Below, piece by piece: positions 1 through 64,000 of a stretch of DNA of 64,000 nt. Under the pieces are notes generated by a model, which saw only the letters and a program-made list of their open reading frames with translations, did not search any database and had not been told where the DNA came from. The stretch comes from Phaeocystidibacter marisrubri. Its GTDB lineage: Bacteria; Bacteroidota; Bacteroidia; Flavobacteriales; Schleiferiaceae. The stretch is from positions 1,302,001 to 1,366,000 of the forward strand of contig NZ_WBVQ01000001.1 in NCBI RefSeq assembly GCF_008933165.1, read 5' to 3'. Each line of letters opens with the position of its first letter. Position 1 is the stretch's first letter. A program made the translations under genes and the position numbers.

Positions 1-26
1 TTACTACCTCAAAGAAAGCATAAGCC

Positions 27-1832
27 ATGAATAAGACAATCAACATTAACCTTGCTGGAATCATCTTTCACGTTGATGAGGAAGCCTATGCAGTCTTGAC
101 CGACTACCTCAGAAAACTGAAAGCACAATTCAACCGTCAAGAAGGCGGAGATGAAATCATGATGGACATTGAAGCGCGTCTCGCCGAATTGTTCACAGAG
201 AGAATGGGCGAAACTCGTCAGGTGATTAGTCTCGCCGATGTGGAAGCAACCATTGAAATAATGGGACAGCCGGAAGACTATGCCGATCCAGATGCCGAAG
301 AAGAAATGAACGGTTCTTCCTCTGGTCAGTCCACTTCTAGCGATTACCGCACGTACCGTGCTCCTCGTCGCTTGTACCGCGATCCAGATGACAACATTTT
401 GGGTGGTGTGTGTTCTGGCCTAGCAGCGTATATGAACACCGACCCTATTTGGATTCGCCTTGCCTTTGTGGCTCTCGTGATTGGTGCAGGAACCGGATTC
501 TGGTTGTACATCATTCTGTGGATCGTTATTCCTGAAGCGAAGACCACAGCTCAAAAGTTGCAGATGCGCGGTGAAAAAATCAACATCTCCAACATTGAGA
601 AATCGGTTCGAGAGGAGTTGAAAAACGTTGGAGAATCACTCAACAAACTCGGCAAGGATGGTCGAATTAAAAAAGGTGGCAACCGCATTGCCAATGCCGT
701 TGAAGAATTGGTGGAGACCCTCTTGAAAATCATCGGAGCCATTCTGAAGTTTGTCTTCAAACTGATTGGAATTGCCTTTCTGATTATTGCCGTTGTAGTT
801 CTTGTAGTACTATTCAGTGCAGCAGTTGGACATGGAATAAACATCCAAGGTTCCAACGTTGGACTAACAGAAATCTACAGCTACATCACAGCATTCTTGC
901 CTACGGGTTATTCCGAAACTTTTGTATGGACTGCCTTTGTTCTACTGTTGATCGCTCCAATTGTCGGACTGATTACAGCGAGTTCTAAGATTCTATTCAA
1001 CTACAAACTGAGCAATAAACCATTGATCACTTTAGCTGGATTGATGTCCCTAAGTGGAATTGTGATGTTCCTCATCTTAGGATTCGCCAGTGCAAGAGAG
1101 TTTGAAGGAAGAGAAACGGATACCTCGCAGTTCGCGGTACAGAATGCCACGGTGGAAAACGCCATTCAACTGAAGCTTTCTGAGGCTGTCTATGACGTTC
1201 CTTACGACAGCGAAGTGTACATCGACAATGATAAACACATCATTATTAGTGAAGTAGACCTAGATGTTCGCCGAACAAGAGAAAGTACTCCATACGTTGA
1301 AGTAACGCGCAAAAGTCATGGTAGAAGTAGAAACCACGCATCAGAATTGGCTAGCCGAATTGAATTCGACATCATGCAAGAGGGCAATACCATTTTCATG
1401 GATGAGTTTCTACGTGTGGACCTAGACGATCGTTTCCGTGGACAAGAAGTGGACGTTGTTCTCTACCTACCTGAAGGTTACAGTGTATATCTCGACTACA
1501 GTGTGCGTAAAATCATCAACGACATAGACAACGTAACAGACACCTACGATCCCTACATGGTGGAACACGTTTGGATGATGACCAGCAAAGGACTGGCGTG
1601 TGCGGACTGTGACGACTACTCTAAGGATAAACCTAGAGAGGATCTGGAGAATGATGAATGGGAAAAAGAGTGGATCAATGAAGCCGAACAGATGGAAAAG
1701 GAGTTAGAAAAGGCTCCACCCGCTCCGATTCCTGCCATCAATGAAGTTCGTGAGGAACTCCCACAACGTTCCGCGAGCAACATCACCACAGAGGTGCTTC
1801 GCGAAACTCCGTTCACCGAATCACTGATCTAA
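27..1832 (+). CDS. PspC domain-containing inner-membrane protein
   Basis: A 601-residue membrane protein. Residues 1-90 form the soluble N-terminal region common to Bacteroidota PspC proteins. A PspC domain follows at about 113-172, with the family pattern of an RxLYRDPDDN start, a GGVCSGLAAY stretch and a first membrane helix. Further hydrophobic segments lie near 235-265, 290-315 and 330-350, and a long soluble region with alternating acidic and beta-like stretches ends the protein. PspC proteins in other phyla act in the envelope (phage shock) stress response; the role here is inferred from that. In this phylum such genes often follow a PadR-type regulator, which would lie left of the window. 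The ATG has no clear Shine-Dalgarno, as is normal for the phylum. Confidence 0.85.
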   Translation: MNKTININLAGIIFHVDEEAYAVLTDYLRKLKAQFNRQEGGDEIMMDIEARLAELFTERMGETRQVISLADVEATIEIMGQPEDYADPDAEEEMNGSSSGQSTSSDYRTYRAPRRLYRDPDDNILGGVCSGLAAYMNTDPIWIRLAFVALVIGAGTGFWLYIILWIVIPEAKTTAQKLQMRGEKINISNIEKSVREELKNVGESLNKLGKDGRIKKGGNRIANAVEELVETLLKIIGAILKFVFKLIGIAFLIIAVVVLVVLFSAAVGHGINIQGSNVGLTEIYSYITAFLPTGYSETFVWTAFVLLLIAPIVGLITASSKILFNYKLSNKPLITLAGLMSLSGIVMFLILGFASAREFEGRETDTSQFAVQNATVENAIQLKLSEAVYDVPYDSEVYIDNDKHIIISEVDLDVRRTRESTPYVEVTRKSHGRSRNHASELASRIEFDIMQEGNTIFMDEFLRVDLDDRFRGQEVDVVLYLPEGYSVYLDYSVRKIINDIDNVTDTYDPYMVEHVWMMTSKGLACADCDDYSKDKPREDLENDEWEKEWINEAEQMEKELEKAPPAPIPAINEVREELPQRSASNITTEVLRETPFTESLI

Positions 1833-1853
1833 TAACTCACCACCTACCTAACC

Positions 1854-1884
1854 AAAAAATGCCACCCCAGGGTGGCATTTTCTC
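1854..1884. terminator. Bidirectional intrinsic terminator
   Basis: A 9-bp perfect stem (1859-1867 pairing with 1870-1878) is flanked by an A run on the left and a T-rich run on the right. It can therefore end both the rightward PspC gene and the leftward TerC gene, which converge here. Confidence 0.85.
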
Positions 1885-1900
1885 TTTTAGTACTATTCCA

Positions 1901-2656
1901 TTATTCCTGAGATTCTAATGCTTTCTTGCGGGCTTTCTTCTTGTCAGCTCTCATGTTCAAAAGCTCTACAATCAATGAGTAAGCCACTGCGAAGTAGATA
2001 TATCCCTTCGGAACTTCAACTCCCAATCCTTCTGAAATCAACACTGTTCCAATCAAAATCAAAAAGCTCAAAGCCAGAATCTGAAGAGAGACGTGCTTTT
2101 CGATGAAATCGGCAATCCGCTTCGCGAAGATGAGCATCACAATCAAGGAAACGATCACTGCAGCAATCATAATGGAGATCTCGTTAGTCATACCGATAGC
2201 CGTTAGAATGCTGTCAAATGAAAAGACAATGTCTAACAATGCAATTTGAACAATGGCCGACACAAGCCCTAAGTTCACTTGCTTCTTGACTTTCTGTTCT
2301 TCCGTCTCTGACTCCGGCTGTATCTTCTTGTGAATCTCCTTTGTACTCTTGGCCAAGAGGAAGAGTCCACCGATCATCAACACTAAATCTCGACCTGTAA
2401 TTTCACTGATCAAACCCGGTCCCTCAGCCCAAATTGGATCGGTGAACTGGATAATCCACGTGATACCCAACAACATGATAATCCGAAATACCAATGCCAG
2501 TAAAATGCCCATCGTTCTGGCCTTACTACGCTCGCGCTCTGGCAGTTTATTCGAGAGAATACTAATAAAGATGATGTTGTCTATTCCCAACACGATCTCG
2601 AGAAAGGCAAGGGTCAAAAAGGCGATCAAGCCATCAAGAGTGAGGAGTGCATCCAT
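1901..2656 (-). CDS. TerC family integral membrane protein
   Basis: About 251 residues with seven or so hydrophobic segments. The two family hallmarks are visible: an acidic motif in the first helix (EIVLGIDNI) and its internal counterpart (DIVFSFDSI). These repeat-related helices place aspartates in the membrane. The family is named for tellurite resistance but is now linked mainly to metal (for example manganese) export at the inner membrane; the substrate cannot be told from sequence. The reading frame extends five codons further upstream to 2671, but the internal ATG at 2656 matches the usual TerC start (MDALLTLDG). It converges on the PspC gene across a shared terminator. Confidence 0.9.
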   Translation of the reverse strand: MDALLTLDGLIAFLTLAFLEIVLGIDNIIFISILSNKLPERERSKARTMGILLALVFRIIMLLGITWIIQFTDPIWAEGPGLISEITGRDLVLMIGGLFLLAKSTKEIHKKIQPESETEEQKVKKQVNLGLVSAIVQIALLDIVFSFDSILTAIGMTNEISIMIAAVIVSLIVMLIFAKRIADFIEKHVSLQILALSFLILIGTVLISEGLGVEVPKGYIYFAVAYSLIVELLNMRADKKKARKKALESQE

Positions 2657-2789
2657 ACGTTCAGATATCAATTACATTCAAAAACGCTGCAAGATAAGTG
2701 AGTGTGGCATAAAATTACACCACCGCCATACGTAAGTACTTTCTTACATCATGTCTATAGATTATATTCGCCGTACGAGACTTCAATGA

Positions 2790-3176
2790 ATGGGGACCAG
2801 CTTTCAATTTAGTACACCTCTAGACTCCAATGTTTTAGACGATTTCTATCAAGGAGATCTGTCTTATGCATTGATGATGTTTGAAATTTGCATTGAGCAG
2901 ATGCCCATTGAAGTTGTTCAGTTGAAAGAAGAAATAGAGCACAACTCTCCAGAGGGGTGCCGTAAAATCCTTCATAAGATCAAACCGACTTTCGGAATGA
3001 TCGGCAATGAGCCTCTTTCAGCGCACATCGCAATGATAGAAAAGAGAATAGCAGGCGGCGGTGTAACAATATCCGATGTTCAGGATGAATTGTTGAGCAT
3101 TGTTGAAGAAATTCAAGAAACTCTATTACTTTTAGAGCAGGAATCCACGAACCTTAAGCGACACTTGAACCTGTGA
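2790..3176 (+). CDS. Histidine phosphotransfer (Hpt) domain protein
   Basis: A 128-residue protein, the size of a stand-alone Hpt domain. His62 lies in HKIKPTFGMIG, which matches the HxxKPxFxMxG phospho-acceptor pattern. The rest is predicted helical, as expected for a four-helix bundle. Hpt proteins pass a phosphoryl group between receiver domains in multistep relays. Its stop overlaps the GTG start of the LytTR regulator by four bases, which suggests translational coupling and a shared pathway. No histidine kinase is encoded next to it; the hybrid kinase at 35506-38172 lacks its own Hpt and is one possible donor (inference). Confidence 0.8.
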   Translation: MGTSFQFSTPLDSNVLDDFYQGDLSYALMMFEICIEQMPIEVVQLKEEIEHNSPEGCRKILHKIKPTFGMIGNEPLSAHIAMIEKRIAGGGVTISDVQDELLSIVEEIQETLLLLEQESTNLKRHLNL

Positions 3177-3868
3177 GTACCCTTCGTACCATTATTATTG
3201 AGGATGATCCTATTGCACAAAAGAACCTTGAACACTTGTGCAGTAAGGACGATAGGCTCGAACTGTTGAAGTGCTTCGGAAATAGCGAAGACGCTATCGA
3301 CTTCATGACGTCCAACGACGTGGATCTGATTTTTCTAGACGTAGAACTACCTGGTGAAAGTGGATTGGACATGTTGGAGAATTCTCCAGCGCTTCCTCAA
3401 GTCATTTTTGCGACTTCAAACAAAGAATACGCCTTCGACGCGTTTCAATTTGAGGCCACCGACTTCCTTAAAAAGCCCATCTCTGCTGGTAAATTTGAAA
3501 TGAGCGTTTCGAAAGCTGCCAAACGAGCAGAAGAAGCGCCAACACGCAGAGAGAAACCAAATTACATCTTTGTAAAGTCGGATGGTCGTCTCGTGCGCAT
3601 CATGATTCAAGATATCTTGTTTATCGAAAATGTGGGAGATTACGTGAAAGTGGTGACCAGCAATGGAAACTACATCACCTACAACACCATGAGGGCGGTA
3701 GATGCGAAGCTATCTGACTACGATTTCTTTAAGGTTCACCGCTCCTTCATTGTGAACCTCAGCAAGGTGGTTGACATTGAAGATAATTCATTGGTAATTG
3801 GAACCACGGTTATTCCAATTAGTCGATCAAACCGCCAAGGTTTGATGGACCGCCTGAATTTACTTTAG
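3173..3868 (+). CDS. LytTR family response regulator
   Basis: 231 residues in two domains. The receiver domain (about 5-120) has the acidic pocket E10-D11-D12, phospho-acceptor Asp56 in FLDVELPG and the conserved lysine in FLKKPIS. The C-terminal LytTR DNA-binding domain (about 133-231) shows the typical FVKSDGRLVRI, ENVGDYVKV and FFKVHRSFIVNL blocks. Such proteins act in the cytoplasm as transcription factors. Translation starts at GTG 3173, inside the stop of the Hpt gene. LytTR regulators usually pair with a LytS-type kinase; here the partner appears to be an Hpt protein, which is less common. Confidence 0.9.
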   Translation: MSTLRTIIIEDDPIAQKNLEHLCSKDDRLELLKCFGNSEDAIDFMTSNDVDLIFLDVELPGESGLDMLENSPALPQVIFATSNKEYAFDAFQFEATDFLKKPISAGKFEMSVSKAAKRAEEAPTRREKPNYIFVKSDGRLVRIMIQDILFIENVGDYVKVVTSNGNYITYNTMRAVDAKLSDYDFFKVHRSFIVNLSKVVDIEDNSLVIGTTVIPISRSNRQGLMDRLNLL

Positions 3869-3976
3869 TCCTCGCCCTCTCCGTTATCCATTCATCGAAG
3901 TTTTCTGTCCGTTTGTCGAAAGAAGGGGTGTAAGCGATTCAATTGTCAGCACATTTGTCCCATCAAATAGAGCAAG

Positions 3977-4348
3977 ATGGGTCATATTCTTATTGCAGAC
4001 GATCATGTGTTCTTGTTAAGAGCTCTTTCTATTCTCCTCTCTAAGGAAGGATATACGTTTGAGTTGGCCGAAAACGGTCAGCAAGCCATTGATCTTTTTG
4101 AACGAGGAAGTTTCGACGCGGTAGTTACCGATATCGACATGCCCATTAAGAATGGTTATGAATTGATTCAACACATCCGCACCGGCGTGAAGAACTCCAT
4201 TCCAATTATTGTCCTTTCCTCGCTCATTCAAGGTTCGGAGAACACCAACATCATTGGTGATTCAGGTGCGTCCATGTACCTTTCTAAAACGGATTCTCCC
4301 ATTGGTATTTTAAGTGCACTAGAATCTGTTCTCGCGCAAGCTTCCTAA
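3977..4348 (+). CDS. Single-domain response regulator (receiver only)
   Basis: 123 residues, a single CheY-like receiver. D8-D9 form the acidic pocket, Asp52 in VVTDIDMP is the phospho-acceptor, LSS carries the Ser/Thr switch position and LSK the conserved lysine. There is no output domain, so it probably works by protein contact or as a phosphate sink or shuttle. It lies 108 bases after the LytTR gene on the same strand and is followed by a strong terminator, so the three signalling genes may share one fate. Which kinase feeds it is unknown. Confidence 0.88.
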   Translation: MGHILIADDHVFLLRALSILLSKEGYTFELAENGQQAIDLFERGSFDAVVTDIDMPIKNGYELIQHIRTGVKNSIPIIVLSSLIQGSENTNIIGDSGASMYLSKTDSPIGILSALESVLAQAS

Positions 4349-4370
4349 TAAACACGACATACGATCACAC

Positions 4371-4409
4371 AAAAAAAGGCTCTCATGAAAATGAGAGCCT
4401 TTTCTTTTT
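4371..4409 (+). terminator. Intrinsic terminator (bidirectional)
   Basis: A long perfect stem (4374-4386 with 4391-4403) closes on a GAAA tetraloop, with an A run before it and a T run after it. It sits between the receiver gene and the convergent dipeptidyl peptidase gene and can serve both. Confidence 0.9.
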
Positions 4410-4427
4410 AGGAAACTGAATATCCAC

Positions 4428-6449
4428 TTACAGTACGCCATATTTGGCCGCGTATTCAAGCATCTGCTCTGTGAAACTTGATGGATAGCTCAACTCCACA
4501 TCTACAGCTTCACCGTTCTCCATTACTGGAGTAAGAATCGGATTGACGAATCCACTGTAAGGTGCAATGTTAAGCGCTTCTGCTCTCACCAATACCTCAC
4601 GGTGTAGTTCGTGGTCTACTTTCACTCCGTAGTTCTCTACTAAAGCTCTACCAGCAGTATAATCACCTTCCGATTTAATGCGCTGAATCTCTCGAAGCAA
4701 TTCACCAAACAATTCTCGGAGTCGCTCGTAGTTATTAATCACAAAGTAGGTTTTACCGTCTACTACTTTGCGCTCAATTACATTCTCTTCTTTCCCCATC
4801 TCATAGGCCCATGAAGCCACAAGCTGACGGTTTCTCATGTGATCCTCTTCCAAGTTCTCACCGGGCTTAAGTCGACGCAATTGAAGCATCATGCCGTTGC
4901 GGATATAGCTATTGTATTCTGCTTTACCCGGACCATCGTTCTCCACCAATCCCATCTCAATCAAGTGTGGATCCATGATGTAATAAAGGGCAACAAGGTC
5001 AGCTCTTGCTTCCTCCAGCGTAGAAGAGTAGTTCTTCAATGTCTCTTTCGGAGTGCCTACGCCAGGGTTCAATCGACCAGAAGCATGACCAATCACTTCA
5101 TGAAGTGCAGTGTGAAGCTTAGACCCCATTTCACCATACTTCTCAGCAATTTCTCGCTCTTCTGTAGAGAAGGCAAACTCCTTTAAGAAACCTTCACCCG
5201 TAGCTTGTTCGTACGCCATTTCGATGTTGCCCAAACTCACCGACTTAGAACCGTGCTCTGCACGAATCCAGTTCGCATTCGGAAGGTTTACACCAATAGG
5301 AGTACTTGGACTAGCATCACCAGCTTCCCCAGCCACATTGATAATGCGATAAGAAATCCCCTTTACTTCTGCTTTCTTGTGCTCGTCCATAATTGGAGAG
5401 TTATCTTCAAACCACTGTGCTGCACTGCTCACAACGGCCATGCGCTCAGACGCTTCAAAGTCGCGCACTTGAACAATAGTCTCGTAGCTACCTCTATACC
5501 CCAATGGGTCGTTGTACACTTCGATGAAACCGTTGATGTAATCAATATCTCCTTCCGTGGCATTTACCCATGCGATGTTGTACTCATCCCATTTGGCGAG
5601 ATCTCCAGTTTGATAGTACTCTATGAGAAGTTCAAGCGCTTGTGCTTGTGATTCATTCTCCGCGTATCTAACGGCTTCAGACAAATGACCCACCACTTTA
5701 GAAATGGCATCGCCGTACAAACCATCTACTTTGTAGACCGCTTCTGAAAGAGTACCGTCTTCGTTGCGAACGATCTTACTATTCAAACCCAATGAAATTG
5801 GGCGTTCTGGATCACCCGCTGATTTCTCCTTGTAGAAGTTTACCACTTCTTCTTCGGTAACATCCGGATCATAGAAGTTTACGGCTGACGCAAGCAGGAG
5901 ATCACTGTTTGGATCTTTGGAAACTTTCTTGGCATCGTAGGTCGGATCGAAGATTGCTCTTCTCGCCTCTGCAGAAATACTCAAACCCCTCTCTTCCAAA
6001 AGCGAATTGAAGAACTCTTCTGAAAAGCCCGGTTCAAACTTCTGATTGCTATAGTGATGGTGAATACCATTAGAGAACCATACTCTCTTGGCATACACTT
6101 GAAAAGCCTCCCATTCTGATGATGCTTCATCGGAATTGTGATTCGCCATGATGTCATCAATGATGTGGCGAATTTCCAGGTTGTGACGATAATTCGTAGC
6201 GTATATGATATCTCTACCCGCCAAGCCAGCTTCTGTCAAATGGTACACGAGCATCTTCTGCTGAGTGCTCAACTTATCGAAGCCTGGCACTTGATAGCGA
6301 AGTATTCGCAAGTCTTCAAATTGTTCCAATTGCCATTGAAATGAGTCGTCGTGTTGCGCTTCCATAGTACTTGAAGGTGACTGCTCAGCAGGGTTACATC
6401 CGACGAGAGCTCCGGATACTGCAAAAGCATAGATCCAATTATTATTCAT
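4428..6449 (-). CDS. Dipeptidyl peptidase III (M49 zinc peptidase), lipoprotein form
   Basis: About 673 residues from the chosen ATG at 6449. The M49 zinc site is visible: HEVIGH near residue 450, the expanded form of HExxH, followed about 50 residues later by EEARADLVALYY, which supplies the third ligand. DPP III removes dipeptides from the N-terminus of short peptides. The N-terminus has a short hydrophobic segment ending in a lipobox (ALVG then Cys18), so the enzyme is probably anchored in the envelope, whereas eukaryotic DPP III is cytosolic. The frame continues 22 codons upstream, but that stretch lacks signal-peptide character, so 6449 is preferred. It is transcribed divergently from the SRPBCC gene. 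Confidence 0.88.
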   Translation of the reverse strand: MNNNWIYAFAVSGALVGCNPAEQSPSSTMEAQHDDSFQWQLEQFEDLRILRYQVPGFDKLSTQQKMLVYHLTEAGLAGRDIIYATNYRHNLEIRHIIDDIMANHNSDEASSEWEAFQVYAKRVWFSNGIHHHYSNQKFEPGFSEEFFNSLLEERGLSISAEARRAIFDPTYDAKKVSKDPNSDLLLASAVNFYDPDVTEEEVVNFYKEKSAGDPERPISLGLNSKIVRNEDGTLSEAVYKVDGLYGDAISKVVGHLSEAVRYAENESQAQALELLIEYYQTGDLAKWDEYNIAWVNATEGDIDYINGFIEVYNDPLGYRGSYETIVQVRDFEASERMAVVSSAAQWFEDNSPIMDEHKKAEVKGISYRIINVAGEAGDASPSTPIGVNLPNANWIRAEHGSKSVSLGNIEMAYEQATGEGFLKEFAFSTEEREIAEKYGEMGSKLHTALHEVIGHASGRLNPGVGTPKETLKNYSSTLEEARADLVALYYIMDPHLIEMGLVENDGPGKAEYNSYIRNGMMLQLRRLKPGENLEEDHMRNRQLVASWAYEMGKEENVIERKVVDGKTYFVINNYERLRELFGELLREIQRIKSEGDYTAGRALVENYGVKVDHELHREVLVRAEALNIAPYSGFVNPILTPVMENGEAVDVELSYPSSFTEQMLEYAAKYGVL

Positions 6450-6543
6450 GGTTTTAATTTTGAACGATGCCCTAAGATATAGCAAATAATGTGTCTCCGA
6501 ATCGAATCTGACCACTTCCTCTGTTAAGTCTACCTCGAAGTTG

Positions 6544-6551
6544 TACTTTTG
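6544..6551 (+). promoter_or_regulatory. Bacteroidota -7 promoter element for the SRPBCC gene
   Basis: TACTTTTG is an exact match to the TAnnTTTG -7 consensus of this phylum and lies 19 bases before the ATG at 6571. The -33 region has only a weak match. Promoter function is inferred. Confidence 0.45.
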
Positions 6552-6570
6552 AAAGGCTTAAAGACAAACT

Positions 6571-7665
6571 ATGCGCACGCTTCGAATTATCATGATTGTT
6601 TTGGCTACGATGATGGTAGCCTTCTTCATTTGGAATTTGACTCTCACAGGAACGTATAAAGTAAGTGCATCCACGCAAATTAACGCTCCCCTTCAAGATG
6701 TTAGAGGTCAGATTAACAACCTCGCAAATTGGGAACAATGGTCTACCTTCCTGACCCGAGACACCACTTTGATGATTACCTATTCCACTCCGAGTGCTGG
6801 AGAACGAGCATGGGTTACTTGGAAGCACCCTGAAGGTCCGGGTGGGCGAATGGAAATAATGAAAATTGATTCGAATCAAACGGAGTGCTTGATAACTCTG
6901 GATGGATTCAAGGGAGCGAAAAGTCTATTGACCTTTGAAGCGAAGGAAAATTCAACCCAACTCATTTGGGAAGTGGAAGGCGAACTTCCCTTTTATGCAC
7001 GTTTCATGAAAGCCGGTTATGAAAACCGCGTTGTGAAGGATTTGATTACAACCAGTCAAAACTTGAATGCACACTTGGCAAATGGCGGTGTCATTGAAGT
7101 GGAAGATCCGCTAGATGGAGAATCAGAGGAAGAAGACATCCGCGATTCTACACTCGATTCAACAACTCAGAACACCGTTGAGCTCACCCAAAGCATTGTA
7201 GAAGGACCTTGGGAAGCGCTTACTTTCTATTATGTAGAAATCGAATCAACACTTGGAAAAGTAACTTGGGACAAATGCCTAGAATCGTACGTGGAAGTGC
7301 AAGAGTATTTAGGAGAAGCGGCTACCAATCAACCGATGTTCCTCATGTATGATGTATACGATGAAAAGCACGACTATGTGATGCTTCAAGTGGGCATGAT
7401 TGTAGACGTTGATTTGCCTCGCTCTTCTAGAAAGGTTAAGTCCTCCGTTATACGTCAGGGTTTATTTGTAGAGAGAGAACAATTCGAGAACCTCGGCAAA
7501 TTACATTACGGCGATGTTGAGTTAGACGCGTATTTGTCCACTCACGGATACCAAATGCATGGAAGAGTTTTCGAGCGTGTTTTATTGGATGAGAACTTGA
7601 AGCCCATTCATCGATTCGTCCGCTACCCAGTGATGAGCAACTCCGAAACGGTAGCTAGCAACTAA
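6571..7665 (+). CDS. SRPBCC (START-like) protein with GyrI-like C-terminal domain
   Basis: 364 residues. Residues 5-25 are a membrane anchor or signal segment. Residues about 32-170 resemble the SRPBCC/polyketide-cyclase fold (strand after the signal, INAPLQDVRGQINNLANWEQW, then the long C-terminal helix). Residues about 200-355 look like a GyrI/SOUL-type effector-binding domain. This double layout recurs in Bacteroidota, where such proteins are usually annotated only by fold; ligand and role are unknown. The stop overlaps the end of the convergent lycopene cyclase gene by four bases. Confidence 0.7.
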   Translation: MRTLRIIMIVLATMMVAFFIWNLTLTGTYKVSASTQINAPLQDVRGQINNLANWEQWSTFLTRDTTLMITYSTPSAGERAWVTWKHPEGPGGRMEIMKIDSNQTECLITLDGFKGAKSLLTFEAKENSTQLIWEVEGELPFYARFMKAGYENRVVKDLITTSQNLNAHLANGGVIEVEDPLDGESEEEDIRDSTLDSTTQNTVELTQSIVEGPWEALTFYYVEIESTLGKVTWDKCLESYVEVQEYLGEAATNQPMFLMYDVYDEKHDYVMLQVGMIVDVDLPRSSRKVKSSVIRQGLFVEREQFENLGKLHYGDVELDAYLSTHGYQMHGRVFERVLLDENLKPIHRFVRYPVMSNSETVASN

Positions 7666-8369
7666 CGCGTTTCCCAGCGTTTTCTGAAGTATTCGTACAA
7701 GGAGGTATTCATCATCAACAAGGCCATGGCGTAGAAAACGTCATCCGCTGGAATGGTCCCTAATCGATAGCCCAAATTGTGGGCATCATTGTACCAAACA
7801 ACTTCTTCTTCCAACCCCATTCCAGTAAGGAAACCGTTCACAATTCCGAAAGGGATGAGAACAATGACAAATGCGCGATAAAAGGACGGCAACCACTCCA
7901 CTTTCCACAAGTGAACATGGCCAAGCATGAGCAGCCCCAATAGGCTAAACGTGCTTACTGTATACCACGCTCCCCAACTTAAAATGGCGATGGCAATAGA
8001 GAGCCATGCAAAGTATTGCGTAAGCATCTGCGCTTGACCTTGGGTAATCCACGCTCGTGGAAAAAAATAGTCCATTACCCGGTAAATGAACACGCAACTA
8101 AAAGGCACGAAAACGAAGAACATCCACTCTTCAATGGGAAGACCAAAAATGTAGAATCCAGTTAAGTACTTTGGGTTAAATCCCCAAATTCCCATTTCTG
8201 TAAAGGCTACATCCCACGGAATAAAAACCAACATGGTAATTCCAATGGATGTAAAGAGTGATTTGAAACTCTTGTAATACGCAACCTTAGTTTCGAAGCT
8301 TCGCGTCAAGGGACCGAGAAGCGTCAAGATCATTAAGGTGAGATAGAAGTATGGAGATTCTAAACTCAT
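7662..8369 (-). CDS. crtY: Lycopene cyclase (CrtY-cd type membrane protein)
   Basis: 235 residues, six to seven membrane helices. It carries two copies of the lycopene-cyclase domain of the heterodimeric CrtYc/CrtYd family joined in one chain. The diagnostic segments FIPWDVAFTEMGIWGFNP, GLPIEEWMFF and, in the second half, NDAHNLGYRLGTIPADDVFY can be read directly. The enzyme closes beta rings on lycopene to give beta-carotene at the inner membrane. Its start overlaps the stop of crtZ by four bases, so it is the last gene of a three-gene leftward operon. Phytoene synthase and desaturase are not in the window. Confidence 0.92.
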   Translation of the reverse strand: MSLESPYFYLTLMILTLLGPLTRSFETKVAYYKSFKSLFTSIGITMLVFIPWDVAFTEMGIWGFNPKYLTGFYIFGLPIEEWMFFVFVPFSCVFIYRVMDYFFPRAWITQGQAQMLTQYFAWLSIAIAILSWGAWYTVSTFSLLGLLMLGHVHLWKVEWLPSFYRAFVIVLIPFGIVNGFLTGMGLEEEVVWYNDAHNLGYRLGTIPADDVFYAMALLMMNTSLYEYFRKRWETR

Positions 8370-8836
8370 GAAGTCTTCGATTGCTTCATTCGCTTGCGTT
8401 CCTCCAAGAAGTATTTAAATGGAAATAGGAGCATGCCAAAACTTTCACCATCGTGTTTGGTGAGGTGTTTATGGTGCATTTTATGTGCTCTTCTCGCTGC
8501 TTTCAAATAAGTGATATTGCTGTTGCGCAACCACTTGAATCGCTGGTGAATAAACACCTCGTGCACCAAGAAATACGCAATTCCATAGGCTAGAATTCCG
8601 AATCCAGCCGCATTCAACAATTCCCAACCGTAGAAGGTTCCGAACATAATGCTCAGCATACTTGGAACAGCAAAAATGAGGAAGAAAGCATCGTTCTTCT
8701 CAAAGAAACCTGGCTCCTTCACATGGTGATCTTTATGCAACGACCACAAAAAGCCGTGCATCACATACTTGTGTGTGGCCCAAGCTACAAACTCCATGAA
8801 CACAAACGTTCCGATAAAAACCAATGCCGTCATCAT
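8366..8836 (-). CDS. crtZ: Beta-carotene hydroxylase
   Basis: 156 residues of the membrane fatty-acid-hydroxylase (sterol desaturase) superfamily. The di-iron histidine clusters are all present: HKYVMH, HKDHH, HEVFIHQRF and HKMHHKH, set between hydrophobic helices. CrtZ adds hydroxyls at C-3 and C-3' of beta-carotene to make zeaxanthin. Length and motif order match bacterial CrtZ. The gene overlaps its neighbours on both sides by four bases (peroxiredoxin stop and crtY start), strong evidence of coupled translation. Together with crtY it supports a yellow zeaxanthin-type pigment. Confidence 0.95.
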   Translation of the reverse strand: MMTALVFIGTFVFMEFVAWATHKYVMHGFLWSLHKDHHVKEPGFFEKNDAFFLIFAVPSMLSIMFGTFYGWELLNAAGFGILAYGIAYFLVHEVFIHQRFKWLRNSNITYLKAARRAHKMHHKHLTKHDGESFGMLLFPFKYFLEERKRMKQSKTS

Positions 8837-9354
8837 TCTTCTGAATCCTTTAATTTGCGAATAGCTTCCAAACTCTCTTCTACATGAGCAGAAGATCGGG
8901 TTTGCGAATCAAAAACGTGTTGTATAATTCCACTTTCGTCCATCACAAATGTAACCCGTCCAGGTATCAATCCGAACAAATCTCCCTTCACTCCAAAAGA
9001 TTTACGGACCACATTTGAAGTATCAGACAATAAGGTAAAAGGCAAGTTGTGCTTTTTGGCAAAGGCCGTATGAGACTCTGGACTATCAGCACTTATTCCG
9101 ATCACGCGAGCTCCCGCCTTCTCAAAAACCTCATAACTATCTCTAAATGAACAAGCCTCTCGGGTACACCCAGGCGTATCGTCTTTAGGATAGAAATAAA
9201 TCACTACGGGGCCATTCCCCAAGAGTGATGCAGTGGTTACCGTATCACCGTTCTGATCTAGTAAAGAAAAGTCGGGAATACGTTCGCCTACAGTAAGTTG
9301 TGCCATAGCTGTACTAGAGATAAGAATTGAAAGGATTGCAATTAGCTTTCTCAT
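8833..9354 (-). CDS. Exported peroxiredoxin, Bcp/PrxQ type
   Basis: About 173 residues from the ATG at 9354. Residues 1-18 form a cleavable signal peptide ending near AMAQ, so the enzyme should act outside the cytoplasm. The thioredoxin-fold body has the Bcp/PrxQ active site PGCTREACSFRD, with peroxidatic and resolving cysteines five residues apart. It reduces hydrogen peroxide and organic or lipid hydroperoxides. The frame extends 21 codons upstream to 9417, but that extension lacks signal-peptide features. It is the first gene of the operon with crtZ and crtY, a sensible pairing because peroxidase and carotenoid both protect membranes from oxidation (inference). Confidence 0.88.
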   Translation of the reverse strand: MRKLIAILSILISSTAMAQLTVGERIPDFSLLDQNGDTVTTASLLGNGPVVIYFYPKDDTPGCTREACSFRDSYEVFEKAGARVIGISADSPESHTAFAKKHNLPFTLLSDTSNVVRKSFGVKGDLFGLIPGRVTFVMDESGIIQHVFDSQTRSSAHVEESLEAIRKLKDSEE

Positions 9355-9403
9355 TGATCTACGAACGTAATCCCGACCTAATTGTTCGGATGGAACAAAA
9401 AAA

Positions 9404-10861
9404 TTATGCCTTCTCAACGCGCTTTAGCGTTTCAAGAAGGAAGCCCCAGAATTTCTGTACGGAGCTGATTTGAACTTTTTCATCTGGAGAATGTGCTCCA
9501 CGTATGTTCGGTCCAAAACTGATCATCTCCATTCCCGGGTAACGATCTCCCAACAAACCACACTCCAATCCAGCGTGACATGCTAATACATTGGCCTCTT
9601 CACCATACAATTCGGCGTAGAGTGCACGCATGGTTTTTAGGATTTGAGAACTTGGATCTGGAGTCCATCCTGGATAGCTTCCGCTAAAAACTACGTCTGC
9701 ACCTACCAATTGAAGGGCAGCTTTGATGCCATTAGCGTGATCCATCTTTTCTGTATCTACAGAGCTTCTGGTCAAGCACAATATTTTACCCTCACCCTCT
9801 TTCACCTCTACTCGAGCCAAGTTGTTGGAGGTTTGAACCAAATCTTCAATATCTGGACTCATGCGATGGATTCCATTTGGAACGGCGTAAATCGCATTCA
9901 TCATCTTCACTTGATCCTCACGAGTCATCATACGTTCAGATGCTTCCCCTTCTGCCCATTCAATCGACAAGTTGGGATCGGTCGTTTTATACTCTGGAAG
10001 AATATCGTCCATGGCGCTCTTCAACGCTGTGGTAATCACACCTTCGTCGGTTCCTACAATGGCAACCTTTGCAAAAGCCTCACGCGGAATGGCATTTCTC
10101 AATGAACCACCGTCAATACTCACCACACGTACGTCTGCTACTTCATTGAGGCGAAAAAGCACACGATTCAAGATCTTATTAGCATTGCCTAAGCCTTTGT
10201 GGATGTCCATTCCACTGTGACCTCCATTCAATCCTCTAACCGTTAGTACGCGACCTGCCATACCCTTGGAAACAGCCTCTGTAGCATACTTCCAGGTGGC
10301 CGTAATATCAACACCGCCTGCACATCCAATCGACAATTCATCGTCATCCTCAGTGTCTAAGTTGAGGAGCAATTTACCTTCCAACCAGTTCTGACGAAGC
10401 TCTTGTGCTCCCGTCATTCCCGTTTCCTCATCAATGGTGAAAATTGCTTCCAGAGGAGGGTGCTGAATGGTCTTGCTTTCCAGAAGAGCCATGATGGCGG
10501 CTACACCCATACCATTATCTGCCCCTAGAGTTGTGCCCCTCGCTTTTACCCAATCTCCATCCACATACATGTCGATGCCTTCGGTTTCGAAATCGTGATT
10601 GGTACCAGCGTTCTGCTGGCAAACCATATCGAGGTGAGATTGAAGAACAACAACTCTACGATCTTCCATACCCGCAGATGCAGGCTTGCGGATGAGAACG
10701 TTGCCCACTTCGTCCTTCTCTGTTTCTAATCCGAGAGATTTCCCAAACTCCATCATAAAGGCAATGACTTGCTCTTCTTTTTTAGATGGACGGGGAACGG
10801 CATTCAATGCAGCAAATTGCTTCCAAACCTCTGCAGGTTCAAGCGATGTGATCTGACTCAT
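9404..10861 (-). CDS. pepD: Cytosolic non-specific dipeptidase (aminoacyl-histidine dipeptidase, M20)
   Basis: 485 residues, the usual length for PepD. M20 metal-site motifs are visible: SHLDMVCQ near the N-terminus, TLGADNGMG, the catalytic EETGMTGA and the downstream NLDTEDDDELSIGCAGG. The lid domain has the conserved GLNGGHSGMDIHKGLGNA. It hydrolyses dipeptides, including Xaa-His, in the cytoplasm. The ATG at 10861 gives the expected PepD beginning; the frame runs 36 codons further upstream into the end of the OsmC gene, which I reject. It probably forms a transcription unit with that gene. Confidence 0.93.
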   Translation of the reverse strand: MSQITSLEPAEVWKQFAALNAVPRPSKKEEQVIAFMMEFGKSLGLETEKDEVGNVLIRKPASAGMEDRRVVVLQSHLDMVCQQNAGTNHDFETEGIDMYVDGDWVKARGTTLGADNGMGVAAIMALLESKTIQHPPLEAIFTIDEETGMTGAQELRQNWLEGKLLLNLDTEDDDELSIGCAGGVDITATWKYATEAVSKGMAGRVLTVRGLNGGHSGMDIHKGLGNANKILNRVLFRLNEVADVRVVSIDGGSLRNAIPREAFAKVAIVGTDEGVITTALKSAMDDILPEYKTTDPNLSIEWAEGEASERMMTREDQVKMMNAIYAVPNGIHRMSPDIEDLVQTSNNLARVEVKEGEGKILCLTRSSVDTEKMDHANGIKAALQLVGADVVFSGSYPGWTPDPSSQILKTMRALYAELYGEEANVLACHAGLECGLLGDRYPGMEMISFGPNIRGAHSPDEKVQISSVQKFWGFLLETLKRVEKA

Positions 10862-10910
10862 TATATCGACTTTTATATGATTCCATTGTGGTTTTGCGAA
10901 GGTACCCCTC

Positions 10911-11318
10911 CTACTTTCCCCACACAAATTGTACGCTCTGAACAACGTCAGGGTGCAAACTTTTAGCAACCGGACAAGCTCTACCCGCGGCTTCGAGAAT
11001 TCGTTGTGTCTCTTCTGGGAAATTATGCGGAATACGAAGGGTTAGCCCAATTTCGCCCACTCTTCGAGGATTGGACTCCATGACTTTCTCTACATCAATC
11101 TCTGTCCCTTCTAAATCCAGGTCCATCGACCTAGCCTTGATGCCCATAATGGTAATCATACAAAGCCCGAGAGAAGTAGACATTAAATCAGTGGGAGAAA
11201 ACGCTTCTCCCCTGCCATTGTTATCCGTAGGTGCATCAGTTTCTAGGCCTTTGCCCGACTTCAAGTGAACGGCCTCGCAGTGCAATCCACCAGTATAGGT
11301 AATCTTAGAAATTGGCAT
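10911..11318 (-). CDS. OsmC family peroxiredoxin-like protein
   Basis: 135 residues, the normal size of OsmC/Ohr proteins. The two redox cysteines occur in the family contexts SLGLCMIT and AGRACPVAKSL. OsmC proteins detoxify organic hydroperoxides in the cytoplasm, using a dithiol pair. This looks like the YhfA-like OsmC subgroup rather than a classic Ohr, but the subgroup is uncertain. It lies 49 bases upstream of pepD on the same strand, with a TATCTTTG -7-like element about 28 bases before its start (minus strand, 11347-11354). Confidence 0.88.
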   Translation of the reverse strand: MPISKITYTGGLHCEAVHLKSGKGLETDAPTDNNGRGEAFSPTDLMSTSLGLCMITIMGIKARSMDLDLEGTEIDVEKVMESNPRRVGEIGLTLRIPHNFPEETQRILEAAGRACPVAKSLHPDVVQSVQFVWGK

Positions 11319-11346
11319 TCGCTCTTCGTTTATTACAGATTTTCAT

Positions 11347-11354
11347 CAAAGATA
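11347..11354 (-). promoter_or_regulatory. Putative -7 promoter element for the OsmC gene
   Basis: The minus-strand sequence TATCTTTG is an exact TAnnTTTG match, 28 bases before the OsmC start. No clear -33 element was found, so this is tentative. Confidence 0.35.
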
Positions 11355-11409
11355 GAACTCATTCTGCCTCCTCTTGAACTTTGAATATCTTAGAGTGTTA
11401 GATACACCT

Positions 11410-12540
11410 ATGCAATCCACTCGATACAAGAAATACGAGCCCAAAGAGAAATCTCCCTTTGAGCGATTATTGGACATTTTCAGAGAGCTTATCACCTACA
11501 CCTCTGGTGATGTGGATGTAGCGCTCGACTGGCTTCGGGAGCTAGATGCCGAATATCAACTCACCGACGAGAACTATACGATTGACGATTTTATTGAAGA
11601 CTTGAAAGCGAAGGGATTCCTCCGAGAAGAAATTGATCCCGATGCCTACGGAAACGATGGAGATGGTCAAGGTAACGGTGGTCGACTTTCCATTACAGCC
11701 AAAACTGAACAACTGATTCGAAAAGGTGCTCTGGATCAAATCTTTGGAAAGCTCAAGAAGTCTGGTGAGGGAAACCACAAAACACCTTTCTCTGGTCGTG
11801 GAGATGAGAAGACCGGTGATTATCGCCCCTACCAATTTGGAGATGCACTCGACAGTATTTCGATGACCGAGAGCTTGAGGAATTCACAAATCAATCATCC
11901 ACATTCCGATTTTGGATTGACGGAAGACGACTTGGTAGTGGAGGACACGCATTACCGCGCTCAAATGTCAACCGTGTTAATGATTGACATCTCACATTCC
12001 ATGATCCTTTACGGTGAAGATCGAATTACACCGGCTAAAAAAGTGGCCATGGCCTTAAGTGAGTTGATTAAAACGCGCTATCCAAAGGATACTTTAGATG
12101 TGATCGTTTTCGGTAATGATGCTTGGCCCATCGACATTGCGGAATTGCCTTATTTGAAAGTGGGGCCCTATCATACCAATACGGTTGCCGGGTTAGAATT
12201 GGCCTTAGACATCTTGCGCCGAAAGAGGAATGCGAACAAGCAAATCTTCATGATCACCGATGGTAAACCCAGTTGCTTGAAAGAACGAGACGGCACATAC
12301 TACAAAAACAGTATGGGATTGGACGATTACATCTTTGGGAAGTGCCTCAATATGGCCGCCCAAGCGCGCTCTTTGAAAATACCAATCACCACCTTCATGA
12401 TTGCGCAAGACCCTTTTCTACAGCAATTTGTAAAAAGATTCACCGAAGCGAATAATGGGAAGGCCTTCTACACAGGACTTGACGGTTTAGGCTCTTTCAT
12501 TTTTGAAGATTACGAAAAGAACAGACGAAAAAACATATAA
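11410..12540 (+). CDS. VWA domain-containing protein, partner of the MoxR-like ATPase
   Basis: About 376 residues from the ATG at 11410; a TTG 12 codons upstream is possible but less likely. The N-terminal half is soluble and acidic. A von Willebrand factor A domain occupies about 200-365 and has the complete MIDAS start DISHS, a conserved threonine further on and MITDGKPS in the next metal loop. No signal peptide or membrane helix is seen, so it is cytoplasmic. Only three bases separate it from the AAA+ gene. MoxR/VWA pairs usually act together as chaperone-like machines that load metals or activate enzymes; the client is unknown. Confidence 0.88.
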   Translation: MQSTRYKKYEPKEKSPFERLLDIFRELITYTSGDVDVALDWLRELDAEYQLTDENYTIDDFIEDLKAKGFLREEIDPDAYGNDGDGQGNGGRLSITAKTEQLIRKGALDQIFGKLKKSGEGNHKTPFSGRGDEKTGDYRPYQFGDALDSISMTESLRNSQINHPHSDFGLTEDDLVVEDTHYRAQMSTVLMIDISHSMILYGEDRITPAKKVAMALSELIKTRYPKDTLDVIVFGNDAWPIDIAELPYLKVGPYHTNTVAGLELALDILRRKRNANKQIFMITDGKPSCLKERDGTYYKNSMGLDDYIFGKCLNMAAQARSLKIPITTFMIAQDPFLQQFVKRFTEANNGKAFYTGLDGLGSFIFEDYEKNRRKNI

Positions 12541-12543
12541 ATA

Positions 12544-14019
12544 ATGGCTGCACCTACTGCAAGCAACTTAGGAGAATTAAAAAAATCAGGGTATCGTTCA
12601 AAGTCGATTAAAGATGAATTGAGAGACAATTTGCTCTCAGCGCTATCCAACGACGAACAGCCCTTTGAAGGGATTTGGGGATATGAGCACAGCGTCATTC
12701 CAGAATTGGAGCGTGCCATTCTTTCTCGTCACAACATAAATTTATTAGGCTTGCGCGGACAAGCGAAGACGCGACTGGCTCGTCTCATGACGGGATTGCT
12801 CGATGAGTGGATTCCCATAGTGAAAGGCTCCGAAATCAACGATGACCCACTGGCTCCTCTTTCTAGGTATGCGAAGGAACTCATTGATAAAGAAGGAGAC
12901 AAAACACCCATCACGTGGATGCATCGCAACGAGAGGTATGCGGAAAAGCTCGCAACTCCAGATGTTACCGTAGCTGATCTCATTGGCGATGTTGACCCGA
13001 TCAAAGCAGCAAATCTCAAATTGAGTTATGCCGATGATCGCGTGATCCATTACGGGATGATCCCGCGTGCGAACCGCTGCATATTTGTCATCAATGAACT
13101 TCCGGACTTACAAGCGCGAATCCAAGTGGCTCTCTTCAACATATTACAAGAAGGAGATATCCAAATTCGCGGGTTTAAACTGCGACTTCCTCTCGACTTG
13201 CAATTTGTCTTTACAGCCAACCCAGAAGACTATACCAATAGAGGTTCAATTGTAACACCGTTAAAAGACCGAATTGGTAGTCAGATTTTAACGCACTACC
13301 CTGAAACGCGCGACATCGCGAAGCGCATCACGCAGCAGGAAGCCAAACTTTCAGATGCTCAGAAAAAGCACATTCGCATTCCTTCTCTCGTACCGGACTT
13401 ATTGGAACAAATCGCCTTTGAAGCGCGTGAAAATGAATACATCGACGCGAAGAGTGGCGTATCGGCTCGAATGACGCTCACCGCGATGGAAAACTTGATG
13501 TCGTCTGCCGAAAGAAGAATGGCTATCAATAAGGAAGGAAACACCTCCCTACGACTTCACGATTTTAATGGGGTAATTCCAAGCATCACTGGAAAAGTAG
13601 AGCTCGTTTACGAAGGAGAGCAAGAAGGTGCGGCTGGAGTAGCTGAAAGTTTGATCGGTGCAGCCGTCAAAACCATCTTTCCTGAGATCTTCCCTCCTAT
13701 CGCCAAGTTGAAAAGAGCCGACGAAGACAATCCATACCTCGGTATCATCAATTGGTTCGCCGAAGGGAAGTCTCTCGACATCAACGACGACCTCTCAGAT
13801 GATAGCTTCAGAGCCACTTTAGACAGAGTTGGTCCTCTGGGAGATTTTGTGGATAGTAAGCACCGCGATTCGAACCTCGATGATCGATACTTCTACATGG
13901 AACTCGTGCTTTGGGGATTAGCAGAACACGCTAAACTCGGTAGAGATCGTCTGCTTTCAGGTATTCAGTTTAATGACCTTTTTGCTAGTTACTTGTCGGG
14001 AATGAGAGATGAGGAATGA
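12544..14019 (+). CDS. MoxR-like AAA+ ATPase (magnesium-chelatase subunit I-like)
   Basis: 491 residues. The P-loop reads GLRGQAKTR (residues about 67-75), that is GxxGxAKT with alanine where the third glycycine of a standard Walker A would be glycine. Walker B is FVINELPDL, followed by an ALFNILQEGDIQIRG segment typical of ChlI/MoxR ATPases and by the sensor-1 region FTANPEDY. The C-terminal third is helical. It follows the VWA gene by three bases, as in other magnesium-chelatase-like pairs. It probably remodels or activates a partner with the VWA protein in an ATP-dependent way; no chelatase H subunit is nearby, so a chlorophyll-type role is unlikely. Confidence 0.88.
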   Translation: MAAPTASNLGELKKSGYRSKSIKDELRDNLLSALSNDEQPFEGIWGYEHSVIPELERAILSRHNINLLGLRGQAKTRLARLMTGLLDEWIPIVKGSEINDDPLAPLSRYAKELIDKEGDKTPITWMHRNERYAEKLATPDVTVADLIGDVDPIKAANLKLSYADDRVIHYGMIPRANRCIFVINELPDLQARIQVALFNILQEGDIQIRGFKLRLPLDLQFVFTANPEDYTNRGSIVTPLKDRIGSQILTHYPETRDIAKRITQQEAKLSDAQKKHIRIPSLVPDLLEQIAFEARENEYIDAKSGVSARMTLTAMENLMSSAERRMAINKEGNTSLRLHDFNGVIPSITGKVELVYEGEQEGAAGVAESLIGAAVKTIFPEIFPPIAKLKRADEDNPYLGIINWFAEGKSLDINDDLSDDSFRATLDRVGPLGDFVDSKHRDSNLDDRYFYMELVLWGLAEHAKLGRDRLLSGIQFNDLFASYLSGMRDEE

Positions 14020-14066
14020 GAAGTGAGGGATGATTTCACATGCAGCACCTAGTGCGAAGTAAAATC

Positions 14067-16397
14067 TCATTCTCCTTCCATAACTCGGATGCTTGTGGTC
14101 TTTCGGTTTCCGTTATCATCCACAATAGTGAGGTAATGAATGCCCGGGTCTAAGAATGCCTCAAAGCGATGCTCGTGTTGGGTGCTTCCCAAATAGACTT
14201 CATCTACGTACCAGAATAGGGTCGCCGTTGGAGAACGGTGGCCCGCTTCTAGCACTACGGCGCCGAGCCTACCGTCAACGTCACGCGTTCTTCGTACTCT
14301 TTCGTTATTCTTTTCGGGATAAACCCAAGCAAGGGCGTCACCTTCTGATGTGAAACAATCTGCACTGAAATCTGGTGGAGGTTGATAATCATACCCTGCA
14401 CGTAGACCGAACCACGTCATTCCTGCAGGAAGGAACATCCATCCCGTGTCCCTTACACTTTGAGAAGTACAATTGAAACCTACTCTTTCTCCTCTATCAT
14501 TGAGGTGAATAAGTTCACAATACTCACAGGCTTTTACCCCGTTCGTGCCAAGGTAAGCGGTATCCACCAACTCACAGTATTGCTGGGCTCGATATCCGCT
14601 TTGAGCACAAATCAGCACTTCCTTCTGTTCATCCAACGGTTCCTCAAAAAACACTCCATGAGGTAAGCGTGAGAAAATCTTAAACAGCAAAGGAGCGGAT
14701 GTCTCTACGCCTATCACACCTGGGCGACCTTCTCCATTGGCATTGCCCGTCCATGCCACCACGATCCACCTGCCGTCGGTTCCTACCGCCCATGCATCTC
14801 TAAAGCCGTAGCTTGTACCGGTTTTCCACGCAATTCGATGCCGGTCGGCCACACCGTACTGTTTCCATTCAGAAGGACGCTCCAATCCTTCCATTATTCT
14901 CAAGGTGCTGTACACACTCGCAGGATCTATTCTCGAAATGGGCTCACGATACAAGGGGTTTCCCCACATGTCTTTAGACGTGGTATCGGGCATCATTTGC
15001 ATGGAGAGAATCCATCTTCGGTAAGATCGCGCCACCTGCAAGGGACGTACTTCGGCTCCTCCTAAAATCAAGCTAAGACCATAATTGAGGTTGTTCTTGC
15101 CCAAATCATGCATGCCAATTTCATAGAGACGTTGCTGGAAAACGGGAACATCTAGATCCCGCAGGACGCGCGCCGCAGGAATATTAAGAGAGAGTTGTAA
15201 CGCTCTTTCAACACTTACAATTCCACGGAACTCTTTGTCGAAGTTGGTGGGGGTAAAATCTCCAAATCGCGTGGGGATATCGGCAATAAGCGAACCGCTG
15301 GTGAGCATACCGCGCTCCATGGCCATACTGTAGAGGAAGGGTTTGAGGATGCTTCCCGTTGATCGAGGTGCATTCAACATGTCGATCTCATGAGAATCTG
15401 CTTCGTCGTTGTTCGTGTTGCCTACATACACCACCACATCTCCTGTAGCCACGTCCATCACTAAGGCCGCAGCATTATTCACTTGATTTCGCTTCCAACG
15501 CCGCGCATGCAAGTCCACCTCATGTTGAATGAGCAATTGCCAATCGTAATTCAATTTAGAGGCAAAGCGCGTTCCTCTTCGCTCCTTGTTTTGTCGCTCA
15601 GTGAGGTGATGGGCTAAATCTGGAAGCGCATGCGGTTCAAGAGGTAGATCTTCTTTTATCCCCAAGTTATAGGTTATGGAATCGATATCTCCTCTTGCCA
15701 ATAAATTTGCGAGCAAGCGGTTTCTCTTATTCAAATAGGAGGTTCTATTTCTACCTGGACGAATGACGGAAGGTGCATTGGGTAAAACTGCGAGTGCGGC
15801 CATTTCACTCCACGACAATTGGTAAGAAGGTCGATTGAAGTAACGCCAAGACGCGGCTTCCAGTCCCACTACATTTCCACCGAATGGCGCATGTGCCGCG
15901 TAAAATTGGAGAATCTCTTCTTTGGAATACTCTGCTTCCAATCGAGTTGCCCGCAACATTTCGGTCACTTTCTCCCAATACGAACGGTCTGGGTTATTTC
16001 TACTCAGGCGAATGACCTGCATGCTCAGTGTAGATGCGCCACTCACAATTTCTCCAGAAGTGAGATTTTGTCGTATTGCTCTACCAATGGCAACTACATC
16101 TACACCAGGGTGGTGATAGAATCGCTCATCTTCAAAAGCTACAATACACTTCGCGAAACGATATGGAATACTATCCCCTTCTGGGAATCGCCACTGACCA
16201 TCATCTGCAATACGCGCTCCCAATAGACGACCTTCAACCGACTCGGTAACGGTACAATAGGGAACGTTGAACAACACGTCTGGAATACTGAAGTACCACC
16301 ACAAAGTAAGCAACGCCCCTCCACCAAAAATGAAGGGGCGCATCTTTTTAAGAAACCTATTACGGGCGGCTTTTATCGGGAGATGACTTCTACCCAC
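14067..16397 (-). CDS. pbpC: Penicillin-binding protein 1C (bifunctional peptidoglycan synthase-like)
   Basis: 776 residues. A short N-terminal membrane anchor (about 18-40) is followed by a glycosyltransferase-51 domain (about 60-235) with FEDERFYHHPGVD and GASTLSMQ. The transpeptidase domain follows, with SxxK in STGSILKP (Ser near 346), SLN, and KTGT near 526. The C-terminal about 90 residues match the BiPBP_C beta domain of PBP1C. The enzyme works on the periplasmic face of the inner membrane. Its first 25 bases overlap the end of the alpha-2-macroglobulin gene; the same two genes are neighbours in E. coli (yfhM-pbpC), where they are thought to repair and defend the wall. Confidence 0.95.
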   Translation of the reverse strand: MGRSHLPIKAARNRFLKKMRPFIFGGGALLTLWWYFSIPDVLFNVPYCTVTESVEGRLLGARIADDGQWRFPEGDSIPYRFAKCIVAFEDERFYHHPGVDVVAIGRAIRQNLTSGEIVSGASTLSMQVIRLSRNNPDRSYWEKVTEMLRATRLEAEYSKEEILQFYAAHAPFGGNVVGLEAASWRYFNRPSYQLSWSEMAALAVLPNAPSVIRPGRNRTSYLNKRNRLLANLLARGDIDSITYNLGIKEDLPLEPHALPDLAHHLTERQNKERRGTRFASKLNYDWQLLIQHEVDLHARRWKRNQVNNAAALVMDVATGDVVVYVGNTNNDEADSHEIDMLNAPRSTGSILKPFLYSMAMERGMLTSGSLIADIPTRFGDFTPTNFDKEFRGIVSVERALQLSLNIPAARVLRDLDVPVFQQRLYEIGMHDLGKNNLNYGLSLILGGAEVRPLQVARSYRRWILSMQMMPDTTSKDMWGNPLYREPISRIDPASVYSTLRIMEGLERPSEWKQYGVADRHRIAWKTGTSYGFRDAWAVGTDGRWIVVAWTGNANGEGRPGVIGVETSAPLLFKIFSRLPHGVFFEEPLDEQKEVLICAQSGYRAQQYCELVDTAYLGTNGVKACEYCELIHLNDRGERVGFNCTSQSVRDTGWMFLPAGMTWFGLRAGYDYQPPPDFSADCFTSEGDALAWVYPEKNNERVRRTRDVDGRLGAVVLEAGHRSPTATLFWYVDEVYLGSTQHEHRFEAFLDPGIHYLTIVDDNGNRKTTSIRVMEGE

Positions 16398-19300
16398 TGT
16401 CCTTTGTTTGTCGCTTCAATTGTGGATTCATACATCGCCTCTACTTTGCACGGAGGCATGTACCATCTGCCAGGATACGATGCGGTAAGCTCAATGCGAA
16501 CCACTTGAGTTCCCGAGTACTGCATATTGAAGTAAGTCATTACCCGGTCATCTCTAATATCCTGATAATCATAATGAGAAGACGTTGTTCCCGAAATGGC
16601 AACCACTCGGCTATTCGAAATTTCCCAACCACTTGGGAAGATCTGTGTCAGTGCCATGTTGTTGTATTCCTCAGAGCCTGAAGTTCTAGAAATTTCAACT
16701 TCGGCGATAATAGGTGTACCAACCACCAGTTTTGAAATATCCAATGGATTGTTATCGGGATCGAGGTAAGTCACTTTCATGTTCACTCGACGCTCGGCAG
16801 GTTGCTCTTCTCCATAATACGGAATACCCGTGCGGAGATATCGAACATAGATACTTCCAGTCTCGTGATTGGTTACCGTCACATTGGTGGTTTGATCAAA
16901 ATCAGTCAAAACGATCTGTTCTGTCACATTGGTAGTGTTGATTTCGTACGTCTTACCCCCAGCCACTACGGTCGCTTTCAATCGATCGGGCTGACCATTA
17001 AACACTCTACTTAGCGCATGCAAGCCATAGGCAATGGTTTGGGTTGATGGTTGACCTTTTGAAAGTGACTCCGCCAACTTGCGAGCCAATCGCAGAGCTT
17101 CTGCCTTCTGCCCCACTTCCAATAGTGCTTCTATCTCAAAAGCCAAATCACGAGCCTCACTACCATACGAATAGTAATAGTATCTGCTGGACGTCTCCGC
17201 CCATGTCTTACGGTACAATTCTGTTGCAACTTCCTTCTCGCCCATTATCGCAAACGCCGCAGCCAATCGATGTGCAGCTGTTGTGGATAGATTTGAACGA
17301 TTGCGAAGGCGGTTCATTGCACCAAGTTCGGGTTCTCCGGCTAATGCCAAAACATAAAGACGATAAGCCTGATTGAAGTCGTTGTTGTACGAATAATATT
17401 GGATGTTATTCCAAGTTCTTGCCATTTGCTTTTCATAGCGCAAGTAGCCTTCTTTCAATCCAATAGGCAAGGTATAGCCCGACATTTCTGCAGAAATTAA
17501 AAAGTGTCCCGCATAGGTCGAACCCCAAGGGTCGGCTGCCGTTCTAGAAGGCCAGTATCGGAATCCTCCACTTGGAGCCTGCATTCTTCTCAACTTCATC
17601 AATCCTTCGCGAACGCTCATTTGTATGGCCGCCTTTTGTTCCGTTGAAACCGTTACCCACTTGTCTAAGTTCAACTGCGCAAAACTCTTCGATGTGGTTT
17701 GCTCTAAACAACCATGTGGATAACCGATCAAATAATTGAGTCGTTCGCCCAAGTTCAAGCTCGGTAAAGAACTTACTTCAATGGTCAATTCATTGCTGCC
17801 TTTCAAGCCAAATGGCTCCTCTGAATGGTTAACGGGCGCATTCTCAACAACGGCCAAGAACTCTCGGGATTGAGGTAGTATTGGACTACGAACGCCAATT
17901 TCAATCTCATCCCTACTCTTCTCTCTACCTGAAGTTGCGGTCACTTTCACATGCGCCAATCCCAATTGTTCTGCCACTGAACCGTCAAAGAAAATGGTCT
18001 TCTGACCTTTACCATCAAAACGAACCGTTTGCGTTCTATTCGCCACAGAAAGCGGACCATCTACTTCCAGTTTCACGTCTACGGAGCGAATGGACTCATC
18101 CATTACGAATAGGGTAACTGGTATTTTCGGTGATTCTTGCGGCCCCAGTACACGAGGCATGGTGAGTTGAACCATCAGTGGCTGCTTCACTACGATATTC
18201 TCACTTGCCGAACCATAGGCTTCTTTCTTATTGGCAGCCACAACCATTACGCGCACATTTCCAATGTAATTTGGCATGTGCAATTGGTGCGTTTGAGATT
18301 TTCCAGCAGCTAATTTGAACGGCCCAATATGTCGAACAATTGGGATGAATCGATCTGCATCTTGTTCATTGTTTGGCAGCAGCGCACCATCGCCACCTAC
18401 GGCGAGCATTTGGGCAATTTGTCCTCCAAAAGCCCCTGCTACATAATCGTACATATCCCACGTTCTAACTCCCAATGCGCGCTTTGCATAGAAATACGTC
18501 CACGGATTTGGGGTGCTAAAATTGGAGATACCCAAAAGGCCTTCATCTACCACGGCAAGGGTGTATTCCATTTCGGCTCCGCTCTCTTCCTTTACCGTAA
18601 TGGAATAGTCGGAATTTGGACGAATGCTCTCTGGCGCATCTATCACAGGATTCAAGTGCGTGGCAGGATTCTCTACCATCAGAGGCATAATGCCGTACAT
18701 CCGAATAGGTAAATCATTCACGGTTTGTGCATGCGGCTGAAGAAGCATAGCATAGATGTAGGCATTAGGTGCCATATTCGGCTTGATCTTCAGCTTCAAA
18801 GTGGTAGAGCCCTCTTGTGTTTCAAAGAAATGCTCTTCCAGCACTTCCGTTCCATCTTCAATGGTAACGAGTAGTCGACCTCCCACACTAGAAGGAATGG
18901 TCACTGTGGCCGCTTCATCAACTGTATACTTCTCTTTATCGAGCTGAATACTCAAAGAAGAGATTGACTCTCCCTCTGTTCTTCGTCCTGAGCGATCTCT
19001 TCCCCAAGGCCAGTCAACATAACCCAAAGCTGATGTTGAATGCCCATCGGCATCTTCTACTAGGATGAAGATTCTCCCCCATTGATCGTCTTTAACGGTA
19101 AAGTCGAATGAACCTTTTCCATTGGTAATATCGGCATTACCCTGCGTGATAAGCGTGCTGTATTCGCGGTTGAGATAGGTGGCATTACCTCGTTGGGCAC
19201 TCCACCACCACGACCATTTCACTTGATAAATCGACACCTTCACACGGCCTGAAACAGGCTTCCCAGTGGCATCCACTCTGGCCAAATTCAGCGTGTGTTT

Positions 19301-21859
19301 CACATTGGTTTCCAAGTAGCCATGCGTGTTTGTTTCTGGCATTTTCACCCCAACGTAATGGTTGAAGGGGGATAACGCCAATCGCTTGCTATTTACACTA
19401 AATCGGCCACTCGGTTCAAACACCTTGCTGCTGAGTGTTAGATTGAGCATGCCCGGACTGTTCGACAATGACCCTAGGTTCAGTTGAGCTTCAACATGTC
19501 CTTCATCATCAAGCTGACCATCGTAAACGTTGTTGGTTCCTGGATTGGGATACGATTTGATGTCGTTGTAAAAATCGTAGTCAGCAAAATCCTCAAAAGG
19601 ACGATAAGCCCTGTAAACTCTAGCTTGCATAGTTACAGCAGAGCCAGATGCCGGTATTCCTGTCAACCATTCCGCATCTACATTGACCACTGCCTTGCCA
19701 TTGATCACCGGAACAATATCGTTTTCGGCAGAAACCTTAATGTCAAATCGATTGGGTTGAACGGTTTCCACTGGGAGCGACTTGTAGAAGCGCTTTCCTC
19801 CCACTTCCAGTACTGCTGAATACGTTCCCGTTTTCGCTGCACGATCAGTTATTACTTGGAAAGAATACAGCGATTGCGTTCCTCGCTGAACCACTTTTCT
19901 ATAAATCTCCTTGTTCTCTACATCGCGAACCGTTACAGTAATCGGATGATTAGCGGGCAGAGGATTCTCCACATCATTCAAGATAGCATCTAGGAAGATG
20001 GTATCTCCAGGTCTCCAAATACCACGTTCACCGTACAGGTAGGCCTGAATTCCATCGCTCACATCGCTACCACCTACTTCAAAATTGGAAATATTCAAGG
20101 CCCGTCCTGGCTCCAAAGTGAGGAAAGCACGTTGATTGCCCTTGCTAGCACGAGCGAGGAAAGCCACACCATCTACTTTCAGTTTGGCCACACCGTTCTG
20201 ATCAGTGGTTGAAGATCCCATCAACTGACCTTGGTAATTAAAGAACTCCACCTTTACGCTGGCAAGAGGACTTGCAGTTCCTAGGGAATTGGTCAGAACT
20301 GTGAATTCGCCATTGTTCCCCTTCACCACCATCCCGATATCGGTAGCAAACACGTTTTTGGAGATACTTCTACGGGATGTGTAGTAGGAAACGTGACACG
20401 GATTGTTGCGCTCTGAATATCGGTATCCCGGTGTGTAATAGTGATTGTCGTAATCCGAATAGAAGTATTCTGACTCGTCGTACTCCCAGTTCTCTTCACT
20501 CATTTGAACTTCGGTAGATACATCTTCGTCGTCATCACACGGGTACAAACTATACTCTCTTCTCAAGCTGAGTTCAACGCGGTAAAGCGCACCTGGATCT
20601 CTTCGGATCATCTTATCCAGATCAATGGAGAAAGTCGTCCATTCACTGTAGTTGATTCCCTCACCAGTCAGGTTCACCCTTTCTTGATGAATAGGACGCG
20701 CAACTCGTCGGAGTTCTCTACTCCCGCGAATGTCATTCACCTGCATAAACTGGTGTACGTTATCCGCAAACACCTTATAAATACGGACATCAACGGCCTT
20801 TACATTCACAGCTTTAAATGGAATATTCACTTTTCCATCTAGCGGAATGATATTTCCATCGTCAATAAACTCAATCTCTGGATTCTTCGCTTGAAAACTA
20901 ATTGTCTCTGTGTAATTCGTTGGGAATGAGTAACCCAGAACATTCTTTAATCCGCTAAACACTTCCAATTTGACATCTCCTGTGAGTCGGCTACTCGGAT
21001 AGAGCTTTACCACGGACCCCACAATCTGTACAGAGGAAACATCCACTCCATCTAACTGAAAAAGACCAGTAACTGATTGGGTAGACAAAAGAGGATCTGA
21101 GAAGGAAATGGTCACTTCTTGTCGGGGCGATTGAACCACAGAAGTATTCACCACTTCAAACTCTCCAAGGCTAGGAACGCGCATCGACATCAATTGCTTA
21201 TCGCCGTGATACGCTTCTATCTCATAGCCTTCAGCCTTTCGCTCAACCGAATCGAGATTAAATGTAAAGCTCTGATCCGTTCCATTCTGAATAAAAGAAA
21301 CGCGTGCATCACCTGCATTCTGAAAGGAAATCTCTTCCGCTAACTCTTCGATATTCGAAACGTCATAAGATTGAATAGAACCGCTCAACTTGTTCCAAAT
21401 CATATCTCGATTTGAATACGGTGCAATCTGATAATTTAAAAAGCTGTAACCGCGCTCCATAGATTGGAACACAAACTCATATTCCTTCAAGGCAGAAGGG
21501 ACTTCTAAAAGAGCTCCTAAATTGAATGTAGCCTCATAGGCCGTTCTAGGAGGAAGCGGAGCATCTGGAGTGAAAGTAATAATATTGGAAGCCGACCATG
21601 TGGTTGTGCCTTCAATATCTGGACTAAAATCAAAGATCTCGGCCTCTACCAGTGTTCCTGGCTCAACCCCGGGATTAACTTCAGTTTGAAGATGAACCTG
21701 AATAGACGAATACGCAGAAATGACTCCGGCCGTATGTGCTGAGATATACTGAGTAAACGCAGGATCGTTTTCGGGGACTTTGTGTTCGTTAGAACATGAA
21801 ACAGAGAATAGTGTCGCAAAGGCGAGCACCGCGAAGAGATAGAGAGTACGATAATTCAT
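16373..21859 (-). CDS. Bacterial alpha-2-macroglobulin (large lipoprotein protease trap)
   Basis: 1828 residues. The N-terminus is a lipoprotein signal with lipobox FSVSC (Cys at about 22). A string of macroglobulin-like beta domains leads to the A2M core; the thioester motif GCLEQ is intact, with Cys at about residue 1384, followed by the helical thioester domain and a C-terminal receptor-like beta domain. Bacterial A2Ms trap attacking proteases when the bait region is cut and the thioester is exposed. A tyrosine- and acid-rich insert near 475-510 is unusual. The gene is coupled to pbpC by a 25-base overlap. Promoter elements are not obvious. Confidence 0.93.
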   Translation of the reverse strand: MNYRTLYLFAVLAFATLFSVSCSNEHKVPENDPAFTQYISAHTAGVISAYSSIQVHLQTEVNPGVEPGTLVEAEIFDFSPDIEGTTTWSASNIITFTPDAPLPPRTAYEATFNLGALLEVPSALKEYEFVFQSMERGYSFLNYQIAPYSNRDMIWNKLSGSIQSYDVSNIEELAEEISFQNAGDARVSFIQNGTDQSFTFNLDSVERKAEGYEIEAYHGDKQLMSMRVPSLGEFEVVNTSVVQSPRQEVTISFSDPLLSTQSVTGLFQLDGVDVSSVQIVGSVVKLYPSSRLTGDVKLEVFSGLKNVLGYSFPTNYTETISFQAKNPEIEFIDDGNIIPLDGKVNIPFKAVNVKAVDVRIYKVFADNVHQFMQVNDIRGSRELRRVARPIHQERVNLTGEGINYSEWTTFSIDLDKMIRRDPGALYRVELSLRREYSLYPCDDDEDVSTEVQMSEENWEYDESEYFYSDYDNHYYTPGYRYSERNNPCHVSYYTSRRSISKNVFATDIGMVVKGNNGEFTVLTNSLGTASPLASVKVEFFNYQGQLMGSSTTDQNGVAKLKVDGVAFLARASKGNQRAFLTLEPGRALNISNFEVGGSDVSDGIQAYLYGERGIWRPGDTIFLDAILNDVENPLPANHPITVTVRDVENKEIYRKVVQRGTQSLYSFQVITDRAAKTGTYSAVLEVGGKRFYKSLPVETVQPNRFDIKVSAENDIVPVINGKAVVNVDAEWLTGIPASGSAVTMQARVYRAYRPFEDFADYDFYNDIKSYPNPGTNNVYDGQLDDEGHVEAQLNLGSLSNSPGMLNLTLSSKVFEPSGRFSVNSKRLALSPFNHYVGVKMPETNTHGYLETNVKHTLNLARVDATGKPVSGRVKVSIYQVKWSWWWSAQRGNATYLNREYSTLITQGNADITNGKGSFDFTVKDDQWGRIFILVEDADGHSTSALGYVDWPWGRDRSGRRTEGESISSLSIQLDKEKYTVDEAATVTIPSSVGGRLLVTIEDGTEVLEEHFFETQEGSTTLKLKIKPNMAPNAYIYAMLLQPHAQTVNDLPIRMYGIMPLMVENPATHLNPVIDAPESIRPNSDYSITVKEESGAEMEYTLAVVDEGLLGISNFSTPNPWTYFYAKRALGVRTWDMYDYVAGAFGGQIAQMLAVGGDGALLPNNEQDADRFIPIVRHIGPFKLAAGKSQTHQLHMPNYIGNVRVMVVAANKKEAYGSASENIVVKQPLMVQLTMPRVLGPQESPKIPVTLFVMDESIRSVDVKLEVDGPLSVANRTQTVRFDGKGQKTIFFDGSVAEQLGLAHVKVTATSGREKSRDEIEIGVRSPILPQSREFLAVVENAPVNHSEEPFGLKGSNELTIEVSSLPSLNLGERLNYLIGYPHGCLEQTTSKSFAQLNLDKWVTVSTEQKAAIQMSVREGLMKLRRMQAPSGGFRYWPSRTAADPWGSTYAGHFLISAEMSGYTLPIGLKEGYLRYEKQMARTWNNIQYYSYNNDFNQAYRLYVLALAGEPELGAMNRLRNRSNLSTTAAHRLAAAFAIMGEKEVATELYRKTWAETSSRYYYYSYGSEARDLAFEIEALLEVGQKAEALRLARKLAESLSKGQPSTQTIAYGLHALSRVFNGQPDRLKATVVAGGKTYEINTTNVTEQIVLTDFDQTTNVTVTNHETGSIYVRYLRTGIPYYGEEQPAERRVNMKVTYLDPDNNPLDISKLVVGTPIIAEVEISRTSGSEEYNNMALTQIFPSGWEISNSRVVAISGTTSSHYDYQDIRDDRVMTYFNMQYSGTQVVRIELTASYPGRWYMPPCKVEAMYESTIEATNKGQWVEVISR

Positions 21860-21920
21860 GTGCTTGGAGAATAGTGCACCTGAATTTACAGCAAACCAAT
21901 TGGAATCAAGTAAGATGCGG

Positions 21921-23915
21921 CTACTTTTTTAGCAACCACTTGAAGTCTTCCAAATGAAGGATGAATACCCCTGAATTATACGGGCCATAACCCACGTGAT
22001 CTTCCGTGCGCTGGCGCTTGATGACGCCGTCGTAATTCGGCCATTCCATCTCATCGAGATCATCTGTCAATCCGAAAAGTGTGAGGTAATAAAGACCTGC
22101 GTCGTAGCCGTGAAAGGCAAATCGCGAAGGTTCACTCTTCATCACTTCTCTAAACTTTAACACAAACTCAATAACATCCTCACTTTGGTAATCAACGTAT
22201 TCCACATCTGATATATACAGATCTAGGTTGTTCAACTTCCCTATCTCCAAAGTCTTCATTTCAAGAAGCTTACCTGTAGTGATAACGGTGATACTCGAAT
22301 CTCTCGTTGAACTCACTCCGTTGAGGAAGCTCGTCATCAAAACCGGATCATCATCTAGAATCACAAAGATGTCTCTTTTACCAGCAGCCAAAGAATTTCT
22401 AATCTGCTGTGTGGTGATCAAGTTTTCGCCCATTTCAATTTGTGAGATGGTGCGGTATTCGCTGGCTTCTATGTGTTGCAGAAAGACTTGAACGTCCTTC
22501 TTTTGAGTTTCACCGTTTCTGCGAACGAAAACAATGTTTGCGTCTCTTCCCTCCTCGTTGATCCAAGTAGCGATGGCCAAATGTTCTTGATTCACAGCAG
22601 AAACTGCTTGAACCAACTTAAACTTACCATTCGTGTTAACCGTTCTACTCAGCGGAGAAACTATCCATTCATTCGGAAGCTGGCGCGCCATCTCCTCCGC
22701 GTTTCTGGAATAGATAGGCCCCATAACAAACTGCGCACGCGACTGATCTATTTGTCGACTAATTTCACGAACGCGAATAGGATCATTGCGCGTATCATAA
22801 ACGTCTACTTCAATCTCCAATCCGAATTGACGTAAAGTATCCATGGCCAACTTGAGACCAGCGTAGAAATCATAGGCAAACTGCGACTGAGGAAGAACTT
22901 TGGCTGCTCCCAATCCACTGGCAAATCTTCTCGCCAAACTGTCATTTTCCTCCAAGTAAAGAGGCAATGCCAATGCAAAATGAACTTTTCTGCGATTCAA
23001 CAAAGCCCATTGCGATGACTCATCGTCTGTGACTGAGTTCACAATAGCAGGAGCCACCGGAACGATGATGTATTGTCCTACGCGCAAACCGTTCATGGTT
23101 TCCGGATTGAGTTCAATCAATCGCTCTTTTGTCGTTTTGTATTTTCTCTCGAGAACCGTCCATGAATCGCCCTCTTGAACACGAACCACCTTGAGGGTTG
23201 CTTTTGCCACGGGTTGAATTTCATTCTGACGATTTCGAATAGCCGGAATAACCTGTTTAATGGTATCGGGCAGCGTCATCGGTAAAACGTCGCGCATCAC
23301 TACTTCCGAAACCATATCTGTGGTCTCCTCAGAAGGGAGCCAAACATATGACCCCGATTTCAGCCCTTCTTCCTTCACTTCTGGATTGACTTCGAAGAAC
23401 AAGTCTTCCGAAACCACTCCATGCGTTAAAGAATAGACCGTTTCACCGGGTAGAACCAAGTGTCTTTCATAGCCTGCCTTTACCTGAGTGGTATCGGTTT
23501 CTTGACCAACGGCCGTAAGCGTACCCTTGGGAAGAGCAAGGCGTTGTCCAACCTTCAAGCCATTTTCCAATGACGGGTTGAGCTCCACAATTCGTTCAAT
23601 GGGAATTTCCCATAAGCGAGAAAGGGAATACAGCGTTTGCTTAGGCTCTACCACATAATAGTCAAAGCGAAGCGTATCCACTTTTTCAACGGGACGGTTT
23701 TGGGTAGATAGATCTGCAGATGGAATGATCAAATCCTGACCTTCCTTCAAACCTTCTCTTAGAACTGGATTTGCTTCAACCAGAGCTTCAATACTAACGT
23801 GGTAAGACTTGGAAATACCGTACAGCGTTTCCCCGCTTTCCACATGGTGAGTGCGCTCTTGAGCCATGAGACCGCCGCTCAATAAGAGCGCGATCCCCAA
23901 AATCCATTTCTGCAT
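21921..23915 (-). CDS. LysM-repeat protein with periplasmic binding-protein-like domain
   Basis: About 664 residues with a signal peptide ending near LMAQ. Four LysM domains can be read (about 24-67, 85-130, 150-195 and 243-288), each with a GETLY- or TLYSL-like start, a central NP and a GLxxGQ ending. Residues about 310-660 resemble a type I periplasmic ligand-binding fold (FALALPLYLEENDS, then LKLAMDTLRQFG and YDTRNDP). The LysM part should bind peptidoglycan; the ligand of the second part is unknown. The ATG at 23915 gives a standard signal peptide and lies just after the guaA stop, so it is cotranscribed with guaA. Confidence 0.85.
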   Translation of the reverse strand: MQKWILGIALLLSGGLMAQERTHHVESGETLYGISKSYHVSIEALVEANPVLREGLKEGQDLIIPSADLSTQNRPVEKVDTLRFDYYVVEPKQTLYSLSRLWEIPIERIVELNPSLENGLKVGQRLALPKGTLTAVGQETDTTQVKAGYERHLVLPGETVYSLTHGVVSEDLFFEVNPEVKEEGLKSGSYVWLPSEETTDMVSEVVMRDVLPMTLPDTIKQVIPAIRNRQNEIQPVAKATLKVVRVQEGDSWTVLERKYKTTKERLIELNPETMNGLRVGQYIIVPVAPAIVNSVTDDESSQWALLNRRKVHFALALPLYLEENDSLARRFASGLGAAKVLPQSQFAYDFYAGLKLAMDTLRQFGLEIEVDVYDTRNDPIRVREISRQIDQSRAQFVMGPIYSRNAEEMARQLPNEWIVSPLSRTVNTNGKFKLVQAVSAVNQEHLAIATWINEEGRDANIVFVRRNGETQKKDVQVFLQHIEASEYRTISQIEMGENLITTQQIRNSLAAGKRDIFVILDDDPVLMTSFLNGVSSTRDSSITVITTGKLLEMKTLEIGKLNNLDLYISDVEYVDYQSEDVIEFVLKFREVMKSEPSRFAFHGYDAGLYYLTLFGLTDDLDEMEWPNYDGVIKRQRTEDHVGYGPYNSGVFILHLEDFKWLLKK

Positions 23916-23917
23916 GC

Positions 23918-25450
23918 TTATTCCCATTCAATCGTTGCAGGCGGCTTAGAGCTGATGTCGTAAACCACGCGGTTAACACCTTTTACACGGTTGATAATCT
24001 TATTGCTGATTTCAGCCAAGAAAGTGTAAGGTAAATGTACCCAATCTGCGGTCATCCCATCGGTACTTTCCACAGCACGGAGAGCCACTACTTGTTCATA
24101 AGTACGCTCATCGCCCATTACACCTACAGATTGCACGGGTAACAAAATTGCACCTGCTTGCCAAACTTGGTCGTACAATCCGTGTTCTTTCAAACCTTGA
24201 ACGAAGATGTGATCTACTTCTTGTAGGATGGCTACTTTTTCAGGAGTAATATCTCCCAAAATGCGGATTGCCAAACCTGGACCAGGGAAAGGGTGACGTC
24301 CCAAAAGTTCGTCGGCAATTCCCAATTCCTTACCCACTCTTCTCACCTCATCTTTAAACAAGGTGTTCATAGGCTCAACTACTTTGAGCTTCATGAAATC
24401 AGGCAAACCACCTACATTGTGGTGACTTTTAATTGTTGCTGATGGTCCATTAACGCTTACACTCTCGATAACATCAGGATAGATGGTTCCTTGAGCAAGC
24501 CACTTCACATCTTCAATATTCATCGCTTCTTCATCAAATACTTCGATAAAGACTCTACCGATGGTTTTTCGTTTTTCTTCTGGATCTTTTTGTCCCGCGA
24601 GTTGCGACAAGAATTGCTCTGAAGAATCAACCCCTTTTACATTGAGGCCCATTCCTTCATACTGCTTAAGCACTTGTTCAAACTCATCCTTGCGAAGAAG
24701 TCCGTTGTTAACGAAGATACAGTGAAGGCGATCTCCAATAGCTTCACTCAACAAAACGGCTGTAACAGTACTGTCAACACCACCGGAGAGACCAAGTACC
24801 ACCTGATCGTTACCAAGTTTCTCACGAAGTTGACCAACCGTATCTTCAATGAAGCTTGCTGGTGTCCAATCTGCTGAAACACCTACAATATCAATCACGA
24901 AATTCTTCAGAAGCGTCATTCCATCTGTGCTGTGATACACTTCTGGGTGGAACTGAATTCCATACGTAGTTTCGCCTTCAATGCGATATCCAGCAACGCG
25001 AACATCCTTGGTTGAAGCCTCTACTTTGTAGTTCTCTGGCAATTCCATGATGGTGTCGCCATGACTCATCCACACCTGAGATCCAACAGGAACGTCTTTA
25101 AATAAACGCGATGTTGCATCTGTAGAACTCAAATTGGCTCTACCGTATTCTCTATGCTTAGATTTCTCAACTACTCCACCATATTTCAAAGCGAGGTATT
25201 GAGCACCGTAACAAACCCCAAGAAGTGGCAACTTTCCTTTGATCTCCGAAAGATCAGGATCAGGAGCGTTGTGGTCCAATGTAGAATGAGGACTTCCACT
25301 CAATATCACCCCCTTGATTTCAGGAGTTAGTTCTGGGATTTTGTTGTACGGGTGAATTTCACAGTAAACGTTTAACTCACGTACGCGGCGAGCAATCAAC
25401 TGGGTGTATTGCGAGCCGAAATCTAAGATAAGAATCGTATCAGGTGTCAT
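23918..25450 (-). CDS. guaA: GMP synthase (glutamine-hydrolysing)
   Basis: 510 residues, the normal length. The N-terminal class I amidotransferase domain has the catalytic cysteine in GVCYGAQYL and the His/Glu dyad in [11 protein letters not shown]. The ATP-pyrophosphatase domain has the PP-loop [10 protein letters not shown], and the C-terminal dimerisation domain ends in the invariant KPPATIEWE. It converts XMP to GMP with glutamine and ATP in the cytoplasm. The frame runs 70 codons further upstream through the riboswitch region; that part has no GuaA similarity, and the ATG at 25450 gives the standard beginning. A TACTTTTG element sits only four bases before this start. Confidence 0.97.
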
Positions 25451-25454
25451 GCTG

Positions 25455-25462
25455 CAAAAGTA
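25455..25462 (-). promoter_or_regulatory. Putative -7 promoter element abutting the guaA start
   Basis: TACTTTTG on the minus strand, an exact TAnnTTTG match, ends four bases before the guaA ATG. A TTTC lies 19 bases upstream of it, three of four matches to the -33 TTTG. If used, transcription would begin at or next to the start codon. Confidence 0.45.
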
Positions 25463-25587
25463 GGTCTTCCAACTGAGTTGAGAAATAGCAGTCTGCGATG
25501 AATTATCAACGATGGAATAGTGATAAGAGGGACGATACGCATGTGCTTGAAAGAAGTCCAACCCGAAACTTCTTCGTAATCTTGCAA

Positions 25588-25725
25588 CTGAATCGTTCTT
25601 ATCCCATTTTACAGAAGGGACCACAGGGGAATTCGGTGAAAATCCGAAACTGTCGCGCAACTGTGTGTAGTATGATCGAAGAGCTCAACAGCCGATCTTT
25701 ACTATGAGTCAGATTACCTGCCTTT
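25588..25725 (+). promoter_or_regulatory. Cobalamin (B12) riboswitch
   Basis: The conserved core of the cobalamin riboswitch can be read on the plus strand: an ATCCC/GGGA hairpin (25601-25620), GGGGAA (25627-25632), GGTGAAAATCC (25635-25645), CGCGCAACTGT (25654-25664), and the B12 box GAGTCAGATTACCTGCCT (25706-25723). The parts are in the right order and spacing. Such elements bind adenosyl- or methylcobalamin and usually repress transport or B12-linked genes. Downstream lies only a 28-codon open frame (25757) and, 133 bases on, a thioesterase gene not known as a B12 target. The 5' boundary is approximate. Confidence 0.8.
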
Positions 25726-25858
25726 CATTTCAGACATTGCTTTCGCGATTTGAAGCATGATTTTAGGTTGTCACTTTCCACTACGTATGGAAACGTGGTG
25801 TACCGCTTCGTTTGTGCGAAACTCTGTCTGTTCCAGTCTTTGAATACACTACATTATC
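25726..25858 (+). other. Leader or remnant between riboswitch and thioesterase gene
   Basis: 133 bases with no recognisable gene. A weak hairpin (TGCTT at 25739-25743 with AAGCA at 25753-25757) lies just after the B12 box. The ATG at 25757 opens a 28-codon frame ending at 25843, placed about where the regulated gene of a riboswitch would start, but its product resembles nothing I know. Together with 25451-25587, where I see nothing, this completes the 408-base gap between guaA and the thioesterase gene. Confidence 0.4.
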
Positions 25859-26248
25859 ATGACCAAACAAGAGAGAATCAACCAATCTGAAACGCGAATT
25901 TTTAAAGCGGTATTCCCGAATACCACCAATCACTACGACACGCTATTTGGAGGAACCGCTATGCAACTGATGGACGAGGTTGCCTTTATTGCTGCCACTC
26001 GTTTTAGCCGCCAACGCATGGTAACGGTGAGCAGTGATCGCATCGATTTCAAAAAACCCATTCCCGCAGGTACTATTGCTGAATTCATAGGAAGGGTAAC
26101 GTACACTGGCAACACGAGCTTAAAAGTTCGGGTAGACATCGTGATTGAACAGATGTACTCCGATCACCGCGAAAAAGCCATCACCGGAGAGTTCACATTT
26201 GTTGCGATAGATGAGAACAAAAAACCGATCAGTATTTTTAACGGATAA
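25859..26248 (+). CDS. Acyl-CoA thioesterase, hotdog fold (YciA/BACH type)
   Basis: 129 residues, a single hotdog domain. The family pattern is clear: NHYDTLFGGTAMQLMDEVAFIAATR carries the central helix with the catalytic-region Asn and Asp, followed by RIDFKKPIPAG and YTGNTSLKVRVDI. Such enzymes hydrolyse acyl-CoA to free acid and CoA in the cytoplasm. It lies downstream of the cobalamin riboswitch on the same strand, so it may fall under B12 control, although this would be unusual. It converges on dinB with an 18-base gap. Confidence 0.88.
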   Translation: MTKQERINQSETRIFKAVFPNTTNHYDTLFGGTAMQLMDEVAFIAATRFSRQRMVTVSSDRIDFKKPIPAGTIAEFIGRVTYTGNTSLKVRVDIVIEQMYSDHREKAITGEFTFVAIDENKKPISIFNG

Positions 26249-26266
26249 AGCTAAATGCAGCTCGCA

Positions 26267-27337
26267 TTAAAACTCTAATGTGAGTTGCACTTCCCTCTCT
26301 TCTACATCAAAGTTGGATACGGTTATTCCCAACAATCGTATAGGATCTGCAGGAACAGATTGCTGTAATAAAGCAACGACGGTTTCCATAATTACGTCAA
26401 TGTCGTTGGTCACCTCGGGGAGTGTATGACTGCGAGTTTGAACCTCAAAACTGGAGTTCTTCAATTTCAGGGTAATGGTTTTCCCCTTTGAATGGGCGCG
26501 TTTCAATCGGTGTTCACATCGCTCACCCAATTTGTACAATGCGGCAAGCATAGATTCTTCGGAGAGCAAATCAGTGCTAAACGTTTCCTCCACTCCCACG
26601 CTTTTTCGCACACGGTTAGGAACCACTTCGGAGTGTTGAATCCCACGTACAATATTGTAATAATGCTGACCACTTTTGCCAAAGCGGCTCTTCAGAATCA
26701 TCAAATCCACTTCCATTAGGTCCGCTCCGCGATACACATTCATTTGGTGGAATTTTTCCGCCGTTTTTACTCCAACGCCAAAAAACTTCTCAATGGGCAA
26801 TTGCATCAAAAATGCATCTACTTCTTTGGGGGGAATCGTCTTCTGTCCATTGGGTTTATTGATATCACTCGCAACCTTGGCTAAGAATTTATTGATGCTA
26901 ATTCCTGCACTCGCTCGGAGTTGAGTTGTTTCGAAAATGCGCTGACGAATCTCTTGAGCAATGAGCGTTGCCGAAGTCATTCCCTTGTGATTGGTCGTTA
27001 CATCCAGGAAAGCTTCATCCAGACTCAATGGTTCTACCCGAGAAGTGTAATCGAGGAAAATATCCCGTATTTGCTGGCTCACTGCTTTGTACTTATCGAA
27101 GTCGGGCTTTACAAAGATGAGTTCTGGACACCGCCTCGCGGCGATGGATGAAGGCATAGCTGAGCGAACACCGTACTTCCGAGCTTCATAACTGGCGGCG
27201 GCCACCACTCCTCTTTCAGCTGACCCACCCACGGCAACGGGTTTTCCGCGCAACTCAGGACGATCACGCTGTTCTACGCTGGCGTAAAACGCGTCCATAT
27301 CCACATGGATAATCTTCCGAATGGGCTTCTCCTCCAT
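26267..27337 (-). CDS. dinB: DNA polymerase IV (Y-family translesion polymerase)
   Basis: 356 residues, full length for Pol IV. Catalytic acidic residues are in HVDMDAFYASVEQ and SLDEAFLDVT; the steric and fingers region has AASYEARKYGVRSAMP, and helix-hairpin-helix and little-finger regions follow. The C-terminus ends in VQLTLEF, which fits a beta-clamp binding motif (QLxLF-like). It copies past DNA lesions with low fidelity. It stands alone between convergent and same-strand neighbours; no LexA box was recognised. Confidence 0.96.
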   Translation of the reverse strand: MEEKPIRKIIHVDMDAFYASVEQRDRPELRGKPVAVGGSAERGVVAAASYEARKYGVRSAMPSSIAARRCPELIFVKPDFDKYKAVSQQIRDIFLDYTSRVEPLSLDEAFLDVTTNHKGMTSATLIAQEIRQRIFETTQLRASAGISINKFLAKVASDINKPNGQKTIPPKEVDAFLMQLPIEKFFGVGVKTAEKFHQMNVYRGADLMEVDLMILKSRFGKSGQHYYNIVRGIQHSEVVPNRVRKSVGVEETFSTDLLSEESMLAALYKLGERCEHRLKRAHSKGKTITLKLKNSSFEVQTRSHTLPEVTNDIDVIMETVVALLQQSVPADPIRLLGITVSNFDVEEREVQLTLEF

Positions 27338-27366
27338 CGGTGCAAGTTACTCAGAAATGAAATGGA

Positions 27367-28287
27367 TTAGCTTAGATAAAGTGCTCTATAAGCGCTAGCC
27401 GTCACTCCTTCCATCTTGCGAAAAACACGACTAAAGTAATTGGGGTCGTTAAAGCCAGAAGCATAGGCCACTTCTTTGATGCTAATCTCCAAATGGTGTT
27501 GAAGTAAGTGTTTGGCGTACTTGATCCTCTCTTCCAAAATCAATTGAATAGGAGAAATACCATACTCCTGGGTGAACGAGCGGTAAAAACTTGACTTACT
27601 CATACCAGCAACCCTACACAGATCATCAATAGAAATCTCACTAGTAAGTTGGCGAGAAATGAAGCTCATCACTGCATTGAATGGAGAGGCATTCGAATTG
27701 GGTCCTGCATTCTTTCGCAGCGATTGAAGGTTTTGCACCTTCAGCATCACCAATACGAGTTCTCGCAAAATCAAATCTGCTCGATAGGCCTTAAAAGGAT
27801 CATTACTCGTGAAAATGGAAAGGAGTCGAGAACTCACTTCCGCCAACTCTCTGTTATTCTTGAGAATCAGCTCCTTCACATTCAAATCCCAACCACCTGA
27901 AGATTGAGGCGTATACAAACCGTCTTCATTCAAAGTCGACAATTGCTTCTTCAAATAAGAATCATCAATAACCAATGCGGTACACTGGGTAGGGTTCCCA
28001 CGCTCCGCCTCCGGAAAGTCAATTCTCATTGGTGTGGAAGCTGGTGCAAGTACTGTTTCTCCGGGTACGTAATCGAAATCCCCCAAATTGTCAATGTGCA
28101 TCACCTTCTTACCTCTCAACATCGAAGTAATGGTGAAGTGATCAAATTTTAAGTGAAAGTCATTTGCCCTTTCATGGGTTTCAAAAACGTTCAACTCACA
28201 GAAGTCAAGGTTAAACTTACTTCTGTGTTCAACAAGTGAATGAAGTTTTGATTCAGGCGTTAACTCTATAGGTATGATTCTCTCCAA
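27367..28287 (-). CDS. AraC family transcriptional regulator
   Basis: 306 residues. The C-terminal about 100 residues hold the two AraC helix-turn-helix motifs (ISIDDLCRVAGMSKSSFYRSF, then the IKEVAYASGFNDPNYFSRVFRK block that marks the family). The N-terminal about 190 residues resemble the AraC-type N-terminal sensing domain, beginning after an HxxxFNLDFCELNVFETHERANDFHL region. It is transcribed divergently from the aldehyde dehydrogenase gene with 171 bases between them, so it probably activates that operon in response to an aldehyde or alcohol. A tight operator could not be assigned. Confidence 0.9.
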   Translation of the reverse strand: MERIIPIELTPESKLHSLVEHRSKFNLDFCELNVFETHERANDFHLKFDHFTITSMLRGKKVMHIDNLGDFDYVPGETVLAPASTPMRIDFPEAERGNPTQCTALVIDDSYLKKQLSTLNEDGLYTPQSSGGWDLNVKELILKNNRELAEVSSRLLSIFTSNDPFKAYRADLILRELVLVMLKVQNLQSLRKNAGPNSNASPFNAVMSFISRQLTSEISIDDLCRVAGMSKSSFYRSFTQEYGISPIQLILEERIKYAKHLLQHHLEISIKEVAYASGFNDPNYFSRVFRKMEGVTASAYRALYLS

Positions 28288-28458
28288 GCAACTGTCTCTC
28301 TTACACTTAATACTAGGAATTCATCGAATATAGCCAAAACATGTTTCTAAATGAAGGTGCAACATCGTTTTGGGAAGATTGTGCTACAAATAGAAAAGTT
28401 TGTCCATCGGTTCCTCTCTATTAGTTCGGATTCTTACACAAACTCAATTCTATAAGAC

Positions 28459-29985
28459 ATGGAAACAACAACAGCGAGCTTCCCTTTCGTGAACAGGGAA
28501 GTGTCATTTAAACACCAATACGACAACTTTATTGGTGGCAAATGGGTTCAACCGATCAAAGGGGAATATTTCGAGAACACATCTCCTATTAACGGCCAGG
28601 CTTTCACCAAAGCAGCGCGTTCAACAGCCGAAGACATCGACTTAGCACTTGATGCCGCCCATGAAGCCTTTGTCACATGGAGCAAAACCAGTGCCGCCGC
28701 TCGCTCGAATGCCCTTCTCAAAATCGCACAAATTGTGGAGGACAATCTTGAGTACTTGGCGACTATTGAAACCATCGACAATGGCAAGGCTATTCGTGAA
28801 ACGATGGCTGCCGACCTCCCTTTGGTGGTGGATCACTTCCGCTACTTTGCCGGCGTCATTCGCGCAGACGAAAGCACGGTTAGTGAGCACGACGAGAACA
28901 CCGTAAGCATTAACCTTCAGGAGCCACTTGGCGTAGTGGGGCAAATCATTCCTTGGAACTTCCCATTGTTGATGGCAGCGTGGAAAATCGCTCCTGCCCT
29001 TGCTGCAGGCTGTACTATTGTAGTGAAGCCAGCGGAACAAACACCAACATCCATCATGTGTTTCATGGAACTCATTGGCGATGTTCTTCCGGCAGGTGTT
29101 CTGAACGTGGTAACCGGTTTCGGTATTGAAGCAGGTAAACCACTCGCCACGTCTTCGCGCGTAGCGAAAGTTGCTTTTACAGGTGAAACCACAACAGGAC
29201 GCCTTATCATGCAATACGCATCGGAGAACCTCATTCCTGTAACCATGGAGCTTGGAGGAAAATCTCCAAACATCTTCTTTAGCTCTGTTGCTGATGCTGA
29301 TGACGAGTTCTTTGACAAGGCCGTAGAAGGTGCAGTTATGTTCGCCTTGAATCAAGGTGAAGTTTGCACCTGCCCTTCGCGTATTCTCGTTCAAGAGGAT
29401 ATCTATGATAAATTCATGTCACGCGTTGTTGAACGTACCAAGGCCATCAAATTGGGCAACCCACTCGACCCTAGCACCATGATGGGTGCTCAAGCATCTC
29501 AAGATCAATATGAGAAGATTCTGAGTTACATGAAGATTGGTCAGGAAGAAGGTGCTGAACTGCTTTGTGGTGGAGCTAATGCTGGATTGAACAGTGGGTT
29601 AGAAACAGGCTATTACATTCAACCAACCATCTTCAAAGGGCACAATAAGATGCGTATCTTCCAAGAAGAAATCTTTGGTCCTGTGGTTTCGGTAACCACA
29701 TTCAAAACGGTAGAAGAAGCCATCGAAATTGCGAATGACACCCTTTACGGACTTGGCGCTGGAGTGTGGACACGTGATTCCCACGAACTCTACCAAGTTC
29801 CACGTGCTATTCAAGCAGGACGAGTTTGGGTAAATTGTTACCACGCCTATCCAGCACATGCACCATTTGGAGGATACAAGAAGTCAGGTTTCGGTAGAGA
29901 AACGCACAAGATGATGTTAAATCACTACCGCAACACCAAGAACATGCTCATTTCTTATGACAAGAAGAAGCTTGGATTCTTTTGA
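28459..29985 (+). CDS. NAD+-dependent aldehyde dehydrogenase (acetaldehyde dehydrogenase type)
   Basis: 508 residues, the size of ExaC/AcoD/AldB enzymes. The family cofactor and catalytic motifs are present: [36 protein letters not shown], the general base in [12 protein letters not shown], and the catalytic cysteine in [11 protein letters not shown] (about residue 304). The GEVCTCPSR form is typical of acetaldehyde dehydrogenases. It oxidises aldehydes to acids, here probably acetaldehyde to acetate, which the neighbouring glyoxylate-shunt genes could use. Its end overlaps the DUF779 gene by 29 bases. The AraC gene upstream is the likely regulator. Confidence 0.93.
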
Positions 29986-30403
29986 TGACCAAACCGGGGA
30001 TTCCGCTACTCAACATAGCGAATCCCCTTCTCACATACCCAGAGTTACTCATTCTAAAGAGGCACAGGAATTAATTGAGAAACTAAAAGAGCGTCATGGC
30101 GAGCTCATGTTTCATCAAAGTGGGGGTTGTTGCGACGGCTCTCAGCCGATGTGCTTTCCAAAGGATGAGTTTAAAGTAGGAGGCTCTGATGTTTGTCTCG
30201 GAGAAATTGTCGGTTGTGAATTTTGGATGAGTGCGGATCAGTTTGAATACTGGAAGCACACCCAGCTCAATCTTCATGTTACACCTGGCAGAGGCTCAAG
30301 CTTCTCACTAGAGATTCCACTTGGGATGCGTTTTATCATTCAATCTCGGGTTTTTACCGAAGATGAGTCCGCTCGTTTACAAGAGATCCGATATGGTGGC
30401 TAG
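29957..30403 (+). CDS. DUF779 protein, aldehyde-dehydrogenase companion
   Basis: 148 residues. The DUF779 core covers about 38-148, with the conserved cysteine-rich [17 protein letters not shown] stretch, [21 protein letters not shown], and the [14 protein letters not shown] end. The family is almost always beside this kind of aldehyde dehydrogenase gene, but its function is not established. The start lies inside the dehydrogenase gene in another frame, giving a 29-base overlap; an ATG at 29984 is out of frame with the DUF779 core. The first 35 residues are polar and poorly conserved in type, so the true start might be slightly later, though no other ATG fits. Confidence 0.85.
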
Positions 30404-30444
30404 CTCCCGTTAGCCAAGCAATGGGAATGATACTTTTTAGCAGT

Positions 30445-30485
30445 AAAAGCTCCTCCACAGACTCAAAAAAGTGGAGGAGCTTTTT
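30445..30485. terminator. Bidirectional intrinsic terminator
   Basis: A 14-bp perfect stem (30445-30458 with 30471-30484), with an A run on one side and a T run on the other, lies between the DUF779 gene and the convergent isocitrate lyase gene. Confidence 0.9.
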
Positions 30486-30493
30486 ATTGCGGA

Positions 30494-31768
30494 TTAAAAC
30501 TGATCTGCTTCAGTTGAACCCGCCATCGCCTGAGTACTTGTTCGACCTGCTGTTACCACATTTTGGACCATGTCGTAATAACCAGTCCCTACAAAAGCTT
30601 GATGCTTCACTGCCGAAAAACCTTTACTCACCAATGCAAACTCACGCTCTTGCAGCTCTGAATACCCCGCCATTCCACGTTCGTGGTAGGCTTTACTCAA
30701 TTCAAACATGCTGGTGTTCAAAGCGTGGAATCCTGCGAGTGTAATGAACTGAAATTTGAATCCTAGCGCTGCTAAATCCTCGCGGAACGTCTCCATCTCT
30801 TCAACCGACAACTTACTTGCCCAGTTAAAACTCGGAGAACAGTTATAGGCCAACAGCTTACCTGGATACTCCTTGTGAATTGCTTCAGCGAACTGCCGAG
30901 CTTCAGCTAAACTTGGGTGTGAAGTTTCCATCCAAAGCAAATCAGCATAAGGTGCATAGCTCAATCCTCTATCAATTGCCTGTTCGATGCCATTCTTCAC
31001 ATAGTAGAATCCCTCGCTTGAACGTTCACCTGTTGTAAACTTTTGGTCGCGAATATCAATGTCGGAGGTAATAAGCTGGGCGGCATCTGCATCCGTACGT
31101 GCAACGATAAGTGTTGGCACATTCAGAACATCTGATGCCAATCTCGCGGCAATGAGTTTATTGATCGCTTCTGAAGTAGGGACCAGCACCTTTCCTCCTA
31201 GGTGTCCGCATTTCTTTGCACTGCTCAATTGATCTTCAAAGTGAACGCCAGCGGCACCTGCTTTAATCATCGCTTTCATCAGTTCAAAAGCATTCAAGTT
31301 GCCGCCAAAACCAGCTTCAGCATCAGCCACAATAGGCACCATCCACTCTCTATCTACATCGCCATTCACCGTCGCTATTTGATCTGCTCTAAGAAGTGCA
31401 GCATTAATCTTCTCCACGACCATCGGAACAGAATTCACAGGATACAAGCTCTGATCGGGGTACATCTCTCCGGCTGAATTTGCATCGGCGGCAACCTGCC
31501 AACCGCTCAAATAAATGGCTTCCAGTCCAGCAGCTACCTCTTGAATAGCCTGGTTACCTGTCAGCGCCCCCAGCGCAGAGACCACCGGTTGGGTATTCAG
31601 TTTTTTCCAGAGTACCTCTGCGCCTCTTTTAGCCACAGAGTGTTCAATAATGAAACTACCTCTAAGTCGAAGTACATCTTCTGCATCGTAGGGCCTATAA
31701 ACATTTGCCCAACGAGGGTTAGTTTTCCAGTCGTTTTCCAGTGCGATTCTTTGTTCTTCACGATTCAT
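30494..31768 (-). CDS. aceA: Isocitrate lyase
   Basis: 424 residues, close to the length of E. coli AceA. The signature KKCGHLGG with the catalytic cysteine is seen, as are [22 protein letters not shown] (metal and substrate site) and LLWMETSHP. It splits isocitrate into succinate and glyoxylate, the first step of the glyoxylate shunt. It lies 40 bases after the malate synthase gene on the same strand, so aceB-aceA form one operon, with the divergent ScfR-like gene as candidate regulator. Confidence 0.97.
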
Positions 31769-31808
31769 AATAGTACGGGTCTTGAGTTTGACGTAATTGT
31801 AATAGGGA

Positions 31809-33401
31809 TTAGGATAAATAAGGTTGAGCTTCAGAAGTGAGAAAGGGAACTAGTTCTGCTCGTTTCACCATTCGATTAAAGAGCACTTTTGCTTGAGGAA
31901 GTTTCCCTTTCCATGGATCGATGATCACGCGCTCCAACTTGGCCGATTCTTCATAGAACATCAGGTCGAAGCGCGTTTCGTCCAACACCATTCCCCCCTC
32001 CAATTCAGCCTTGAAATGCAACCATTGCCAGAGTTGAACTCTTGAGATTTCGGCCGTGGCTGCATCCTCCATTAAGTGATGAATAGCAGCAGCCCCTTGT
32101 CCAGATAGCCAAGCAGCCAAATAGTGGAGGCCTATGCTGATGTTCTTTCGAACTCCTTCTTCCGTGATGGATCCCTTGGGAATCGTCGACAAATTTTCTG
32201 CAGTGTAGCTCCAATCGGGAATGAGATCAATTTGATTCTTCTGTGGCATGTATTCATTGAATATCTCCATAGCCAGAGGCACCAATGCAGGGTGAGCCAC
32301 CCACGAGCCATCATGACCATCTCGAACTTCTCTCTCTTTATCCGCTTTTACTTTTTCTAGCGCGCGTTCGTTTGCGATTACATCGTTCTTAATTGGGATT
32401 TGTGCAGCCATACCACCCATGGCATGCGCTCCGCGTGTATGACAAGTGGAAATCAGCATTCGGCTATAGGCCGTCATACATTCTACCGTCATGGTCATTT
32501 GATCCCGATCGGGAAAAAGATTAGAGGGAGAATGTCCCAGCGTTTTAATCATGGAGAACAAGTAATCCCATCGACCACAATTCAAACCCGCGGAATGCTC
32601 CCGGAGGGCATAAAGCACCTCATGCATTTGAAAGACCAACGGAAAGGTTTCCACCAATACAGTCGCTTTAATCGTACCTCGCGGAATCCCAATGATGCGT
32701 TGTGCTTCAATGAACACCTCATTCCACCACTCTGCCTCTTCTGAATCCTCCAGTTTTGCGAGATAGAAATAAGGCGCACTTCCTTTCGCCCATAGCGCGT
32801 GTACGTTGTGATAGAAGAACAAACCGAAATCAAACAACGATGCCGAAATCGGCTTGCCTTCTACTTGGACGTTCGTCTCCTCTAAATGCAATCCACGGGG
32901 ACGAACCATCAGAACAGCAGGACTTTCCGCTACAGAATAAAACTTGCCTGCACTATTTGTAAAGGTCAATTCGTCACGAACCGCTTTATAGAGATTCAAT
33001 TGACCATTCGCTATATTCTTCCATGTAGGTGATGTGCTATCCTCAAGGTCAGCCATAAAAACCTTAGCTCCCGAATTCAGCGCATTGATCATCATCTTGG
33101 CATCCGTTGGTCCAGTAATCTCAACTCGTCTATCATGAATCTGAGATGGAACGGGATTAACGCGCCAGTCTCCTTCTCGAATACTAGCCGTTTCAGGCTT
33201 GTATCCCGGCGTTTCTCCATTCGCATATCGAGTGTTTCTCACCTTTCGCTTCTCGAGCAAATCGAGTCGACGTTTCTCAAACAACTCATGAAGAATGCCA
33301 ACAAATTGAAGAGCCTCATCGGTGAAAACTGCCTTACACTCTGAAGCGTAATCACTCACTATCATTGGTTTAACCACATTGTCTACATCTACTCGGAACA
33401 T
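31809..33401 (-). CDS. aceB: Malate synthase A
   Basis: About 530 residues, near the 533 of E. coli AceB. Family motifs include [13 protein letters not shown], the catalytic region [34 protein letters not shown] and [13 protein letters not shown]. It condenses glyoxylate with acetyl-CoA to malate. The ATG at 33401 is chosen; a longer start at 33437 adds 12 codons of little character, and it would push the start closer to the palindrome at 33451. First gene of aceB-aceA. A weak -7-like CATATTTG (minus strand, 33425-33432) lies 23 bases before the start. Confidence 0.95.
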
Positions 33402-33450
33402 GACTTTCTCTGTTTTGGTTGTTTCAAATATGAGCAAACTTTTCTATTTC

Positions 33451-33464
33451 AGCGAACGTTCGCT
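33451..33464. promoter_or_regulatory. Perfect 14-bp palindrome, candidate operator of the glyoxylate-shunt regulator
   Basis: AGCGAACGTTCGCT is identical to its own reverse complement. It lies between the divergent aceB and ScfR-like genes, just upstream of the weak aceB -7 element. Its place and symmetry suggest binding by a dimeric helix-turn-helix protein, most simply the neighbouring regulator (inference). Confidence 0.6.
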
Positions 33465-33482
33465 AAATATTTTTTAAAACTT

Positions 33483-33510
33483 TTTGGCGGACGTACTTAT
33501 TGTATATTTG
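33483..33510 (+). promoter_or_regulatory. Promoter of the ScfR-like regulator, with a second operator-like half site
   Basis: TATATTTG (33503-33510) is an exact -7 match, and TTTG at 33483-33486 is a -33 match at a slightly short spacing of 16. Between them, GGCGGACGTAC (33486-33496) resembles the left 11 bases of the palindrome at 33451 (8 of 11 identical). This would allow autoregulation. Confidence 0.5.
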
Positions 33511-33531
33511 AAAAAATGATCATGACTCCCC

Positions 33532-35013
33532 ATGCTTTCTGAAGAACAAATACGTCTGATATTCGGCCTGAAGCTGAAGCAAACTCGCAATGACAAAGGG
33601 CTGTCGCTTTTCGGATTAGCTAAATTGACAGGTTTGAGCAAGAGCTATCTGAATGAAATCGAAAAGGGCAAGAAGTATCCGAAGCCCGACAAGATTGTCA
33701 GTTTAGCGAAGGCATTGGAGATTCCATACGACGAATTGGTCAGCATGAAATTGTCGGGCCCCATGGCGCCAGTGAGTGATATCATCATGAGCGGAATTCT
33801 TAAAGAAATACCACTGGAGCTCTTCGGAATTGAAGAGAACCAATTGTTGGATATCATTTCAAGTGCTCCTGAGAAAGTCACTTCATTTGTCAGTACTCTC
33901 TTCGAGATAGCACGTCATTATCACATCGACCGAGATCAATTTTACCTAACAGCTCTTAGAAGCTATCAAGAGCAACATTTCAATTATTTTGAGGAGATTG
34001 AGAAAGAGGTAGCCGCATGTGCTAGAAAATATCAAATCGATTTATCCAGTCGCATTTCTTCTGCTGAACTCGAAGAAATCTTAACCGAAGAATTCGGGTA
34101 TCAAATTGACAACAACACCCCACTAGAGAACGACTACCCTGAACAGATACGCTCCGCATTCATTCCAAAAATCAAAAAGCTCATCATCGCCCCTAGTGTA
34201 ACAGAAGCCCAACGAGTGTTCATCTTGGCAAAGGAACTGGGCTATGCACACATGGAAATCACAGAGCGCCCACACACCTTCACTTGGATTAAGTTCGATC
34301 ACTTTGATGAGGTATTGAACAACTTCAAAGCATCCTACTTTGCCGGTGCACTCACCTTGCCCGAAAAGCAAATGGTTCAAGAGATTCAGGAGGTATTGTC
34401 AAGTTCAGAATTTACAGGGGAACAACTATTGGAGACACTATTGAAGTTCACCTACTCCGCAGAGACCTTTTTTCAAAGATTGACGAACATTCTGCCACAT
34501 CACTTTGGATTGAAGGACATGTTCTTCTTGCGCTTTGGCATGGAGAATAGCAAAAGTTCACCAATCATTACGAAGGAATTTCACCTCAGTAAGAACCATC
34601 AACCTCAAGCCAATCACCAGCACGAACACTACTGCAATCGATGGGTGAGCACGGAGTTGCTCAATCACCCCGAAAGATTTCCTTCCGTAAACGGAGTACG
34701 TGCTGGCATACAATTGAGTGAATATCCCAATGGTCAGAATTACTTAATTCTTTCGGCCAGCAACGATGATCCCTTTCAATCAGGTAACTCGAGAAGTGTT
34801 TGCATTGGCATAGAAATCAATCCGAAACAAAAGCGGAAAATCAAATTCATCGACCGAGTTTCCGAACGTCGTAAAGTGGGAGTCACCTGCGAAAGATGTC
34901 CGGTTCACGACTGTGATGTTCGAGCCTCCGAACCTGTGATCTTACAAAAAGAAGCTATAAATGCTGAACTCGAAGAGCGCGTTCGAAAATTAATTCGAGG
35001 AGAAGATGTCTAA
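33532..35013 (+). CDS. XRE-type regulator of the ScfR/RamB (short-chain fatty acyl) family
   Basis: 493 residues. Residues about 8-65 are an XRE helix-turn-helix (LKLKQTRNDKGLSLFGLAKLTGLSKSYLNEIEKG). The middle contains a degenerate IrrE/M78-like segment, with LAKELGYAHM where an active HExxH would be, so no peptidase activity is expected. The C-terminus has the cysteine cluster CERCPVHDCDVR and the ASEP ending typical of this family. Known members (for example RamB of Corynebacterium) control acetate and glyoxylate-cycle genes. Being divergent from aceB-aceA, with a palindrome between, it is the likely regulator of that operon. Confidence 0.85.
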   Translation: MLSEEQIRLIFGLKLKQTRNDKGLSLFGLAKLTGLSKSYLNEIEKGKKYPKPDKIVSLAKALEIPYDELVSMKLSGPMAPVSDIIMSGILKEIPLELFGIEENQLLDIISSAPEKVTSFVSTLFEIARHYHIDRDQFYLTALRSYQEQHFNYFEEIEKEVAACARKYQIDLSSRISSAELEEILTEEFGYQIDNNTPLENDYPEQIRSAFIPKIKKLIIAPSVTEAQRVFILAKELGYAHMEITERPHTFTWIKFDHFDEVLNNFKASYFAGALTLPEKQMVQEIQEVLSSSEFTGEQLLETLLKFTYSAETFFQRLTNILPHHFGLKDMFFLRFGMENSKSSPIITKEFHLSKNHQPQANHQHEHYCNRWVSTELLNHPERFPSVNGVRAGIQLSEYPNGQNYLILSASNDDPFQSGNSRSVCIGIEINPKQKRKIKFIDRVSERRKVGVTCERCPVHDCDVRASEPVILQKEAINAELEERVRKLIRGEDV

Positions 35014-35090
35014 ATGATGTGATGAAATGCGCAATCTTGCTTCCTTTGTCGCTTAACTAGATAACCATAGAATCGACAACATTTCCAAGC

Positions 35091-35450
35091 ATGAAAATTA
35101 AAGTTCTCGCATCTACAGCTCTTAGTATTCTTGTGTTATCAGCGTGTGACCCCGACGGATACCCCAACACTAAAGACCTCGTTGGCACCTGGGTAGAAAG
35201 AGCTCCGTACACCGACACACTCGTTTTCCGATCCAATCGATCACTTATTCGATACCGAAATTCCGTAGTTGATACGCTTCTTTTTCGCACAGATGGTGAA
35301 AAGGGAACCGTGACGATTAGCAACCCAAACAACGTCTCCGAAGGCGAGAATGAATACGATGTACTGATGTCTGACGGATACGGAATGATCCTCGTTGATT
35401 ACAGAACGACATCCAGCACCAATGCAGATGGAATATTTGATCGACAATGA
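35091..35450 (+). CDS. Small lipoprotein of unknown function
   Basis: 119 residues. The signal peptide ends in the lipobox VLSAC (Cys at 19), so the product should be lipid-anchored in the envelope. The rest is beta-rich with a DLVGTWVE opening, reminiscent of lipocalin-like proteins, though the length is short and the fold is not certain. It lies 56 bases before the hybrid kinase gene on the same strand. I do not recognise a specific family. Imperfect inverted copies of an ATTGCG-containing 16-mer lie just outside both ends of the gene. Confidence 0.75.
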   Translation: MKIKVLASTALSILVLSACDPDGYPNTKDLVGTWVERAPYTDTLVFRSNRSLIRYRNSVVDTLLFRTDGEKGTVTISNPNNVSEGENEYDVLMSDGYGMILVDYRTTSSTNADGIFDRQ

Positions 35451-35505
35451 TGTAATGTGAAACACCGCCGAATTGCGTAATTTCATGCCCCTAACCTAAC
35501 CCGGC

Positions 35506-38172
35506 ATGTCGGAAAACGGCTTACTGCAGATCTTACTGTTCTCATCTACCCTAATCACCACTGGATTAGGAGCGTATACATCTCGCATGGCTCACATTCC
35601 TGGAGCCCGTCACTTTGCACTGTTGATGTTCAGCGTTGCATGGTGGTCGCTCTTTGATGGAATTGGACCGTTTGTCACTTCTGTTGAAGCGAAAACAACA
35701 CTTTCTCAACTCTCGTATTTTGGAATTGTCTTCGCTCCAATCTCTTTTTTCTTATTCGTTTTTCAATATAGTGGTGTTGATTTACTGAGGGAGCACTTTT
35801 TGAGAAACTCCTTATACGTCTTGGGTTTCATCGTTCTCTTCGGCGTTTTCACAAACGACCTACACCACCAACATTACATTGAAGTCACACTCAACGAGGG
35901 GTCTTTCGCCCCCTCTTACAGTTATGGAAGTATCTTCTGGTTTTGGGTTGGATGTAGCTATATCCTACTCGTTCTATCTACCTACCAGCTCATACGCACG
36001 GCGATCAATTCAAGCGACTTATTCAAATCGCAGATCACGCTGTTAATCATCAGCTCCTTCCTTCCTTGGATTGGCAATATTCTTTACTTGAGTGGCTATA
36101 ATCCGATTCCAGGTTTTGACCTAACTCCTCTTGGATTTATGGGAGTTGGAATTCTTTGTGTTACAGCCATTTTTAGGGGAAAATTGTTTGAGATGATTCC
36201 CGTTGCATACGAATCGCTGTTCAAGAACATGAATGACGCCGCGTTCCTCTTGTCACACGATTTGCGCGTAATTGACTCAAATAAGTCGGCTGAAGCTCTA
36301 ATCAGCACCTCTGGATGGCGAGGCAGACCCATTGACGAACTCATTCGTGGCATTGAAGATTCGGAACTAGAAAGACTGTACGAATTCCTACTGAATATAC
36401 GCTCTAACTGGTCGGAAGAACAGCATACTTTAGAACTGATGGTTCGTACAGAAGCGGGTAGCAGGCGATGGGTGAGTATATCGGGGACCGGAATTCAATC
36501 TAAGGCTTCCGACGATGAAGGCTACTTGCTATTGACCATCCGCGACATTTCCGAAGCACGTAGAAGTCAAGAACTCACCAATAGAAATGCGCTCCATTTG
36601 GAATTGGTTAATGAAGTTGCCCGCGACCTATTAGCTGAGGGGAATTGGATCTCCAAAATGGGCCGGATTGTACAAAGAACCAAGGAGACTTTTCACACCG
36701 CATACTCCTTCATCTGGGATGTTGAATCTGAAACTCTCGATGTTTCTACCGCCTACTCCCTAGCGGATTCGGCGGCCGCTTTAGAAACGATAGAAGACAT
36801 TGATTTTAGTCAGTTAATCCTTCGAGAAGAGCGAAGACTGGAACGCGGAGAAATCCTCAACTACAGTCAACCTAACAAGAAAATTGCACTCATAGGATTT
36901 CCTTTTATTGTAGATAAAAAGCTCGTAAGCGTGTGGACCCATATTTGGAGAGGAACGCTGCCGGATGAGCAAATGCTCAATGTACTTCGACTTCAATCCG
37001 ACCTCATTTTGGCTGCTGTTGCACGAGAAGGATTATTGACGGATGCCATTGAAGCCAAAGAAGCAGCCATCAAAGCAAACAACGCGAAGACTGAGTTTCT
37101 TTCGATGATGTCACACGAGATTAGAACACCGTTAAATGCCATCATTGGAATCTCTCACATCTTGGAATCTGAAGTTTCTGATGATATCAAAGATAAAGTT
37201 GCCTCCCTCCTAGCCTCATCAGACCACCTCAAGAATCTAGTGAACGACATTCTCGATTTCAACAAGATTGAATCGGGCGTCATCGAACTCTCTCAGAATG
37301 AAATAGTGCTGGATGAATGGATGAAAACTACAGTTCATTCCTATTTAGACTGGGCTGCGGAAAAGGGAATTGCCATCGTTTACAAGAACGTGCTGCACGC
37401 TGGAACGTGTATTTCCATTGACCAAGTTCGACTCACCCAAGTGGTCAATAACATCATCCATAATGCCGTTAAGTTTACAGAAAAAGGAAGCATTAGTGTA
37501 ACCGTCTCACCTTACAAAGCCAAGGGAATAGAAATCGAAATAACAGATACTGGAGTAGGCATCGAAACGGAGTACCTCGAAACTATTTTTGATGAATTCA
37601 CCCAAGTATCAACTGGCAATGACCGTTCGCACTCGGGTACCGGATTGGGACTGAGTATTAGTCAGAAGCTACTCTACCTCATGGGGTCAAAGTTGGAAGT
37701 AAAAAGCTCTGTTGGCCGAGGCTCCACGTTCTCTTTCAAACTAAACCACGTGATTGTTAAACCCTCATCTTCTGCCATCTCTCATCCAGACAATGACATT
37801 GTATTTGATAAAGGCACCGTGCTGATAGTGGAAGATAATCACATCAACATGGCCATAGCTAAGACCTTCTTGGGCAAATGGGGACTTGATACTGTTCAGG
37901 CCGAAAACGGTCAACAAGCCGTGGATCTCGTTGCCAATTACAAATTTGATTTGATCCTGATGGACCTGCAAATGCCTGTAATGGACGGATATGAGGCGAC
38001 GCGAATACTTCGTGAACAAGGAGTCACATCTCCAATTATCGCACTGACTGCAAGTGCTATTATTGACACCATTGACCGGGCAAAAGAAGCTGGAATGGAT
38101 GACTTTATCAGCAAACCATTCCAGCCAAACGAACTCAAGTCTAAGTTATCATCTTACCTTCGAACTCAATGA
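35506..38172 (+). CDS. Hybrid sensor histidine kinase with 7TM N-terminal region
   Basis: 888 residues. The first about 225 residues hold about seven hydrophobic helices like the HisKA_7TM sensor region. A PAS-like domain (about 235-350) and a GAF-like region (about 365-520) follow. The kinase core has the H-box MSHEIRTPLNAIIG with His537, an N-box near VNNIIHNAVKFTEKG, and G-boxes DTGVGI and GTGLGLSISQ. A C-terminal receiver carries Asp820 in LILMDLQMP. There is no Hpt domain, so a separate Hpt protein must act next if a relay exists. Its stop overlaps the metallo-beta-lactamase start as ATGA. Confidence 0.92.
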   Translation: MSENGLLQILLFSSTLITTGLGAYTSRMAHIPGARHFALLMFSVAWWSLFDGIGPFVTSVEAKTTLSQLSYFGIVFAPISFFLFVFQYSGVDLLREHFLRNSLYVLGFIVLFGVFTNDLHHQHYIEVTLNEGSFAPSYSYGSIFWFWVGCSYILLVLSTYQLIRTAINSSDLFKSQITLLIISSFLPWIGNILYLSGYNPIPGFDLTPLGFMGVGILCVTAIFRGKLFEMIPVAYESLFKNMNDAAFLLSHDLRVIDSNKSAEALISTSGWRGRPIDELIRGIEDSELERLYEFLLNIRSNWSEEQHTLELMVRTEAGSRRWVSISGTGIQSKASDDEGYLLLTIRDISEARRSQELTNRNALHLELVNEVARDLLAEGNWISKMGRIVQRTKETFHTAYSFIWDVESETLDVSTAYSLADSAAALETIEDIDFSQLILREERRLERGEILNYSQPNKKIALIGFPFIVDKKLVSVWTHIWRGTLPDEQMLNVLRLQSDLILAAVAREGLLTDAIEAKEAAIKANNAKTEFLSMMSHEIRTPLNAIIGISHILESEVSDDIKDKVASLLASSDHLKNLVNDILDFNKIESGVIELSQNEIVLDEWMKTTVHSYLDWAAEKGIAIVYKNVLHAGTCISIDQVRLTQVVNNIIHNAVKFTEKGSISVTVSPYKAKGIEIEITDTGVGIETEYLETIFDEFTQVSTGNDRSHSGTGLGLSISQKLLYLMGSKLEVKSSVGRGSTFSFKLNHVIVKPSSSAISHPDNDIVFDKGTVLIVEDNHINMAIAKTFLGKWGLDTVQAENGQQAVDLVANYKFDLILMDLQMPVMDGYEATRILREQGVTSPIIALTASAIIDTIDRAKEAGMDDFISKPFQPNELKSKLSSYLRTQ

Positions 38173-38906
38173 AACGTTTTGTTCTCGCAATTGCGCTCAC
38201 CCTGCCATTCATAGGCTTTAGTCAAGATAACGGTGTTCCCGAAATGACCTATGTTGGACTAGATCAACGAACCACGTTAGTGACAGCATGGGCCTATTAT
38301 GAAGGTCATCTTATTCCTGCGAATTACCTGATTGTAGAGGGAGACTCTTCCAGTATTTTGATGGATACTCCATGGAATGATGAGCAAACAGAAGAGATCA
38401 TTGCATGGAGTAAAAAGCATCTCGACGTTCCCATTTCGATCGCTGTTATCACTCACGCCCATGTTGACCGTATGGGCGGTATTGCCACCTTGCACAAAAA
38501 TGGGATCAGGACCTATATTCACGAGGATGCCCAAACGATGAATGCCAAGGAAGATGGATATGAGCCCGCACAAAATGTCTTTTCAAGTTACCCCTATCGT
38601 TTTGATTTAGGCGGAGTTGAAATCAATGTAATCGACCCCGGTACAGGCCATGCTCCTGGAAACCTCATTCTCACCATTGGTCGTCACGGCACTTATGGAG
38701 GTTGCTTCATCAAGAGTTATGTATCTAAAGATATCGGCAATTTGAGTCATGCCGATTTACCGAGTTGGAAGAGAGCCCTGGAAGAGAGCCAAGTGTACTT
38801 TGAACGCAAAGCCTGGGTCATACCGGGCCACGGAAAAGTCGGTCCGGGGTGCTACGAACGCACTGTTCAGCTTGTAGATGAAGCTATATCTATGTCGGAA
38901 GAATGA
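38169..38906 (+). CDS. Subclass B1 metallo-beta-lactamase
   Basis: 245 residues with a signal peptide ending near GFSQ, so periplasmic. All zinc ligands of subclass B1 are present in order: His96, His98 and Asp100 in THAHVDRMGG; His161 in GTGHAPGNL; Cys179 in YGGCFIKS; His221 in IPGHGKVG. The substrate-binding Lys182 and Asn191 (DIGNLSHAD) are also in place. The enzyme should hydrolyse beta-lactams, including carbapenems, using two zinc ions; chromosomal B1 enzymes are known in several Flavobacteriales. It overlaps the kinase gene by four bases, which implies translational coupling. Whether it is expressed to a level giving resistance is unknown. Confidence 0.9.
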   Translation: MKRFVLAIALTLPFIGFSQDNGVPEMTYVGLDQRTTLVTAWAYYEGHLIPANYLIVEGDSSSILMDTPWNDEQTEEIIAWSKKHLDVPISIAVITHAHVDRMGGIATLHKNGIRTYIHEDAQTMNAKEDGYEPAQNVFSSYPYRFDLGGVEINVIDPGTGHAPGNLILTIGRHGTYGGCFIKSYVSKDIGNLSHADLPSWKRALEESQVYFERKAWVIPGHGKVGPGCYERTVQLVDEAISMSEE

Positions 38907-38975
38907 TCCGATCTCAGCTTCACCAATTCTAAAGTTCAACCATTGAAAGGCTAAATTCTCTAGTTTGAGGAGAGT

Positions 38976-39743
38976 CTAGAGGAGTCCAAGTAGTAAGAGA
39001 AGTCCAACAACAATCATCAGCACACCTACAACCCATTGTACAGTGGTGTAGGTAATCTTCTCTATCATTCTTTTCCCGATAAAGGCACCTATGAAAGCGA
39101 AAAGTGTTGCAGATGCGATTAGCAACGTATGCTTATCTATTCCCCCTTTAGAAATTCGACCAAGGTAAATAGGGATTCGCGTCAAATCCACCATTAACGC
39201 AATAGCTGTACCTGTGGCCACGTAGGCTTGGGCGGTTAATCCTGACTTCAGTAGGAACATTGACCTCAATGCTCCTTGATGCCCCGTTAGTCCCCCAAAG
39301 AAACCACTCAGAACACCGCCTGGAACCATGGCCTTCTTCGAAAAAGCGAAGCCTACTTTCCCCAAGAGGAGTTCTTGAAGTGCGAATACAATCATCAAGA
39401 GTCCTACAAGGAAGCTAAACCACGACACCTCGCTAATTCCATCCAGCGGAGAAGTATAAGCAATAGACTTCTCCACATTCGTGCTTACCCAAGCTCCAAC
39501 TGCCGCCCCAACAATTCCAGAAACGCCAAACCATAAGGCTACATAACGGTTCACCTGCTTGAAAAGCAAGCTAAATTTAAAAACGTTATTTAGAAAATGA
39601 ACGATAGCCGTCATGGCTACAGCCTCTAAAGGACTGAAGAATAGAATGAAAGTTGGCAATAGTAAGGTTCCCAGTCCAAAGCCTGATATCAAAGTCAGCC
39701 AACTTGCAGCGAATGCCACAAAACAGATCAACACGAACTCCAT
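38976..39743 (-). CDS. TSUP (TauE/SafE) family permease
   Basis: 255 residues with about eight hydrophobic segments and the two repeated halves of the TSUP family (SGFGLGTLLLPTFILFFSPLEAVA in the first, GGLTGHQGALRSMFLL in the second). Family members export or import sulfite, sulfonates and related anions across the inner membrane; the substrate here is unknown. It stands alone, downstream of bshC by 199 bases on the same strand, with no terminator seen between them. Confidence 0.88.
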   Translation of the reverse strand: MEFVLICFVAFAASWLTLISGFGLGTLLLPTFILFFSPLEAVAMTAIVHFLNNVFKFSLLFKQVNRYVALWFGVSGIVGAAVGAWVSTNVEKSIAYTSPLDGISEVSWFSFLVGLLMIVFALQELLLGKVGFAFSKKAMVPGGVLSGFFGGLTGHQGALRSMFLLKSGLTAQAYVATGTAIALMVDLTRIPIYLGRISKGGIDKHTLLIASATLFAFIGAFIGKRMIEKITYTTVQWVVGVLMIVVGLLLLLGLL

Positions 39744-39942
39744 CTAAAGGATATATTATTAGGGTATGGACACTCCCTCCCGCTTAAATGTACACAACTC
39801 TCAAATGACAACTCTACTTTTCACCATGGGAGTTTTGAACGATACGCATTGAAAACTAAGTGTTTACATACGTTTATCATACGACTAATCGCAGGTGTTT
39901 TTGTACCTTGATTGTGGGAGGAGGCATGGGTGGCCCCTGAAA

Positions 39943-41535
39943 TCACTCCGTAAACCAGCTGAAATCGTGCGCAAATGGATCCAACTCATCAAACAACAAG
40001 TCCAATACGCCATCGCCAAAACGCTCCAACAACGTAATGTAGTTATCTCGTCGTTCTTGAAGACCACCACTTGGAAAGGCCTCACCGTGAACTTCGTCAA
40101 ACATCCTTGTAACCTCACCTTCTCTTCGTTGCTGAGCACGCAATATCTTCTTCTCAAAATTATCGATCAGATGCTTCTGACGAGCATTATAAGCCGAGGC
40201 TGTACCGTGCAGTGATGGATCTATTCGATTGGCCAATGCCTCCATCTGCGAAAAGAGAAGATCAGATTGAGATTTCAAAACTTTCATCTCACCATCCAGC
40301 TTCAACTCTTTTCGGAAGTGATCTCGCTTTTGTTCGAAGACTTTTTCTGAAATATCGGAAACGGTCAAATCGAGTTTATCCATCTTATGGATAAACTTTC
40401 TGCGAATGAAACCTGCGGAATTCCTCAAACGCAATATTGGAAATGGAACCTGATAATGTTCAAATACTCCTTTTAACTGAAGCCAATACGCTAATTCCCC
40501 ACCTCCACCAATGTATGCAAGATTAGGGAGAATCACCTCTTGATAAACAGGGCGCAGTACCACATTGGGACTAAATCTCTCGGGATGATCACGCAGTTCT
40601 TGTTTCACTTGATCACGTGACCACGAATAAGGACCATCCACTGTCGAAACTTCATCACCTGTAAATGTCAAGCGATAACGCTGCTCGTTATTGAGGTAGA
40701 ATAGATTGATATCTCTTGGCGTGACTTGTGTGAAATATTCTTCTGAAAGAATCTTAGAAGTTTGGGACATCATCTCTGCCGATTCCGTGTCGGTTAATTC
40801 TCGAGAGAAAATATCCACCATCTGACGCTTAAGGCGTGCGTCATCTGCGTCGAGAACAATGAGACCTTTCTCTGCGAAAAGCTCGGTAGCCAGTTCTCGC
40901 GTGGCATCGCTAAGTGTTTGACCCGACCTATAACATCGTCGGAGTAAATCGATAAACTCTGAAACAGGTTTACTCTTGCCTACGGAATGTTCAAGTTCAT
41001 CTATGACATGGTCAATTCCATCGGTATGTAGTCTACCTACTGCATTCCCAGATGTCCTATTCCACTGATACTTGAGATCGCCATACCACATATGGTTGAT
41101 CTCTTCAAAGTCATGATCTTCCGAGGCCATCCAGAATACCGGAACCACTTTCACCTTTTCGCGATCCGACAATTCTTCGGCTAGGCGTATGGTATTGACA
41201 ATCTTATAAATAAAGTAAAGTGGCCCTGTAAACAAACACAATTGATGACCAGTAACCACCGTGTACGTAGATGCATCTTTCAGCTCTTCAATGTGTTCGA
41301 ACACTCTTGGATAACGCTTTTCAATATCCAATGAAGAATACTGATCGTGAAGCACTTCAACGAGTGTTGATCTATCCACCTGAACCTTACTTCTCTCGGC
41401 AATTTGAGGGGAGAAACTCTCCGGCTTATGCGGTCTAGAATACAATGTCGAAAGCTCTGGCTTCTCTGCAACATAGTCTTCCATTAACTTGGAAAAACGA
41501 TGTGTAGAAAAGATGGGAACAGGCTGATGCTTCAT
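39943..41535 (-). CDS. bshC: Bacillithiol biosynthesis cysteine-adding enzyme BshC
   Basis: 530 residues from the ATG at 41535. The BshC core is recognised by TVVTGHQLCLFTGPLYFIYKI and VPVFWMASEDHDFEEI, with a coiled coil in the last third. BshC joins cysteine to glucosaminyl-malate in the last step of bacillithiol synthesis, so this organism probably uses bacillithiol as its main low-molecular-weight thiol. bshA and bshB are not in the window. The frame runs 13 codons further upstream, but a TACCTTTG -7 element ends five bases before the chosen ATG. Confidence 0.93.
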   Translation of the reverse strand: MKHQPVPIFSTHRFSKLMEDYVAEKPELSTLYSRPHKPESFSPQIAERSKVQVDRSTLVEVLHDQYSSLDIEKRYPRVFEHIEELKDASTYTVVTGHQLCLFTGPLYFIYKIVNTIRLAEELSDREKVKVVPVFWMASEDHDFEEINHMWYGDLKYQWNRTSGNAVGRLHTDGIDHVIDELEHSVGKSKPVSEFIDLLRRCYRSGQTLSDATRELATELFAEKGLIVLDADDARLKRQMVDIFSRELTDTESAEMMSQTSKILSEEYFTQVTPRDINLFYLNNEQRYRLTFTGDEVSTVDGPYSWSRDQVKQELRDHPERFSPNVVLRPVYQEVILPNLAYIGGGGELAYWLQLKGVFEHYQVPFPILRLRNSAGFIRRKFIHKMDKLDLTVSDISEKVFEQKRDHFRKELKLDGEMKVLKSQSDLLFSQMEALANRIDPSLHGTASAYNARQKHLIDNFEKKILRAQQRREGEVTRMFDEVHGEAFPSGGLQERRDNYITLLERFGDGVLDLLFDELDPFAHDFSWFTE

Positions 41536-41540
41536 GATGG

Positions 41541-41548
41541 CAAAGGTA
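41541..41548 (-). promoter_or_regulatory. Putative -7 promoter element abutting the bshC start
   Basis: TACCTTTG on the minus strand, an exact TAnnTTTG match, ends five bases before the bshC ATG. The -33 region is poor. If real, the transcript would have almost no leader. Confidence 0.4.
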
Positions 41549-41574
41549 CCCTTTTTCAGTGTTGTAACGTCCAT

Positions 41575-42306
41575 CTACTCCTCTACCTGAGGTGGGTAGA
41601 ATGGAACTCTCTCTTCCAGCAAACCCTGGGTGAAGCTTCGCTGAAGAATGTTCTCAACCAATTTATCCTCCTCATTGTTTTCGGGATCGTACGGTTCTTT
41701 CAAGGAGATATCGTTCCAATTGGCCGTTACATTCCACCAAAATGCAGTCCACCCACTTCTGTATTCCGTGATTAGATCGTAAACCGACATATCCGTTTCG
41801 CGGTACAAAAGCTTGCACAAAATTTGACCTTCGCTGTGGGTAAGTTTGCGAATTTCTGGCTCAAAACGCTCTTCGAGATATTCTTGATATTCCTTGATGT
41901 ACCGTCGTTTCTCACGTCGACTTGTCAAGCTGTCGAGTCGTAAATTAAGCGAATCGAGTTTATTACCAGCAAGAACTGCATACGGATAGACTTTCATCAC
42001 CTTTCGCTTCAAGTAGAAGTAACGTCGACGGGCTTCGTCGTCATCAAAAGTGGGTTCTGAAATAAAGAGTACCTCATCTAGAACAATCCATGGGATGGTA
42101 TCTCCATCAATCAATGTGGCATCGAGGACTTGCCCATCCTTGACATACTGGAAAATAATGACCGTATCTTCTTGAACGGCACTTTTGTGGAGGAGTGAAT
42201 CGACCGATCCACTATCCACTTGTGCGCTCAATGTAATCCCAATCCCATTGAAAGCAACAATGAGAAGGGCAATCAATCTCTTTATAGTGTACGGTTTCTT
42301 CTCCAT
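41575..42306 (-). CDS. DUF4294 domain protein, exported
   Basis: About 243 residues. A signal peptide ends near TLSAQ. The DUF4294 domain covers roughly 80-235, with DDEARRRYFYLKRKVMKVYPYA and GWTAFWWNVTANWND. The family is common in Bacteroidota; its function is not known. The start at 42306 lies 25 bases inside the end of accC; a longer frame reaches 42372 but would overlap accC more and has no signal peptide at its beginning. It sits directly before bshC with no gap. Confidence 0.82.
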   Translation of the reverse strand: MEKKPYTIKRLIALLIVAFNGIGITLSAQVDSGSVDSLLHKSAVQEDTVIIFQYVKDGQVLDATLIDGDTIPWIVLDEVLFISEPTFDDDEARRRYFYLKRKVMKVYPYAVLAGNKLDSLNLRLDSLTSRREKRRYIKEYQEYLEERFEPEIRKLTHSEGQILCKLLYRETDMSVYDLITEYRSGWTAFWWNVTANWNDISLKEPYDPENNEEDKLVENILQRSFTQGLLEERVPFYPPQVEE

Positions 42307-43775
42307 GCATTCGAACCTGCGGAAGATGATGTTGATTCCACAGCTTTTGCGCTCTGAGTACTCAATATCCATGCCCCCATTAACGCGGCAACTTCCGCAC
42401 CTTCATCATCTATTCGATTCAACATAGATGGTTCATAATGCTTCTGAACAAAATGGGTGTCGAAGTCACCTGAACGGAAAGCCTCGTGTTCCATGGTAAA
42501 ACGACAGAAAGGCAAGGTTGTTTTAACCCCTCCAATTCTATACTCGTCAATGGCTCGGATCATTCTATCCATGGCCATTTCGCGATTTCCTGCATGCACA
42601 ATCAATTTGGCAATCATTGGATCGTAGTAAATGGGAACGTCCATGCCTTGCTCTAAGCCATCATCTACACGAATTCCTGGGCCTTGTGGGCGCTGGTACA
42701 ATTTCAGGTTTCCGATATCAGGCATAAAGTTCTCTGAAGGATCTTCGGCATATACCCGTACCTCAACAGCATGTCCGTGAATGGTAAGATCTTCTTGTGC
42801 AAACGACAATTCTCTGCCCTCTGCAATTCGTATTTGCTCTCGAACCAAATCCACACCCGTAATCAATTCTGTAACGGGGTGCTCAACTTGAAGTCGAGTA
42901 TTCATTTCCAAGAAGTAGAACGATCCACTGGCATCGTAGATAAATTCTACCGTACCTGCTCCTTCGTAATCACAAGCTTTGGCCACATTAACCGCTGCCA
43001 ACCCCATTGCATCGCGAGTTTCTGGAGTTAAGATAGAAGATGGAGCTTCTTCTACTACTTTTTGATGTCGGCGCTGAACACTACACTCCCTTTCAAAGAG
43101 GTGAACCACATTTCCGTGTTGATCTGCCAACACTTGAATTTCAATATGCCGAGGAGAATCGACGTATTTCTCAATGAATACACTACCATTACCAAAGGCA
43201 GACGTAGCCTCACTTACAGCAAGATTCATCTGCTCTACGAACTCATCAGAGCCGCGAACAATACGCATTCCCTTACCACCACCACCGGCAGCGGCCTTAA
43301 TCAATACGGGATATCCGATCTCCTCAGCGAGCTTTTGTGCAGCGGGAACATCAGTAATGGCCTCATCCGTACCCGGCACCAAAGGGACATCATAATTCTT
43401 CACTGCTTGTTTGGCCTTGAGCTTATCGCCCATGGTGTCAATGGCGTAAGGTTTAGGACCGAGGAACATCAATCCTGCATCTCTTACCTTTTGAGAGAAT
43501 TCAGCATTCTCAGATAAAAATCCATATCCAGGGTGAATGGCATCAACTCCCAAGCGAAGAGATTCTTCAATAATCTTATCTCCTAACAAGTATGATTGAT
43601 TGCTGGGTGGCGGACCTAAAAGGATGGCTTCATCCGCATAACGAACGTGAAGTGCGTTTCGGTCTGCTTCAGAATAAACCGCTACAGTTTTGATTCCCAT
43701 TTCTTTAGCAGTACGCATCACGCGCAATGCAATCTCTCCTCTATTCGCTACGAGTAGCTTCTTGATGGTCTTCAT
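42282..43775 (-). CDS. accC: Biotin carboxylase subunit of an acyl-CoA carboxylase
   Basis: 497 residues. The ATP-grasp biotin carboxylase fold is clear: KKLLVANRGEIALRVMRTA at the N-terminus, HPGYGFLSENAEF, KAAAGGGGKGMR, ECSVQRRHQKVVEEAPS, and the catalytic EMNTRLQVEHPVTE. It uses ATP and bicarbonate to carboxylate biotin. Residues beyond 455 form a tail. It could serve acetyl-CoA carboxylase or propionyl-CoA carboxylase; no BCCP or carboxyltransferase gene lies next to it, so the partner is open. The start at 43775 matches the family; the frame extends 25 codons further upstream. Confidence 0.93.
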   Translation of the reverse strand: MKTIKKLLVANRGEIALRVMRTAKEMGIKTVAVYSEADRNALHVRYADEAILLGPPPSNQSYLLGDKIIEESLRLGVDAIHPGYGFLSENAEFSQKVRDAGLMFLGPKPYAIDTMGDKLKAKQAVKNYDVPLVPGTDEAITDVPAAQKLAEEIGYPVLIKAAAGGGGKGMRIVRGSDEFVEQMNLAVSEATSAFGNGSVFIEKYVDSPRHIEIQVLADQHGNVVHLFERECSVQRRHQKVVEEAPSSILTPETRDAMGLAAVNVAKACDYEGAGTVEFIYDASGSFYFLEMNTRLQVEHPVTELITGVDLVREQIRIAEGRELSFAQEDLTIHGHAVEVRVYAEDPSENFMPDIGNLKLYQRPQGPGIRVDDGLEQGMDVPIYYDPMIAKLIVHAGNREMAMDRMIRAIDEYRIGGVKTTLPFCRFTMEHEAFRSGDFDTHFVQKHYEPSMLNRIDDEGAEVAALMGAWILSTQSAKAVESTSSSAGSNAWRRNRTL

Positions 43776-43869
43776 ATACTTGTGAATGATGTCTTGCGAA
43801 TATAGGGAACGAAGCCAAAAAGAAGGCGCATTTTTACCCCGAGTATTCAACAGTAACTTATTCCATAAA

Positions 43870-43897
43870 AAAACGCCTCTGTACAGAGGCGTTTTGA
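43870..43897 (-). terminator. Intrinsic terminator of the giant MAM/PKD gene
   Basis: A perfect 20-bp palindrome (ACGCCTCTG and its complement around TA, 43873-43892) is flanked by A and T runs. It lies five bases beyond the stop of the leftward giant gene. Confidence 0.9.
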
Positions 43898-43901
43898 TTT
43901 A

Positions 43902-46900
43902 TCACTGAATCACTAATCGTTTATAATGGATTCGATCCGCCATAACGATCTGTAACATGTACACTCCTGGTGGAACAACCACTTGAACGCGGAACTCACT
44001 TTCAGATTGATCTTCCATTGGCAAGTCCTGAATCATCGATTTACCGCCAACATCGAGAAGATTGACTACTACTCTCCCTTGACTTGGATTATCGAACTTC
44101 AATGTAAATGAACCTGAACTAGGGTTTGGATAAAGTGATATGGAATGCTCATCGTTATCCACTTCCTCTAAGCCTATCTGATTGAGCTTATATCGCATGG
44201 TATCGCTGTCGGAACAATCATTCCCTACAATCAAAGTTACCCAATAAAAGAGGCCTGGAGTGGTATAGGTATGCGTTGGGAAGTTGGTGCCTGAAGCAGT
44301 ACCTCCGTCTCCAAAATCCCAATTGTAAGTAGTACCAATACTCGCTGTTCCATCAAACTGGACAAGCATACCACTGCCTCCAGAACTGATGATATTGTAA
44401 GTCCACTTCGCAATGGGCTCTGTACACAGTGCTATAACAGTATCGGTTAAAGACGTATCGCCACAAGCGTTTGTTATGGTGAGAGTTACGGTATAATTCT
44501 GATTCAAGGCATAGGTATGGGATGGATTCACTCCAGTTCCTGAATTTCCATCTCCAAAATACCAATCATATGTAAGTGCATTCACGGATCCAGAACCGTC
44601 GAAGTTTACGGTCATCCCCGTCGTGGTATAGGTGATCACAGGCAGTGTTGGAGCACAGATGGTATAGGCTACGATGGAGGTGTCATCTGAACCACACGTA
44701 TCGGTAACAATCAACCGAACGCTGTAGTTACCTGCTGCTGCATACACATGAGTGGTGGTCAACCCCGTTCCAGTATTTCCATCTCCAAAATCCCATGCGT
44801 AGCTCATTCCTATACCGGTGGACGAACTAGCATCTAGACTGATATTCAATCCCGATTTATTAGAAGTAAATGCCGCCGTTGGAGTACCACATACCACAAG
44901 AGTTTGAAGCGCACTATCGAGAATTCCACATGGATTAGAAACCACTAGAACGACTTGATAAATTCCTGGCGAACTATAGGTATGCGCATTACTCATACCG
45001 CCTCCCGAATTGCCATCCCCGTAATACCAAGTGTGGGTTGTTACGTTCGAGCTACTTGACGAACCATCGAATGTGGCAACAAGACCACTGGCCGTTGCTG
45101 TAAATGCAGCTGATGGTGGATTACAGTTCAGGGTTGTAAACCTCAACGGTCCAACCCAACCACTTACTAACCCATTGGTACACGTATCTTGAACATAGAC
45201 ATCATACGTAGTTCCTGGTGTTAAACCTGTAAGCGTATAACTCGTAGCTAATCCAGTTTGATAGGGCGTTCCCGGCGTAAATCCTACTGGGCCATAAGCT
45301 ATGCGCGCATCTCCTGAAATGGAACTCCAAAGAATATCTGCTGAAATTGGCGTGATGTTATTTGCGGTAAGACCTACGGGATCTGGACAAACCGTTGTAC
45401 AACTCCCCGTGTCTGAATACAAAACTGCCGTTCCAAGTACAGCGTTGCTTGGATTCCTCGAATAAAGGGTAGCTCCACTCGGATCCTTGAAAATAATTCC
45501 ACATTGATTGCTCAAGAAACCGTTGTTAGTAAACTTAAGACTAAACGGCTGGTTGTTACAAATGGGAACTAAAAACGACTTGAGACTTCCTGATGTCAGC
45601 GTGTAATCCGTTGTGGTTCCATCCACCGTCACTTCTAGAACGTGAAGTCCGTTAAGTCCCCCTGCATTCCATCCGTCATTGTTCAAATCAGACAATATAA
45701 GCTCGTATAAACACGCATCAGCACATGGGTAAGTTGTTCCCGAAACTGGTCCATTTGCCCAGCTTACACCCCCTGTACCACAACTGTCGCGAACATAGAA
45801 ATCATAGGCTGTATTGGCAGATAACCCGGTAACAATGAACGGATTATTGGGAGCGTTAACTAAGGTTCCACTTCCCGGAGAAAATCCCTGAGGTCCATAT
45901 TCAATTTGAGTTGAGGCTCCCCCTCCGGCTGTCCACGAGAGCTGTATTGCGCTCACACCTACTGGTGTAGTCGTCAACCCCGATGGCGCGGGACATTGCG
46001 GCTTCTCATCTATGCTGATATCATCTATTGCGATTTCAGAATTGGTGAAACCTGAGGTCAAACGCTGACCAACAAAACGGATCATGACGATTTGCCCACG
46101 GTAGGCCGACAGGTTCAAGATGGCCTGATTAAACGAGGCTGAGCTGCTTGTCTGCTGTTGCCCATTTCTACTCCAAACATCAGTCCAACTCGATGAAGCC
46201 GTTTTCACTTGGACTTTGAGATGGTCGATGGCCGCTCCATACATGTGATAGAAAAAGCGAAGTTCCGGCGTATCTAGTGGAGACAAGTCAATATTTGGCA
46301 TTTGCAAGAACGTACTGACATTGGCCGTACTCCGGAAGTCGGTGTACATGTAGTTTCCACTCCCTGTGGTGTGATCGCCATCTGGACCTGAATTATTGGG
46401 GAAAGTATTCAAATTCTCTACCGACCAAATAAAGCTTGTAGTGTCTGATCGGGTCCAACAAGGCTCCAACGAGCCAAGATCAGGAAAGAAAGTTCCCTTC
46501 ACCCATCCTGGCGATTCAAAGGTTTCTACAAACGGCGCGGCGACTGGTCCACACACAGTGCTCACGGTGAGGGGCCCCGTCACATCACTCGTTCCATTGG
46601 TACCACAATCTCGGGTAATGTAGAAATCGTAAGCCGTGGAAGGGCTGAGTCCGGTCACGTTATATGGAGAGCCGGTAACGCCCGTAATCACTGTTCCCGA
46701 TCCCGGAGAAAATCCTTGGTAACCGTATTCAATAATCCAATTGGTACCCGATGCTACATTCCATACTAAATTGATACTGGTTTGAGATTTACCGATAAAA
46801 CTGAACCCTGTAACCTTAGGACAAGGTGGCTGTTCATGAATATCAACATCATCAATGGCAATACGCAAATCATCACCCGTTGCACTGCTCCGCTTTCCTA

Positions 46901-49094
46901 CAAAGCGAATTTGAATGGTAGACCCTGCATAAGAAGTAAGGTCTACAGTTGCCTCTAACCACGCAGCCGACTTAGAATTGTGTTGCTGGCCTGAAACACT
47001 CCACTCTGTTAACCAAGAAGTTCCGTCGAAAACTTGAACTTTTAGACTATTAATTTGAGGCCCAAACATGTGATACCAGAATGTAAGCTCTGGATTGGTC
47101 AATGGAGTCAAGTCGATGAGAGGTGAAGTCAATACCGCGGTATCACTTGCCCCCGGAATAAAACCACCATCCGTGTACATGTAGTCACTACCACTGTGCG
47201 CGGTATTTGGACCACTAGCAAAGTTGATAAAAGAAGGAGGTGAAGGTGTCCAATAATATCCGGTCTGATCGCTACTCGCACTCCAACATGGGTCGAGTCC
47301 ACCTTGAACACCAAAAGAACCTGGTGTAAATGAACTTCCCTCAAAACCTTCGGAAAATGGAGCACTGGAAGGGGCACATTCTGTGGTAACCGACAGAGGG
47401 CCAGTCCATAAACTTACTCCTATTGCACCACATGTATCTCTCATGTACACGTCATAAGTAGTTTGTGGCGTTAAACCTGTAAGTGTAAATGGATTAGATG
47501 TCACATTTTGCAGAGTTCCCGATCCTGGAGAAAAGCCAGGTGCACCATACTCAACCTGCCATGGTGAAGTACCTCCCGAGGTGAAAGAGAAAGTAGCTGT
47601 GGTGCTAGTTTGAGAGGTTAAAGTGAATGGATTGGGACGAGGACATGGAGGAGCTTCATCAATGCTCACATCGTCTATAGCAATGTTGGCCAAGAATGTA
47701 TTTCCATTGTTATAGCCTTTGAATCGGAGGAAGACTGTTTGATTGGCATAAGCACTCAACGAAATAGCCTCTTCAATCCAAGGGTCTGTTTTGCTGAATT
47801 GCTGCTGGCCTGAAATGGTTTGAAGCAACTGCCAGCCCCCTGTTCCTGTATTGATTTCAACCTCTAAACGATCGATGTTGGCTCCATACATGTGGTACCA
47901 ATAGCGCAACTCTGGGTTGGTTAAGGTTGATAGATCAATATGTGGTGAACGAAAGGATGCAGAAAGAGAAGTGCTCGAGAAACTGGTCCGATCACACATC
48001 ATCCACTTGGACGAATTGTGCCCTGTTGATGGTCCTGATTGTGTAAAAATAACGGCATTGGGTCCCGGAACCCATACATAGGGTGAGGGGGTACTTGGAG
48101 TTCGAATCCAACATGGATGAATGGACCCTACCTGTGTGGTAGAAGACGATGGTACAAAGGCTGGTCCCTCAAATCCTTCCGTCCATGGTGCGCTGATCAA
48201 TCCACACAGGGTATTGGTGAAAATAGGGCCATGCCATGGCCCCACGTTGCCTACCCCACAGCTATCTCTTACATAAAATCCATATTCCGTTCCTGGGTCT
48301 AATCCCGTTACGGTATAAGGACCGGATATTCCCGCATTCACCACGGTGGGTGTAACGGATCCGCCAGACACCTTAAAATACTTGATCAATGCACCAGTTG
48401 TGTTCGTTGAAAACCAATTGAGAGTAACCGATGTTTGGGTTCTCAATTGCACGTTTAGGTTGTTTGGGGTACTACATCCGTTTGCATCAATCACTGTAAT
48501 ATCATCCAATGCGATATTGCATTGTGTAACTGAACCCAAGCGACTCCCTACAAAGCGGAATCTTACGGTATCATTTAAGTAAGTAGTAAGGGATTGTACG
48601 CCTTCCGTCCATGGATCGGAATAACTATTATGAGTAATCCCAGTTGTACTTCCTAGCGTACTCCACGTGCTAGAACCATAGGCTTGAACTTGAACAATTA
48701 AAGAACCCACTCCAAATCCATACATGTGACGCCAATATCTCAGCTGTGGATTGATGGCTCCCGATAAATCTACCCAGGTGGTGATTAAACTCGCTTGAGT
48801 TTTTGAATTGAATACGCCACTGTGTTCTAAGAAAACATACTTGCCTGTTCCCGTAGTATGATCTCCAAGGGGGCCCGTGTTTGGCAATGGGGTTGTCCCT
48901 TGATTGGGACGCCAATAGAGATCGGTGATGCCATCTCTACTCCAGCAGGCATCAATGGAACCTGCATTCGGACTGGTAGAGGGAATAGCCCAATCTGTTG
49001 AGCTAAAACTTTCCGTAAATGGGAGTGACTCTATACATTGAGAATGCAATGCGACGGTAAAGAGTAAGAAAACGGATAGTAATATTGTTTTCAC
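43902..49094 (-). CDS. Giant secreted repeat protein (MAM-like, FN3, PKD domains; T9SS type A)
   Basis: 1730 residues with a signal peptide ending near LHSQ. Four repeats of about 276 residues (starting near 27, 303, 580 and 856) each hold a MAM/cleaved-adhesin-like jelly-roll with a YWxHMYG core followed by a fibronectin type III domain. A DLNNDGWNAGG-containing domain follows near 1124, then another FN3 and four PKD domains (about 1320-1640) with WDFGDG-type cores. The last about 75 residues are a type A type-IX secretion sorting domain (SLYPNPSSGSFTL, ending in YKRLVIQ). It is probably released or attached to the cell surface as an adhesin-like protein; the ligand is unknown. It is read leftward, away from DUF4159. 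Confidence 0.9.
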   Translation of the reverse strand: MKTILLSVFLLFTVALHSQCIESLPFTESFSSTDWAIPSTSPNAGSIDACWSRDGITDLYWRPNQGTTPLPNTGPLGDHTTGTGKYVFLEHSGVFNSKTQASLITTWVDLSGAINPQLRYWRHMYGFGVGSLIVQVQAYGSSTWSTLGSTTGITHNSYSDPWTEGVQSLTTYLNDTVRFRFVGSRLGSVTQCNIALDDITVIDANGCSTPNNLNVQLRTQTSVTLNWFSTNTTGALIKYFKVSGGSVTPTVVNAGISGPYTVTGLDPGTEYGFYVRDSCGVGNVGPWHGPIFTNTLCGLISAPWTEGFEGPAFVPSSSTTQVGSIHPCWIRTPSTPSPYVWVPGPNAVIFTQSGPSTGHNSSKWMMCDRTSFSSTSLSASFRSPHIDLSTLTNPELRYWYHMYGANIDRLEVEINTGTGGWQLLQTISGQQQFSKTDPWIEEAISLSAYANQTVFLRFKGYNNGNTFLANIAIDDVSIDEAPPCPRPNPFTLTSQTSTTATFSFTSGGTSPWQVEYGAPGFSPGSGTLQNVTSNPFTLTGLTPQTTYDVYMRDTCGAIGVSLWTGPLSVTTECAPSSAPFSEGFEGSSFTPGSFGVQGGLDPCWSASSDQTGYYWTPSPPSFINFASGPNTAHSGSDYMYTDGGFIPGASDTAVLTSPLIDLTPLTNPELTFWYHMFGPQINSLKVQVFDGTSWLTEWSVSGQQHNSKSAAWLEATVDLTSYAGSTIQIRFVGKRSSATGDDLRIAIDDVDIHEQPPCPKVTGFSFIGKSQTSINLVWNVASGTNWIIEYGYQGFSPGSGTVITGVTGSPYNVTGLSPSTAYDFYITRDCGTNGTSDVTGPLTVSTVCGPVAAPFVETFESPGWVKGTFFPDLGSLEPCWTRSDTTSFIWSVENLNTFPNNSGPDGDHTTGSGNYMYTDFRSTANVSTFLQMPNIDLSPLDTPELRFFYHMYGAAIDHLKVQVKTASSSWTDVWSRNGQQQTSSSASFNQAILNLSAYRGQIVMIRFVGQRLTSGFTNSEIAIDDISIDEKPQCPAPSGLTTTPVGVSAIQLSWTAGGGASTQIEYGPQGFSPGSGTLVNAPNNPFIVTGLSANTAYDFYVRDSCGTGGVSWANGPVSGTTYPCADACLYELILSDLNNDGWNAGGLNGLHVLEVTVDGTTTDYTLTSGSLKSFLVPICNNQPFSLKFTNNGFLSNQCGIIFKDPSGATLYSRNPSNAVLGTAVLYSDTGSCTTVCPDPVGLTANNITPISADILWSSISGDARIAYGPVGFTPGTPYQTGLATSYTLTGLTPGTTYDVYVQDTCTNGLVSGWVGPLRFTTLNCNPPSAAFTATASGLVATFDGSSSSSNVTTHTWYYGDGNSGGGMSNAHTYSSPGIYQVVLVVSNPCGILDSALQTLVVCGTPTAAFTSNKSGLNISLDASSSTGIGMSYAWDFGDGNTGTGLTTTHVYAAAGNYSVRLIVTDTCGSDDTSIVAYTICAPTLPVITYTTTGMTVNFDGSGSVNALTYDWYFGDGNSGTGVNPSHTYALNQNYTVTLTITNACGDTSLTDTVIALCTEPIAKWTYNIISSGGSGMLVQFDGTASIGTTYNWDFGDGGTASGTNFPTHTYTTPGLFYWVTLIVGNDCSDSDTMRYKLNQIGLEEVDNDEHSISLYPNPSSGSFTLKFDNPSQGRVVVNLLDVGGKSMIQDLPMEDQSESEFRVQVVVPPGVYMLQIVMADRIHYKRLVIQ
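45731..49020 (-). repeat. Four 276-residue protein repeats within the giant T9SS gene
   Basis: The MAM-like/FN3 unit recurs with an even spacing of about 828 bases (unit starts near 49013, 48185, 47355 and 46525). Recurring motifs are PxxExF at each start, YWYHMYG or FYHMYG in the middle, AIDDxxI near the end of the jelly-roll, and an FN3 with SPGSGT and DFYxRDxCG. The copies have diverged in sequence, so they are old duplications. Confidence 0.8.
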
Positions 49095-49223
49095 AGGCTA
49101 GTAGTTTAGATCGTTCTAATATACGGACTGTCAATACACTAAGGTTGCCCCACTGAGTATAAGGTAAGTAAATCCCTACACCAATTACTCCATGTATCCG
49201 TTGCTATTTTTACCTTTACCTCT

Positions 49224-49907
49224 ATGAAGAAAAAGCACTTCGTTGCCGCTATAGGCATATTCTCTGCCTTATTTCTCTGCTCTTTCAAACCTAGTCAGTA
49301 TGAAATTGCCGTGCTCAAGTACCGTGGAGGTGGGGATTGGTATGCCAATCCAACAGCCCTTACCAACTTGATAGAATTCTGTTCAAATGAGTTATCGATA
49401 GATTTGAATAAATCTTATCAAACCGTAGAGGCCGGATCTCAAGACCTATTCAACTACCCGTTCGTGCACATGACGGGTCACGGCAACGTTGAGTGGAACA
49501 ATCAAGAGCGAGAAAACTTGCGAAATTGGCTGAATGCTGGTGGCTTTCTCCACATCGATGACAATTATGGAATGGACAAGTACGTCCGCATTCAACTACA
49601 GCAACTTTTTCCCAACAACGAATTGCGTGAAATTGCCGCAGATCATCCCATTTTCCACCAACCTTTCGACCTACCTGAAGGATTGCCTAAAGTTCACGAA
49701 CACGATGGTGGATCCCCGCAAGCCTTTGGTATTTTCATTGAAGGTCGACTGGCAGTCTTCTATTCCTTTGAAAGTGATTTGGGCGATGGATGGGAAGATC
49801 CTGAAGTGCATAACGACCCTGCTCCCCTTCGACAAAAAGCGCTGAAAATGGGTGCGAATTTGATATCTTACGCTTTTAACGGTGCAGTCTATGTTCAAAA
49901 CCACTGA
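49224..49907 (+). CDS. DUF4159 domain protein, exported
   Basis: 227 residues with an N-terminal hydrophobic signal (about 7-20). The DUF4159 core has LKYRGGGDWYANPTALTNL, PFVHMTGHGNVEW, GGFLHIDDNYG and LPEGLPKVHEHDGG. This domain occurs in Bacteroidota as an exported protein of unknown function, and has been compared with the amidotransferase-like fold. It is divergent from the giant gene (129 bases apart), and a TACCTTTA near-match to the -7 element lies five bases before its ATG. It overlaps the AI-2E family gene by 17 bases. Confidence 0.87.
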   Translation: MKKKHFVAAIGIFSALFLCSFKPSQYEIAVLKYRGGGDWYANPTALTNLIEFCSNELSIDLNKSYQTVEAGSQDLFNYPFVHMTGHGNVEWNNQERENLRNWLNAGGFLHIDDNYGMDKYVRIQLQQLFPNNELREIAADHPIFHQPFDLPEGLPKVHEHDGGSPQAFGIFIEGRLAVFYSFESDLGDGWEDPEVHNDPAPLRQKALKMGANLISYAFNGAVYVQNH

Positions 49908-50988
49908 GCTCGTAAAATCGGTATTTCAACTCCTCTTTTGGGCGGCCATCGCTTGGCTGGTATATACCGTAAGAGGAATGCTGGTCTACCTTGTGGTTGG
50001 AGCCATTCTAACCGTGATGGGTAAGCCCATTGTTCGAAACCTACACAAGCTCCAAATTGGTAAATTCCGTTTGCCCCTTTGGATTTGCTCCATTCTTACC
50101 ATCATCATTTTTGCAGGCATTATAGTTGGAGGAGCTTCTCTTCTCATACCAGAATTGGTGAGTGAAATCACTATGCTTTCCAAAATCGATTACAACTCGG
50201 TTTTCAAGCATTTTGAGGGAAGCATCACTTCGGTACAAACGCTGATGCAGGATTGGAATATTTTGCCAGAAGTCTCTGAATCTGATTTGCGAGAATCCCT
50301 GGCGGAAATATTCAACCTACACACCATTCGTTCCACTTTTGGAACTTTGGTTGGCGGACTAGGCAATGTTGGAATTGCAATCTTCTCTATCATTTTCATC
50401 CTCTTCTTTTTCTTAAAAGAGGAACGCTTGGCAGATGCGTTCATCGAGAATTTTGTGAACGCGAAATACACGAAAAGTGTAGAATCAGTTATCCCAAAGG
50501 TGAAGAAAACTCTCACACGTTACTTCATCGGTTTAACCATTCAATTGTCGGTTATCTTCACATTGGTCTACCTTGGTCTAAGTTTGATAGGAATCGAAAA
50601 TGCGGTGGTCATTGCACTATTTGCAGCCACGATGAATGTCATTCCTTACATCGGACCCATTATTGGAATTGGTTTCGGACTTGTGCTTGGCTTAGGACAA
50701 GAGTTGGCCATTGATCCTAGTATAGATATCCTACTGACTTCTGGAAAGATTCTGATGGTGTTTATCATTATCCAATTGTTGGACAACATCGTATCCCAAC
50801 CACTGATCTTTTCAAACAGCATCAACGCACACCCACTCGAAATATTCATTGTGATTTCCATTGCAGGAACATTAGCAGGAATTGCGGGAATGGTGATTGC
50901 TGTGCCTCTTTACTCCGTACTCAGAATCATTGCTAAGGAATCTAAAGTGAATGTAAAGTTCATTGAGACCTTAAGTAAAAACGCCTAG
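49891..50988 (+). CDS. AI-2E family (UPF0118) membrane transporter
   Basis: 365 residues, about eight hydrophobic segments in the usual arrangement: two helices near the N-terminus, a soluble middle segment (about 90-145), then a cluster of helices with the conserved NVIPYIGPIIGIGFG. Family members have been linked to AI-2 export or to ion antiport; the name does not fix the substrate here. A GTG at 49882 could add three residues; the ATG at 49891 is preferred. It overlaps the DUF4159 gene and is followed by a methyltransferase gene after one base, so the three form an operon. Confidence 0.9.
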   Translation: MFKTTELVKSVFQLLFWAAIAWLVYTVRGMLVYLVVGAILTVMGKPIVRNLHKLQIGKFRLPLWICSILTIIIFAGIIVGGASLLIPELVSEITMLSKIDYNSVFKHFEGSITSVQTLMQDWNILPEVSESDLRESLAEIFNLHTIRSTFGTLVGGLGNVGIAIFSIIFILFFFLKEERLADAFIENFVNAKYTKSVESVIPKVKKTLTRYFIGLTIQLSVIFTLVYLGLSLIGIENAVVIALFAATMNVIPYIGPIIGIGFGLVLGLGQELAIDPSIDILLTSGKILMVFIIIQLLDNIVSQPLIFSNSINAHPLEIFIVISIAGTLAGIAGMVIAVPLYSVLRIIAKESKVNVKFIETLSKNA

Positions 50989-50989
50989 A

Positions 50990-52156
50990 ATGCTGCCATT
51001 CTCACCGGATGAACTCCGTGACTTCATTCAGAAGAACGAACACACACGTCCTGCGGATATCATTCTAAGAGTGAAAGCTGAAGATCGAGAGAAGACAAAA
51101 TCGCTCATTGAACAGATGGATGCCAGAAAACGCCTGGCCGACAAAGTTCCAGAATGGGCTGAACGGTTTGACCTCTTTCTTCCTCCTGCTTCAAACTTGG
51201 CTCAGGCCAGCAATACAGAAACAGCGGAATACAAAGCACAAGACGTCATTGGCAGGCTGTTAGACCTCACCGCTGGTTCGGGGATCGATGGTTGGAAAAT
51301 GGGAGGGAAAGCAGATACTTTCACTGCTGTTGACCCCAATTCAGAATTGGCCAAACGCACGTCGTACAACCTACAAACTCTCGGCATTCCCCACGAATTT
51401 CACATCTGTACCGCCGAAGAGTTTGTCGCAAGTTGCACGGAAAAATACGATTGGATTTACCTCGACCCTTCCCGAAAAACAGAAGGCGGCTCTAAAGCGG
51501 TCGCTCTACACCGAATGCTTCCAGACGTGCCAAGCATTTGGAAGCAAATCCATGAAATTGCAACGCATGTGAAGATGAAACTCTCCCCTCTCTTCGATTT
51601 GCGAGTTATAGAATTGGAACTTCCCTACGTCTATAAAATTGAAGTCTTGGCCAAAAAAGGAGAAGTCAAAGAGATTGTCACTACTTCTTCCAAAACTAAT
51701 TCCACCGACCTTTCCATTACGGCTGCAGAATTGGCCCATGGTAGAGAGTGGTCATATACCGCAAAAAGAAGTGACCTCGGAGAAAAACCAGAACAAGCTA
51801 AGAGTTGGGGAAAATATTTATACGATCCATCTGCTGCCTTGAATAAGGCCGGATTATCGGATCACTACGCATATAAACACGGATTGTGTCGCGTTATGAA
51901 TAACGTCCCACTCTACACGCATTCCGAGCTGTTGCCAGCGTATCCGGGAAGAATATTTGAAATCATTGAAACGGGTAAGCCATTCAAATTAAAGAACCTA
52001 CCCAAACGATTGAGCATTGTAACGCGTAATTACTTCGACAAACCAGAGATGATTCGCAAACGACTAAAAGCCGGTGAGAGCGACGATGATTTTTTGTTCG
52101 CCGTCTCAGAAAATCGGAAAAATGCCGTTTTCATTTACGCGACGAAAGTGGTCTGA
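50990..52156 (+). CDS. Class I SAM-dependent methyltransferase with THUMP-like domain
   Basis: 388 residues. The SAM site is LLDLTAGSGIDGWKM (near residue 90), with the acidic ribose-binding residue in AVDPNSELA and the catalytic-region motif YLDPSRK. The C-terminal about 150 residues match the THUMP-like/ferredoxin-like region of the PG_1098 family. An RNA-modifying role is the usual expectation for this family, but the target is not known. It starts one base after the AI-2E family stop and ends the three-gene operon. Confidence 0.85.
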   Translation: MLPFSPDELRDFIQKNEHTRPADIILRVKAEDREKTKSLIEQMDARKRLADKVPEWAERFDLFLPPASNLAQASNTETAEYKAQDVIGRLLDLTAGSGIDGWKMGGKADTFTAVDPNSELAKRTSYNLQTLGIPHEFHICTAEEFVASCTEKYDWIYLDPSRKTEGGSKAVALHRMLPDVPSIWKQIHEIATHVKMKLSPLFDLRVIELELPYVYKIEVLAKKGEVKEIVTTSSKTNSTDLSITAAELAHGREWSYTAKRSDLGEKPEQAKSWGKYLYDPSAALNKAGLSDHYAYKHGLCRVMNNVPLYTHSELLPAYPGRIFEIIETGKPFKLKNLPKRLSIVTRNYFDKPEMIRKRLKAGESDDDFLFAVSENRKNAVFIYATKVV

Positions 52157-52226
52157 AACACAAACAAATGGTACGCTCATTGTATAGCAGGCAGCTAAAT
52201 GACAAATCCATCGTACATTAGTTATA

Positions 52227-55200
52227 ATGCGTAAGTTCTATTTACTCTTATTTGTTTTGATGACCCCGCTCGTTTTGAGTGCACAGTTCCGTGCCTCGAA
52301 CTTGAGTCCGCATGCTGCTTTTGAATGGAACAAAGGGCAGTGGGAAGAAGACTTCGACTTCAAACTAAAACTCAAAGCGGGTGCTCTCTTTTTTGAAGAT
52401 GGAGGGTACAGCGCACGAATTCAAAACCCAGATCAGCTTGAGCGCATATTGGACCATTCTCATGGTGAAGAAGATCATCATGGTCCACTTGTTCCATTCG
52501 AGAAGATACAAGAGGTGGCCTATCGAGTTCAATACATCAACGCCAACTCAGATGCGGTAAAACAAGGCTCTTACCCTTTTCATCATTATACGAACTATTT
52601 CATTGGCAACGATCCTAACAAGTGGGCTGCTAATGTTCCATTATATGGAGTAGTCACGTATGCGGATTTTTATCCCAATACCGACTATCGACTCTACTCT
52701 TCTGACGATCACTTCAAATACGACTTTGTTGTAAAACCGGGAGGAGACCCTTCACAAATCCAATGGAGAGTTGAGGGTACAACCATGGAATTGGTGGGTG
52801 ATCAACTTCATTACAAGGCTCCTTTTGGAGATATTGAAGAATGGAAACCTGTAGCCTATCAAGAAATCAACGGAAACCTCATTAACGTTGAAGTCGAGTT
52901 CTCATTGTCGACAGACGGAATTGCGTCCTTCACATTAGGCGAATACGATCCTTCCTATGAATTGGTCATTGACCCCGTTATTGTTTTTGCCACGTTCTCA
53001 GGCTCTTCGGCCGACAATTGGGGATTCACCGCAACTTACGGCCCTGATGGAAGCTTGTACGGTGGTGGTATCACCTTTGGAGTAGGATATCCAACCAATA
53101 CAGGTTCATTTGACCCGTCGTTCAACAACGGCCCAATCAGCGGTGCCTCCTACACGGACGCTACTATTTCAAAGTACTCTTCAGATGGCAAAACACTGGT
53201 CTATGCCACCTATCTGGGAGGAGCCGAATGTGATCAACCGCACTCCATGATTGTAAATAGTGCTAACCAGTTGGTAGTTTTCGGACTTACAGGCTCTAAC
53301 GATTTCCCTACGAATGCCAATTCGGCCCAATCCACTTTTGGAGGCGGACCTGTTACCTATCCCTTCAAACAACAGGACGCGAACAATTATCACTTTCGCT
53401 TCCCAATTGGAACCGATGCATACATTGCAATTTTAAGTGCCAACGGACAAAACTTGGTGGGATCCTCCTATATCGGTGGATCGGGAAGAGATGCAGCCAA
53501 CACCCGAATTCAACGAAACTACGGCGATGCCAGTCGTGGGGAAGTCGTATTAGATGCCAACGACAATATCTACATCGTCACCTCTACTCAGAGCGCCGAC
53601 TATCCTTTGGTGAACTCTACCATTGGAGGAAATGCTGGAGGAGCCGATGTGGGGATTACTAAACTCAGCCCAAATGCCAACACTTTCCTGTGGAGCACCA
53701 TGTATGGAGGCCCTGGTGACGATCAAGGGTATGGCATCAAAGTAGCGAATAACGGAGATGTTTACTTTACTGGTGGTACAACCAGCACTGGACTCCCGGG
53801 TTCTGCAAACGGATACAACCCAACGTACAACGGGGGAACAGATGGTTTTTTAGCTCGATTCGATGCCTCGGCAAATATTCAAAGCGCGACATACCTCGGG
53901 ACAAGTTCTTATGACCAGAGCTTCTTTGTAGATATCGATAAGAACAATGCGATTTACGTCTTTGGTCAAACGCTGGGAAACTACCCTATCACGCAAGGAA
54001 CATGGACCTTTGGCAACAGCCGACTCTTTATTCACAAGTTTAACCCATCCCTCACAACTACCATTTTTAGCACCGCCTTTGGATCTACCAACGGTGGAAT
54101 GAGTTTAGTGCCAACGGCCTTTAATGTAGACGACTGTTTGAATATCCTCTTGAGTGGTTGGGGTGGAGTAGTCAATAGAAGCACAGGATTCTTGGGTGGA
54201 AGTACAGGTGGTTTGCCCATAACTGCCGATGCCGCACAAGCGAGCACAGATGGCAGTGATTTCTATTTTATGTCACTCAGTTACAATGCAACCGCACTGA
54301 GCTATTCCACCTACTTTGGGGGAAGTAACAACGAACACGTAGATGGTGGTACGAGTCGCTTTTCTCCAGACGGACAGATCTACCAAGCAGTTTGTGCAGG
54401 TTGTAACGGAAGTAATGATTTTCCGGTCACCCCAGGAGCCTACAGTACCACCAATCGAAGTAGCAACTGTAATCTGGGGAATGTGAAGTTCGACTTTGAA
54501 GTAAGCATTGAAGCAGCTGCTGACGTAGACTACGATTCCGATGTAGATACCATATGCAACACGCTCGAAGTTCAATTCACCAACGGCAGTAGAAATGCCA
54601 ATGTCTACGAGTGGGATTTTGGAAATGGACAAACCTCTACCGCTCGAGAGCCCAACGTGAGCTACACCAATTTTGGAACGTACAACGTCCGTCTAATTGC
54701 CATAGATACCATTTGTGACATTAGTGATACAGCCTACTTGAGTATTTCACACACCCAGGGAATTGATCCATTGGCCGACTTCGACGTAAGTTACACTGTG
54801 TGTGATCAATCGCGAACCGTCCAGCTGCAAAACAATAGTCGCCGGGCCACCAATTACATTTGGGATTTTGGCAATGGAACGCGTCAGTTTACCCCCTCTC
54901 CTACTACATATTCCTATCCGGCTGAAGGTAGATATACCATCACCTTAATCGCTCAAGACACAGTTTGTGACAAAGCCGATACCGCTACCGTTGTGGTGAA
55001 TTTCAACACCAATATCCCCGCACCTATCGTGCATATCACACCGAGCTCCTGCGACAATGGAAAGTTCGATGTTTGGTACGAAAACGACTCATCCTATTAC
55101 CGTTACAAATGGGAATGGGAAGATGGCACGATTGAATACGCCAAGTTCCCAAAAGGGAAAGTGCCGCGTTCAGGGGTACAGGTCGTAAAACTCACCATCA

Positions 55201-55526
55201 TTGATGATGTCTGTAATCAGAAGTTCGACTATTCGTTCACCTTGGATATTACGAGAATCGACAATAGAATTTACATTCCAAACGCCTTCTCTCCTAATGG
55301 AGACGGAATAAATGACGTACTTCTCTTAAAGGGAAATACATGTTTGGAAAATACCAAGTTCACCATCTTTAATAGATGGGGTCAAGAGGTTTTTGAAACC
55401 ACGCAACCCTTTGCAGAATTCTGGTCGGGAAATTTCAGCGATGGCAACATCAAGGAAGACACGTATACATATGTCTTTATCTCCGAAGATGGAACGAAAG
55501 TAGGCTATGTAACCGTTCTTCCATAG
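52227..55526 (+). CDS. Large secreted SBBP-repeat/PKD protein with T9SS type B (gliding-associated) C-terminal domain
   Basis: 1099 residues. Signal peptide 1-19. Residues about 30-250 match the DUF7948-type N-terminal domain (AAFEWNKGQWEEDF, then YNxxGNDPxKW-like). About 255-760 contains SBBP-type beta-propeller repeats (YATYLGGAECDQPHSM, SSYIGGSGRDAANT, YLGTSSYDQSF). Two PKD domains (about 771-841 and 851-921) precede a beta domain and the gliding-motility-associated C-terminal domain (about 1013-1099), with IPNAFSPNGDGINDVL, FNRWGQEVFE and a VTVLP end. Such proteins leave the cell through type IX secretion and stay near the surface. Function is unknown. Confidence 0.9.
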   Translation: MRKFYLLLFVLMTPLVLSAQFRASNLSPHAAFEWNKGQWEEDFDFKLKLKAGALFFEDGGYSARIQNPDQLERILDHSHGEEDHHGPLVPFEKIQEVAYRVQYINANSDAVKQGSYPFHHYTNYFIGNDPNKWAANVPLYGVVTYADFYPNTDYRLYSSDDHFKYDFVVKPGGDPSQIQWRVEGTTMELVGDQLHYKAPFGDIEEWKPVAYQEINGNLINVEVEFSLSTDGIASFTLGEYDPSYELVIDPVIVFATFSGSSADNWGFTATYGPDGSLYGGGITFGVGYPTNTGSFDPSFNNGPISGASYTDATISKYSSDGKTLVYATYLGGAECDQPHSMIVNSANQLVVFGLTGSNDFPTNANSAQSTFGGGPVTYPFKQQDANNYHFRFPIGTDAYIAILSANGQNLVGSSYIGGSGRDAANTRIQRNYGDASRGEVVLDANDNIYIVTSTQSADYPLVNSTIGGNAGGADVGITKLSPNANTFLWSTMYGGPGDDQGYGIKVANNGDVYFTGGTTSTGLPGSANGYNPTYNGGTDGFLARFDASANIQSATYLGTSSYDQSFFVDIDKNNAIYVFGQTLGNYPITQGTWTFGNSRLFIHKFNPSLTTTIFSTAFGSTNGGMSLVPTAFNVDDCLNILLSGWGGVVNRSTGFLGGSTGGLPITADAAQASTDGSDFYFMSLSYNATALSYSTYFGGSNNEHVDGGTSRFSPDGQIYQAVCAGCNGSNDFPVTPGAYSTTNRSSNCNLGNVKFDFEVSIEAAADVDYDSDVDTICNTLEVQFTNGSRNANVYEWDFGNGQTSTAREPNVSYTNFGTYNVRLIAIDTICDISDTAYLSISHTQGIDPLADFDVSYTVCDQSRTVQLQNNSRRATNYIWDFGNGTRQFTPSPTTYSYPAEGRYTITLIAQDTVCDKADTATVVVNFNTNIPAPIVHITPSSCDNGKFDVWYENDSSYYRYKWEWEDGTIEYAKFPKGKVPRSGVQVVKLTIIDDVCNQKFDYSFTLDITRIDNRIYIPNAFSPNGDGINDVLLLKGNTCLENTKFTIFNRWGQEVFETTQPFAEFWSGNFSDGNIKEDTYTYVFISEDGTKVGYVTVLP

Positions 55527-55577
55527 CTGGAATTACCGTTTGCTTACTATCTTGCCTCAAATTTAGAACCCATAGAT

Positions 55578-56213
55578 ATGGCAGACTTAATCAAGAATCT
55601 ATTGGCCGGGAACCGCAAGTTTGTTGAGGAAACAAACGCGAAACACCCTGAACTTTTCAAAGAATTAGCTGAAGGACAAAGTCCTGAATTTCTTTGGATT
55701 GGTTGTGCCGATAGCCGTGTTCCTGCTACAGAAATCACTGATACTACACCTGGCTCCATCTTCGTTCATCGAAATATTGCCAATATGGTTGTGCATTCAG
55801 ATGCCAACATGTTGTCGGTTGTATTTTACGCTGTAAAAGTGCTAAAAGTGAAACACATCATTGTATGTGGTCACTACGGTTGTGGCGGTGTAAAAGCAGC
55901 CATGGGTAACGATAGTATCGGATTCATTGATGGTTGGTTGAACCACATCAAAGACGTAAAACGTCTTCACAAAAATGAACTTGCTAAGCTCAATGAAGCA
56001 GATCAGTTCAGACGTTTTGTTGAACTGAACGTTATGGAGCAAGTCCAAAATATGGCCAGAATTCCATTTATCCAGGAAAGTTGGAATGAGGGTGAATACC
56101 CGTACATCCACGGTTGGGTATACGACGTAGCTGATGGCTTGATTCGAGATATGGATTGTACCGTATCTAGTGGCGCAGATCTCGATGAAATGTTTGTCTA
56201 CAATAACGACTAA
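55578..56213 (+). CDS. Beta-class carbonic anhydrase
   Basis: 211 residues, the usual length. Zinc ligands are Cys43, His99 and Cys102, and the Asp45/Arg47 dyad is in CADSRVPATEI; HYGCGGV forms the second metal loop. The enzyme interconverts CO2 and bicarbonate in the cytoplasm and would supply bicarbonate to carboxylases such as AccC. It follows the giant secreted gene by 51 bases and has its own terminator. Confidence 0.95.
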   Translation: MADLIKNLLAGNRKFVEETNAKHPELFKELAEGQSPEFLWIGCADSRVPATEITDTTPGSIFVHRNIANMVVHSDANMLSVVFYAVKVLKVKHIIVCGHYGCGGVKAAMGNDSIGFIDGWLNHIKDVKRLHKNELAKLNEADQFRRFVELNVMEQVQNMARIPFIQESWNEGEYPYIHGWVYDVADGLIRDMDCTVSSGADLDEMFVYNND

Positions 56214-56218
56214 GCGAA

Positions 56219-56245
56219 GGAGAGCAATAGCTCTCCTTTTTTTTT
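56219..56245 (+). terminator. Intrinsic terminator of the carbonic anhydrase gene
   Basis: GGAGAGC (56219-56225) pairs with GCTCTCC (56230-56236) over an AATA loop, followed by nine T residues. Confidence 0.92.
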
Positions 56246-56291
56246 GCTCTTAGAAAGGTCATCTCCTCTACTTTCCAAATTCAGACAATAA

Positions 56292-57992
56292 GTGGAACTT
56301 TGCAGCCATAATCCGCACGAATTGAGCCACTACTTTCGAAAGTTTGAGAAATCTGTGGAAGGCATTGAACTACCCGAGCAGTTCACCTTTCCCTTCTATT
56401 ACAAGCCACATCCGCTTGTACAGTTAGCTGTAGAACAACTGCAAGCCGACCTATCTTCTCGCGAGCTTAATCACAACTTCGGACTAGACACAAACGCCGC
56501 AGGAACCGCCATCGGTAAAATGTTCGGTGTTCTTGTTGTGAAATCACAGAGTGGCGAATTGGGATTTCTGGCTGCATTCTCTGGCAAGATGGCTGATAGC
56601 AATCACCACAAAGGTTTTGTGCCTCCCGTTTATGATATGCTCGATGCCAGCGGGTACTTCAAAACAGGCGAAAAGTCCATTCACGAACTAACGGTGAAGC
56701 TCGAAAAGCTGGAAAACTCTCCTGAACTCGCAGAAGCTCGAAAATTCTTGCGTACACAAGTGGAGAAAGCGGAGGAGGATATCGAGCGTCTAAAGCGTGA
56801 AATCAAAGAGGGAAAAGCTCGCAGAAAACAAAGGAGAAAAGAAGCAGAGCAAACGCTCGCTGAAGATGAATTCACCACACTGGTACAAGAGCTTTCAGAA
56901 GAGAGCATGGTGGAACAGTACACGCTCAAAGATGCCAAACGCTACTGGGAATACAAGCGCACGGAAGCACAAGCGAACCTAAATAAATATACGGCCGAAA
57001 TAGAAGCGATCAAGGAGCAACGCAGAGAAAAGTCGGCACTACTCCAACAGCGACTATTTAGTGATTACACTTTTCTAAACGCCAAGTTGGAATCCCGAAG
57101 CCTGCTCTCGATTTTTGAAGAAAAGGAACAAGTTCCTGTGGCGGGCGCAGGTGAATGTTCGGCTCCAAAACTCTTGCACTACGCATTCGCGAATGGATTC
57201 ACTCCCATTGCAATGGGTGAATTTTGGTGGGGAGCTTCACCAAAATCAGAGGTTCGAAATCACAAACAATTCTACCCTGCCTGCCGAAGCAAATGTGAAC
57301 CGATATTAGGACACATGCTACGCGGCTTGGACGTGGAGGAAAACCCAATGCTCAAAACGCCGGAAAACATCCTAGATATTGAGATTGTCTACGAAGACAC
57401 ATATCTGGTGGTGGTTAACAAACCCGCCGATTTCTTGAGCGTTCCAGGTAAAAGCGTTTACGATTCCGTTTATACCCGTATGGAGGCCAGATACCCACAA
57501 GCGACGGGACCGTTATTGGTACACCGTCTGGACATGTCTACATCTGGACTTCTGCTAGTCGCCAAGACGAAAAAAGTACATAAAAAGCTTCAATCTCAAT
57601 TCCTTAAGCGAACCATTTCCAAGCGATATGAGGCCCTGTTAGAAGGCACACTTTCGCGCGATTCTGGAGAAATTGAACTTCCATTGCGAGTAGACCTCGA
57701 CAATCGTCCGCAGCAGTTGGTGTGCTATGAGCATGGCAAACCCGCACTGACCCGATGGGAAAAAGTGAGAGAAGAAAACGGTAGAACGCGGGTACACTTC
57801 TACCCCATTACCGGAAGAACCCATCAATTGCGAGTTCACGCTGCACACGTGAAAGGATTAAACACTCCCATTGTGGGCGATGATCTGTATGGCAAGCACG
57901 ACAAACGACTCCATCTTCATGCGGCCTACCTAAAGTTTGTCCACCCTATTACAGACGAAGTAATTGAACTTCATGTACCCAGTGGGTTCTAA
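56292..57992 (+). CDS. RluA-family pseudouridine synthase with long N-terminal extension
   Basis: 566 residues. The C-terminal about 210 residues are the RluA-type catalytic domain, with YEDTYLVVVNKPADFLSVPGK, catalytic Asp414 in HRLDMSTSGL, and RTHQLRVHAAH. The N-terminal 350 residues contain a mixed alpha/beta region and a highly charged coiled coil (about 135-265). This long form is a recognised subgroup in several phyla, without a settled target RNA. The start is GTG at 56292; no ATG lies in frame close by. A single gene 47 bases after the carbonic anhydrase terminator. Confidence 0.88.
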   Translation: MELCSHNPHELSHYFRKFEKSVEGIELPEQFTFPFYYKPHPLVQLAVEQLQADLSSRELNHNFGLDTNAAGTAIGKMFGVLVVKSQSGELGFLAAFSGKMADSNHHKGFVPPVYDMLDASGYFKTGEKSIHELTVKLEKLENSPELAEARKFLRTQVEKAEEDIERLKREIKEGKARRKQRRKEAEQTLAEDEFTTLVQELSEESMVEQYTLKDAKRYWEYKRTEAQANLNKYTAEIEAIKEQRREKSALLQQRLFSDYTFLNAKLESRSLLSIFEEKEQVPVAGAGECSAPKLLHYAFANGFTPIAMGEFWWGASPKSEVRNHKQFYPACRSKCEPILGHMLRGLDVEENPMLKTPENILDIEIVYEDTYLVVVNKPADFLSVPGKSVYDSVYTRMEARYPQATGPLLVHRLDMSTSGLLLVAKTKKVHKKLQSQFLKRTISKRYEALLEGTLSRDSGEIELPLRVDLDNRPQQLVCYEHGKPALTRWEKVREENGRTRVHFYPITGRTHQLRVHAAHVKGLNTPIVGDDLYGKHDKRLHLHAAYLKFVHPITDEVIELHVPSGF

Positions 57993-58073
57993 TAAGAGCT
58001 TAACGCATTTCTACTCCTGGTTTTAACATCCTTTGTATCTTCAAGGGAATTAACCATTAGCTCTCTACCGAAG

Positions 58074-58682
58074 ATGAAAACCGTACTCTTTCAGTTCGTT
58101 CTCTTTTCGATTTTACTTCTTCCAACCTCCTGTAGTGAGATGCTCACAAATAAAGATACCTTGAGAGATATATCCATTAAAACGGAACTATTCTCTCATC
58201 GTCAGTTCTTTGAATTAAGGCAGATAAATGCAAAGTTGATCGAAAAATTAGATCAGCCGCCCAGCCATGTGTTACAGCTTTTTAAAGAGATAGAAGACTC
58301 CCTTATGAATATCCAGCAGAGTCTGATTGAACATTGCGGAGGTATTCACCCAAAGACAGGTTCATATATGCATTTACCCGCTATTGCTCATGTTAACCAC
58401 TATTTCTACCGAGACGATCTGAACCAAAATCAAAGAATTCATACATTCTTCCATTTGGTAGCCAAATTTGTCACATCCTATACCGAACTCAACCCCGAAA
58501 GTCCCTTTGGAGAAGAACTCCAATCCAAATTTGAATTTCTAAGCAATACAGCCGACATCGAGCCTACAGAACTTTTTTTAGATCTTCCTTTGGATCGAGC
58601 GATGCAAGTGATCCGTTCATTACAGATGAGCATTGAGCTCGAAAAAATGAGATACGTATTGTCGCTGCAGAATATAAATTGA
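58074..58682 (+). CDS. Lipoprotein resembling the GldM N-terminal domain
   Basis: 202 residues. The signal ends in lipobox LPTSC (Cys at 20), so it is lipid-anchored. The remainder resembles the periplasmic first domain of GldM: an IEDSLMNIQQSLIEHCGG region followed by a HPKTGSYM loop, and a C-terminal helix of the form LPLDRAMQVIRSLQMSIELEKM. GldM itself is anchored by one transmembrane helix and is part of the type IX secretion/gliding motor, so a lipid-anchored single-domain relative is unusual. This assignment is by pattern only. It begins a three-gene set with tight overlaps. Confidence 0.55.
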   Translation: MKTVLFQFVLFSILLLPTSCSEMLTNKDTLRDISIKTELFSHRQFFELRQINAKLIEKLDQPPSHVLQLFKEIEDSLMNIQQSLIEHCGGIHPKTGSYMHLPAIAHVNHYFYRDDLNQNQRIHTFFHLVAKFVTSYTELNPESPFGEELQSKFEFLSNTADIEPTELFLDLPLDRAMQVIRSLQMSIELEKMRYVLSLQNIN

Positions 58683-58690
58683 GAACAGAA

Positions 58691-58960
58691 ATGCGAAATT
58701 GTCTCCGTATCACTAGACCACTCGTAATATTACTTTTGCTAACAAGTCAAATTCTCTTAGGGCAGAAGCAATTACCATGGGTAACTGATGAAGAGATGTG
58801 TGAGATGTTGACAACCACATTTGAACGTTTTCATAAGAGTCACAAGGTAAAGTGGGTTTACTTCCAGCTCGCATCACACGATACCACGAGTTACTCTGTG
58901 GATTTTCCTCCACCTCCCCCTTTCTTAGGAAATTGTGGATATTCAGAGTTTGACAAATGA
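58691..58960 (+). CDS. Small exported protein of unknown function
   Basis: About 89 residues from the ATG at 58691; a TTG at 58679 overlaps the previous stop and is possible. A signal peptide (hydrophobic VILLLLTSQILL, cut near LLGQ) precedes about 65 residues that include VTDEEMCEMLTTTFERFHK and a proline run PPPPP near the end. No family is recognised. Its end overlaps the next gene by four bases (ATGA), which supports it being a real gene in the GldM-like cluster. Confidence 0.6.
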   Translation: MRNCLRITRPLVILLLLTSQILLGQKQLPWVTDEEMCEMLTTTFERFHKSHKVKWVYFQLASHDTTSYSVDFPPPPPFLGNCGYSEFDK

Positions 58961-59508
58961 ACGAAGAAGTAAAAATGTCATTCCAAGAACGAAGTCAACT
59001 GGAGCGTATCTATCAAACCAACATGAGAATCTTCTCCGTTTCTGTCTTTGGAGTTATTGTTGGAGGCTTTCTATTCTTCCTGCTCATTTCGAAAATACCA
59101 GCAGATTTTTTAGGGTATGATGACATCGACGGAACTTTGCTAAGTTCAATCGGCCCAACACTACCGTTGATCGTTACGGCTGTAATATGCCTGTATATCA
59201 TCCTCGTATTGAACAATGAATGGAAGATTACGAAGTTAAAAGCCGATCTCAAGAGGGGGACTAAAATCGTGGCAAATTTAAAGGTGGATAGCATCTATCA
59301 CATTCCACAAAAAGACCTCGAAGAGCTACAGAGCATTGGACATAAGTACACGAGTGAGCTGCGTTTTGAAGAGAACACGTTGAAGATTAATAACTATCCT
59401 TTCAATAAAATTACTCAGCCAGAATTCCTCAACGCTCAACAACTCTACCTCGAAAGAGCTCCTCACTCAATGCACGAATTCAAACGAATCGTCAAGTGTA
59501 GAGAATAA
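58957..59508 (+). CDS. Two-helix membrane protein of unknown function
   Basis: 183 residues. A short soluble start (about 1-25) is followed by two membrane helices (about 25-48 and 68-92), then a soluble domain with a KADLKRGTKIVANLKVDSIYH segment and an ISELRF-like beta stretch. The soluble part faces the cytoplasm if the usual inside-positive rule holds (inference). Its start overlaps the preceding gene by four bases, so the three genes 58074-59508 form one operon. No homologous family is recognised. Confidence 0.65.
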   Translation: MNEEVKMSFQERSQLERIYQTNMRIFSVSVFGVIVGGFLFFLLISKIPADFLGYDDIDGTLLSSIGPTLPLIVTAVICLYIILVLNNEWKITKLKADLKRGTKIVANLKVDSIYHIPQKDLEELQSIGHKYTSELRFEENTLKINNYPFNKITQPEFLNAQQLYLERAPHSMHEFKRIVKCRE

Positions 59509-59678
59509 GATCTTGGACAACTAAATGGTTTCTCGACTGTCATCTTCTGGTCTTACCTCACCTTACTTCTATTTCGAACATATCCATTGCCCAGCCTCAA
59601 TAAAACGAGTACTTTCGACGAGAATATCTTCTCCATAACAACGAAGCGTTTCTCATTCCCATTTTACCCAACACCACG

Positions 59679-59810
59679 ATGAATTTAAGTTCTCTAAGTA
59701 TTGAGTAGGTTAAAGAGTTTTGTGAACTGGTTTACTGGAAGTTAGCCCAACGATCGGACAAGCAACTTAGAAACGATCATTACAAAGAGTTCTATACGTC
59801 CTACTTCGAC
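59679..59810 (+). other. Interrupted 5' part of the following methyltransferase gene (in-frame TAG)
   Basis: In the frame of the methyltransferase, an ATG at 59679 opens MNLSSLSIE, then TAG at 59706-59708, then 34 codons without a break reach the annotated part. Those 34 codons read like the natural N-terminus of this methyltransferase type (NDHYKEFYTSYFDLDESFY). So the gene is either broken by one nonsense codon, or starts at a non-standard codon, or the sequence has an error (GAG to TAG would repair it). Confidence 0.6.
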
Positions 59811-60335
59811 TTGGATGAGTCGTTTTACACGGGTAAAGCAATCATGGATATTGGCTGCGGGCCTCGTGGTTCCTTGGAGTGGGCAAATATGACCACAGAG
59901 AGAATCGGCTTAGATCCCCTAGCGGAAAAGTACCTCAAAATGGGAGCCAGCAAGCACAAGATGACCTATGTGAAGGCGTATGTTGAAGACATCCCTTTTG
60001 ACGATAATCACTTTGATGTGATCTGCTCTTTCAACTCCCTAGATCACGTGAAGAACATCGAAGAGTCTTGCAAAGAGATTAAGCGCGTATTGAAACCCGG
60101 CGGACTATTCCTCTTGGTGGTTGACATTCACAAGTATCCCACTTTCACCGAACCTCAATGCTTGAATTGGAGCTTTCTGCAAGATCATTTCTCCGACTTC
60201 CATGTGCTTGAAGAGAAGCATCTCGAGAATGCCGTAAAGAGAAGAATTTACAGCAATCATAGAACAAACAAGGAGTTGGCGAAGGGATCTACTGAAAACG
60301 GCGTATTGATTGCGAAGATTCAAAAGCTAGATTAA
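59811..60335 (+). CDS. Class I SAM-dependent methyltransferase (start uncertain, probably truncated)
   Basis: 174 residues from the TTG at 59811, the first usable start codon after the in-frame TAG. The SAM site IMDIGCGPRGSLEW and the acidic residue in IGLDPLAEKYL are followed by VICSFNSLDHVKN and the RVLKPGGLFLLVVD motif, so the Rossmann core is complete. The substrate is unknown. The true protein is likely longer by about 44 residues at the N-terminus, as the preceding codons fit the family (see the interrupted 5' part). It converges on another methyltransferase gene 17 bases away. Confidence 0.7.
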   Translation: MDESFYTGKAIMDIGCGPRGSLEWANMTTERIGLDPLAEKYLKMGASKHKMTYVKAYVEDIPFDDNHFDVICSFNSLDHVKNIEESCKEIKRVLKPGGLFLLVVDIHKYPTFTEPQCLNWSFLQDHFSDFHVLEEKHLENAVKRRIYSNHRTNKELAKGSTENGVLIAKIQKLD

Positions 60336-60352
60336 CTCTAGGTTTTCTCAGC

Positions 60353-61171
60353 TTACATCACACGTGAAATCATCATCGGTTGAGGATCGATGATGCAGCG
60401 CTCCCCTTCTAAATCGGGCATAAAGAATACTATTCCCCATTGAAAAGCATCAATAGACGATGTCACTTTGGGATGTGCCTTGATGTACTCCCAAGATTCT
60501 TCCATCCCCTTCGACCAATGAATGTCGTCGAATATCCAAACCGTATTATCATTCACTGTTGGAAGAAGTGCATCGAAATAGGCAATAGTGGCTTCCTTGG
60601 AGTGATTCCCATCAAAATAAATGAAATCAAGAGGTTCACGGATGGCCTCCTCTGTATTTAAATAGCTTGAAAACTCTGTGTTTACAAAGTGGATTCGTTC
60701 ACTTTCAAAAGAGAATTCATCGCTTTCAAAAGCACCCCTTGGAACCGATTGGGTATTCGCACACCCTTCCAGTGTTTTCAATTGAGCCTTTGGATTCCCC
60801 ATAGAAAGTGCAGATGTTGCCAAACCCAAGGATGTTCCAATTTCCAATATTCTAGAAGGCTGAAGATGACGAACAACTCGAAACAACAATTCAGCATTCT
60901 TGGCTGATATACCCGACGTTCTAGCCACCTTACTAATCTCTCGAATGTTGGAATCAAACACTTGAGATCCCGCACCAAAATCTACCATATCTACCGTCCC
61001 CTTGTGATTCAATAGGAACTTGCGATATTTCTTAAGCTCTTCGTATTCAACATACTTCGATTTATCGTAGAAACAAGTCGATACAAAATTTCGAATGAAA
61101 TCAGATTTGATGTCCTTCAACTTTTGTGTTCTCGTTTGATACTTTACGTATGCCTTAACGTGGTAAAACAT
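60353..61171 (-). CDS. SAM-dependent O-methyltransferase-like protein
   Basis: 272 residues. The SAM-binding motif is RILEIGTSLGLATSALSM, with KTLEGCANTQS for the acidic motif and a FIYFDGNHSKEATIAYFD segment typical of class I O-methyltransferases of the Methyltransf_24 kind. The first about 95 residues are a basic helical region of the type seen before the fold in Bacteroidota members. The substrate is unknown. The gene converges on the interrupted methyltransferase gene and has a near -7 element (TACCTTCG) about 30 bases before its start. Confidence 0.82.
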   Translation of the reverse strand: MFYHVKAYVKYQTRTQKLKDIKSDFIRNFVSTCFYDKSKYVEYEELKKYRKFLLNHKGTVDMVDFGAGSQVFDSNIREISKVARTSGISAKNAELLFRVVRHLQPSRILEIGTSLGLATSALSMGNPKAQLKTLEGCANTQSVPRGAFESDEFSFESERIHFVNTEFSSYLNTEEAIREPLDFIYFDGNHSKEATIAYFDALLPTVNDNTVWIFDDIHWSKGMEESWEYIKAHPKVTSSIDAFQWGIVFFMPDLEGERCIIDPQPMMISRVM

Positions 61172-61299
61172 GGGCTTTTTGTCGGTTTGATAAACGGCAT
61201 GCGAAGGTAGTGAAAATAGCAGGTGACCAAAGCGAAGGTTAGGTTGCTACACGAAGGCCAACTACACAATACCACTGCGAGTAACTATCTTTACTTTTC

Positions 61300-62331
61300 A
61301 TGAAAAAGAAAAACCTCTTTCGCGCCCTTCTTTTCATCGGAACGGTCATCTCTCTCTTCTACGTCCCTTGGCCCATTCTAAAGGCGTGGTTACCTCCTCT
61401 TCCCTCCTCTGTTCAAGAGCAGGTGGATGATGCGGTAGATATGGGATTTGATGGCATTGTCGTTTATATAGAAGTGGCTGGGGAGGCTCCTGATGTGTAT
61501 ACCGCCGGCTTGCATAGTCGGCAGGATTCTATCCCCGCCAAACCTGAAGCACTCTTCAAATTAGCCAGTATTAGTAAGCTCTATCGTGCGTTGGCCTTTA
61601 CTAAAATGGCAAGCCGTGGACTCTTGTCGATGGATGATAAGCTCACCGATTTCTTCCCCGAACTCAGTGGCCGAATTGAATTTGCCGATGAAATCACCGT
61701 GAAGATGCTTATCCAACACAGAAGTGGAATCCCGAATTATACCGATACGGAAGGATACTGGTTGCATCCCAAATCCTCCTCTGAAGAAAATTTAGCGCTA
61801 GTGCTCGATCTGCCCGCACAATTCCCACCGGATTCAGACTACGAATACTGCAACACCAACTACCTCTTGCTGGGCGAAATCATGGACAAAGTGCTCGGCC
61901 ATCCTCATTCCAAATTCATTCAGAGTGAAATTCTAGCCCCACTTCAGTTAAATCACACCTACTTCTCATTAGAGGAAGTGGACATGGAAGACGTCATGAG
62001 TGGCTATCACGTGGGCTATAAAGAAGACCTCAAGTACAACCGAACAGGAATGATGGCGACTGCGGAAGACGTAGGTAAGTTCATCCGTGCGCTCAACAAT
62101 GGAAAGGCATTTCAGGATGATGAAGAACGATCACTCTATTCATCCCTCTACCCAAAAGAACACACAGGACTTGTTCCAGGATTTCAAAGTATTGCTAAGT
62201 ACATCCCTGAAATAGATGCTGTTGTGGTTCAATTCACCAGTACCACCAACTTTCATGGATACAACTGGAACTTGTCCGAGATCAGTTGGAATCGAATTGT
62301 TGACATCATTGAAGACCACCATGATAACTAA
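61300..62331 (+). CDS. Serine hydrolase of the class C beta-lactamase/AmpC-like family
   Basis: 343 residues. An N-terminal hydrophobic segment (about 8-24) suggests export or membrane anchoring. The catalytic SxxK is Ser90-Ile-Ser-Lys93 in LASISKLYRA, and the second motif is Tyr183-Cys-Asn185 (Y-x-N) in YEYCNTNYLLLG. The third motif corresponds to a HTG-like stretch (EHTGLVPGF) near the end. Such proteins are D-alanyl-D-alanine peptidases, esterases or beta-lactamases; the sequence does not decide which. A TATCTTTA near-match to the -7 element lies six bases before the start. Confidence 0.85.
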   Translation: MKKKNLFRALLFIGTVISLFYVPWPILKAWLPPLPSSVQEQVDDAVDMGFDGIVVYIEVAGEAPDVYTAGLHSRQDSIPAKPEALFKLASISKLYRALAFTKMASRGLLSMDDKLTDFFPELSGRIEFADEITVKMLIQHRSGIPNYTDTEGYWLHPKSSSEENLALVLDLPAQFPPDSDYEYCNTNYLLLGEIMDKVLGHPHSKFIQSEILAPLQLNHTYFSLEEVDMEDVMSGYHVGYKEDLKYNRTGMMATAEDVGKFIRALNNGKAFQDDEERSLYSSLYPKEHTGLVPGFQSIAKYIPEIDAVVVQFTSTTNFHGYNWNLSEISWNRIVDIIEDHHDN

Positions 62332-62332
62332 C

Positions 62333-63007
62333 ATGAATTCCTGCCATAACAACTTTACTTTACGATTTGCCACTCGCACGTTCCTATCAGTGATTGTTCT
62401 TTTCATCAGTCTGAGCAGCAAAGCCCAGCAAGTAGTGAATAAGGGCGATAGCTACTATGTGCTGGATTCCTCATTGACCGTGGTTTTACAGCAAGACACA
62501 GTCATCACTTTCAACAATGGAGAGGAAACTTTTTACGGAATCGTGTTACAGGAATATGTGCCAGACACCACCTTAGATTTATTTGATGAATCATGGCACT
62601 TTAAAGAAGATACCTTTCTCTCCTTCTCGCCCCCATTGTGGTATGAGATGAGATTGGATTATTCCGTTCCTATTTATGATACCCTTCGAGATCCCGATGA
62701 CTTAAACGTCATTCTTTTTATTGATACAATTACATACCGAAAGGTTCATTATGGGGAACGCGTTGTCTTCCATCCTCATACTGTGGATGACGAAATAAAC
62801 CGAATTGAACAATTGGCACTCCAACAGAATCTCATAGTAGAATCCATTCGTTTCAATCCACTGTATTCCATTGCTGCAGAGAGACCTTATCATGAAATGG
62901 AGATCAATGAGATGGTGAAAGCGCATTCCTTTGAAGTCATTTTTACTTTTGTGAAAGCGGATTACAAAATGAGATATCCAGTCCTCTTCGAAACTGAAAA
63001 CCCTTAG
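62333..63007 (+). CDS. Exported protein of unknown function
   Basis: About 224 residues from the ATG at 62333, one base after the serine hydrolase stop; an ATG at 62321 is also possible. A signal peptide ends near SSKAQ. The mature part is beta-rich and acidic (LDSSLTVVLQQDTVITF, DTTLDLFDESWHF) and ends in a helical region (EINEMVKAHSFEVIF). No family is recognised. It is probably in an operon with the serine hydrolase before it and the unknown gene that follows directly. Confidence 0.7.
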   Translation: MNSCHNNFTLRFATRTFLSVIVLFISLSSKAQQVVNKGDSYYVLDSSLTVVLQQDTVITFNNGEETFYGIVLQEYVPDTTLDLFDESWHFKEDTFLSFSPPLWYEMRLDYSVPIYDTLRDPDDLNVILFIDTITYRKVHYGERVVFHPHTVDDEINRIEQLALQQNLIVESIRFNPLYSIAAERPYHEMEINEMVKAHSFEVIFTFVKADYKMRYPVLFETENP

Positions 63008-63928
63008 ATGATGAAATACGCCCTCTCTCTCGTAGTCGTTGCACTGCTCTTTGGGAAAACTTCACACGCTCTATACACCATAGAAGACAAGCTCTATTCC
63101 TGCTACAAAGATGCATTTATGGATATGGGGTTGGACATTGATTCTAGCACGACCGCATTTGAAACGGCACTAATAGAGGCTCATGTATTGATGAACAACA
63201 GTGGCGAAGCTTATCTCCGTTATTTCTCAACCCTTGCTGAAACAGGTGAGTTTCCCGAATACGAAGCCTCCGAATCGTTTATCTCGCCAAATCAATTGGC
63301 CACCCTCCATACGAGTCATGTTCGCTGTATTTATGCTTGTAAAGCGAGCGATAGTTCCACTTTCTATTCTTCCAAATTCTATGAGCTTCAGCACTCGCTT
63401 CAATCCATGGACTGGACAATGGATAGCATGGTATTCAAAATTGCCAGCAAGCATTTGAAGATTCTATCCACAAAGGATTTTGAGCATCCGTATTACAAGT
63501 TGCGCACATTGATCGCGATTTACAGAACTTCAGATATGGATAGAGGATTGTATCATCTACTTCCACGCAAGCCTAAGCGTCTCACTTCACTTCGAGAAGA
63601 TCAAATTGCCCGCCTTCGGATAGATTCGGCAGATCGCATTTCATTAAATGGAAGATACATGGAAGGGTATGCACTACAAGTTGAGTTGAAGAATTTCATT
63701 GAAGCCCATCGTCGAGATCACCAGATTCAGCTAATCGCAGATCAAAAAACAACCTACTCGGCGTATATATTACTCACTGATCTCGTTCATGAAGTCTATC
63801 TTCAATTGCGCTCAGACCTTGCCTACTCTGAATTTGAGAAGCCCATAGAAGAATGCAGTAAAGAGGAGTTGGATTTTTTGAAGGAGCAGTTGCCCATGAA
63901 TGTGCATGAAATGGATACTAAACTCTAA
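63008..63928 (+). CDS. Exported protein of unknown function
   Basis: 306 residues, beginning immediately after the preceding stop codon. A signal peptide (about 1-22, cut near SHALY) is followed by a largely helical mature part with ALIEAHVLMNNSGEAYLRYFST and VELKNFIEAHRRDHQIQLI. Nothing I recognise. The size and the arrangement of helices could fit a tetratricopeptide-like or other all-helical envelope protein, but no repeat was confirmed. The last 72 bases of the window hold nothing recognised. Confidence 0.7.
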   Translation: MMKYALSLVVVALLFGKTSHALYTIEDKLYSCYKDAFMDMGLDIDSSTTAFETALIEAHVLMNNSGEAYLRYFSTLAETGEFPEYEASESFISPNQLATLHTSHVRCIYACKASDSSTFYSSKFYELQHSLQSMDWTMDSMVFKIASKHLKILSTKDFEHPYYKLRTLIAIYRTSDMDRGLYHLLPRKPKRLTSLREDQIARLRIDSADRISLNGRYMEGYALQVELKNFIEAHRRDHQIQLIADQKTTYSAYILLTDLVHEVYLQLRSDLAYSEFEKPIEECSKEELDFLKEQLPMNVHEMDTKL

Positions 63929-64000
63929 ATTCCATAATATTCAATTGACTGAAACACTTGATGATTAAATCAAATTCATCCACTGTAATTCCCCGATTAC

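Follow-up and report, generated by a model that had tools for sequence, protein, structure and literature searches.

Across 197 genomes, B12-riboswitch regulons have been described to comprise B12 synthesis, the transport of B12 and its precursors, cobalt transport, and isozymes of B12-dependent enzymes (PMC3766115). A fatty-acid desaturase has also been reported as a target and was read as a possible isozyme (PMC2211319). The word 'thioesterase' does not occur in the main text of either PMC2211319 or PMC3766115. Among the open-access titles and abstract openings searched, none links B12-riboswitch control with an acyl-CoA thioesterase; wording for both occurs in, for example, PMC8620254 and PMC6997564.

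Class I switches (RF00174), as found upstream of btuB and metE, carry a P8-P12 extension. Class II switches (IIa and IIb; RF01482, AdoCbl, and RF01689, AdoCbl-II) lack this extension and have GGAA at J3/4, and class IIb is described with UCU at J6/3 (PMC11260477). In PMC10653944, the consensus of loop L5 is given as UCCCG, its bases are called highly conserved, and mutation shows that the loop pairing carries regulation. The switch described here, from Phaeocystidibacter marisrubri, shares with class I the aptamer core, the B12 box, an L5-L13 kissing loop and the position in a 5' leader. It differs from class I in its target, an acyl-CoA thioesterase gene, in an L5 of UCGCG with a matched L13, in the lack of a P8-P12 type arm and in UUA at J6/3. 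With class II it shares the missing extension and the GGAA at J3/4; unlike class IIb, the short thioesterase-linked switches carry UUA, AUA or UCC at J6/3 instead of UCU. Judged from sequence, this cobalamin riboswitch, with a leader of its own, very likely controls the thioesterase gene downstream of it.

In the window, by which we mean the whole 64-kb stretch analysed, Rfam cmscan places RF00174 at 25576-25739 on the forward strand, with 43.1 bits against a gathering cut-off of 31.5 (E 1.6e-7). The match covers the model completely (1-189), and RF00174 is the sole Rfam family above its gathering score in the window. This bears out the earlier note, which had described a well-preserved riboswitch core and B12 box and had named a search with this model as the check. 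A second model, R1, was built from sequences that include the window's and eight Chryseobacterium-type switches. It gives 109 bits at 25590-25771, a score that, like those of the Chryseobacterium-type switches, is not independent because R1 contains these sequences.

All elements of the switch lie on the forward strand. A possible -7 promoter element, TAATCTTG (25577-25584), has one mismatch to TAnnTTTG, the -7 consensus of Bacteroidota, and is weak alone; it shares alignment columns with TAnnTTTG-like sites 5' of Chryseobacterium-type switches, and no -33 element was recognised 5' of it. As read from the sequence, P1 is formed by CTGAA (25588-25592) and TTCAG (25729-25733) and thus spans only about 5 bp, and the P2 hairpin (TCCC ... 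GGGA) lies at 25602-25620. The GGAA of J3/4 is contained in GGGGAA (25626-25631), 3' of which a hairpin TTCGG ... CCGAA (25632-25648) forms covarying helix 2. L5, UCGCG, lies at 25653-25657. At the position of the P8-P12 type extension there is a short arm (25668-25704) without the GGGAAG motif, and only 41 nt separate ACUGU from the B12 box. This box, GAGTCAGATTACCTGCC (25706-25722), has two changes, both within J6/3, whose sequence is UUA compared with AGA in most long switches. The P13/L13 hairpin, GCTTTCGCGATTTGAAGC, follows at 25739-25756, and its loop CGCGA (25744-25748) can pair with L5 over 5 bp, as in a kissing loop. Compared with the earlier extent of 25601-25723, one correction applies: the switch continues past the aptamer to P13/L13. 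A further leader hairpin, CACTACG ... CGTGGTG (25779-25800), may belong to the expression platform; Chryseobacterium-type switches have a different hairpin at roughly this position. The minimum free energy fold of the leader is no better than that of shuffled sequences (z -0.13).

The gene behind the switch (25859-26248, forward strand) encodes a YciA-like, hotdog-fold acyl-CoA thioesterase of 129 aa. Its 4HBT domain (PF03061) scores 64.6 bits against a cut-off of 20.6, which places it in the superfamily, and its best NCBIfam model, YciA (NF007970), gives only 55 bits, far short of the 162 bits set for equivalogs. With the YciA hydrolase the protein shares the hotdog 4HBT domain and a similar length; it is set apart by this low score and belongs to a separate group that has a conserved block of its own, NHYDTLFGGTA..MDE. 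The best solved relatives by sequence are 2gvh and 2eis, chains without a functional name; next come acyl-CoA hydrolases and thioesterases, 5egl and 5hz4 among them. The neighbours, assigned by NCBIfam, are guaA (23918-25450), divergent on the left, and dinB (26267-27337) on the right, both on the reverse strand, in agreement with the earlier observation that no classical B12 gene adjoins the switch. Two RF00174 matches were found in the genome in total; the other (113.9 bits) lies 5' of a TonB-receptor plug-domain gene, probably BtuB. The genome also encodes methylmalonyl-CoA mutase and has a MetH match (G000:C1:847071-850589, L235) with one in-frame TAG inside, perhaps a MetH split over two genes; MetE was not found in it.

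Pairing of switch and thioesterase is widespread in the order. A close thioesterase (E<=1e-40) is present in 89 of 395 order genomes. A switch lies directly upstream in 56 of these, two have the order switch-gene-thioesterase, 24 have none and seven fell outside the scan, so that a B12 switch precedes the close thioesterase in 58 of 82 scanned genomes. The 56 consist of 40 detected by R1 (the window and two partial matches, G131 and G213, included) and 16 located by RF00174 coordinates at 102-119 bp. Rfam, run on 20 of 28 newly found order loci, gave RF00174 above its cut-off in 17, of which 16 have it directly upstream at 104-117 bits and one has a gene between; among the other three, L088 has a sub-threshold AdoCbl match and L091 and L113 have no match. 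Genus g24, called Chryseobacterium-like because it groups with L225 in the thioesterase tree, carries the switch in 41 of 41 genomes and so accounts for 41 of the 58 switch-positive genomes; the remaining genera carry it in 17 of 41 scanned. At least one switch occurs in 7 of the 17 genera with a close thioesterase, i.e. the linkage extends over several lineages, as in a B12 regulon.

A second, named set comprises the best 80 of 584 thioesterase loci, scanned with R1 at E<1e-5; it overlaps with the order set (G274 is apparently L191). Here the switch was found in 34 of 80 loci, always upstream and on the thioesterase strand, with three weaker R1 matches left out of the count. Among these best 80, switch-bearing loci include Chryseobacterium, Tenacibaculum, Flavobacterium, Fluviicola, Taishania, one of many Pedobacter, Flexithrix, Taibaiella and a complete Glaciecola chromosome. 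Thioesterases without a detected switch make up the other 46 of the best 80, besides the 24 of 82 scanned order genomes. On the thioesterase tree the switch label clusters (21 changes against a shuffled mean of 39.5, with 0 of 500 shuffles as low); this tree, built on few columns, leaves the window unplaced. As a control, 11 of 14 guaA loci of relatives were scanned with Rfam, and RF00174 was found in 0 of the 11. The earlier note had called the switch an orphan, which these counts in both sets contradict. Of its two explanations, the deletion of a B12 gene that left the switch behind is at odds with the dozens of genomes in which the same thioesterase lies 3' of a B12 switch, the window's switch being of the thioesterase-linked type, whereas the conserved linkage favours the other, a new B12 target. 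The thioesterase is thus probably a B12-controlled gene for which we found no earlier description, and not a leftover's neighbour.

One switch-bearing locus (L156) lies on the complete chromosome CP034120.1, labelled Glaciecola amylolytica, with the switch at 2362-2565, the thioesterase at 3001-3381 and a small ORF between. The thioesterase is 85% identical to that of the window and nested among Fluviicola types in the tree. Its presence on a gammaproteobacterial chromosome means either an inter-phylum transfer of the pair as a unit or a mislabelled genome.

The loops of these switches differ from the published consensus in a coordinated way. The strong RF00174 switches examined in the window's family have an L5 of (N)CCCG and a downstream CGGG; most thioesterase-linked switches, and the window, have UCGCG and CGCG(A). 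Using one pattern, we compared 81 switches, a set that omits several thioesterase-linked ones (e.g. L121, L165, L170, L180, L211 and L233). An L5 of CGCG is accompanied by a downstream CGCG in 44 of 45 cases, against 2 of 32 in the CCCG class; CCCG is accompanied by CGGG in 29 of 32, against 7 of 45 in the CGCG class; and all 4 switches with CGTG have CACG downstream, which is seen in 2 of 45 of the CGCG class and 3 of 32 of the CCCG class. Fisher values for this pairing overstate independence because the sequences are related. In a recount of 56 thioesterase-linked switches, which are likewise related and partly duplicate (L087 and L191 are alike), L5 matches L13 in 51. By L5 these are 48 with UCGCG (46 with a 4-5 nt partner), five with UCGUG (all five matched) and three with UCCCG (none matched without a bulge). 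The five mismatched switches are L155, L164, L167, L121 and L161, the first three of which can pair with a bulged U. Across 48 thioesterase-linked switches (47 distinct), in an alignment fitted to the model, the 18 model pairs hold standard base pairs in 98.8% of their cells, and 11 of the 18 change on both sides; none of 500 shuffles gave so high a value. Without a kissing loop, several matched loop pairs would be difficult to account for. They would be a natural case of compensatory change in a kissing loop, at L5 positions described as highly conserved (PMC10653944).

The window's switch also belongs to a group with a reduced arm. Its B12 box reads GATTACC, compared with GAAGACC or GAGACC. 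The GGGAAG arm motif is missing in 24 of 48 thioesterase-linked switches. AGACC at J6/3 is absent from 23 of those 24 but present in 21 of the 24 with the motif (as GAGACC in L104). Four switches without the motif (L163, L134, L121 and L167) nevertheless have a long insert at the arm position. In J6/3 the window (ATTACC) is accompanied by L158 (GTTACC), L161 (ATTACC), L196 (AATACC) and the Fluviicola and Taibaiella types (ATACC or ATACT). Of 16 short thioesterase-linked loci, 11 match class II families best (nine RF01482, two RF01689) and five RF00174, with ten of the 11 class II matches below the cut-off and one above it (L161). Since 22 other thioesterase-linked switches lack both GGGAAG and AGACC, the window's low score reflects, as far as sequence comparison goes, an arm-less subtype with a changed J6/3 and not simply decay. 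An initial reading of the J6/3 change itself as decay was withdrawn on the 23 of 24 just given. A J6/3 of UUA, not AGA, may still change or weaken ligand binding. Five further switches (L207, L208, L227, L234 and L088) are very short, with a core of 65-71 nt, loops UCGUG and CACGA, and ATACAT in place of ATACC; in three of the five, a PAS-domain-like gene follows the switch.

Within the family the picture is different. With stricter filters, RF00174 occurs in 84 of 88 family genomes, and a second match is confined to the genome of the window; the family's other switches score 77-123 bits against 43 for the window's. Close thioesterase orthologues are found in G030 (83% identical) and in G026, G027 and G005 (70-74%), and no switch was detected in the scanned thioesterase loci of these four. 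This had suggested the thioesterase as a non-target, a reading overturned by the order loci, 17 of 20 with RF00174. G030, of the same genus, keeps its thioesterase at another place; in G031, also of the genus, the best thioesterase is only 36% identical. In both genomes guaA and dinB are adjacent, with neither switch nor thioesterase between them, so either the window's lineage gained the pair by insertion or theirs lost it. The tblastn ends of guaA and dinB lie 224 bp apart in one genus relative and 670 bp in the other (G030, G031), the larger gap containing an unrelated ORF of roughly 196 aa. The guaA-dinB gap (25450-26267 in the window) therefore has different contents in each of three genus members, namely switch and thioesterase, a short gap and the ~196-aa frame, and may be an insertion hotspot. 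We also considered the window's switch as a degenerate copy of the genome's BtuB-type switch. Its core alone closely resembles a strong G030 switch (L005), but the two switches of the genome align poorly outside the core, and L5, L13 and the P13 hairpin are common to the window and to thioesterase switches of another genus; this candidate was rejected.

No sizeable ORF separates switch and thioesterase in the Chryseobacterium type, Tenacibaculum adriaticum, Taishania and the window. Elsewhere other genes intervene. In seven loci (six of the best 80 of 584 named loci, and G342), metE and the thioesterase follow one switch, with metE identified by NCBIfam in one locus (1132 bits) and read from the sequence in the others. 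Among the matches listed, FabH lies between switch and thioesterase in four Flavobacterium species (L183, L198, L224 and L230), tested in L183 and assigned by similarity in the other three; a B12 link to fatty-acid primer choice is possible. Further partners are a Dph6-like ATPase in three Flavobacterium loci (in the one tested, Pfam is above and NCBIfam Dph6 below the cut-off), CWC cysteine-rich proteins (L180 and L155 tested), a PAS protein in four loci (two tested) and a secreted protein in L160. In L155 (1195-2997), DUF6580, CWC/DUF5522 and a Peripla_BP_2 protein come after the switch and ahead of the thioesterase, and DUF6580 may take part in B12 transport.

How would such a switch act? 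Cobalamin binding would lock L5 onto L13, stabilise P13 and repress the gene, as it does with btuB and metE switches; thioesterase expression would then rise under B12 shortage. By this analogy an OFF sign is likely. In line with this, cobalamin represses metE in the cases described (PMC2211319), and the metE-thioesterase operons therefore point to expression under B12 shortage. Without B12, methylmalonyl-CoA mutase would stall, and propionyl-CoA and methylmalonyl-CoA would accumulate. The thioesterase would then set the bound CoA free and so get round the shortage, by the logic with which MetE stands in for MetH. Like metE, the thioesterase would thus be a gene that compensates for the lack of B12; unlike metE, it does not encode an isozyme of a B12-dependent enzyme and would instead relieve a blocked step. 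The methylmalonyl- or propionyl-CoA link, which the earlier note had raised, fits. Mutase matches (PF01642, E<=1e-50) were obtained in 88 of the 89 genomes with the thioesterase and in 227 of the 306 without it; this co-occurrence fits relief but barely discriminates and is confounded by genome reduction and kinship. That the enzyme relieves a C3/C4 acyl-CoA build-up is a proposal we favour tentatively, at a strength just short of probable. The explanation as a whole, headed by control of the gene through the switch, we regard as probable.

The strongest competitor, only slightly weaker than relief itself, accepts control of the thioesterase and assigns it another role, such as membrane fatty-acid adjustment or general acyl-CoA turnover. 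YciA-like enzymes are broad, many generic acyl-CoA hydrolases are among the solved-structure relatives, and FabH stands between switch and thioesterase in Flavobacterium. However, FabH can take propionyl-CoA as a primer, so that the FabH operons fit the relief model too, and the MetE partners point to workarounds for B12 shortage. The sign could also be reversed, with B12 activating the thioesterase. One corrinoid riboswitch is known to activate its gene (PMC10653944), and the OFF sign is therefore not certain, but the switch type is the same as that preceding the cobalamin-repressed metE in the seven loci, and we consider an ON switch improbable.

Two other explanations deny the switch a present function at this gene. 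It may have arrived with the thioesterase and since lost cobalamin sensing, in accordance with its score below the family range, UUA in place of AGA, the short P1 and the relative G030, which keeps the thioesterase with no switch found. Such decay is unlikely: L5 and L13 still match, P2 and the P13 hairpin persist, the distance to the gene is retained, and the 22 other thioesterase-linked switches without GGGAAG and AGACC share its deviations. Still much less likely is that the switch is a leftover of B12 gene loss or acts on guaA or a small RNA. It is divergent from guaA and no classical B12 gene is adjacent, but the conserved linkage with the thioesterase and the 11 scanned guaA loci of relatives, none with a switch, both speak against it.

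Returning to OFF control with acyl-CoA relief, we tentatively propose, as a combined idea that may well not hold in full, a distinct Bacteroidota lineage of B12 riboswitches together with a 'CoA rescue' under B12 shortage. The lineage would be marked by re-paired loops (UCGCG/CGCGA, elsewhere UCGUG/CACGA) and by arm-less members with UUA, AUA or UCC at J6/3, and may read a different corrinoid form. In the rescue, the thioesterase, alone or with MetE, FabH or unknown partners, would drain acyl-CoAs when the mutase stalls. If true, the thioesterase would be another kind of B12-riboswitch target, one that relieves a blocked B12-dependent step, and this makes a testable prediction on the survival of B12-dependent Bacteroidota under B12 shortage. 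Near the thioesterase, at 28459-33437, the window also contains an aldehyde dehydrogenase and a DUF779 gene, followed by isocitrate lyase and malate synthase of the glyoxylate shunt.
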